32,108 nucleotides of DNA from contig JAQXAF010000146.1 of the NCBI GenBank assembly GCA_029253085.1, positions 1 to 32,108 on the forward strand. The letters run 5' to 3'. Origin of the DNA: Luminiphilus sp. GTDB taxonomy: Bacteria > Pseudomonadota > Gammaproteobacteria > Pseudomonadales > Halieaceae. Below are positions 1 to 32,108 of this stretch, one piece after another. Each line of letters starts with the position of its first letter. Positions within the stretch are counted from its first letter, which is position 1. Below the pieces are notes generated by a model that saw nothing but the letters and a program-made list of their open reading frames with translations, was not told the origin of the DNA and searched no databases. Both the position numbers and the translations under genes were made by a program.

Positions 1-185
1 TCGGTCATCTGCATGGGGTTACTGCCGGTGACGCCGCCACTGAGGGCATAAAAGCCGATATTTTTATCCTGAGAGAAGTCATGCTCGACATCGAAGTCGA
101 CCGAAGGCTTGGGTGGAGCCGTTGCGCAGGCAGCCAGCAACGCTAAAAATAAACTGATTACCGAAAATTTGCGTGTTCGTGACAT
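1..185 (-). CDS. DUF4136-like lipoprotein, N-terminal part (cut by window edge)
   Basis: Only the first 61 codons are in the window; the rest lies beyond base 1. The reading starts at an ATG at 185-183. A short basic n-region (MSRTRK) is followed by a hydrophobic stretch and a lipobox LLAAC, so Cys20 should be lipidated after signal peptidase II cleavage. The segment after the lipobox (SVDFDVEHDFSQDKNIGFYAL) resembles the opening of DUF4136 lipoproteins, which usually begin with a D-x-D...YDFS pattern and have no settled function. The gene follows the DUF3080 lipoprotein gene on the same strand after about 41 bases, so it may be the last gene of the GST-DUF3080 unit. The lipoprotein call is firm; the family call rests on about 40 residues. 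Confidence 0.7.
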   Translation of the reverse strand, partial: MSRTRKFSVISLFLALLAACATAPPKPSVDFDVEHDFSQDKNIGFYALSGGVTGSNPMQMT

Positions 186-226
186 GGTGTGTCTCCTCAA
201 ATTGAGCGCAAAGTGTAGCAGAGAGA

Positions 227-1321
227 TCAACGCTGAGTAGGTATCCCTAAAACAGAGTCTGAGCAAGATTCTGCAAGGTGTTGCAGCGAGGCAATGTGTT
301 CTCGGGGGGTGTTGCGTAAAAGAATCAGTGCAGCTAAGCGTTTATCTTTCCACTGGCGATAGCTTAGAGGCAATATTGTGGCTAGCTGAGCCTCCAAGTT
401 TTCAATCGGCGATATGAGCTGCCTTTCCCTGCGATTGAGGTCAGCAAGCCAAGCTTGTACGCCGGTTGCGAAATATTTCACCACGACGGTCTCTAGAGTT
501 TTAGCTTGTGTTGACGATCTGCCGTTAGGGCAGAGAGGGCCTGCCGCAAGCCGCAAGGTCAGCAGGTGGTTAGACCTTTGCAGAGAACGGGCTTGAGTGA
601 CTGCGGCGAGCAGTAGAGCGCCGCCATCGCCGGCGCGGAGGTGATAGAGCCTTTGTTCGAGTTGGTCAGTTTGAAACTGGAAGTTGCCGGCGAGCCATTG
701 TGCGGTGGCGTATTCGAACCAATGTAGCGCATCCAAAATGTCACCTCCAACGGCTGACGGGTAATTATCCAACCCGGTGGGGAATTGCCAAAATTGGCGA
801 TACTCGGGCCCTGCTAAAACAGCATTGAAAATACGGTGAGGTAGGAATTGCGTTTTCGTCGTGATGGCTGCAGTGAGCGTGTTAGCTAAGTTCGTCTCGG
901 CTTGTCGCTCGAGTGTTTTGACACAAGCCGGGGCGAGTGCGAGAAATTCAAGATCCAAAAGCAGTCGTTGTGATGGCGCTGCATTTCGTCCCAAGCTGCT
1001 GTTTCGACGCCCAATATTCACTTGGAGTGCGCAGTCTGACAGTGCCAAAAAATCGAGCAAATTCAATTGGCCAGAGGGAATGTCCATGGGCGTGATATCG
1101 GCATCTTGAAGCCTGGGCGGTATCAATACGCCAACAGGATCTGGTACAGCGGTTTCCAGCGTTCTTGATAGCCGCTGCTGATAATCCTGAAGTTGCTCGG
1201 GACCTTCTGCAGGAGGCGAGCACCCCATGATCAGACTAACCCAGCCGGCAAAAAGCGCGTTCACACAGGGGGCTTTAAGGTCGGCCACCCAATGCCGATG
1301 CGTACTGGGATTTTTGGGCAT
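227..1321 (-). CDS. DUF3080 family lipoprotein
   Basis: About 364 residues. The N-terminus has a charged n-region, a hydrophobic stretch (LFAGWVSLI) and a lipobox ending LIMGC, so it is a predicted lipoprotein; after the Cys comes SPPAEGPEQLQDYQQRLSRT, typical of DUF3080 proteins. The rest is mainly helical, with several Leu/Arg-rich segments and no catalytic motif that I recognise. The family is restricted largely to gammaproteobacteria and its function is unknown. The start is uncertain: ATG at 1321 is used here, but a GTG at 1333 is in frame and neither has a clear Shine-Dalgarno sequence. It begins 18-30 bases after the glutathione-transferase gene, which suggests co-transcription. The predicted site of action is the periplasmic face of a membrane. 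Confidence 0.8.
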   Translation of the reverse strand: MPKNPSTHRHWVADLKAPCVNALFAGWVSLIMGCSPPAEGPEQLQDYQQRLSRTLETAVPDPVGVLIPPRLQDADITPMDIPSGQLNLLDFLALSDCALQVNIGRRNSSLGRNAAPSQRLLLDLEFLALAPACVKTLERQAETNLANTLTAAITTKTQFLPHRIFNAVLAGPEYRQFWQFPTGLDNYPSAVGGDILDALHWFEYATAQWLAGNFQFQTDQLEQRLYHLRAGDGGALLLAAVTQARSLQRSNHLLTLRLAAGPLCPNGRSSTQAKTLETVVVKYFATGVQAWLADLNRRERQLISPIENLEAQLATILPLSYRQWKDKRLAALILLRNTPREHIASLQHLAESCSDSVLGIPTQR

Positions 1322-1351
1322 TGGGGGGTTCACTAAGGGCTATTTTTCGGT

Positions 1352-1984
1352 TTAGGCGTTAGCGTGCAGTGCCTCGGTAGCGCGCTGCCGCCATGCCTGA
1401 AGGTTTGACATAGCTTCTGTGGGCTCTGTTTTCGCCGCCCACTTGGCGAAGGTTAAAACAGCCAGTAGATCAATGTCTGCAAAGGAAAGCTGCTGTCCTG
1501 CAATAAATGGCCGATTCGCCAGCTCAGTATCGATCATTTCCAGGCCAGTCATTAGGCGATTTTTACCCCTCTCAGCCAGTGCCGGTATCTGTTCGAAGTT
1601 TTGAGGCCCTGGTAGGGCTCGGCCGGCATAAGCCGGATGGCCGTTACGAAAGGCCTCGGCGCAAGCCATAAACAGCGCATTAAAGATGCGATGATTCCAG
1701 TTGAGGATGAGCCCGCGCTCAGACGCTGTTGCGCCTAAAAGGGGACGATCGGGATAAATAGCCTCGAGGTAATGTGCAATAGCGATGACTTCGGTAAGGC
1801 GCGTGCCATCGTCAAGCACCAAGGCAGGCAGAGTGGCTTCAGGAACAATTTTGGTATAGCTGGCATCTAGCTGAGCCGCCTTTGCCATGTCCATCTGCTG
1901 CGTATCGATGGCGATGCCCTTGTAATCGATAAACATTTTAAGTCGGGCAGGATTGGGCGCTGAGTCAAAGGTGTAGAGTTTCAT
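1352..1984 (-). CDS. Glutathione S-transferase family protein
   Basis: 210 residues, the usual length for a soluble bacterial GST. Residues 1 to about 80 form the thioredoxin-like domain: it opens MKLYTFDSAPNPARLKMF, contains the cis-proline region (PEATLPALVLDDG) and the glutathione-contacting segment LTEVIAIAHYLE. Residues from about 88 onward are the all-helical domain, with the N-capping FADIDLLAVLTFA motif near 170. The candidate catalytic residue near the N-terminus is Ser8 rather than Tyr or Cys. The substrate cannot be told from sequence. It is the first gene of a minus-strand group with the DUF3080 and DUF4136 lipoproteins, and diverges from the cytochrome c5 gene across about 144 bases. 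Confidence 0.85.
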   Translation of the reverse strand: MKLYTFDSAPNPARLKMFIDYKGIAIDTQQMDMAKAAQLDASYTKIVPEATLPALVLDDGTRLTEVIAIAHYLEAIYPDRPLLGATASERGLILNWNHRIFNALFMACAEAFRNGHPAYAGRALPGPQNFEQIPALAERGKNRLMTGLEMIDTELANRPFIAGQQLSFADIDLLAVLTFAKWAAKTEPTEAMSNLQAWRQRATEALHANA

Positions 1985-2078
1985 AACTTACAGTCCTACT
2001 AATGTTTAGGGAGGCCGTTAATTTAGCAAATCCATAGCCCTGCCGTCCCCTTGAGTTTTATGCAGAGGCACAAGTGGT

Positions 2079-2084
2079 TATACT
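2079..2084 (+). promoter_or_regulatory. Candidate -10 box (TATACT) for cytochrome c5
   Basis: TATACT matches the sigma-70 -10 consensus at five of six positions and lies 45 bases before the cytochrome start. No convincing -35 box stands 16-18 bases upstream, so this is a weak call. The divergent spacer 1985-2128 must also hold the promoter of the GST gene, which I could not place. Confidence 0.35.
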
Positions 2085-2128
2085 CCGCGCCTCTATGACT
2101 GGCGGCGTCCCTACAGGAGATACCCAAC

Positions 2129-2548
2129 ATGCGTTTATTTGCTCTTTTCATTGTTCTGCTACCCGCAATTGCTGTGGCGGCCGACCTGTCCAAATCACAG
2201 CGAGCCGAAATTGAGGCCCGCATTCAACCTTATAGCCACGCTTGCGTTGCTGGGGATGAGAGCTGCGCGAGTGGTGCGGTTGGGTCCTCGGTGGCAGTCG
2301 CTCGAACGGGCGAGGAGGTTTACAACGGTGCCTGCATGGCCTGTCATGCTACCGGTGCTGCGGGCGCGCCGATGTTGGGAGACGCCGGAGCATGGGCGCC
2401 TCGAATGGATAAAGGTATGGATGCGCTCTACGCCAGCGGTGTCAATGGCGTTGCGGGTACCAGCATGATCGCCAGAGGCGGGTGCAGCAATTGCTCCGAT
2501 GACGAGATCTATGCAGCGGTTGATTACATGGTAAACAACAGCCAATAG
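2129..2548 (+). CDS. Cytochrome c5 family monohaem c-type cytochrome
   Basis: 139 residues. A signal peptide (residues 1-18, ending AVA-A) sends it to the periplasm. The haem-binding CMACH covers Cys69, Cys72 and His73, and Met113 in GTSMIARGG is the probable sixth haem ligand. Cys119 and Cys122 (GGCSNCSDDEI) are the C-terminal pair that marks the cytochrome c5 family. A further pair, Cys39 and Cys46, lies in the N-terminal arm and could form another disulphide. A clear ribosome-binding site (CAGGAG) precedes the ATG. Such proteins shuttle electrons in the periplasm; the partner is not evident from the neighbours. It converges with comM, with only two bases between the stop codons. Confidence 0.9.
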   Translation: MRLFALFIVLLPAIAVAADLSKSQRAEIEARIQPYSHACVAGDESCASGAVGSSVAVARTGEEVYNGACMACHATGAAGAPMLGDAGAWAPRMDKGMDALYASGVNGVAGTSMIARGGCSNCSDDEIYAAVDYMVNNSQ

Positions 2549-2550
2549 GT

Positions 2551-4038
2551 TCATGGCAGTAGTTTTGATCGGTAACCGATAGCCTCCAACAGCGCGACCT
2601 CACTCAGGCTTGGCGCTTGAGCGAGGTCTGCAACTGACCGGGCAACTCTCAGAGTCTTGTGAATGCCACGCCCAGATAAGCGTAAATGGTCGCAGGCTTC
2701 TTCAAACCAGTGGCGCACTGCCGTCTCCATAGGACAAACTTGTAGCAGCTGAGTGTGAGTTAACGCGGCGTTAAGACAATGTTGGCGTGCGTATTGGTAC
2801 TGCCTCGCCTTGTCGATGGTGCCTCTTAGCCCTTGAGCATCTGAGTCGGTCTCCTGGCTTTGGAGCAGCATAGCGGCGGGCTGCCGTTCTAGGCTGACGT
2901 GCAAATCAATGCGATCTAATAACGGGCCCGAGAGGCGGCCCTGATAACGACTCACAACATCCGGCTTGCACCGACAGCGCTCATTTTGGATCCCGGCGAA
3001 ACCACAGGGACAGGGGTTCATTGCGGCTATCAACTGGAAGCGCGCGGGATAGCAATAGGTGCCTTTGGCTCTGTTGAGCGAAATGTGGCCAGATTCTAAG
3101 GGCTGTCGCAGTAAGTCCAGAACCGCACGGTTAAACTCGGGCAATTCGTCTAAAAATAAAACACCGCCGTGAGCGAGGGATACCTCTCCTGGCGTGGCGT
3201 TGACCCCGCCACCAATCAGCCCCGCAGCAGTTGTATTGTGGTGCGGAGCCCTAAAAGGACGTCCCCGATTCGGCTCCAAGCCTAAAAGATCTCTGACGAG
3301 GGAAAGTTCCAGTTCATCGCTAGGCTGGGGGTCTTCCATTAATGGCGGCAAACTCGCTGCGAGAAGGGTTTTCCCCGCCCCCGGAGGCCCTATCATGAGA
3401 AGGTGATGGCCCCCGGCGGCAGCGATCTCCAAGCAACGCTTCGCAACGTCTTGGCCAGTGATTTTTGGTGTATCGGTATGCCGCTGGGTTGATGGGGTGC
3501 TTGCTTTCACCGCAATAGTCACGAGCTTTTCAGACTTGAGCAAGCCACAAACACTTAACAGGTCCGACGCCGCTGCCACGCGGCTGCCCGGTACTAGCGC
3601 CATTTTTGTTGCCTGCTCAGCCGGTAAAATAACAGCGCGCTGGTCCAACGTGGCGGCTCGCACAGCCGAGAGAAGACCGCGGCAGTGCCGCAAAGCCCCG
3701 TCGAGTCCCAGTTCGCCAAAAAACTCGCGATTAACGACGGTGTCAGCGCTCAGTTGTCCTGAAGCGACCAAAATAGCCAAGGCGATGGGTAGGTCAAAGC
3801 GGCCGCCACTTTTGGGTAGTTCCGCCGGCGCCAAGCTCACCGTAATTCGGCGGTCTGGCCATTTAAAGTGGGAGCAAATAAGTGCACTGCGAACTCTCTC
3901 TCTAGATTCTCTTACCGAGCTTTCAGGTAAACCCACTACCGAAAATGCGGGCAAGCCATTACTGAGATGCGCTTCAACCTTGACGAGTGGCGCTTTGAGC
4001 CCAATCCCAGCTCGAGATAAGACGATGGCGTGGCTCAT
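2551..4038 (-). CDS. comM: YifB/ComM family AAA+ ATPase (Mg-chelatase-like)
   Basis: 495 residues, the normal length for YifB/ComM. The N-terminal domain (about 1-165, starting AIVLSRAGIGLKAPLVKVEAHLS) is the Lon-substrate-like fold of the family. The AAA+ core follows, with Walker A (GPPGAGKT), Walker B (GGVLFLDELPEF) and a Cys-rich insert (MNPCPCGFAGIQNERCRC) before the LLDRIDLHV sensor region. The C-terminal helical domain ends GYRSKLLP. In naturally transformable bacteria ComM is a hexameric helicase that helps branch migration during DNA uptake and recombination; whether this organism is transformable cannot be seen here. It lies 90 bases downstream of ubiK on the same strand and is probably transcribed with it. 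Confidence 0.93.
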   Translation of the reverse strand: MSHAIVLSRAGIGLKAPLVKVEAHLSNGLPAFSVVGLPESSVRESRERVRSALICSHFKWPDRRITVSLAPAELPKSGGRFDLPIALAILVASGQLSADTVVNREFFGELGLDGALRHCRGLLSAVRAATLDQRAVILPAEQATKMALVPGSRVAAASDLLSVCGLLKSEKLVTIAVKASTPSTQRHTDTPKITGQDVAKRCLEIAAAGGHHLLMIGPPGAGKTLLAASLPPLMEDPQPSDELELSLVRDLLGLEPNRGRPFRAPHHNTTAAGLIGGGVNATPGEVSLAHGGVLFLDELPEFNRAVLDLLRQPLESGHISLNRAKGTYCYPARFQLIAAMNPCPCGFAGIQNERCRCKPDVVSRYQGRLSGPLLDRIDLHVSLERQPAAMLLQSQETDSDAQGLRGTIDKARQYQYARQHCLNAALTHTQLLQVCPMETAVRHWFEEACDHLRLSGRGIHKTLRVARSVADLAQAPSLSEVALLEAIGYRSKLLP

Positions 4039-4128
4039 TGATCATCCTTGATTCGACCTGCTGTGAACAATCCATGTTCCAGCGCGATTTATCGTGTGAG
4101 GTCGTGAAAGCGGGGAGCCGCTGTTGGA

Positions 4129-4425
4129 TTAAGGGTTACCGTGCCCTTTTTCGACATTATCGAGCTGCTGGGTCAGCGCCTCGAGTTTTATTTCAAGTTC
4201 TTCAATACGTTGACGCGTTCTTTGTAGGACCGCTGATTGCGCATCAAATTCAGATCGGGGAACTACATCGAGCTTAGACAAGGCTGATTGTGCTAGTAGA
4301 CGGGCGTTCTTATCCAGTTGTTCTATGACGGGATTGTCGCGGCCCAGTAGGCGTTCGAACAGATCTGCGGGGGAGCGACGCTGGCCGCTTTCTCCGTTGG
4401 CAGTATTTTTATCTTGGTCCTGCAT
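4129..4425 (-). CDS. ubiK: UbiK (YqiC/BMFP) ubiquinone biosynthesis accessory factor
   Basis: 98 residues from the ATG at 4425. The centre holds the family signature (ALSKLDVVPRSEFDAQSAVL), followed by a C-terminal heptad-rich coiled coil (RIEELEIKLEALTQQLDNVE) through which these proteins trimerise. UbiK binds UbiJ and membrane lipids and helps the soluble Ubi complex make ubiquinone under oxygen. The N-terminal 25 residues are polar and probably disordered. An in-frame GTG at 4488 would add 21 residues unlike the family; the ATG at 4425 has an AGGGA upstream and gives the usual length. It lies upstream of comM and diverges from glnK across about 347 bases, an arrangement I recall from Pseudomonas. 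Confidence 0.88.
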   Translation of the reverse strand: MQDQDKNTANGESGQRRSPADLFERLLGRDNPVIEQLDKNARLLAQSALSKLDVVPRSEFDAQSAVLQRTRQRIEELEIKLEALTQQLDNVEKGHGNP

Positions 4426-4527
4426 GGCCGATTGTTCCCTGTGTTCACACTGATCGCCAATGTAACTCAGGATGGCGCATTCACCCACATCTCAAACAAC
4501 CTATTTCGCCCATCGGCGGGGCAGGGG

Positions 4528-4544
4528 TGCACTGCGATGGTGCG
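4528..4544 (+). promoter_or_regulatory. Candidate NtrC-binding site 1
   Basis: TGCACTGCGATGGTGCG matches the NtrC dyad pattern TGCAC-N6-GGTGC. Both 5-base half-sites are exact. It lies about 90 bases before the sigma-54-like promoter, a normal enhancer distance. Confidence 0.7.
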
Positions 4545-4548
4545 GGTC

Positions 4549-4565
4549 TGCGCTTGCCGGGTGCG
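4549..4565 (+). promoter_or_regulatory. Candidate NtrC-binding site 2
   Basis: TGCGCTTGCCGGGTGCG repeats the same TGCRC-N6-GGTGC spacing with one change in the left half-site. It starts 21 bases after site 1, two helical turns, so two NtrC dimers would sit on the same face of the DNA, as in known NtrC enhancers. Confidence 0.55.
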
Positions 4566-4590
4566 CTAATTTCATCGATAAAAAACTCTA

Positions 4591-4603
4591 AATCATTGAA
4601 TTA
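4591..4603 (+). promoter_or_regulatory. Candidate IHF-binding site between enhancer and promoter
   Basis: AATCATTGAATTA fits the IHF consensus WATCAANNNNTTR with one mismatch (sixth base). It sits in a strongly A+T-rich stretch (about 4575-4620) between the NtrC-like sites and the sigma-54-like promoter, where an IHF bend would help enhancer contact. IHF sites are degenerate, so context carries much of the weight. Confidence 0.45.
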
Positions 4604-4620
4604 TATGTTTTTAATATTTT

Positions 4621-4636
4621 TGGTATGCCGATCGCT
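4621..4636 (+). promoter_or_regulatory. Candidate sigma-54 promoter of glnK-amtB
   Basis: TGGTATGCCGATCGCT keeps the -24 GG and the -12 GC at exact spacing and fits TGGYAYG-N4-TNGCW. The only departure from the core consensus is C for T just before the -12 GC. The transcript should start near 4647, giving a leader of about 126 bases before glnK. Confidence 0.7.
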
Positions 4637-4650
4637 AAGGCAGAGGTATG

Positions 4651-4680
4651 TCGACGCAGCACAGGCGAGTGCTGCGTCGA
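4651..4680 (+). other. Perfect 12-bp hairpin in the glnK leader
   Basis: Arms 4651-4662 (TCGACGCAGCAC) and 4669-4680 (GTGCTGCGTCGA) are exact reverse complements around a six-base loop AGGCGA. No T-run follows, so it is not an ordinary terminator. It starts only a few bases after the transcription start inferred from the sigma-54 site, so it would form a stable cap at the 5' end of the glnK-amtB mRNA or serve as a protein-binding palindrome. From 4681 to the glnK ribosome-binding site I see nothing else. Confidence 0.75.
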
Positions 4681-4760
4681 GACACCCATGTTCACTGATA
4701 AGGAGTTGCTATGCCATTTTGCTCATTCGCTCTTACTACGTCGCTCGTCGGCACGAATAA

Positions 4761-5111
<351 letters not shown>

Positions 5112-5134
5112 TCCATCGGGAACAGGAATCAATC

Positions 5135-6370
5135 ATGGAGAACGAAATTTTTCAGTTGCAGTACGCGCTGGACACCTTTTATTTCTTGGTGTGTGGTGCG
5201 CTAGTAATGTGGATGGCGGCAGGTTTCGCCATGCTCGAAGCCGGGCTTGTCAGAGGCAAGAACACCGTCGAAATACTCACCAAAAACGTGGCCTTGTTCG
5301 CGGTGGCGTGCACCATGTATATGGTGTGTGGCTACGCCGTCATGTACGGCGGCGACTACTTGTTAAGTGGAATTTCTGGGAATGGCGTGACCGGTGCGGA
5401 AGAGCCCGCGACCTATGCGCCGTCCGCTGATTTCTTCTTTCAGGTGGTCTTTGTTGCCACAGCAATGTCGATTGTGTCTGGTGCCGTCGCTGAGCGAATG
5501 AAGCTTTTTGCCTTCTTAGCTTTTGCTGTGGTTATGACCGGGATTATTTATCCGATGGAAGGCAGCTGGACGTGGGGCGGTAACGCAGTATTTGGCGCCT
5601 ATACCTTGGGCGACCTCGGATTTCTCGATTTTGCTGGCTCAGGTATCGTCCATATGGCGGGCGCCGCCGCTGCGTTGGCGGGGGTTATTTTGGTCGGTCC
5701 TCGCAAAGGTAAGTACGGTCCCAACGGAGAGGTCAACGCGTTTCCTGGGGCCAACCTGCCATTGGCAACCCTAGGCACGTTTATTTTGTGGCTCGGATGG
5801 TTTGGTTTCAACGGTGGCTCTGTGCTCGCAACGGCCTCAGTAGACGCCGCAAACTCGGTTGCGGTGGTGTTCATGAACACCAACGCCGCGGCAGCAGGGG
5901 GTTGTATTGCGGCACTGATTACCGCCAAGCTGATGTTCGGTAAAGCCGATCTGACGATGGCCCTCAATGGTTGCCTGGCAGGTTTAGTGGCGATTACTGC
6001 GGGTCCTGACACGCCCTCGGCGCTGCAAGCCACACTCTTTGGTGGCCTGGGTGGGGTTCTGGTGGTCTTCTCCATTATCACCTTAGACAAGCTTAAAATT
6101 GACGATCCCGTTGGCGCAATCTCTGTCCACGGTGTTGTGGGTTTGCTGGGACTGCTACTGGTTCCGGTCACCAATGACGGCGCGGCATTCTCAGGTCAAA
6201 TTATTGGTGCACTCACTATATTTGGCTGGGTATTTGGTGCATCACTGATTACCTTTGGACTGATCAGAGCTGTTATGGGTTTGCGAGTCTCAGAGGAAGA
6301 AGAGTACGAGGGTTCCGATATTGCAGAGTGCGGTATGGAAGCCTACCCGGAGTTCACCTCAGCCCGTTGA
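5135..6370 (+). CDS. amtB: Ammonium transporter AmtB
   Basis: 411 residues with about eleven hydrophobic helices of an Amt/Rh channel. The two pore histidines are His173 (GSGIVHMAGAAAALAG) and His332 (AISVHGVVGLLG). The Amt hallmark segments DFAGSGIVH, WFGFNGGS and NTNAAAAGG are present. The protein starts almost directly in the first helix (MENEIFQLQYALDTFYFLV) and shows no cleaved signal peptide. The cytoplasmic tail is acidic (SEEEEYEGSD), and the last 25 residues hang beyond the final helix. AmtB imports ammonium across the inner membrane when it is scarce and is plugged by GlnK. It is co-transcribed with the upstream glnK and followed by a strong terminator. Confidence 0.96.
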   Translation: MENEIFQLQYALDTFYFLVCGALVMWMAAGFAMLEAGLVRGKNTVEILTKNVALFAVACTMYMVCGYAVMYGGDYLLSGISGNGVTGAEEPATYAPSADFFFQVVFVATAMSIVSGAVAERMKLFAFLAFAVVMTGIIYPMEGSWTWGGNAVFGAYTLGDLGFLDFAGSGIVHMAGAAAALAGVILVGPRKGKYGPNGEVNAFPGANLPLATLGTFILWLGWFGFNGGSVLATASVDAANSVAVVFMNTNAAAAGGCIAALITAKLMFGKADLTMALNGCLAGLVAITAGPDTPSALQATLFGGLGGVLVVFSIITLDKLKIDDPVGAISVHGVVGLLGLLLVPVTNDGAAFSGQIIGALTIFGWVFGASLITFGLIRAVMGLRVSEEEEYEGSDIAECGMEAYPEFTSAR

Positions 6371-6393
6371 TACCTCACAATGGGTGGTTGTTT

Positions 6394-6418
6394 GGGGCCC
6401 TAGTGGCCCCTTTTTTTT
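6394..6418 (+). terminator. Rho-independent terminator after amtB
   Basis: GGGGCC and GGCCCC pair perfectly around a five-base loop (CTAGT), followed at once by eight T. It should end most glnK-amtB transcripts before the second glnK. Confidence 0.88.
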
Positions 6419-6460
6419 GCCATCAACGCCCTTGAATGAAGAAGGAATGCTCTGTTGGCA

Positions 6461-6488
6461 TTGCCAAATTCTACGAGCCGATCATAAT
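6461..6488 (+). promoter_or_regulatory. Candidate sigma-70 promoter of the second glnK
   Basis: TTGCCA (five of six to the -35 consensus) and CATAAT (five of six to the -10 consensus) are 16 bases apart. The -35 box lies in a 13-base palindrome, TTGGCATTGCCAA at 6455-6467, which might be an operator. The transcript would start near 6495, 28 bases before the gene. I see no sigma-54 site in this spacer. Confidence 0.55.
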
Positions 6489-6516
6489 GCAGGGGTAGGC
6501 AACCTAAAGGGTGTAA

Positions 6517-6861
<345 letters not shown>

Positions 6862-6877
6862 TGCCTGTGCTGTACGC

Positions 6878-7573
6878 CTAAGCGGCTCTCTGCAAGTGTC
6901 GCAGTAAGCTCGGTAGTTCTGTTAGACATCCAATAATATGATCAGCAACGGTGCTTTCGCTTCCCTTTTGGGTGAACCAGACGGAGCGAATGCCTGCTCG
7001 ATTGGCCCCAATGACGTCATGGTCGTGGCTGTCTCCAATATGAATCAGGGCGCTTTTTTTGCCCCCGACTCGTTGCAGAGCGTGATTGAAAAGTGCTGGC
7101 TCGGGTTTGGCGGCACCCACATCCTCGGCTTTAAGGGCGAAATTGAAAAATGGACCTAGGGGTGTTTTTGTGACATCGGCATTACCATTGGTCAGTGCAC
7201 CCAAGGTGTAGTCTTGTGATAGTTCTTCTAGCAAGGGCAGCGACTCGGGGTATAGCGCGACGTCGTGACGCCGGGCAATGAAGGCCCCAAAAGCTTCTTT
7301 CGCCGCCCAATGAGCTTCCGCCGCTGCAATACCCGTTTCCTCTAGGGATTGCTGCAGCACAGCCTGTCTGAAGGCGCTTATTTGGTGCGCCAGCCGGGGC
7401 TCTTGGGTTAAAACATGCTGGCGAATGCGCTTTAAATCCTCGGCGCTCAGTCGACCTAGTGCTTTCGGGTAGTGAGTTTCCAACCACAAATTCTGGGCAG
7501 CTTCCGCCTTAATAAGCGCCGGTCGCACATCCCAAAGCGTATCGTCTAAATCAAAGGTAATGACTTCAATCAT
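6878..7573 (-). CDS. yigB: HAD-superfamily phosphatase, YigB-like
   Basis: 231 residues. HAD motif I is FDLDDTLWD (nucleophile Asp8, acid/base Asp10), motif II is ALTNGN, motif III includes the Lys of GAAKPEPALF, and motif IV is HIGDSHDHDVIGANRAG. The helical cap between motifs I and II marks the HAD-IA group. In Escherichia coli YigB lies directly after xerC, as here, and dephosphorylates 5-amino-6-(5-phospho-D-ribitylamino)uracil in riboflavin synthesis, besides FMN. The name rests on domain and gene order; substrate identity is inferred. Its ATG overlaps the xerC stop by four bases (ATGA), so the two are translationally coupled. It is the last gene of the lptM-lysA unit. Confidence 0.85.
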   Translation of the reverse strand: MIEVITFDLDDTLWDVRPALIKAEAAQNLWLETHYPKALGRLSAEDLKRIRQHVLTQEPRLAHQISAFRQAVLQQSLEETGIAAAEAHWAAKEAFGAFIARRHDVALYPESLPLLEELSQDYTLGALTNGNADVTKTPLGPFFNFALKAEDVGAAKPEPALFNHALQRVGGKKSALIHIGDSHDHDVIGANRAGIRSVWFTQKGSESTVADHIIGCLTELPSLLRHLQRAA

Positions 7574-8484
7574 GACTTATCTTTGCGCCGCGCTCGGGGA
7601 TGCGCCGCATCGTAAACTTTTGATAGGTGTTGGAAGTCTAAATGGGTATAAATTTGTGTGGTACTGATATCAGAATGTCCCAATAACTCTTGAACGGCGC
7701 GCAAATCACCGCTGGACTCCAGCATGTGGCTAGCGAAGGAATGTCGCAGCATGTGAGGGTGTAATTTGCCGGGGAGCGCGCTAAATTTGGCCATGCGTTG
7801 TAGGCGTAGTTGCACGCTGCGAGGGCTAATACGGGTGCCCCGTGTAGACACGAACAGTGGCGAGGCTGGTCGTAGGTCCTCGCTTCCTAGGGGGCGAAGA
7901 GAAAGCCATTTCTTGACCGCTTTTAGCGCGGGTCCACCCACCGGTAAGGCTCGCGTTTTTCGGCCCTTGCCCGTGACCGTAATGATTCGCTCATTGAACT
8001 CTAGGTCGTTTATGTTGGCTGATACCAGTTCTGAAAGACGCAATCCGGAAGAATATAAAAGCTCTGCTATGGCCATATCTCTGAAATCGAGTGTTGTTTG
8101 CGGCTGCCACTGAAACAAATGATTCACGCTATCGGGGTCTAGAGTCTTTGGCAGGTTGCGACCTTGTTTTGGCGCTTGAACACCCAGTGCGGGATTTCCT
8201 AACGTAGCGTCGCGCTCTGAGAGGAAGCGATACAGTGAACGTACCGACGAGAGGGCGCGTTGAATACTGGTCGGTGATAGCCCCTGCCGATGTAGCTGAG
8301 CGACCCAGTTCCTGACATCCGCCTCTCTGACAGACGTCGCATTTTGCGTAGCTGATGCCGCACAAAAACTGACAAATCGCCGAATATCTCGTCCGTAACC
8401 CTCGAGGGTGTGACGAGATACCTGACGAACGTCTCGTTGATAAACAAGGAAAACGTCGCAGGCAGCTGCTAAGGAATCAGTCAC
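7570..8484 (-). CDS. xerC: Tyrosine recombinase XerC
   Basis: 304 residues. The N-terminal SAM-like DNA-binding domain covers about 5-95 and the catalytic domain about 115-290. The active-site set is complete: Arg149 (SSGLRLSELV), Lys173 (TGKGRKTR), His244 and Arg247 (HPHMLRHSFA), His270 (LLGHSDISTT) and nucleophile Tyr279 (IYTHLDF). XerC works with XerD at the chromosomal dif site to resolve dimers before cell division. Neighbours (dapF, DUF484, yigB) are the standard xerC context, which separates it from XerD. The start is a GTG whose last bases overlap the DUF484 stop (GTGA), so translation is coupled. Confidence 0.95.
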   Translation of the reverse strand: MTDSLAAACDVFLVYQRDVRQVSRHTLEGYGRDIRRFVSFCAASATQNATSVREADVRNWVAQLHRQGLSPTSIQRALSSVRSLYRFLSERDATLGNPALGVQAPKQGRNLPKTLDPDSVNHLFQWQPQTTLDFRDMAIAELLYSSGLRLSELVSANINDLEFNERIITVTGKGRKTRALPVGGPALKAVKKWLSLRPLGSEDLRPASPLFVSTRGTRISPRSVQLRLQRMAKFSALPGKLHPHMLRHSFASHMLESSGDLRAVQELLGHSDISTTQIYTHLDFQHLSKVYDAAHPRARRKDKS

Positions 8485-9191
8485 GTCGTGGGTCTTTTCT
8501 CTACTGAGGGTAAGTGCATGATGACTTCCGCTAGATGTTCTAAGAACAGCGTGCCGACACTGCTGTCGTAGCGGTGAACATCGCTTGAGCCAACACCAAT
8601 GGCACCGATTAACACGTTATTTAGGTGCAGCGGCGCAATGGCGGCAGACCCTTCTGCGGCGCAACCTGGAAACATCGCTGACATCTCATCGGCACGGAAA
8701 ACACCACAATAGGCGCGCTGACGTCGCAGTAAGGTTTCAATGATGTCCTGGCGATCTTTTTCGCAAGCAACAACGTCTCCCAAGGCCTCAAACGCGGAGT
8801 TCAGCCAGACATGGGAGGCATATTCCACGCCGAAAAAATCCAGGAGTCCACTTTCTATAGTAGATCCCAGCTCGGTGACCTCTGGGCATTGAAGCACGGC
8901 TAATATCATCCGCTGGGAGGCTTCGAGTATGGCTTCACTGGTCTCCGCATTGTGAGTCAGTTCAGCGAGGTGACTTCGCATTGCCACATTGCGTTCCCGC
9001 AGTGCCGTCACTTGCCGCTCGACGAGAGATATGGAGCCCGCGCCACCGTGAGGAATTTCGAGGGCCTCTAGCAGCTCCTTGCGGCCCTCAAAAAAGTCAG
9101 GGTGATTTATAAGAAACGATTCAACATCATCAGCATTGAGTGTCTCTGGCGGTAGTTCTGCGGAAGATTGCGAAAAAGTATCACCCGTCAT
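8481..9191 (-). CDS. DUF484 family protein
   Basis: 236 residues. The N-terminal part (about 18-60, ADDVESFLINHPDFFEGRKELLEALEIPH) is the DUF484 signature, followed by a short coiled segment (SLVERQVTALRERNVAMRSHLAEL) and a C-terminal GAF-like domain (about 105-230). The family sits between dapF and xerC in many gammaproteobacteria. Its role is unknown; the GAF-like fold suggests a small ligand or a partner. It begins 24 bases after dapF and overlaps xerC by four bases. Confidence 0.9.
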   Translation of the reverse strand: MTGDTFSQSSAELPPETLNADDVESFLINHPDFFEGRKELLEALEIPHGGAGSISLVERQVTALRERNVAMRSHLAELTHNAETSEAILEASQRMILAVLQCPEVTELGSTIESGLLDFFGVEYASHVWLNSAFEALGDVVACEKDRQDIIETLLRRQRAYCGVFRADEMSAMFPGCAAEGSAAIAPLHLNNVLIGAIGVGSSDVHRYDSSVGTLFLEHLAEVIMHLPSVEKRPTT

Positions 9192-9215
9192 GGAAATCCT
9201 ATCCCTGTGCCGCTG

Positions 9216-10055
9216 TCAGCGATTGTTTAGGTTGATGGTGCCCTCGAATACCGAGGCCGTGGGTCCGCTTAGCCAAGCAGCAGTGCCATTGCCCCCCCAC
9301 GTAACTGAGAGCTTACCGCCGGGTAGATGCACTGTCACGGCGTTGTTGAGCAGGTTCTTGCGAATACCATGCACGACTGCGGCGCAAGCGCCAGTCCCGC
9401 AGGCGAGAGTCTCCCCGGCGCCGCGTTCGAAAACGCGCAGTTTTATCTCATCCCGGGACAGGACTTGCATAAAACCCACATTAACGCGATCGGTAAACTG
9501 TGGGTGTCCCTCGATGGCGGGCCCTAGGGTTGCAACCGGCGCAGTTTGAACGCTCTCGACGGTCATAACCGCATGTGGATTGCCCATCGATAGGACGCCG
9601 ACGGTCAGGCTGGCACCCGACACTGTGAGTGTATAGTCGAGTCGCTCTTGATCGGTGGTAAAGGGGACCGCGCTAGGTGTAAATATCGGGATACCCATTT
9701 CGGCGCGAATTCGACCGTCATTTGCGGTGTCTAGTTGTATGAGACCATTCGGCGCTTGCACTTTGAGCTGGGGTTTCCGAGACAGGCGTTGCTCTCGTAC
9801 AAAGCGAGCAAAGCACCGAGCACCGTTACCGCATTGACCTGCCTCAGAGCCATCGGCATTAAAAATATGGTAGCGAAAGTCAGCATCGGGACTATCGGGT
9901 GGGCCTACGATGAGTACTTGATCGCAACCAATTCCGCGCTGCCGATTGGCAAGACGGCGGATTTGGCTGGGAGAGAGGTGCAGATTTTGCCGTACGTTGT
10001 CGATAACCACGAAGTCATTGCCAGCGCCGTGCATTTTGGTGAAGCGCACCTTCAT
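9216..10055 (-). CDS. dapF: Diaminopimelate epimerase DapF
   Basis: 279 residues from the ATG at 10055. The enzyme inverts LL-diaminopimelate to the meso form for lysine and peptidoglycan. The two active-site cysteines are Cys75 (GSEAGQCGNGARC) and Cys219 (ETLACGTGACA). The start MKVRFTKMHGAGNDF is the family's usual N-terminus, and this ATG overlaps the lysA stop by four bases (ATGA); an upstream in-frame start would add 12 atypical residues. It lies between lysA, which uses its product, and DUF484. Confidence 0.96.
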   Translation of the reverse strand: MKVRFTKMHGAGNDFVVIDNVRQNLHLSPSQIRRLANRQRGIGCDQVLIVGPPDSPDADFRYHIFNADGSEAGQCGNGARCFARFVREQRLSRKPQLKVQAPNGLIQLDTANDGRIRAEMGIPIFTPSAVPFTTDQERLDYTLTVSGASLTVGVLSMGNPHAVMTVESVQTAPVATLGPAIEGHPQFTDRVNVGFMQVLSRDEIKLRVFERGAGETLACGTGACAAVVHGIRKNLLNNAVTVHLPGGKLSVTWGGNGTAAWLSGPTASVFEGTINLNNR

Positions 10056-11308
10056 AGATTGACCTCGGGAAGTAAGCACTCGTCGGCCCAAAGCGTTTCG
10101 AGAGATTCAGGCGCCCGAATGAGGTGCGAACTACCGCCGTCCACCATAACCTCAGCAGACCGTGGTCGTGTGTTGTAATTCGACGCCATGACGAACCCGT
10201 AAGCGCCCGCAGTCATCACGGCAAGCACGTCACCCTGAGTCAATGATAGGTTTCGGTCTTTACCCAGAAAATCCCCAGTTTCACAGACGGGGCCTACAAT
10301 ATCCCAGCACTTCGTATCGCGGTTGTTTTTATTGAGCGGCACGATGTCCTGCCAAGCGCCGTAGAGGGCGGGGCGTAATAAATCATTCATGGCGGCATCG
10401 ACCAAGGCGAAATTCTTGTGCGGGGTGGGTTTTAAATACATGACTTCGGTGAGCAACACGCCGGCCTCCGCAACAATGGAGCGACCGGGCTCTAAAATTA
10501 AAGTGAGCTTATGGGCAGAAAGACCTTGCGTCAGTGCGGCCACATAATCGTTAATCTCTGGCGCATCCTCCGTGCCGTATGGGATTCCCAGACCCCCACC
10601 TAGGTCAATGTGCTGAAGCACGATGCCCTCAGATTTTAGAGTTTCAAGCACTTCAATCAGATGCCCCATGGCCTCGGTAAATGGCGCTATGTCGAGTATC
10701 TGGCTGCCAATATGGCAATCAATGCCGATCGGTTTAATGCCGGGTAAAGCGACGGCTTTACGGTAAAGCCGCAGCGCACTGTCGAGTTCGACACCGAATT
10801 TATTATCTTTGAGCCCAGTTGCGATATAGGGGTGTGTCTGGGCATCAACGTCAGGATTCACGCGAAGGGATATCGGGGCCACCAAGCGGCTAGCCTGGGC
10901 AACCTCTGACAGTCGGTCGAGCTCTGGCTCAGACTCCACATTAAAGCAGTGAATACCCACTTCAAGAGCGCGTTTCATGGCAGCTGGGGTCTTGCAGACG
11001 CCTGAGAATACGACCTTAGCGGGATCACCTCCGGCGGCAATAACGCGCTCTAGCTCACCCAAAGAGACAATATCAAACCCCGCGCCGAGTTTGGCGAGCA
11101 CGCTCAGAATGGCGAGATTTGAATTGGCCTTAACGGCGTAGCAAATGAGATGGTCATGATCTGCGAGGGCTGTCTGATACGCTAAATAGGCTTGTTCAAT
11201 ACATGCGCGGGAGTAGACATAAAGAGGGGTTCCGTACTTCGACGCCATTTCATCTAAAGCAACGTCCTCACAAAAGAGCCTATCTTTGTATCGTTCAAAG
11301 CTTTTCAT
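10052..11308 (-). CDS. lysA: Diaminopimelate decarboxylase LysA
   Basis: 418 residues. This PLP enzyme decarboxylates meso-diaminopimelate to lysine, the last step of the pathway. The PLP lysine is Lys60 (ICYAVKANSNLAIL). Other family motifs are HIGSQ in the barrel, the phosphate-binding GGGLGIPY and EPGRSIVAEAG, and the CETGDFL segment that supplies an active-site Cys from the partner subunit. The alanine-racemase-type barrel occupies roughly 35-285 and the C-terminal beta domain the rest. Its ATG overlaps the lptM stop codon by four bases and its own stop overlaps dapF by four. Confidence 0.96.
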   Translation of the reverse strand: MKSFERYKDRLFCEDVALDEMASKYGTPLYVYSRACIEQAYLAYQTALADHDHLICYAVKANSNLAILSVLAKLGAGFDIVSLGELERVIAAGGDPAKVVFSGVCKTPAAMKRALEVGIHCFNVESEPELDRLSEVAQASRLVAPISLRVNPDVDAQTHPYIATGLKDNKFGVELDSALRLYRKAVALPGIKPIGIDCHIGSQILDIAPFTEAMGHLIEVLETLKSEGIVLQHIDLGGGLGIPYGTEDAPEINDYVAALTQGLSAHKLTLILEPGRSIVAEAGVLLTEVMYLKPTPHKNFALVDAAMNDLLRPALYGAWQDIVPLNKNNRDTKCWDIVGPVCETGDFLGKDRNLSLTQGDVLAVMTAGAYGFVMASNYNTRPRSAEVMVDGGSSHLIRAPESLETLWADECLLPEVNL

Positions 11309-11418
11309 TTTGCCGTCTCTGCAGCCGATTCAGTCGATTCAGCGGGTTTAAGCGGGCCAATTTGACCACAGCCACCGACTAAGCCGAGCAGCAAGGTGGC
11401 AAGAATTAACAATTTCAT
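11305..11418 (-). CDS. lptM: LPS translocon maturation chaperone LptM (YifL/LppL-like small lipoprotein)
   Basis: A 37-residue ORF that is easy to miss. It opens MKLLILATLLLGLVGGCGQIGPLKP: a signal peptide, a lipobox GGC (Cys17) and the conserved C-G-x-x-G-P-L motif of YifL/LptM. The tail is polar and Ala/Glu/Ser-rich. In Escherichia coli LptM binds LptD and BamA and helps disulphide maturation of the LptDE translocon at the outer membrane. Position upstream of lysA-dapF is the classic lppL-lysA arrangement. Its TGA overlaps the lysA ATG, and an extended -10 promoter lies about 25 bases upstream. Confidence 0.9.
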   Translation of the reverse strand: MKLLILATLLLGLVGGCGQIGPLKPAESTESAAETAK

Positions 11419-11442
11419 GATGGTTTTACTCCAAAGCCCTTT

Positions 11443-11451
11443 ATTATATCA
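11443..11451 (-). promoter_or_regulatory. Extended -10 promoter of the lptM-lysA operon
   Basis: On the minus strand this reads TGATATAAT: a perfect TATAAT with the upstream TG of an extended -10 element. There is no good -35 box, as expected for such promoters. Transcription would start near 11436, about 18 bases before lptM. A cyaY promoter on the other strand must lie in the same 125-base divergent spacer, but I could not place it. Confidence 0.65.
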
Positions 11452-11543
11452 GCGTGGGGCGGTCTACAGTTCGTTAGGTGGGGCTTAGCTTCGCTGTCAC
11501 TGGTGTGGGGGTGCCATAAAGCCCAAAAACCCAAGGAGAGATA

Positions 11544-11864
11544 ATGAGCAGCGCGACTTACTTTGACCGAATCGATGAGACTTTTGACTGTGTCGAAACG
11601 CGACTCGAAGAGCTTCCTGAGGATCCCGATTTATCCGTGGCTGAAGGTGTTATTAACGCACGATTTCCCAATGGCGTGGTTTTTGTTTTCAGTCGACAAC
11701 CTCCGACCGAACAGCTTTGGTTGGCGACCCCGGGGGGCGGGTTTCATTATGTCTGGGATGACGCGCTAGGTGACTGGCGAGACACTAAAACTGCAGACTT
11801 ATTTCGGGAGTTTCTTCCCAAGCAGCTGCGTGAGCACGCGCAGGTCGAATTTGCTTGGGAATAG
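11544..11864 (+). CDS. cyaY: Frataxin homologue CyaY
   Basis: 106 residues, the size of bacterial frataxin. The first helix is acidic (DETFDCVETRLEEL), the sheet follows (DLSVAEGVINARFPNGVVFVFSRQPPTEQLWLAT) and the protein ends in a helix containing LFREFLPKQL. CyaY binds iron through the acidic ridge and tunes iron-sulphur cluster assembly by the IscS/IscU machine in the cytoplasm. A strong ribosome-binding site (AAGGAGAG) precedes the ATG. It diverges from lptM-lysA and overlaps the start of the DUF3187 gene. Confidence 0.93.
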   Translation: MSSATYFDRIDETFDCVETRLEELPEDPDLSVAEGVINARFPNGVVFVFSRQPPTEQLWLATPGGGFHYVWDDALGDWRDTKTADLFREFLPKQLREHAQVEFAWE

Positions 11865-12865
11865 AAGCAGTTGAAGCGCAAAGGTTTTTGACGGCTGTTT
11901 TACTATTCTCTGCGCCGGCCTGGTCACAAGCACCCGCAACCTCAGAGCCGATGTGGGTGGAAAACCTAGCACCCCTCGCCGGACTGATGGCACTGCCGCC
12001 GCAGCGTGCCGCATCGCTATCCAGCGGTTGGCGTATCGATACTCATCTCGCTGTTGCCAGTCATTTTGTCGCGTCAGAAAGTTTGACAGATTCAGTGATT
12101 TTCGACGGTGAAACTACGCGCTATTCCCTGGCGATCGAGTATGGATGGCAGGAGGATTGGTCATTACGTCTTACCGTTCCCTGGGTGACCCACCGCGCAG
12201 GCTTTTTGGACGGCCCCATTAACGACTGGCATGACACCTTTGGACTGAGTGACGGTGGTCGAGCAGTCGTTCCAGAAAATCAATTTCGCTACCAATATAG
12301 CAGCCCCACCATCGCTGTGAGTTACCTGACGGGGGGTGATTCGATTGGAGATGTGCGCTTGGAGCTTAACCGAAGCCTGTTCCGAGACCTTGATCAGGCT
12401 GCAACGCTGACGCTGGGCTACAAGGCAGCTACGGGGAATGCCATGCATTTTACGGGCTCGGGTTCAGCAGACGTTTTTGCCACGCTTCGCTACAGCAGTG
12501 AGGGGCTTTGGCAGTTACCGATAAGCTGGCACACGCAGGCCGGTTTCACTCGGGCGGGCCCCAGCAGCCTGTTGGGCTCTGATCAGCGCCATGGCCTGTG
12601 GTTTGCCGGTCTTGGCATTGATTGGCATATAGCGAAACGCTGGTCTTTGTTGGCCCAATTTGATGGCCACTCGGCGCTTTTAAGCAGCCCTGAGACAGCT
12701 CTGGGAAGTACCTCGGGTCTTCTGAGTTTTGGCCTGCGGTTCGCCCCTAACCGCTCTTGGATGCTCGAGGTGGGTGTCATCGAAGATATTGTTGTTGAGA
12801 CGGCCCCCGACGTGACTTTTCAGGCCTCTTTGCGATGGCGCCCGGAGCCCCCTGAATTTGACTAG
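11855..12865 (+). CDS. DUF3187 family predicted outer-membrane beta-barrel protein
   Basis: Up to 336 residues. The signal peptide ([14 protein letters not shown]) is followed by alternating hydrophobic/polar strands with frequent aromatic ends, as in an outer-membrane barrel. The stretch [24 protein letters not shown] (read here in parts near residues 114-137) is the most recognisable DUF3187 motif. The start is unusual: no ATG is available before the signal peptide, so translation begins at TTG 11855, which overlaps cyaY by ten bases, or at TTG 11888, just before the hydrophobic core. Either implies coupling to cyaY. Substrate and role are unknown. The stop overlaps the argH stop region by four bases on the opposite strand. 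Confidence 0.78.
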
Positions 12866-14271
12866 CGCAATGCCAAAAATTTAAGCGCAGTTGCTGCGGC
12901 GGCTGCGACCTGAACAGGACTAGTTCCACCGATATGATCTCGGGCTGCCACGGACCCCTCAAGGGTAAGCACTTCAAAAACGTCGTCGTCTATGTCGCTG
13001 TAGAAGCCGCGCAGCGTGCTCAATGGCAAATCTTCTAGACGGCAGGACTCTGCGACGCAGTGGGCTACAGCATTGCCCACCACCTCGTGTGCATCACGAA
13101 AAGCGACACCACGCCGAACAAGGTAGTCGGCTAAATCGGTCGCAGTAGCAAAGCCTTCCAAAGCGGCATTGCGCATACTTTCCTTATTTGGGATGAGCGC
13201 AGGCACCATATCGGCAAACGCGCGCAAGCAGTCATGCAACGTTTGTACGGTATCAAAAAGAGGTTCCTTATCTTCTTGATTGTCCTTGTTGTAAGCCAAA
13301 GGTTGAGACTTCATCAGGGTAAGTAGGGCGATGAGATGACCGTTAATGCGCCCGGTTTTACCGCGAACTAACTCCGGTACATCAGGGTTCTTTTTTTGCG
13401 GCATGATGGAGGAGCCGGTGCAAAAACGGTCAGGGATCGTGATGAAAGCAAACTGCGCTGATGTCCAGAGCACGAGTTCTTCCGACATACGTGACAGATG
13501 CGTGGTGATGAGCGCAGCGGCAGCTGTGAACTCAATTGCGAAGTCCCTATCTGATACGGAGTCCAAGGAGTTTCTCGTGGGTGATTCGAAGCCCAGCGCA
13601 TCCGCCGTCATCATTCTATCGATTGGGAAGGTGGTACCCGCAAGAGCGGCAGCGCCTAAGGGGCACTGGTTAAGCCTTGCTTTGCAATCCTGTAGCCGGC
13701 CAAAGTCGCGATCAAGCATTTCATACCATGCCAGCAGGTGGTGTCCAAAAGTGATGGGCTGAGCAACCTGTAAATGGGTAAACCCTGGCATGACCGTGGC
13801 TGCATGCTGAGCCGCTAGCTCAACAATTCCTTGCTGTAGCCGCGTAAGCTCCTGTGAGATGGCATCGATTGACTCGCGAAGCCATAGCCTTATATCGGTA
13901 GCAACCTGATCATTCCGTGATCGGCCCGTATGCAATTTTTTGCCGGTAGCGCCAATAATTTCTGTGAGTCGGGCTTCGATATTCATGTGGACGTCTTCTC
14001 GATCAACGCGCCACTCGAAGTTACCTTGGGCGATTTCTTCCGAAATTTGCTCAAGGCCCGTTTCGATTTCGGCGAGATCAGCGGGCGACAAAATTGCTTG
14101 GGCGCACAACATCTTCGCATGGGCCAAAGAGCCGCGAATGTCTTGCGAGGCTAATCGTCGATCGAAAGCTTCAGAGGCCGTGAAGCGCTGCACAAAGTCA
14201 TCGGTGGGCTCGGCGAAGCGTCCACCCCACAATTTACTGGTTGTACCTTCGGAATTTTTGGATTGACTCAT
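12862..14271 (-). CDS. argH: Argininosuccinate lyase ArgH
   Basis: 469 residues. ArgH splits argininosuccinate to arginine and fumarate, the last arginine step, as a tetramer. It opens with [21 protein letters not shown] and carries the flexible-loop signature [16 protein letters not shown] with the catalytic Ser. Other conserved blocks are [17 protein letters not shown] and [20 protein letters not shown]. It is divergent from hemC, the arrangement known from Pseudomonas, and convergent with the DUF3187 gene. Confidence 0.96.
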
Positions 14272-14330
14272 GTTCAGTCCTGAGATGCTGCCCCGTTGAA
14301 GTCGGGGTAAGGGCGTAATAGGCGATCCCT

Positions 14331-14339
14331 AGTATACCA
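14331..14339 (-). promoter_or_regulatory. Candidate extended -10 promoter of argH
   Basis: On the minus strand this reads TGGTATACT: TATACT (five of six) with the TG of an extended -10. No clear -35 box. The leader of about 55 bases would contain a small hairpin (CCCCG and CGGGG, 14291-14307). The hemC promoter on the other strand of this spacer is not obvious. Confidence 0.5.
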
Positions 14340-14401
14340 TTGTGGCGCTATGGATCAGCGCTAGCCGTGGTAAGCTGATGCCCCAAAATTAGGAGTATTC
14401 C

Positions 14402-15310
14402 GTGTCTAAGCTCGTTATTGCCACCCGAGAGAGCCCACTAGCGCTCTGGCAGGCCAACTATGTCGCAGATCGACTGCGCGCACTGTATCCGGAACTTACG
14501 GTAGAACTGTTGGGTATGACCTCCCGCGGAGATCAATTACTCGACAAACCGCTCTACAAAGTCGGGGGTAAAGGACTATTCGTTAAAGAGTTAGAGACGG
14601 CTTTACTCGATGGTCGTGCCGATATTGCGGTGCATTCCATGAAAGACGTACCCATGGCTCTGCCTCCCGGGCTTACGTTAGGCGTGATCTGTGAGCGTGA
14701 GGATCCAAGAGATGCTCTGGTGGGTATATCGGCGTTATCTGAGCTTGAGCAGGGCGCACGGTTTGGAACTTCCAGTTTGCGCAGGGCTTGTCAGATAAGG
14801 CGGGTACGCCCTGATTTAGATATCGGCTTTTTGCGGGGTAATGTAAATACCCGACTGGCAAAGCTAGATGCAGGCGAATTCGATGCCATTATCCTAGCGA
14901 CAGCGGGTTTGGTGCGACTGGGCTTTGAGTCACGGATTGGCGCGCGTATCGAGCCTGAGGTGTCTTTACCCGCCGGCGGACAAGGTGCGGTGGGCATTGA
15001 ATATCGCAGCGACGATGACCGGGTAGCCGAATTGCTGGCACCATTGAATGATCCGGTCACTGCAGAATGTGTGAGTGCTGAACGCGCCGTCGTGAGAGTG
15101 CTTGATGGGGGTTGTGACGTGCCTATCGCCAGTTATGCGGTTCGAGAGGGTGATGAGCTCTGGCTTCGCGCTTTGGTGGGTTCCGTTGATGGCCGCTCAA
15201 TCCTTCAAGCGCAGTCTCGGGGCACCGACGCCGAAGAATTGGGTCGAGAAGTCGCGCAAGCCTTGCTCGATGGAGGTGCAGCTGCGGTGCTCGAGGCCGC
15301 ACGAGGGTGA
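14402..15310 (+). CDS. hemC: Hydroxymethylbilane synthase HemC
   Basis: 302 residues. HemC joins four porphobilinogen units into hydroxymethylbilane. The dipyrromethane cofactor is carried by Cys238 ([13 protein letters not shown]). Conserved substrate-binding blocks are [31 protein letters not shown], and the arginines of [15 protein letters not shown] and [13 protein letters not shown]. The start is GTG, with AGGAG eight bases upstream. Its stop overlaps the GTG start of the hemD-hemX fusion (GTGA), so the two pathway steps are translationally coupled. Confidence 0.96.
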
Positions 15311-17289
15311 CACTCACTGCGGTCCTGACACGCCCGGGAGGTGTCGTTGAGCCCCTGCGGCTTGTGCTCGAGCAGCGCGGTGTCGACACCTTTGTTCAAC
15401 CCCTAATAAATATCGCCTCGATTTCTGTCGAACACAGAGAGCTGATTACGCTTTATCCCGGTGATATTTGTATCTTTATCAGCGTCAATGCGGTGGAGCA
15501 GGGGCTCTCTAATTTAGCGCCACAATTACGTGAGCTAGGCTGTCCAATATTAGCTGTTGGGCGCGCGACTGCGAGCGCAATATCCGCGGCCGGCTTTGAT
15601 GTTAGCGTTCCTTCTCAGGCCGATTCTGAGGGCTTGTTGGGCCTTGATATCCTCCATGGTGTCAAAGGGAAACAAGTGGTTATCGTCAAGGGTGAGGGCG
15701 GGCGTGGATTGCTGGCGGAAGCCCTGCGTGAGCGCGGAGCAGACGTCGTAAGCTACGTATGTTATCGAAGGGACCCTACAGATATCGATGCCGGTCAATT
15801 TTGCTGGCAGCTATGTGAACGCGAAGACGTGGTTTTTCAGGCGAGCTCAGGTGAGATAGTCGAGCAGTTAACGGAGTTACTGGGGCGGGGCGGTCAACCC
15901 AATCTTCTTGATAGTCCAGTGATTGTGCCTTCAGATCGTGTTGCTAAAATTGCCGTGGGACTAGGCTGGACTAACGTGATTACCGCCGCCGGTGCGGGTG
16001 ATGATTCATTTCTCTCGGCTATCGACCCGTTGCGGATTCGCCAGACCGAGATACAAGCGCGGGCACAAAAACCCTTGGTGGAGCAAGAAGGCATGGGCGC
16101 CGAAATACCTAACGATGTCACCAATGAATTAGCGGCAGCCCCTGACGTGCAGCCGGTAACACAGCCCGCTTCAGCTGATCCCATTCCCGCGCCCGCGACA
16201 AAACGAAACAGCGACCGCTTTGCACGAACGCTGCTCTTACTGCTGCTATCGATTCTTTGCGGTAGCGCATTTTTGGGCTGGTCACATGGCTGGCCCCGCT
16301 ACCAAGCACTGCTCATACAGCTCGAGGCTAGCGACGCACGACTGACCATATTGGAAGATGCGCCCGATACGCTGGCTGGCGAGCTTACGTTGGGCTTTGA
16401 GCAACAAATGGAAGCATCTGAGAGGCTCATGTCTGCAGCACTCACCGCAGCCGCAGCCCGGCAGTCTCAGCGTTTGATCGAGCAGGAAAGTGCGACTCAG
16501 CTCATGTCAGATCGGCTGGAACGTCTGAATATTCGTCTCGCCAGACTGACGGCAACCGATCGTCGGGCCTGGTTAGCTAACGAAGCCGCTTTTCTCCTGA
16601 GGTTGTCGGCACAGCGCTTACTCGTCTCTCGAGATATTGACGCCGCACAGGCGCTGTTGACCAATGCGGACGCTTTGCTTATAGAAGTCAACGACCCTCG
16701 ATTCATTACCGCCCGGCGAGCCCTCGCCGCAGATATTGCCAGCCTCGCGGTGGCCCCAAAGGTCGACACAGTGGGTTTGTATGCTCGGTTTGCCGCACTC
16801 ATTAAACAAGCCGGACTATTGCAGGTAAGGGTGTCCCAAGCACCTGCCTCAAAAGTACAAGAGAGTGACGGCTTGTGGTCGCGCGCGAGCGCTGGCTGGC
16901 GCGCGGCGCTTGATAAGTTATCGCGCTATCTTGTCGTTCATCGCCGCAGTGACGAGCGAGCGGCTTTATTAACACCGGATTGGGAAAATTTAATCCGCCA
17001 AAATCTTCGTATGTCCCTAGAGCAGGCCCAAATTGCGGCGCTTTCCGGTAACGCCATGCTATTTGATCATGCCGTAGCGCGAGCGCAGCAATCGGTTAGC
17101 GTCTATTCAGAGACTGATCCCAGCAGGGTCGCGGCTATGGTGGCGGAGCTCACTGCACTTGCTGCCCTCGACATTGCGCCTGAAATACCCGATTTGCTGA
17201 ATTCTCGTGCGGCGTTGGCTGATGCGATTAGGGCGATAGACGGTGGTGAAGACGTTGTGGACGTGATGGCTCCGGTAGAGGTCGACTGA
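15307..17289 (+). CDS. hemDX: Fused uroporphyrinogen-III synthase HemD and HemX membrane protein
   Basis: 660 residues in one open frame. Residues 1 to about 245 are a HemD domain (start [66 protein letters not shown]), which cyclises hydroxymethylbilane to uroporphyrinogen III. A Pro/Ala/Gln-rich linker (about 255-298) leads to one membrane helix near 308-328 ([17 protein letters not shown]). The rest, about 335-650, is a HemX domain, mostly helical and Ala/Leu-rich, predicted periplasmic. HemX has no proven enzyme role, although it is often mislabelled as a methyltransferase. In many relatives hemD and hemX are separate; fused forms are known. Fusion would anchor HemD to the inner membrane beside HemY. 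Confidence 0.9.
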
Positions 17290-17291
17290 CT

Positions 17292-18524
17292 ATGCGCGGC
17301 TTTATCGTCTTGGTTCTCATGGGCCTTGTATTAGGTGCTGTGTTGGTCAATCAGGTCGATCAAGGTGGCGGTTATGTTTACGTCAGTCTTGGTGATGTGG
17401 TGGTGGAGACCAGTGTCTGGTTTGCCCTCTTGCTTTGGTTGGTGAGCTGGGGGCTTCTGGCGCTAATCTTCGGCGCCATCCGGCGAGTTTGGGGCACTCA
17501 GCGCGTATTAAGTGGTTGGTTGGGGCTGCGTAAAAGTCGCAATGCCACGGCACTGACTAATCGCGGTCTCATCAGTTTTATCGAGGGAAATTGGGAGCGT
17601 GCGCACAAACAGCTACTGCGCTCGGCGCGTTACAGCGATGCCCCCCTAGTGAATCACCTGATTGCTGCTCGGGCCAGTTTCCGGCTTGGAAATATTGACG
17701 AAGCAAAGGAGCAGTTGGGCAAGGCTGAAAGTGTAGAGGCAGATGCGGGTGTGGCCGTTGAGCTGACACAGGCCGAACTGCAGTTGTCGGCGGGTAATTA
17801 TGAGCAGGCATTGGCAACCTTGGTTCGGGCCCGAGCTAACGCGGCAAAACACCCCTATGTTCTGGCACTCTTGGCGAGAGCGCATCGTCATTTAGGTGAG
17901 TGGGAGGCTCTGCGCCCGTTGTTACCGGAACTCCACAAATACGGCTTACTAGAAGATGTTGCGCTGCTTGGTCTGGAGGGTGAGCTTTGGGATGCTCTTA
18001 TCAGGTCGATTGCTGACCAGTCCGATGGCAGTGTTAAAGACTTAGCGGTGTTGTGGCGAGATATTCCCCGTGGCCAGCGGGATCAATTGAAGCTTAAGGT
18101 TTGTTACCTCGACGCTTTGATTAAGCTTCGTGGCTATCGTGAAGCAGAAAAACAACTGATTACCTGGTTGGGTAAAGATAGGCAGGGAGAATTGGCGGTA
18201 TTTTTGGGGCGCTTCCCTCCTGAAAATCCGCGCAAACTGCTTAATATCATCCGTAAGTGGCTGGAGGCCCCCACCCATGACGGGGTTTTACTGCTGGCTG
18301 GAGCAAGGGTGGCGTTGCATGCTGAGGAATGGGAAATCGCGGGCACCTGGCTTGAGGAAGCGCATCAGGGGGGTGCTACTGCCGAAAATTGTTGTGAGCT
18401 GGCGCGCTTTTGCACCGCGATAGGTGACCATGAGCGCGCGAGCACTTTGTCGGCAGAAGCTGCGGCGCTGATTATGGCGCCCTTACCCGATGTACCATTA
18501 CCAGAGTCTCAGCAAGGGCACTGA
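17292..18524 (+). CDS. hemY: HemY, haem-biosynthesis-associated TPR membrane protein
   Basis: 410 residues. Two membrane helices (about 3-20 and 42-64) lead into a cytoplasmic helical-repeat domain of tetratricopeptide type, e.g. ALTNRGLISFIEGNWERAHKQLLRSAR-like and GNYEQALATLVRARANAAKHPYVLALLARAHRHLGEWEAL-like repeats. This is the proteobacterial HemY, not the Gram-positive protoporphyrinogen oxidase of the same name. Its function is unclear, perhaps a scaffold for haem enzymes. It starts two bases after the hemDX stop. Its end converges with ubiD. Confidence 0.9.
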   Translation: MRGFIVLVLMGLVLGAVLVNQVDQGGGYVYVSLGDVVVETSVWFALLLWLVSWGLLALIFGAIRRVWGTQRVLSGWLGLRKSRNATALTNRGLISFIEGNWERAHKQLLRSARYSDAPLVNHLIAARASFRLGNIDEAKEQLGKAESVEADAGVAVELTQAELQLSAGNYEQALATLVRARANAAKHPYVLALLARAHRHLGEWEALRPLLPELHKYGLLEDVALLGLEGELWDALIRSIADQSDGSVKDLAVLWRDIPRGQRDQLKLKVCYLDALIKLRGYREAEKQLITWLGKDRQGELAVFLGRFPPENPRKLLNIIRKWLEAPTHDGVLLLAGARVALHAEEWEIAGTWLEEAHQGGATAENCCELARFCTAIGDHERASTLSAEAAALIMAPLPDVPLPESQQGH

Positions 18525-18558
18525 TGCCCGTTATGGGTTTGCCTAACGCCCAGGCAAA
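18516..18558. other. Two short hairpins between convergent hemY and ubiD
   Basis: GGGCA and TGCCC (18516-18529) pair around CTGA, the loop holding the hemY stop codon. TTTGCCT and AGGCAAA (18538-18558) pair perfectly around seven bases and overlap the ubiD stop. Neither has a T-run, so they could be weak bidirectional ends or chance. Confidence 0.35.
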
Positions 18559-20042
18559 TCTATGTTGAGGTCCTTCCAGATTTCATCGATACGTTGCTTT
18601 ACGCTGCTATCCATGGCGATAGCCTCACCCCACTCCCGGTCGGTTTCACCCTCCCACTTGTTGGTAGCATCCATGCCCACTTTGGACCCTAGGCCTGGCA
18701 CTGGAGAGGCGAAATCAAGGTAGTCGATCGGTGTATTGTCTATGAATACGCAGTCTCTACGAGGATCCATTCGGGTTGTCATCGCCCAGATGACATCTTC
18801 CCAGGAGCGTGCATTGATATCCTCGTCGGCGACAATAATAAATTTGGTGTACATAAATTGGCGCAGAAAAGACCATATCCCCAGCATGACGCGCTTGGCA
18901 TGCCCCGGATACTCTTTGCGAATCGTGACCACAGCCATGCGGTAAGAACAGCCTTCAGGTGGCAAGTAGAAATCGACGATCTCTGGAAATTGTTTTTGTA
19001 ACAGTGGCACGAAGACTTCATTTAGCGCGACACCCAAAATAGCGGGCTCGTCGGGTGGACGTCCGGTATAGGTACTGTGGTAAATGGGGTTTTTTCGAGT
19101 CGTCATTTTTTCAACGGTAAACACGGGGAAGCGTTCAACTTCGTTGTAGTAACCCGTGTGGTCGCCGTAGGGGCCTTCGTCCGCTTCCTCGTTGGGGTCT
19201 ATATAGCCCTCGAGAATAATTTCGGCGTGAGCCGGTACCCGCAAATCATTTGCTTTACAGCGGTCGGTCAGACATTCGGCCAGCTCGGTTTTACTGCCGC
19301 GCAACAAGCCGGCAAAGGCGTACTCGGACAGCGCATCAGGGACGGGTGTTACTGCTCCCAAAGTTGTTGCAGGATCGGCTCCTAGTGCAACCGCCACTGG
19401 GTAAGGTTCGCCTGGATGCTTGATAGTCCAGTCCCTAAAGTCTAAGGCTCCGCCACGGTGTGACAGCCAGCGCATGATCAATTTGCGAGGCCCCAACCGC
19501 TGCATCCGGTAAATGCCAAGGTTCATTCTTGGTTTTTCTGGGCCACGTGTGATCACTAAGGGCCAGGTAATGAGGGGGCCCACATCTCCCGGCCAGCACG
19601 TTTGAACCGGAATAGTGGTTAGGTCGACAGCATCACCCTCAAGAACGACTTCTTGGCAAGGAGGACGCTTTATGGTTTTTGGCCCCATGTTCAGGACCTT
19701 CTTCAGAAGCGGAGCCTTATCAATAAGGTCCCGCATCCCCTTTGGTGGATCGGGCTGTCGCAAATAGGCCAAAAGCTCACCGATTTCTCGAAGGGCTTGA
19801 GTCGATGTTGCTCCCATACCTCGCGCCACACGGGTTTCCGTACCAAAAAGATTGGCCAGTACCGGCATGTCGTAACCTTTAGGGTTTTCAAACAAAAGCG
19901 CGGGGCCGCCGCCGCGAAGGGTGCGGTCGGCGATTTCGGTCATTTCCAAGTTGGGGTCAACTTCGGCGGAAATTCTTACTAATTGCCCTTCTGCTTCGAG
20001 AGTGGCAATGAAGTCCCGCAAATCAGTGAACTGTGCAGCCAT
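18543..20042 (-). CDS. ubiD: 4-hydroxy-3-polyprenylbenzoate decarboxylase UbiD
   Basis: 499 residues from the ATG at 20042, close to the 497 of Escherichia coli UbiD. It opens [24 protein letters not shown]. Conserved blocks include [17 protein letters not shown], the prFMN region with HRGGALDF, and the glutamate-bearing [14 protein letters not shown]. UbiD uses prenylated FMN made by UbiX to remove the carboxylate from the ubiquinone precursor. An upstream in-frame ATG at 20057 would add five residues. It follows rho on the same strand after a hairpin, and with ubiK is the second ubiquinone gene in the window. Confidence 0.94.
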
Positions 20043-20099
20043 AAATAGTCCTCGCATAGGGCAGTTAGCGAGCCCCTAAAGAGTTAGAGGCGAAAGGAT

Positions 20100-20122
20100 G
20101 GAGGCCGTTTTTTGCGGCCCCC
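20100..20122 (-). terminator. Hairpin after rho, possible terminator
   Basis: On the minus strand, GGGGGCCG and CGGCCTCC pair over eight positions with one G-T pair around a CAAAAAA loop, eight bases after the rho stop. The bases that follow (ATCCTTT) are only a weak T-run, so some read-through to ubiD is likely. Confidence 0.5.
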
Positions 20123-20130
20123 GGACGTGC

Positions 20131-21783
20131 TCACTTTCGTTTCATTGACTTAAAGAACTCTTCATTCGAATTGGTGTTTTTGAGCTTATCTAGCAAAAAC
20201 TCAACAGCCGGAAGATCTTCCATACCGTGCAACAGCTTGCGCAAAATCCACATGCGTTGAAGCTCGTCCTCGCCCGTAAGCAGTTCTTCGCGACGGGTGC
20301 CGGATCGACGGATGTTAATGGCGGGGTAAATCCGTTTTTCGGCAATCTTCCGATCTAGGTGTAACTCAAGGTTGCCGGTGCCTTTAAATTCCTCATAAAT
20401 CACTTCATCCATCTTGGAGCCCGTGTCGATAAGCGCAGTCGCGATAATTGAGAGACTGCCGCCCTCTTCAATGTTGCGCGCTGCACCAAAGAATCGCTTG
20501 GGTCGCTCGAGGGCGTGGGCGTCGACGCCGCCGGTTAAAACCTTGCCTGAGCTCGGTACAACCGTGTTATAGGCCCGTGCGAGTCGAGTGATGGAATCGA
20601 GTAGGATGACAACATCGCGTTTGTGTTCAACCAATCGCTTGGCTTTTTCAATGACCATATCGGCGACTTGAACGTGGCGTGAGGGGGGTTCATCAAATGT
20701 CGAGGCGACAACTTCGGCTCCGCGCGCGCCTACCGAGCGCTGCATTTCGGTGACCTCTTCTGGACGCTCATCGATCAAAAGCACAATGACATAACACTCG
20801 GGATTATTTGTAATAATCGCCTGTGCGATGTTTTGCATCATGATGGTCTTGCCCGCTTTGGGGGGTGCAACCAGTAGCCCACGCTGACCCTTACCGATAG
20901 GGGCGACGAGATCAATAATCCGACCGGTTAAGTCTTCGGTAGAACCATTGCCTTTTTCGAGGGACAGCCGTTGGTTGGGGAAAAGTGGGGTGAGGTTCTC
21001 GAATAAAATCTTACTTTTAGCGCTCTCGGGCACCTCGAAGTTGACGTCTTTGACTTTGAGCAGTGCAAAGTAACGCTCAGAGTCTTTAGGCGGGCGGATC
21101 ATGCCGGTGATCGTGTCTCCGGTGCGCAAATTAAACCGCCGAATTTGGCTGGGACTTACATAAATATCGTCTGGACCGGCGAGATAAGATGAGTCCGATG
21201 AGCGCAGAAACCCAAAACCATCTTGCAGAATTTCAAGAACACCATCGCCCCAAATGTCTTCCCCACTTTTTGCGTGGCGCTTGAGCAGAGCGAAAATAAT
21301 ATCCTGCTTGCGCGACCGCGCCATATTTTCGAGGCCCATTTCCTGAGCCATATCGATCAGTTCTTGGGTTGGCTTGTCTTTTAGCTCAGTCAGGCTCAGT
21401 GGGTTGGCACTGGGCGTGCTGGGTTCCCGCCGACGCTGCCGCCGGTTTCGCCCTCTGCGATTGTTATTACCGCCGCCATCTTTTTCGCTGGCTTCTGCAG
21501 ACTCCGTGCTTTCGCTCGCGTCTGACGCTGGCGTCTCTGAGCTTTGAGCCTCAGCACCTTCTGCACGATTTAATTTCAGAGTTTTCGTTTGCCCTGAGTC
21601 TGATTCAGCCTCGCCCGTGCCGGTTGACGCCTCGGAAGCTTCTTTTGCGGGCGCTGCAGGTACATCGGGAACGGTTGCTTCAGCAGCTGTTTCGCTGGCT
21701 GCGGCAGCAGGGGCTGGTGAAACTGCGGCTTCGGTAGCGGCAGGTGTTTCGGAGGCACTTGCTGCCTCAACGTCTTTGCTCAT
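20131..21783 (-). CDS. rho: Transcription termination factor Rho with long N-terminal extension
   Basis: 550 residues from the ATG at 21783, against 419 in Escherichia coli. From about residue 128 ([20 protein letters not shown]) the protein is a standard Rho: N-terminal helix bundle, RNA-binding cold-shock fold ([30 protein letters not shown]), Walker A (APPKAGKT), Walker B ([16 protein letters not shown]) and R-loop region. The first 127 residues are Ala/Glu/Ser/Thr-rich, predicted disordered, and end in a basic patch ([11 protein letters not shown]). Such extensions are known in other phyla, where they bind RNA or promote condensates. Start choice: this ATG overlaps the stop of an upstream ORF; an in-frame GTG at 21804 is also possible. 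trxA lies upstream, as in Escherichia coli. Confidence 0.93.
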
Positions 21784-21971
21784 TGAGCTATTGTTTTCAT
21801 CCACGAGTAATGTCCGGATTCATTGGGAAAAGGGGTGCTACGGTGGTGGAACTCCACAGTAGGTTCGATCTGTCCTATACCGACGTTTTGCACAAACACC
21901 CAAGTTAAGGGTCGCCTGAGGCGTGAAAGTGTTGGAAAGGAACAGAAGGCCGACCAGGCTGGTCGTGCCAT
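21780..21971 (-). CDS. Possible rho leader ORF (63 codons)
   Basis: An ATG at 21971 opens 63 codons that end in TGA overlapping the rho ATG by four bases (ATGA). Only 18 bases after its start codon region lies a palindrome (CGACCAG-G-CTGGTCG, 21951-21965), and a second (CGCCT-G-AGGCG) is at 21913-21923. The predicted peptide ([18 protein letters not shown]...) has no recognised domain and no strong ribosome-binding site. Escherichia coli rho also has a short leader peptide, rhoL, so a leader is plausible, but an open frame of this length could be chance. Confidence 0.3.
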
Positions 21972-21991
21972 GTGGGTAAACTAGCATTGCG

Positions 21992-22012
21992 AAAAGGAGG
22001 CGTCCAGCCCCC
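21992..22012 (-). terminator. Candidate terminator after trxA
   Basis: On the minus strand GGGGGC and GCCTCC pair (one G-T pair) around TGGAC, followed by TTTT, about 67 bases after the trxA stop. Moderate stem and a short T-run. The spacer on either side (21784-22078) is otherwise the rho leader. Confidence 0.5.
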
Positions 22013-22078
22013 TTTAACGATCTTTTTTTTATCTTGGTCTTGCGGGGACGCTAATTAAAGGGTCTTTATCGCATCGCC

Positions 22079-22405
22079 TTAAAGGCATTCATCCACAAAA
22101 GCGGCAAGTTGTGATTTGCTGAGTGCACCAACTTTAGTCTCAACGGCGTTGCCGTCCTTGAAAATAATCAAGGTCGGAATACCGCGGATGGCAAATTTTT
22201 CAGGAATGCCCGGATTGGCATCGACGTCGACCTTACATATTTTCAAGCGCCCTGCGTATTCGCTAGCGAGTTCATCGAGAATAGGCGCTATCATCTTGCA
22301 AGGGCCACACCACTCGGCCCAGAAGTCCACGAGAACTGGTAGCTCGGAGGACAATACCTCAGCGTCAAAAGTGGCTTCGCTGACATGGACGATGCTTTGG
22401 CTCAT
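22079..22405 (-). CDS. trxA: Thioredoxin 1
   Basis: 108 residues, the size of Escherichia coli TrxA. The redox site is WCGPCK (Cys33 and Cys36), with the cis-proline in RGIPTLIIF and the buried Asp in LVDFWAEWCG. It reduces disulphides in cytoplasmic proteins, including ribonucleotide reductase and methionine sulphoxide reductase, and is recycled by thioredoxin reductase. The ATG follows CAGGGAG. It lies upstream of rho on the same strand and diverges from the GIY-YIG gene with only 38 bases between. Confidence 0.96.
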   Translation of the reverse strand: MSQSIVHVSEATFDAEVLSSELPVLVDFWAEWCGPCKMIAPILDELASEYAGRLKICKVDVDANPGIPEKFAIRGIPTLIIFKDGNAVETKVGALSKSQLAAFVDECL

Positions 22406-22443
22406 GGGAACTCCCTGGAGTAAAAAATTAAGTAGGTTGGTAA

Positions 22444-22773
22444 ATGCCGTCGTATAATAACACCCCTAGGGCTGATGAAAAATGCCCGGCTGAGCCGGGT
22501 AGTTGGTGGGTTTATTTGGTCCGTTGTGCCGACCACACGCTTTATTCCGGTGTCACTGTGAATCTGGATAGGCGGGTGCGGCAACATAACGGGGAGCTGG
22601 TAGGCGGCGCGCGCTATACGCGGGCGCGGCGGCCAGTGGAATTGGTATGGAAAAAGACAGCAACGTCACGAAGCGAAGCACAAAAGTTAGAAGCACAAAC
22701 CCGTCGGCTGTCGAGGCGCGACAAGTTGCGGTTAATCGAAGGGGCGATCGATGACAGCTTTGGCGAGCCCTGA
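22444..22773 (+). CDS. GIY-YIG nuclease-fold protein, UPF0213/YhbQ type
   Basis: 109 residues. A single GIY-YIG domain: the first strand is WVYLVRC (Tyr24), the second LYSGVT (Tyr34, the YIG equivalent), then the Arg-rich helix NLDRRVRQHN and the catalytic-type Glu78 in SRSEAQKLE. The block GGARYTRARRP is the mark of the UPF0213 group. Members have nuclease-like activity in some reports, but the cellular role is unclear. The first 20 residues (MPSYNNTPRADEKC...) precede the usual family start; no other start codon is available in frame. The gene overlaps the next by 23 bases, so the pair is likely coupled. Confidence 0.87.
   Translation: MPSYNNTPRADEKCPAEPGSWWVYLVRCADHTLYSGVTVNLDRRVRQHNGELVGGARYTRARRPVELVWKKTATSRSEAQKLEAQTRRLSRRDKLRLIEGAIDDSFGEP
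22454..22481 (-). promoter_or_regulatory. Candidate trxA promoter
   Basis: On the minus strand TTTTCA (-35, four of six) and TATTAT (-10, five of six) are 16 bases apart. The start would be near 22447, inside the first codons of the divergent GIY-YIG gene. Adjacent is a 15-base palindrome, CCCGGCTGAGCCGGG at 22485-22499. Confidence 0.45.
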
Positions 22774-23251
22774 CCTGCTCAAGGTCGATAATTTTTGGAC
22801 GTGGGCTGTGGCGCAATGGTCTGATCCCACCCTCGCGACCGAGATGATGGCATTACAAGAGTCGCATGATTGCGTTGTGTTGGAGCTGCTGCTTATGGGC
22901 TGGCTGGGCCGACAACATTTGATGATCAGCTCAGCGGCTCACCGCCGACTCGTAGAGATGGCAGTTCCGTGGCTAGAGGGTGTGGTCATTCCCCTGCGAC
23001 ACACACGCCAGAAATGGCGAGGCGTAGCGGCTCTTGCAAGCGAGCGCCAGCAACTTCAAAGCCTTGAGCTCAAGTGTGAATATGCCCTAGCTGAATTATA
23101 TTTTAGAACTTTAGGGCTCCTTGAGCCGTCTGAATTAGTTCTGACCGAGGGGTCAAGGGTGATTGATAACCTTGATATTGCGCTAGCAGGTGCTGCCCCG
23201 CCGGTCGCTGGTGAACGAATACGGGACTTGGGAGTGCTGTTGTCAAAGTAG
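22751..23251 (+). CDS. DUF2390/TIGR02444 family protein
   Basis: 166 residues. The pattern FWTWAVAQWSDP...ALQESHDCVVLELLLMGWLG and, later, WLEGVVIPLRHTRQKWRG matches the TIGR02444 (DUF2390) family as I remember it, whose members are about 150-180 residues, soluble and helical. The function is unknown. There is no signal peptide or membrane helix. It starts inside the 3' end of the GIY-YIG gene (23-base overlap), pointing to an operon. fkpA follows after 136 bases with its own candidate promoter. Confidence 0.8.
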   Translation: MTALASPDLLKVDNFWTWAVAQWSDPTLATEMMALQESHDCVVLELLLMGWLGRQHLMISSAAHRRLVEMAVPWLEGVVIPLRHTRQKWRGVAALASERQQLQSLELKCEYALAELYFRTLGLLEPSELVLTEGSRVIDNLDIALAGAAPPVAGERIRDLGVLLSK

Positions 23252-23289
23252 GGTAGCCTCTTTATTTAACGTAAGGTCACCCGACGCCG

Positions 23290-23318
23290 TTGGTTATCGG
23301 TGGCAGAAGCGCGATACT
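23290..23318 (+). promoter_or_regulatory. Candidate promoter of the FkpA-like gene
   Basis: TTGGTT (-35, weak) and GATACT (-10, four of six) are separated by 17 bases; the start would fall near 23325, about 63 bases before the gene. Confidence 0.35.
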
Positions 23319-23387
23319 CTGAGTAAAATGGAGCCGCACTTTCAACGACGCCCTTGGGGGTCGATCACTTTTTTGCAGGATGAAACC

Positions 23388-24119
23388 ATGTTTCGAATGA
23401 CTACCCGTCGCCTTGCGACTTTTTTGATGGCGCCAGTTTTGGCAGGCGCTTTGTCCGCTTGTCAGGAGCAGGCTAAGGAGCCCGACCCCATGACATTAGA
23501 TACCCCTGAAAAGCGCCTATCCTATGGCATTGCCCTGCGAATGGGTGAGCGTATGGCGGCAGACGGCATGACGATGGACGTCGACGCTTATGCACTTGGA
23601 ATGCGCGATGCATTTGACGGGTCGGAGCCGCGACTGTCTGAGGAAGAAATTACCGCTGAAATGATGGCGTTCCAAGAAAAAATGCAAGCCGAGCGTGATG
23701 GCGAGCAAGCGGCTATGTCCGAGGGTAATTCGGAGGCTGGAGCGGCATTCCTCGCGGAAAATGCTCAACGTGAAGGCGTCATGGTGACTGAATCGGGACT
23801 CCAATATGAGATCGTTGAAGCGGGTGCTGGGGCCATTCCAGGGGTTGATGATCAAGTTGAAGTGCATTATCGCGGAACGTTAATAGACGGTACCGTGTTT
23901 GATAGCTCTTATGATCGTGGTCAAACCGTGACCTTTGGTGTCACGCAAGTGATTGCGGGATGGACCGAAGCGTTGCAGCTGATGAAAGAAGGCGCAACTT
24001 ACAAGCTGTATATCCCCAGTGAACTGGCGTACGGAGCGGGCGGTGCCGGTCAAATCATTGGCCCCAATGCTACGCTCATTTTTGAAGTCGAGCTGGTCGC
24101 TGTTGTTGCGGCGGAGTAG
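23388..24119 (+). CDS. FKBP-type peptidyl-prolyl isomerase, FkpA/Mip-like lipoprotein
   Basis: 243 residues from the ATG at 23388, which has AGGA upstream; the open frame extends further back but the signal peptide fixes this start. Lipobox LSAC puts the lipidated Cys at position 25. Residues about 38-125 form the helical Mip/FkpA dimerisation domain (TPEKRLSYGIALRMGERMA...). Residues about 140-243 are the FKBP domain, with QVEVHYRGTLIDGTVFDSSYDRG, the active-site GWTEALQLMKEGATYKLYIP and AYGAGGAG. It speeds proline isomerisation and acts as a chaperone in the periplasm. A strong terminator follows. Confidence 0.92.
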   Translation: MFRMTTRRLATFLMAPVLAGALSACQEQAKEPDPMTLDTPEKRLSYGIALRMGERMAADGMTMDVDAYALGMRDAFDGSEPRLSEEEITAEMMAFQEKMQAERDGEQAAMSEGNSEAGAAFLAENAQREGVMVTESGLQYEIVEAGAGAIPGVDDQVEVHYRGTLIDGTVFDSSYDRGQTVTFGVTQVIAGWTEALQLMKEGATYKLYIPSELAYGAGGAGQIIGPNATLIFEVELVAVVAAE

Positions 24120-24171
24120 TAATGACCGCCGTACGATGAGCACGGCAACCTAGCTATGTTCCATTAAAAGG

Positions 24172-24200
24172 CCCGGTGTTTGATCACCGGGTTTTTTTTT
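24172..24200 (+). terminator. Rho-independent terminator after the FkpA-like gene
   Basis: CCCGGTG and CACCGGG pair perfectly (7 bp) around a six-base loop, followed by nine T. Confidence 0.92.
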
Positions 24201-24302
24201 GTCCCCGGAACAGCCAGTAGCAATGCCCGGGGGTTTGATTGAATTAGTGAGAGTTAACTTCGAAGCCCTTTTGGGACTGTTGCCAGATGTAAAGGGTAGT
24301 CA

Positions 24303-24355
24303 CTGCCGCAAATAACTTAGGAAAATATTTTTAAATTTTGTAGGGTTTGCGGCAG
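24303..24355. repeat. 10-bp perfect inverted repeat with A+T-rich centre
   Basis: CTGCCGCAAA (24303-24312) and TTTGCGGCAG (24346-24355) are exact reverse complements separated by 33 bases of mostly A and T. It lies 18 bases beyond the gshA stop codon, in the 253-base spacer between two convergent genes. It may end gshA transcripts or be a protein site. Confidence 0.6.
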
Positions 24356-24372
24356 GTTTAAAATCGCGCCAC

Positions 24373-25965
24373 TTAGTCATCTACTGTGTTGTATTGACTG
24401 TAGAATCGATCGAGGTACGTTTGAAAGGATTCCTGGGTATCTTGTTCCATGGCGAGTTGTTGGTGCAGGGAGACCGCTGTCGCCGTGCGAAATTCAGCCA
24501 TTTCGATAGGACCCACAGGGTTTGCTAAATAGTCTTTGTGCCACTGCTTAGAATAGTTAAGTGCTAATTGCCAGAACGGCGTGTTGGTCTCCCGCATTTC
24601 CTGCAAGACGCGTCCTGAAGGGGTGCTCTCGGGGTCGTCGATTCGTGCGTAGGCAGCCGTCATAGCCTGCTGATGGAGGTCTGAACCGGCCTCTGCATCC
24701 ATCGTCTGCGCTGTTTTGGACATGCGATCGAGCAGTTGCCGGGCAACCGCCTTCAAAGGTTCCTCGCCCTCAGGTGTTAGCAGTTGCAGGTTTGGACAGC
24801 GACCCTCGTTAACAACTCGGCGCAGATTTTCTTGGTTGCGGCGCTGTCCATCTTCATTGCACAGGGGGCTTTCCGATAGGATGGCGTCAACAAGGAATAC
24901 ATCGATTAAACGCATCGTTTCCGCATCGATCCCCAGGGGTAAGAAGGGGTTGATATCGATGCAGCGAATTTCGATGTACTCAATACCACCTCGTTTCAGG
25001 GCGACGATTGGCGCCTCTCCTGATTGCGCAACCCGCTTGGGTCGTATGGGGCTATAGAATTCATTTTCAATTTGCAGCAAAGCGTCATTGAGCTGCGCCT
25101 GCTCGCCAGTCTCAGTAACATCAAATTGAGCATAGTCAGGATGTGGCGTAACGATTGCGTTGCTTAGTGTCGCCAGATAATTATCGAGGTTGTTATAACA
25201 AACGTTGAGGCTTGATTGGGCGTTACTGGTATAGCCCAGATCGCCCATACGCAGCGAGGTGGCATTGGGCATATAAAGGCTGGTACCCCCGGCATCAAAG
25301 GGGATTAGGGGGTGCTCGCGATTGCCGGCAAGAAAGCTGGCACAAACGGCGGGTGAGGCCCCCAGTAAATAAATCAGCAACCACGCGCGATCGAAAAAGT
25401 TTCTAATGAGGCCGAGATAACCTGCGGTTTGGAAGTCCTGAAGCGAGCCTTTACTGCCCTCTTGCTCCCAAGCGGCGCGCCAAAATGTTTCAGGCATTGA
25501 GAAGTTGTAGTGGATGCCCGCGATGGCCTGCATCATCCGCCCATACCGAACACCTAACCCGTTTCGGTAAACGCGTTTCATTTGCCCAACATTCGAGCTG
25601 CCGTAGTTGGCGATAGGAATGCTTCGGTTTCCAGCAACAATACAGGGCATGCTGGCGCCCCAGATTAATTCGCCGTCCAACTGTGAGGCGGTAAACCGGT
25701 GAATAGCGTCCAGCTGAGCGAGTGTGAGCTCTACGTCATGGGCTACTGGGGTAATAAACTCTAAAAGGGACTCGGAATAATCGGTGGTAATAGACGGATG
25801 CGTTAGTGCAGAGCCCAATGCCTGTGGATGTGGGCTTTGAGCGAGCATGCCAGTTGATGAGTCAACGCGCAGTCCCTCCTTCTCAATACCTCGGCAAATA
25901 CCGGCCAATAAACGGCTGCCAGAGCCCGAAACGAGGTTGTATTTAGCATTCAGCGGTAAGTCCAA
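24373..25965 (-). CDS. gshA: Glutamate-cysteine ligase GshA
   Basis: 530 residues, the gammaproteobacterial GshA type (518 in Escherichia coli). GshA makes gamma-glutamylcysteine, the first and rate-limiting step of glutathione synthesis. Recognisable blocks are GIEKEGLRVDSSTGML, GSALTHPSITTDYSESLLEFITPV, YGSSNVGQMKRVYRNGL, GIHYNFSMPE and EYIEIRCIDINPFLPLGID. The start is a TTG at 25965: a stop codon lies three codons upstream and no ATG is close, and this start gives the same N-terminal length as the Escherichia coli protein. A hairpin covers the start codon (see the separate entry). It diverges from pilU. Confidence 0.94.
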   Translation of the reverse strand: MDLPLNAKYNLVSGSGSRLLAGICRGIEKEGLRVDSSTGMLAQSPHPQALGSALTHPSITTDYSESLLEFITPVAHDVELTLAQLDAIHRFTASQLDGELIWGASMPCIVAGNRSIPIANYGSSNVGQMKRVYRNGLGVRYGRMMQAIAGIHYNFSMPETFWRAAWEQEGSKGSLQDFQTAGYLGLIRNFFDRAWLLIYLLGASPAVCASFLAGNREHPLIPFDAGGTSLYMPNATSLRMGDLGYTSNAQSSLNVCYNNLDNYLATLSNAIVTPHPDYAQFDVTETGEQAQLNDALLQIENEFYSPIRPKRVAQSGEAPIVALKRGGIEYIEIRCIDINPFLPLGIDAETMRLIDVFLVDAILSESPLCNEDGQRRNQENLRRVVNEGRCPNLQLLTPEGEEPLKAVARQLLDRMSKTAQTMDAEAGSDLHQQAMTAAYARIDDPESTPSGRVLQEMRETNTPFWQLALNYSKQWHKDYLANPVGPIEMAEFRTATAVSLHQQLAMEQDTQESFQTYLDRFYSQYNTVDD

Positions 25966-26000
25966 GGGCGTCTAAATCTCCAGAGACAGCGACGCCTTGG
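25962..26000 (-). promoter_or_regulatory. Hairpin enclosing the gshA start codon
   Basis: On the minus strand CCAAGGCGTC and GACGCCCTTGG pair over ten base pairs with one bulged C around an 18-base loop. The loop holds GGAG, the best ribosome-binding site candidate, and the 3' arm holds the TTG start codon. Such a structure would limit translation until opened, or the dyad may be a protein site in DNA. Confidence 0.5.
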
Positions 26001-26118
26001 GATGTAATATGGGCGTCAGTCGGGTTTAATACCGCGACAAGTGTAAGTGCTGGCTTCGCTGGGGTACAGACGGAGAGCAAAAAGTCTCAATGGTATTTGG
26101 CCGACAAGGAGGTGGGGC

Positions 26119-27228
26119 ATGAAGATTGATGCTTGGTTAAAGATTTTAGCAGAGCAAGGGGGCTCAGATCTGTTTCTTAGTACAGGTGCACCGCCGTGTG
26201 CAAAAATCGATGGACAGCTAACGCCTATTGCCGCCGATGTGTTGAAGCCCGGTGAAATTGCTGTCATCGCTGACGAGATTATGGATGATACGCAGCGTGA
26301 AGAGTTTCGAAACGAATTGGAGCTAAACCTCGCCGTTTCGATATCGGGCGTCGGGCGATTTCGGGTCAACGTTTTTAATCAGCGTAACCAAGTATCGATT
26401 GTGGCTAGGCATATTGTGACCGATATTCCGAATTGGGAAGATTTGGGGCTGCCGCCACTTCTTACCGAACTCATTATGGAAAAGAGAGGGCTGATTCTTT
26501 TCGTGGGCTCTACCGGATCAGGTAAGTCGACCTCGTTGGCTGCTCTCATTGATTACCGCAATACGAATAACGCGGGCCATATTGTCACGATTGAAGACCC
26601 TATTGAGTTTGTGCACCGCCATAAGCGCTCTATCGTCAATCAGCGCGAAGTTGGTGTCGATACTCGAAGCTGGCACAACGCCTTGAAAAATACGTTGCGA
26701 CAGGCGCCCGATGCCATTCTGATTGGTGAGATCCGTGATCGCGAGACAATGGAGCAAGCGATTTCTTTTGCGGAAACGGGTCATCTGTGCATTTCTACGC
26801 TCCACGCAAACAATGCCAACCAGGCGTTAGACCGCATTATTAACTTCTTTCCAGAAGCCAAACGCTCGCAGTTGTTACTAGATTTATCCCTCAATCTACG
26901 CGCTTTTATTTCTCAACGCCTGCTGCCTGCTACTGATGGTGGGCGCGCAGCGGCCGTAGAAATTTTACTGGGTACCCCCAGTATTAGTGAGTTGATAATT
27001 CGAGGGGAAATTGCGGGTATCAAAGAAATGATGGAGAAGTCTGAAAACCTCGGTATGAAAACTTTTGATAAGGCGCTCTTTGATCTTGTAAAGCAGGGGA
27101 GAATCACCGAAGAAGAGGCGCTGAAAAATGCTGATTCCGGAAATAATTTGAGGCTTCGGTTCAAGCTGGCAAAGGATGATGGCAGTCAAGGAGCAACGGG
27201 TGGGTTGTCCCTGGAGGATATTAACTGA
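26119..27228 (+). CDS. pilU: Type IV pilus retraction ATPase PilU
   Basis: 369 residues from the ATG at 26119, preceded by a perfect AGGAGGT. It opens MKIDAWLKILAEQGGSDLFLSTGAPP, as PilT/PilU do. Walker A is GSTGSGKS (130-137), the Asp box is HIVTIEDPIEF, Walker B is ILIGEIRDRETME and the His box is HLCISTLHANNA. Length over 360, GGSDLF and the C-terminal tail (EEALKNADSGNNLRLRFKL) favour PilU over PilT. PilU works with PilT on the inner-membrane pilus machine to retract type IV pili, for twitching and DNA uptake. Unusually no pilT lies beside it; its neighbours are gshA and DUF1631. Confidence 0.9.
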   Translation: MKIDAWLKILAEQGGSDLFLSTGAPPCAKIDGQLTPIAADVLKPGEIAVIADEIMDDTQREEFRNELELNLAVSISGVGRFRVNVFNQRNQVSIVARHIVTDIPNWEDLGLPPLLTELIMEKRGLILFVGSTGSGKSTSLAALIDYRNTNNAGHIVTIEDPIEFVHRHKRSIVNQREVGVDTRSWHNALKNTLRQAPDAILIGEIRDRETMEQAISFAETGHLCISTLHANNANQALDRIINFFPEAKRSQLLLDLSLNLRAFISQRLLPATDGGRAAAVEILLGTPSISELIIRGEIAGIKEMMEKSENLGMKTFDKALFDLVKQGRITEEEALKNADSGNNLRLRFKLAKDDGSQGATGGLSLEDIN

Positions 27229-27252
27229 GCCTGTTGCCGTGGCCTCAAACGT

Positions 27253-29097
27253 TTATTGTGGGCCCTGATCAAGGCGCTCTTGTTGTTGAAACAGCTGGCT
27301 CACGGTCTCGCGGAAATTGGTTTTTCTCTCAAGGATATCGACCATATCCCTATCAATAAGTGCAACCAGCTGTGGAACCGTGAGTTCACGCATTTTGATG
27401 CCCTCTCGATTGGTAAAGATATAGCTATTCTTTTCTAGATCACAGGCCACGATTTTTGCCATCAGGGGTGGGTCGCGATCGTGGAATCCCAGCCAAGTCC
27501 CCATCGGAATCTGCAGTTTTACAATCGTATGACTTTCAAAGGGGGTTTCGGTGAATGCGGGTGGTTGGTTTTTTTTCAGCGTCGGGTGCCACTGCTCAGT
27601 ACCTTCGGTTTCTTTCCGTTTTTGCTGCAGTTTGCTGGGGCTGTCATTTTCGGTTGGATCGGTTTGGCTGTCCTCGATTGACCCATGATCCATGGCGCTA
27701 AATTTTGGATTAGGTTGGGCGCTGGCTTGCGCGTTTTGCTCTTCGCATTGCTGTTCGTGTAGCTCCTCGCATAGGTCGATCGCGCTGGTCATGGCGAGAC
27801 AGAAGCTATCCTGGGCCTCGAGGCATCGGAGTTCTCCTGAGCCAATTAATGTTCGGAATTCATGCAGCGATTTGCGTAGTGCGCGATTACCGAGCAAGTC
27901 CATGAAAATCAGGTAGTAGTTGTTGATAAGAGATCCCACGAAGCGGAGGCGGATCGCCCCCTCAGCGGTCTGCATTAGAAACCAGTGACCTGGTTTCAGG
28001 TTTAATGCGGTTAAGTCATTGGCACTGATGGGGAGGTTGTTACCATCGCCCCCGAAGATGGGGTTGACCTGCTGTAACCCGAGGTCCTCGCCCCGCAAAT
28101 TTCGCAGCATCGCGTATTCAATTAACCCTACGGTGCTTGCCACTGCTTCAGTGTCGTTTTGCAAGCTCACCAGCTGCTTGGACAGCGTGATCGAAATTTG
28201 CTGCATGGTCATATACAGCCGGTGCAGCTCATCAGTATTGGTGCGGCTTACCGGCTGCACGACATCGACCAACAGCTGAGTAGTGGCCATGAACGTTCGC
28301 CACTGGGTGCTGTCAAAGCCGTGCTGCTGCGCGATACAGATTCCGCTCTCATACCAATCGGACGCAATAAACTGGGCGACTGACTCTGGTAATTCGACTT
28401 GAGTGATCGCGGTATTAAGGAGCCACGCAGCGGCTTGTCGAATAGCATCTGCTCCTAACCCCGTTAATTCGCGCTCCAGCAGCAGGGTGTCGAGCTGTTT
28501 AAGTTGCACATGATGTTCGTAAATTTCTTGTTCAAAGAAAATCCGTGCTTCATCAACCTTTGGTTCACTGGGGAAATCACTCTGAATGCGATCCACGATA
28601 TTTGCCGCCGTGCTTAGCCTATGCAGCGCGGTATCTCCCAAGCCGCCATGCCAGCCTTTCAAGTAATCGTAAAGGACGTCGAGAAGGCGATGTAAACCAT
28701 GCGCTCCTGGAGTGAAAAAACGCGAGTCGGTTAGGGCAAACGCAGCAGCGAGAGGCCTCAACCGATTGGTTAGCTGCTGAGCTTCGGGTGCCAATATGGC
28801 CTCGCGTTCCCAGCACGCAAAGGTCGCATCAATCCAGGTAAGAACGGCGACACTGTTACTGTCCATGCTTTCATGGCCAGTGGCAGTAAGTGCGTCTAGC
28901 AAGTTGGGTTGGTCGTGTTTAAGACGGGTTAGTGCGGTTACAAGCACTGTCCCGCTAAGGCTCGTTTCACTAGGATTTTCGCGCAGCCCTTCAGTGATAA
29001 AGTTAGCCAGTACCCTAGCCTCAAGCGACCGCGTTAGCGGTAGCCTACTCCGGTCGTCGGTGGGTTCTTTATTGCTCACTGTTCTCCCCGCATCCAT
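27253..29097 (-). CDS. DUF1631 family protein
   Basis: 614 residues, somewhat short for DUF1631 (I recall roughly 700 or more). The block LRPLAAAFALTDSRFFTPGAHGLHRLLDVLYDY (in parts near 90-140) and ARIFFEQEI fit the family, as does the C-terminus. Two similar modules are visible: about 360-420 (GHWFLMQTAEGAIRLRF...YYLIFMDLLGNRAL) and about 526-580 (GTWLGFHDRDPPLMAKI...SYIFTNREGIKM). Both look like small beta-barrels of PilZ type, yet neither has the RxxxR c-di-GMP motif that I could find. A polar, low-complexity linker (about 455-515) divides them. No function is established. It lies 40 bases after the VWA gene and ends facing pilU. Confidence 0.75.
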   Translation of the reverse strand: MDAGRTVSNKEPTDDRSRLPLTRSLEARVLANFITEGLRENPSETSLSGTVLVTALTRLKHDQPNLLDALTATGHESMDSNSVAVLTWIDATFACWEREAILAPEAQQLTNRLRPLAAAFALTDSRFFTPGAHGLHRLLDVLYDYLKGWHGGLGDTALHRLSTAANIVDRIQSDFPSEPKVDEARIFFEQEIYEHHVQLKQLDTLLLERELTGLGADAIRQAAAWLLNTAITQVELPESVAQFIASDWYESGICIAQQHGFDSTQWRTFMATTQLLVDVVQPVSRTNTDELHRLYMTMQQISITLSKQLVSLQNDTEAVASTVGLIEYAMLRNLRGEDLGLQQVNPIFGGDGNNLPISANDLTALNLKPGHWFLMQTAEGAIRLRFVGSLINNYYLIFMDLLGNRALRKSLHEFRTLIGSGELRCLEAQDSFCLAMTSAIDLCEELHEQQCEEQNAQASAQPNPKFSAMDHGSIEDSQTDPTENDSPSKLQQKRKETEGTEQWHPTLKKNQPPAFTETPFESHTIVKLQIPMGTWLGFHDRDPPLMAKIVACDLEKNSYIFTNREGIKMRELTVPQLVALIDRDMVDILERKTNFRETVSQLFQQQERLDQGPQ

Positions 29098-29137
29098 TCG
29101 GTTTCGGTACAGTCTTTTCGGCGTCTAATTGCGTGCG

Positions 29138-30589
29138 TTAATTCCCGTGCATCGCCGACAGTAAAGTGTCGATTATACGCTCCAATTGCTTGAGGTTATT
29201 ACATTCCGTGGCTAGGTGACAGTGTTGAGTGACGGGTAGCATCGCTGAGTCGCCTGTTCCCCAGGCCAACCTGGGTTCGGGGTTGAGCCAGATCAGCCGC
29301 TTACACTTCGCTTTAATCTCGGCGAGTAAATCGAGCCTAGGGTCAGAATTATTGTTCCGTGCGTCCCCAAGAATAATCACGGTGGTGGCCTTGTTAATAT
29401 CTTGCAGGGCTAAGTCGCTAAAATCAGATAGCGCGCGTGCGTAGTCTGTGGCGCCGCCGTACACCCGGTTTACACGAGATATCGCCTCTTCCACGGGGAA
29501 ATCACTGAACCAGTCGGTAACCTCACCCAGGGAGCTTGAAAAAGCGAAGCTGCGTGTTCGTGGTAGCACGTCTTGTAGAGCATATAAAAACATCAGCAAA
29601 AATTTGGCATAGGCCGCGACGGAGCCACTGACATCGCAGATGGCCATGACCTGTGGTCTTTTCCTCTGGATCTGTCGCCAATGTGTATTAAAAGGAATGC
29701 CGTCTGTCGCCACTGAAGCGCGCAGGGTCATTGGTACATTGAGCTGCCCGCGACGCTTTTTTCGCCGCCGTCTTCCGTGGCGGCTCGCTAATTTTCGGGC
29801 CATTCGGTCCATCAGTTTGCGCATCCTCGCCATCTGGTGGGGACTGATATTGGCCAGCCGGACTTCCGCGAGGGCTTCATCTAAAAAATCTTCAGTATCG
29901 CCCGCAGCGTGGACCAGATAAGCGCGTTCAACCCGATCACGGGCGCGGTGGCGAAGGTTCTCTCGCAATCTTTGAATTTCCTTAAAGGCCTTGGGCTGGG
30001 TCTTCTCGAATTCGATCGCTGCATCTCTTAGCGCCGCCTCACCTAGAGCATCGAGAAGCTTTCGAGTGAATTGACCTCGCTGTGTGAACAGGCGTATTTC
30101 ATCGACCTTGGCCATCTCTGCAGCGGCTTCAATCGCCATAGCCAAAGTGCCCTCATCGCCGTTTTGCAGGGCATTCATGAGGGCTGAGTTCATAAGGCCG
30201 GCAAGTGCCGGGTCATCCTGTGCTGTGGGGTTTTGCAGCAGCTCCTCTAAACTCGCTGCCGAGCCGTTGGCCGGCGCATTGTTATTTTGGTGATTGTCCT
30301 CTTCAGATGTCGAGGTCTCTTGAGGGTCCTTTGCATCTCCAAGGGTATTGGTCTCGGGGTGCTGCGGTGCAAAAAACAGGTCGAAAGCTTCTCGATAGGC
30401 GGATTCTTCAAAAGTGCTCTTCGCCAGAACCGCAGCCAGCCCGTCTCTCAGTGTTGTGCGGTCTTCGTAGCCCAATAAGCCTGCGGCGTGCACCGCATCC
30501 AAGGTGTCAGCGGGAGAAACGGGAACATCTTTGCCGCGAAGAAATTTTATGAAAGCCAGTAGCTGGCTGCTGCCAGTGGCGGGGGTCAT
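29138..30589 (-). CDS. VWA domain protein, CoxE-like
   Basis: 483 residues. The C-terminal von Willebrand A domain has a complete metal site: DVSGS near residues 318-322 (MAICDVSGSVAAYAKF), the Thr of GGATDYARAL and the Asp of ILGDARNNN. The N-terminal half is helical, with the CoxE-type opening LLAFIKFLRGKDVPVSPADTLDAV, an acidic low-complexity insert (about 90-115) and a basic patch (RHGRRRRKKRRG) before the VWA domain. Such proteins pair with MoxR AAA ATPases to insert cofactors or remodel complexes. Its start overlaps the AAA gene by four bases, so the two are coupled. Confidence 0.9.
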   Translation of the reverse strand: MTPATGSSQLLAFIKFLRGKDVPVSPADTLDAVHAAGLLGYEDRTTLRDGLAAVLAKSTFEESAYREAFDLFFAPQHPETNTLGDAKDPQETSTSEEDNHQNNNAPANGSAASLEELLQNPTAQDDPALAGLMNSALMNALQNGDEGTLAMAIEAAAEMAKVDEIRLFTQRGQFTRKLLDALGEAALRDAAIEFEKTQPKAFKEIQRLRENLRHRARDRVERAYLVHAAGDTEDFLDEALAEVRLANISPHQMARMRKLMDRMARKLASRHGRRRRKKRRGQLNVPMTLRASVATDGIPFNTHWRQIQRKRPQVMAICDVSGSVAAYAKFLLMFLYALQDVLPRTRSFAFSSSLGEVTDWFSDFPVEEAISRVNRVYGGATDYARALSDFSDLALQDINKATTVIILGDARNNNSDPRLDLLAEIKAKCKRLIWLNPEPRLAWGTGDSAMLPVTQHCHLATECNNLKQLERIIDTLLSAMHGN

Positions 30590-31527
30590 AGACCATCTGC
30601 AATTTTCAAAAGTTTGCCTAGTTGGCCTTCAGCCTCAACGATGTCCTCCTCATATTTGAGCAATACATTTAAGGTGTCATGGACTAAGCCCGAATCGAGT
30701 TGATTGGCGTGCAGCAGCACCAGGCTTCGAGCCCAGTCTAGGGTTTCGGAAATAGCCGGAGCTTTTTTAAGATCCAGTTCTCTGATGGCGTGCACGAAAC
30801 GGACGAGCTGATCGCTCAGCTGACTTTCTAGTTCTGGAACCCGAGCAGTAACGATGCGGCCTTCCAGTTCGATGGAAGGAAATGGAATGTGTAGGTGCAA
30901 ACAGCGGCGCTTGAGGGCATCCGATAAATCCCGGGTGTCGTTACTGGTTAGAAATACCATGGGCTTAGAACGCGCTTGAATCGTGCCGATTTCTGGAATT
31001 GATATTTGATAGTCAGATAGCACTTCCAGTAGTAACGATTCAAATTCGAAATCGGCCTTATCGATTTCATCGATGAGTAATACCGCGCCATCATCCTGCT
31101 CCATAGCGCGCAGAAGCGGACGTGGTTCGAGGAATTCTTTGGCATAAAAAACATCGCCGGTGCTGTGCAAACGCTGAATTGACTCTTTAAGACCCTTGGC
31201 GCCACCTAAAATATCACCCAGTTGCTCTTTGAGTATTTGGGTGTAAAGCAGCTGTTTTCCGTATTTCCACTCGTAGAGAGCTTTCGCCTCATCTAGGCCC
31301 TCGTAGCACTGCAGGCGCACTAGGGGCTTCGCAATAACCTCCGCACAGGTCTTAGCCAGTTCAGTTTTACCAACCCCGGGAGGGCCTTCAACTAAAATCG
31401 GTTTGTTGAGTGCCGCGGCCAGGTAAACGACGGTGGCAATTCTCGGCGTGCAAATGTAGCCAGCTTCACCAAAGGCGGTGCTGATGGCATTCACGTCATC
31501 GAGTTGGGGGTATAAGGTGGTATCCAA
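30586..31527 (-). CDS. MoxR-family AAA+ ATPase, CoxD-like
   Basis: 313 residues. Walker A is VEGPPGVGKT (48-55), Walker B is AVLLIDEIDKAD, sensor 1 is VFLTSNDTRDLSDALKRRC with the arginine finger, and a C-terminal lid follows. These ATPases act as chaperones for metal-cofactor or multi-subunit enzymes together with VWA partners such as CoxE. The pairing with the VWA gene (4-base overlap) and the moaA gene 17 bases upstream, which makes molybdenum cofactor, are the only hints of a client here. No molybdenum enzyme is in the window. Confidence 0.92.
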   Translation of the reverse strand: MDTTLYPQLDDVNAISTAFGEAGYICTPRIATVVYLAAALNKPILVEGPPGVGKTELAKTCAEVIAKPLVRLQCYEGLDEAKALYEWKYGKQLLYTQILKEQLGDILGGAKGLKESIQRLHSTGDVFYAKEFLEPRPLLRAMEQDDGAVLLIDEIDKADFEFESLLLEVLSDYQISIPEIGTIQARSKPMVFLTSNDTRDLSDALKRRCLHLHIPFPSIELEGRIVTARVPELESQLSDQLVRFVHAIRELDLKKAPAISETLDWARSLVLLHANQLDSGLVHDTLNVLLKYEEDIVEAEGQLGKLLKIADGL

Positions 31528-31544
31528 GTTTGTATCCTAAGTGT

Positions 31545-32108
31545 TCAGCCGCCCGAAGCATTCATGAAGCGCATGATTTGGGGTTGGTCTGGTTGGTCAA
31601 AAACGTGTTGCTCGGGCTTATCATCTAATGCTGCGACAATCGCGCTACTCAGTTCAAAATCGCTAGCGCCGTCACGAAGCAGGTCGCGCAGGCTGATGGA
31701 GTGTTCATTGCCTAGGCACAGAAGGAGTTGCCCCTCAGCAGTCACTCGTAACCGATTACAGCTGGCGCAGAAATTATTGCTGTGGGGCGATATTAGGCCC
31801 ATACGGCTCGATGAACCATCGACCCGCCAGTACCGGGCGGGCCCGCTGTGTTCAGGTGTGGCTTCGCTATTGAGATTGTAGTGTTGCTTCACCTCGCTAA
31901 GGATGGTGTCGCTAGGCAGGTATTCAAGAGGCTTCCCTGCGAGGTTGACTTGCCCTAGAGGCATCTCCTCGATGAAAGCGATATCGAGACCGCGATTCAA
32001 GGCGAAGTCGAGTAGGGGCCGTATGTCGCCCTCGTTACTACCGCGTAAAACCACCGCATTGAGGCGTATTCGGGGGAAATCTTGTTCTCTGGCTGCGTCA
32101 ATACCAGC
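31545..32108 (-). CDS. moaA: GTP 3',8-cyclase MoaA, C-terminal part (5' end outside window)
   Basis: The frame stays open to base 32108, so the N-terminal radical-SAM cluster motif lies beyond the edge; about 187 residues are present. The visible part has RLNAVVLRGSNEGDI, the second 4Fe-4S site (Cys residues in NNFCASCNRLRVTAEGQLLLCL) and a C-terminal Gly-Gly (NASGG), which MoaA needs for catalysis. MoaA performs the first step of molybdenum cofactor synthesis, turning GTP to 3',8-cyclo-7,8-dihydro-GTP. It lies 17 bases before the MoxR gene on the same strand and may share its operon. Confidence 0.93.
   Translation of the reverse strand, partial: AGIDAAREQDFPRIRLNAVVLRGSNEGDIRPLLDFALNRGLDIAFIEEMPLGQVNLAGKPLEYLPSDTILSEVKQHYNLNSEATPEHSGPARYWRVDGSSSRMGLISPHSNNFCASCNRLRVTAEGQLLLCLGNEHSISLRDLLRDGASDFELSSAIVAALDDKPEQHVFDQPDQPQIMRFMNASGG

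Follow-up and report, generated by a model that had tools for sequence, protein, structure and literature searches.

A predicted 5'-terminal stem-loop and an overlapping upstream ORF in the glnK-amtB leader of Luminiphilus

The stretch of DNA analyzed here (the window, positions 1 to 32,108 of contig JAQXAF010000146.1 from Luminiphilus sp.) carries genes for a PII protein, glnK, and an ammonium transporter, amtB. The source assembly comprises 2,286,483 bases in 152 contigs, with a completeness of 78.92, and the locus matches that of HTCC2148 (L080) at 74% across 1.6 kb. The start of glnK is likely at 4773 (MKLVTAI), 12 bases past the mechanical ORF start at 4761. A BMFP-family gene lies upstream of glnK on the opposite strand, and a second PII gene is found at 6523, downstream of glnK and amtB. 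This second gene has a sigma-70-like promoter of its own, TTGCCA-N16-CATAAT at 6461-6488, with similar elements in several relatives, and a G+C-rich stem with a T-run is present between it and amtB. The usual account of glnK-amtB control combines transcription from an NtrC/sigma-54 promoter with binding of GlnK to AmtB. The region contains the following features:

4529-4543, no strand assigned: NtrC-like dyad GCACTGCGATGGTGC, GCAC-N7-GTGC, 92 bases upstream of the -24 element (motif scan)
4621-4636, plus strand: sigma-54-type -24/-12 element TGGTATGCCGATCGCT, GG-N10-GC
4645-4686, plus strand: imperfect extension of the hairpin repeat, with 18-nt arms that are 89% complementary
4651-4680, plus strand: perfect 12-bp stem with a 6-nt loop, at about +5 to +34 of the predicted mRNA
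4700-4705, plus strand: Shine-Dalgarno-like AAGGAG of the upstream ORF
4711-4776, plus strand: upstream ORF of 21 codons (66 nt), whose TGA stop overlaps the glnK ATG
4763-4767, plus strand: Shine-Dalgarno-like GGAGG of glnK, within the upstream ORF
4773-5111, plus strand: glnK, PII protein (PF00543, E 1.2e-32)
5135-6370, plus strand: amtB, ammonium transporter (PF00909, E 3.5e-99)

An earlier note on this DNA had described a perfect 12-bp hairpin with a six-base loop and no T-run, and re-reading positions 4651-4680 bears this out. The two arms, 4651-4662 (TCGACGCAGCAC) and 4669-4680 (GTGCTGCGTCGA), are exact reverse complements separated by the loop AGGCGA, and the sequence downstream of 4680 is GACACCCATG, free of a T-run. 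The hairpin is the sole perfect repeat with 12-bp arms and a loop of 3-8 in the whole window, and no such repeat arose in 60 dinucleotide shuffles of the window. It forms the core of a longer imperfect inverted repeat, with arms at 4645-4662 and 4669-4686. No Rfam family matched the window at gathering thresholds.

Upstream of the hairpin we find GG-N10-GC at 4621-4636, which we take to be the layout of a sigma-54 promoter, and GCAC-N7-GTGC at 4529-4543, presumably that of an NtrC dyad. Judged by these two motifs, the transcript would start near 4647 and the stem would span about +5 to +34. The earlier placement of +1 a few bases before the stem is consistent with them, the start itself being a prediction from the promoter motifs. 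All ten related genomes retain the dyad, with at most one mismatch. When the first 45 nucleotides of the predicted mRNA are folded, a free energy of -24.0 kcal/mol is obtained (z -4.6), which indicates a stable stem. Folding of the whole 117-nt leader is unremarkable (z -1.11).

Relatives were sought within the genus: the search covered 57 genomes, 51 of which gave matches, and loci were fetched for the best matches only. Ten genomes, including that of the window, have a common leader plan consisting of the promoter, a leader of 126-128 nt and the upstream ORF. Across these ten, the arm sequences of the stem differ in a sequence-only alignment. Pairing was analyzed on this alignment, with the tested structure taken from its first row. 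Standard pairs occupy 67.5% of cells, a share attained by 2 of 500 shuffles, whose mean is 59.3%. Changes on both sides occur at 9 of the 12 stem pairs compared with a shuffled mean of 6.0 (6 of 500), and the score for covariation, 0.302, compares with 0.201 (7 of 500). Further pair types show no excess over the shuffles (93 of 500). The slid controls give a less uniform picture. Paired cells fall to at most 47.8% (47.8% at slide -3 and 46.0% at slide -2), but cells with changes on both sides number 16 and 17 at these slides, more than the 14 in register, and slide -2 also yields more pair types than the stem in register. The stem is absent from the RNAalifold prediction for the ten aligned sequences. 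Of the proposed covariation of the arms, then, the part that stands is the advantage of the stem over shuffled alignments; the slid controls, with similar or higher counts of both-sided change, favor it only in part, and RNAalifold does not recover it.

The ten leaders also differ in how strongly their first 45 nucleotides fold (z: L001 -4.6, L002 -1.2, L003 -0.1, L004 0.5, L005 -2.1, L006 0.3, L007 0.1, L113 -1.5, L115 -3.0 and L116 -1.9). Four of them (L003, L004, L006 and L007) do no better than shuffles, and in full-leader folds of several relatives the 5' arm pairs elsewhere. Two genus members that do not have the upstream ORF (L008 and L124) have 87-nt sigma-54 leaders whose first 45 nucleotides form a hairpin that differs in sequence (z -1.9 and -0.4). 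In another, L126, a terminator-like stem with a T-rich tail (1476-1498) directly precedes the glnK Shine-Dalgarno sequence; the same is seen near 1476 in L127, L130, L132 and L135, and a sigma-54-like element lies farther upstream in several of these. Such a stem may act as an attenuator or mark where the preceding transcription unit ends.

Folding at the start of the transcript was then compared across a wider set of genomes. A sigma-54-like score of 12 or more was obtained for 71 of 214 unique glnK upstream regions, and these were kept. Of these, 55 have an NtrC-like dyad with at most one mismatch, and 51 of the 55 are long enough to score. In the dyad-bearing leaders the mean z is -0.96 over +1 to +45 (51 leaders), 0.01 over +46 to +90 (44 leaders) and -0.01 in an upstream control (55 regions). 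The mean z is -0.10 for the 12 that could be scored among the 16 leaders without the dyad. For the position analysis, 48 leaders that were 60 nt or longer were reduced by identity to 33, or to 31 in a stricter set. In windows of 38 nt, the mean z of the 33 NtrC/sigma-54 leaders peaks at +1 (-0.98 ± 0.24), with -0.56 ± 0.22 at -119, the position of the dyad, and values between -0.34 and +0.27 at the remaining offsets. When our window is left out, the 32 other leaders still give -0.81 at +1 (t -3.75). The excess at +1 is also seen in the stricter set of 31 (-1.03 vs -0.07, p 0.0015), in the nine clade leaders other than the window (-1.31 vs +0.21 elsewhere, Wilcoxon p 0.0098) and, weakly, in the 22 leaders outside the clade (-0.71 vs -0.20, p 0.040; four of 22 below -1.5), all of these p-values being optimistic because the leaders are still related by descent. 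Across the 31 leaders the first paired base has a median position of +4 and a range of 1 to 18. The idea of an RNA stem at the 5' end is therefore upheld in part: pairing is partly kept despite changes in the arms and the folding excess is centered on +1, but four of the ten clade leaders are unremarkable.

As a control we analyzed glnA leaders with the same type of promoter; filtering left 35 of the 40 regions fetched, and de-duplication reduced these to 28. Their mean z at +1 is -0.56 ± 0.22, and since values at the remaining offsets lie between -0.13 and -0.70, there is neither a sharp peak nor a clear contrast with glnK. Upstream of glnA in four genus members (L233-L236), a hairpin GGCATGGTGCATGCC is found about 13 bases past the predicted +1. 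In the Pseudomonadaceae, covariation was assessed in an alignment of 19 glnK leaders, drawn from 21 preselected by GCAC/GTGC-like motifs after L078 and L283 were left out. In this alignment RNAalifold predicts three pairs only, none with changes on both sides, and because the leaders were chosen by those motifs, the hairpins they contain are no evidence of enrichment.

These comparisons bear on whether the stem does anything at all. It could be a palindrome that arose by chance in early transcribed DNA rich in G+C, and the leader signal could reflect composition or general features of early transcribed regions. The weak signal outside the clade, the absence of a clear contrast with glnA, the RNAalifold result and the four unremarkable clade members are all in keeping with this explanation. 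Set against it are the rarity of such a repeat by chance, the use of dinucleotide shuffles, which control for composition and still leave an excess centered on +1, and the persistence of that excess in the clade when the window is removed. We consider a functionless stem unlikely, though the possibility is a serious one.

Between the stem and glnK lies an ORF that was overlooked in the first reading of the window. Its TGA (4774-4776) overlaps the glnK ATG at 4773, forming ATGA at 4773-4776. In 10 of 10 genomes the ORF is 66 nt long, and between 64 and 66 nt separate it from +1. Its frame is stop-free in all ten, while the other two frames contain stops in four and five of the ten. An ATG-started ORF that spans exactly -62 to +4 occurs in ten of 230 unique glnK upstream regions, and these ten are the clade genomes; in one unrelated region (L043) the same span is taken up by an ORF that starts with GTG, and about a dozen other frames terminate at +4 with different lengths. 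Over codons 2-16, nonsynonymous differences equal or exceed synonymous ones in 14 of 14 within-group pairs, and glnK shows the reverse. A leader peptide acting through its own sequence is therefore unlikely. With a fixed frame and no evident selection on the peptide, it seems to be the frame that matters and not the product. An own Shine-Dalgarno sequence, an overlapping stop and a frame kept in relatives, three marks of a coupled leader ORF, are present, and the fixed 66-nt length with the overlapping stop suggests translational coupling to glnK.

The ORF raises the further possibility of a regulatory leader in which the 5' hairpin alternates with long-range pairing to the upstream ORF, so that ribosome traffic or a ligand would gate glnK translation. 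In full-leader folds of some relatives (L113 and L003) the 5' arm pairs with a CGTCGG stretch of the ORF, and five genomes share the ORF segment TCGCTCGTCGGCA (4741-4753) without a single difference, even at third codon positions. In the clade, folding predicts a buried glnK Shine-Dalgarno sequence, with a mean unpaired probability of 0.15 in the ten leaders vs 0.46 in 38 others (p 1.2e-5). However, when the upstream part is shuffled with the coding part held fixed, the sequence is already unpaired at only 0.24 (p 0.15). The burial is thus within the range of shuffles, and selection for it is not supported. Two other observations also speak against a switch: the window has no Rfam family at gathering thresholds, and genome G073 (L115) combines a clearly different 5' arm with an unchanged ORF stretch. 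We regard a switching leader as improbable on this evidence.

The earlier note had offered a repressor binding site as an alternative function of the palindrome. In this view it would be a DNA operator a short way past the promoter, bound by a dimeric repressor; the dyad symmetry is perfect, the site is one at which a bound protein would block transcription, and the inner GCAC-N6-GTGC resembles a pair of NtrC half-sites, but with a spacing of 6 instead of 7. The ten close relatives all retain the upstream NtrC-like dyad but differ in the sequence of the arms, and we therefore reject this proposal as very unlikely. An intrinsic terminator or attenuator, for which the strength of the stem could be cited, can be dismissed almost entirely, as there is no T-run after 4680.

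The explanation we tentatively favor, with our confidence close to evenly divided, is that the hairpin is a 5'-terminal stabilizing stem-loop of the ompA/papA type on a nitrogen-regulated glnK-amtB transcript, accompanied by a coupled leader ORF; its function is a prediction. The hairpin itself is real and, with a start at the predicted +1, would be placed correctly for such a stabilizer, and the comparative support for the predicted role is moderate. NtrC and sigma-54 would initiate transcription about four bases ahead of the stem, as the motifs suggest, and the nascent RNA would fold immediately, leaving few unpaired bases at its 5' end. So little single-stranded RNA at the 5' end may hinder the entry of RppH and RNase E and prolong the life of the transcript with its 126-nt leader. 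Ribosomes would load at the AAGGAG of the 21-codon ORF, and termination-reinitiation would carry them to glnK, as the overlap of its start with the ORF stop suggests. According to a review, RNase E and RppH need single-stranded 5' ends, which explains stabilization by 5' structures (PMC3997798).

A more far-reaching proposal joins the two elements into one post-transcriptional control leader, in which the stem sets the life of the mRNA and a ribosome translating the 21-codon ORF uncovers the buried start of glnK, and in which a hairpin at about +4, free in sequence, is a recurrent and so far undescribed element of gammaproteobacterial NtrC/sigma-54 glnK transcripts. We consider this combined proposal doubtful. 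A 5' stem whose position is kept while its sequence is free, together with the coupled ORF, would add an mRNA-level layer of control, and such a layer would set the duration and strength of the ammonium response. A stem without any effect would be just an ordinary palindrome. In the open PMC literature we found no description of a glnK leader peptide or leader ORF, nor of a 5' hairpin or stem-loop in NtrC-type glnK transcripts, and a coupled leader ORF before glnK appears to be unreported there. In a study of Pseudomonas stutzeri, an Hfq eCLIP peak is reported in the amtB 5'UTR and amtB and glnK are about twofold higher in the hfq mutant (PMC11332353), so control of the glnK-amtB operon at the mRNA level has precedent.

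Comparison with known systems shows both likeness and difference. Overlapping, translationally coupled leader ORFs are a general bacterial arrangement. The ORF described here resembles them in having its own Shine-Dalgarno sequence and a stop that overlaps the next start as ATGA, and it differs in its position ahead of glnK. The operon of E. coli likewise has glnK followed by amtB, with a sigma-54-type element upstream (TGGCACACCGCTTGC at L230:1031), but the K-12 glnK leader is predicted to be 42 nt long and its first 38 nt fold at only -4.0 kcal/mol. Stabilizing 5'-terminal stem-loops have reportedly been described on the E. coli ompA and papA mRNAs (Emory 1992, Bricker 1999). As in these mRNAs, the glnK stem lies a few bases from the predicted 5' end and ahead of a translated leader region. 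Unlike them, it belongs to a predicted sigma-54/NtrC-type glnK-amtB mRNA, and its sequence and pairing are only partly kept in relatives.
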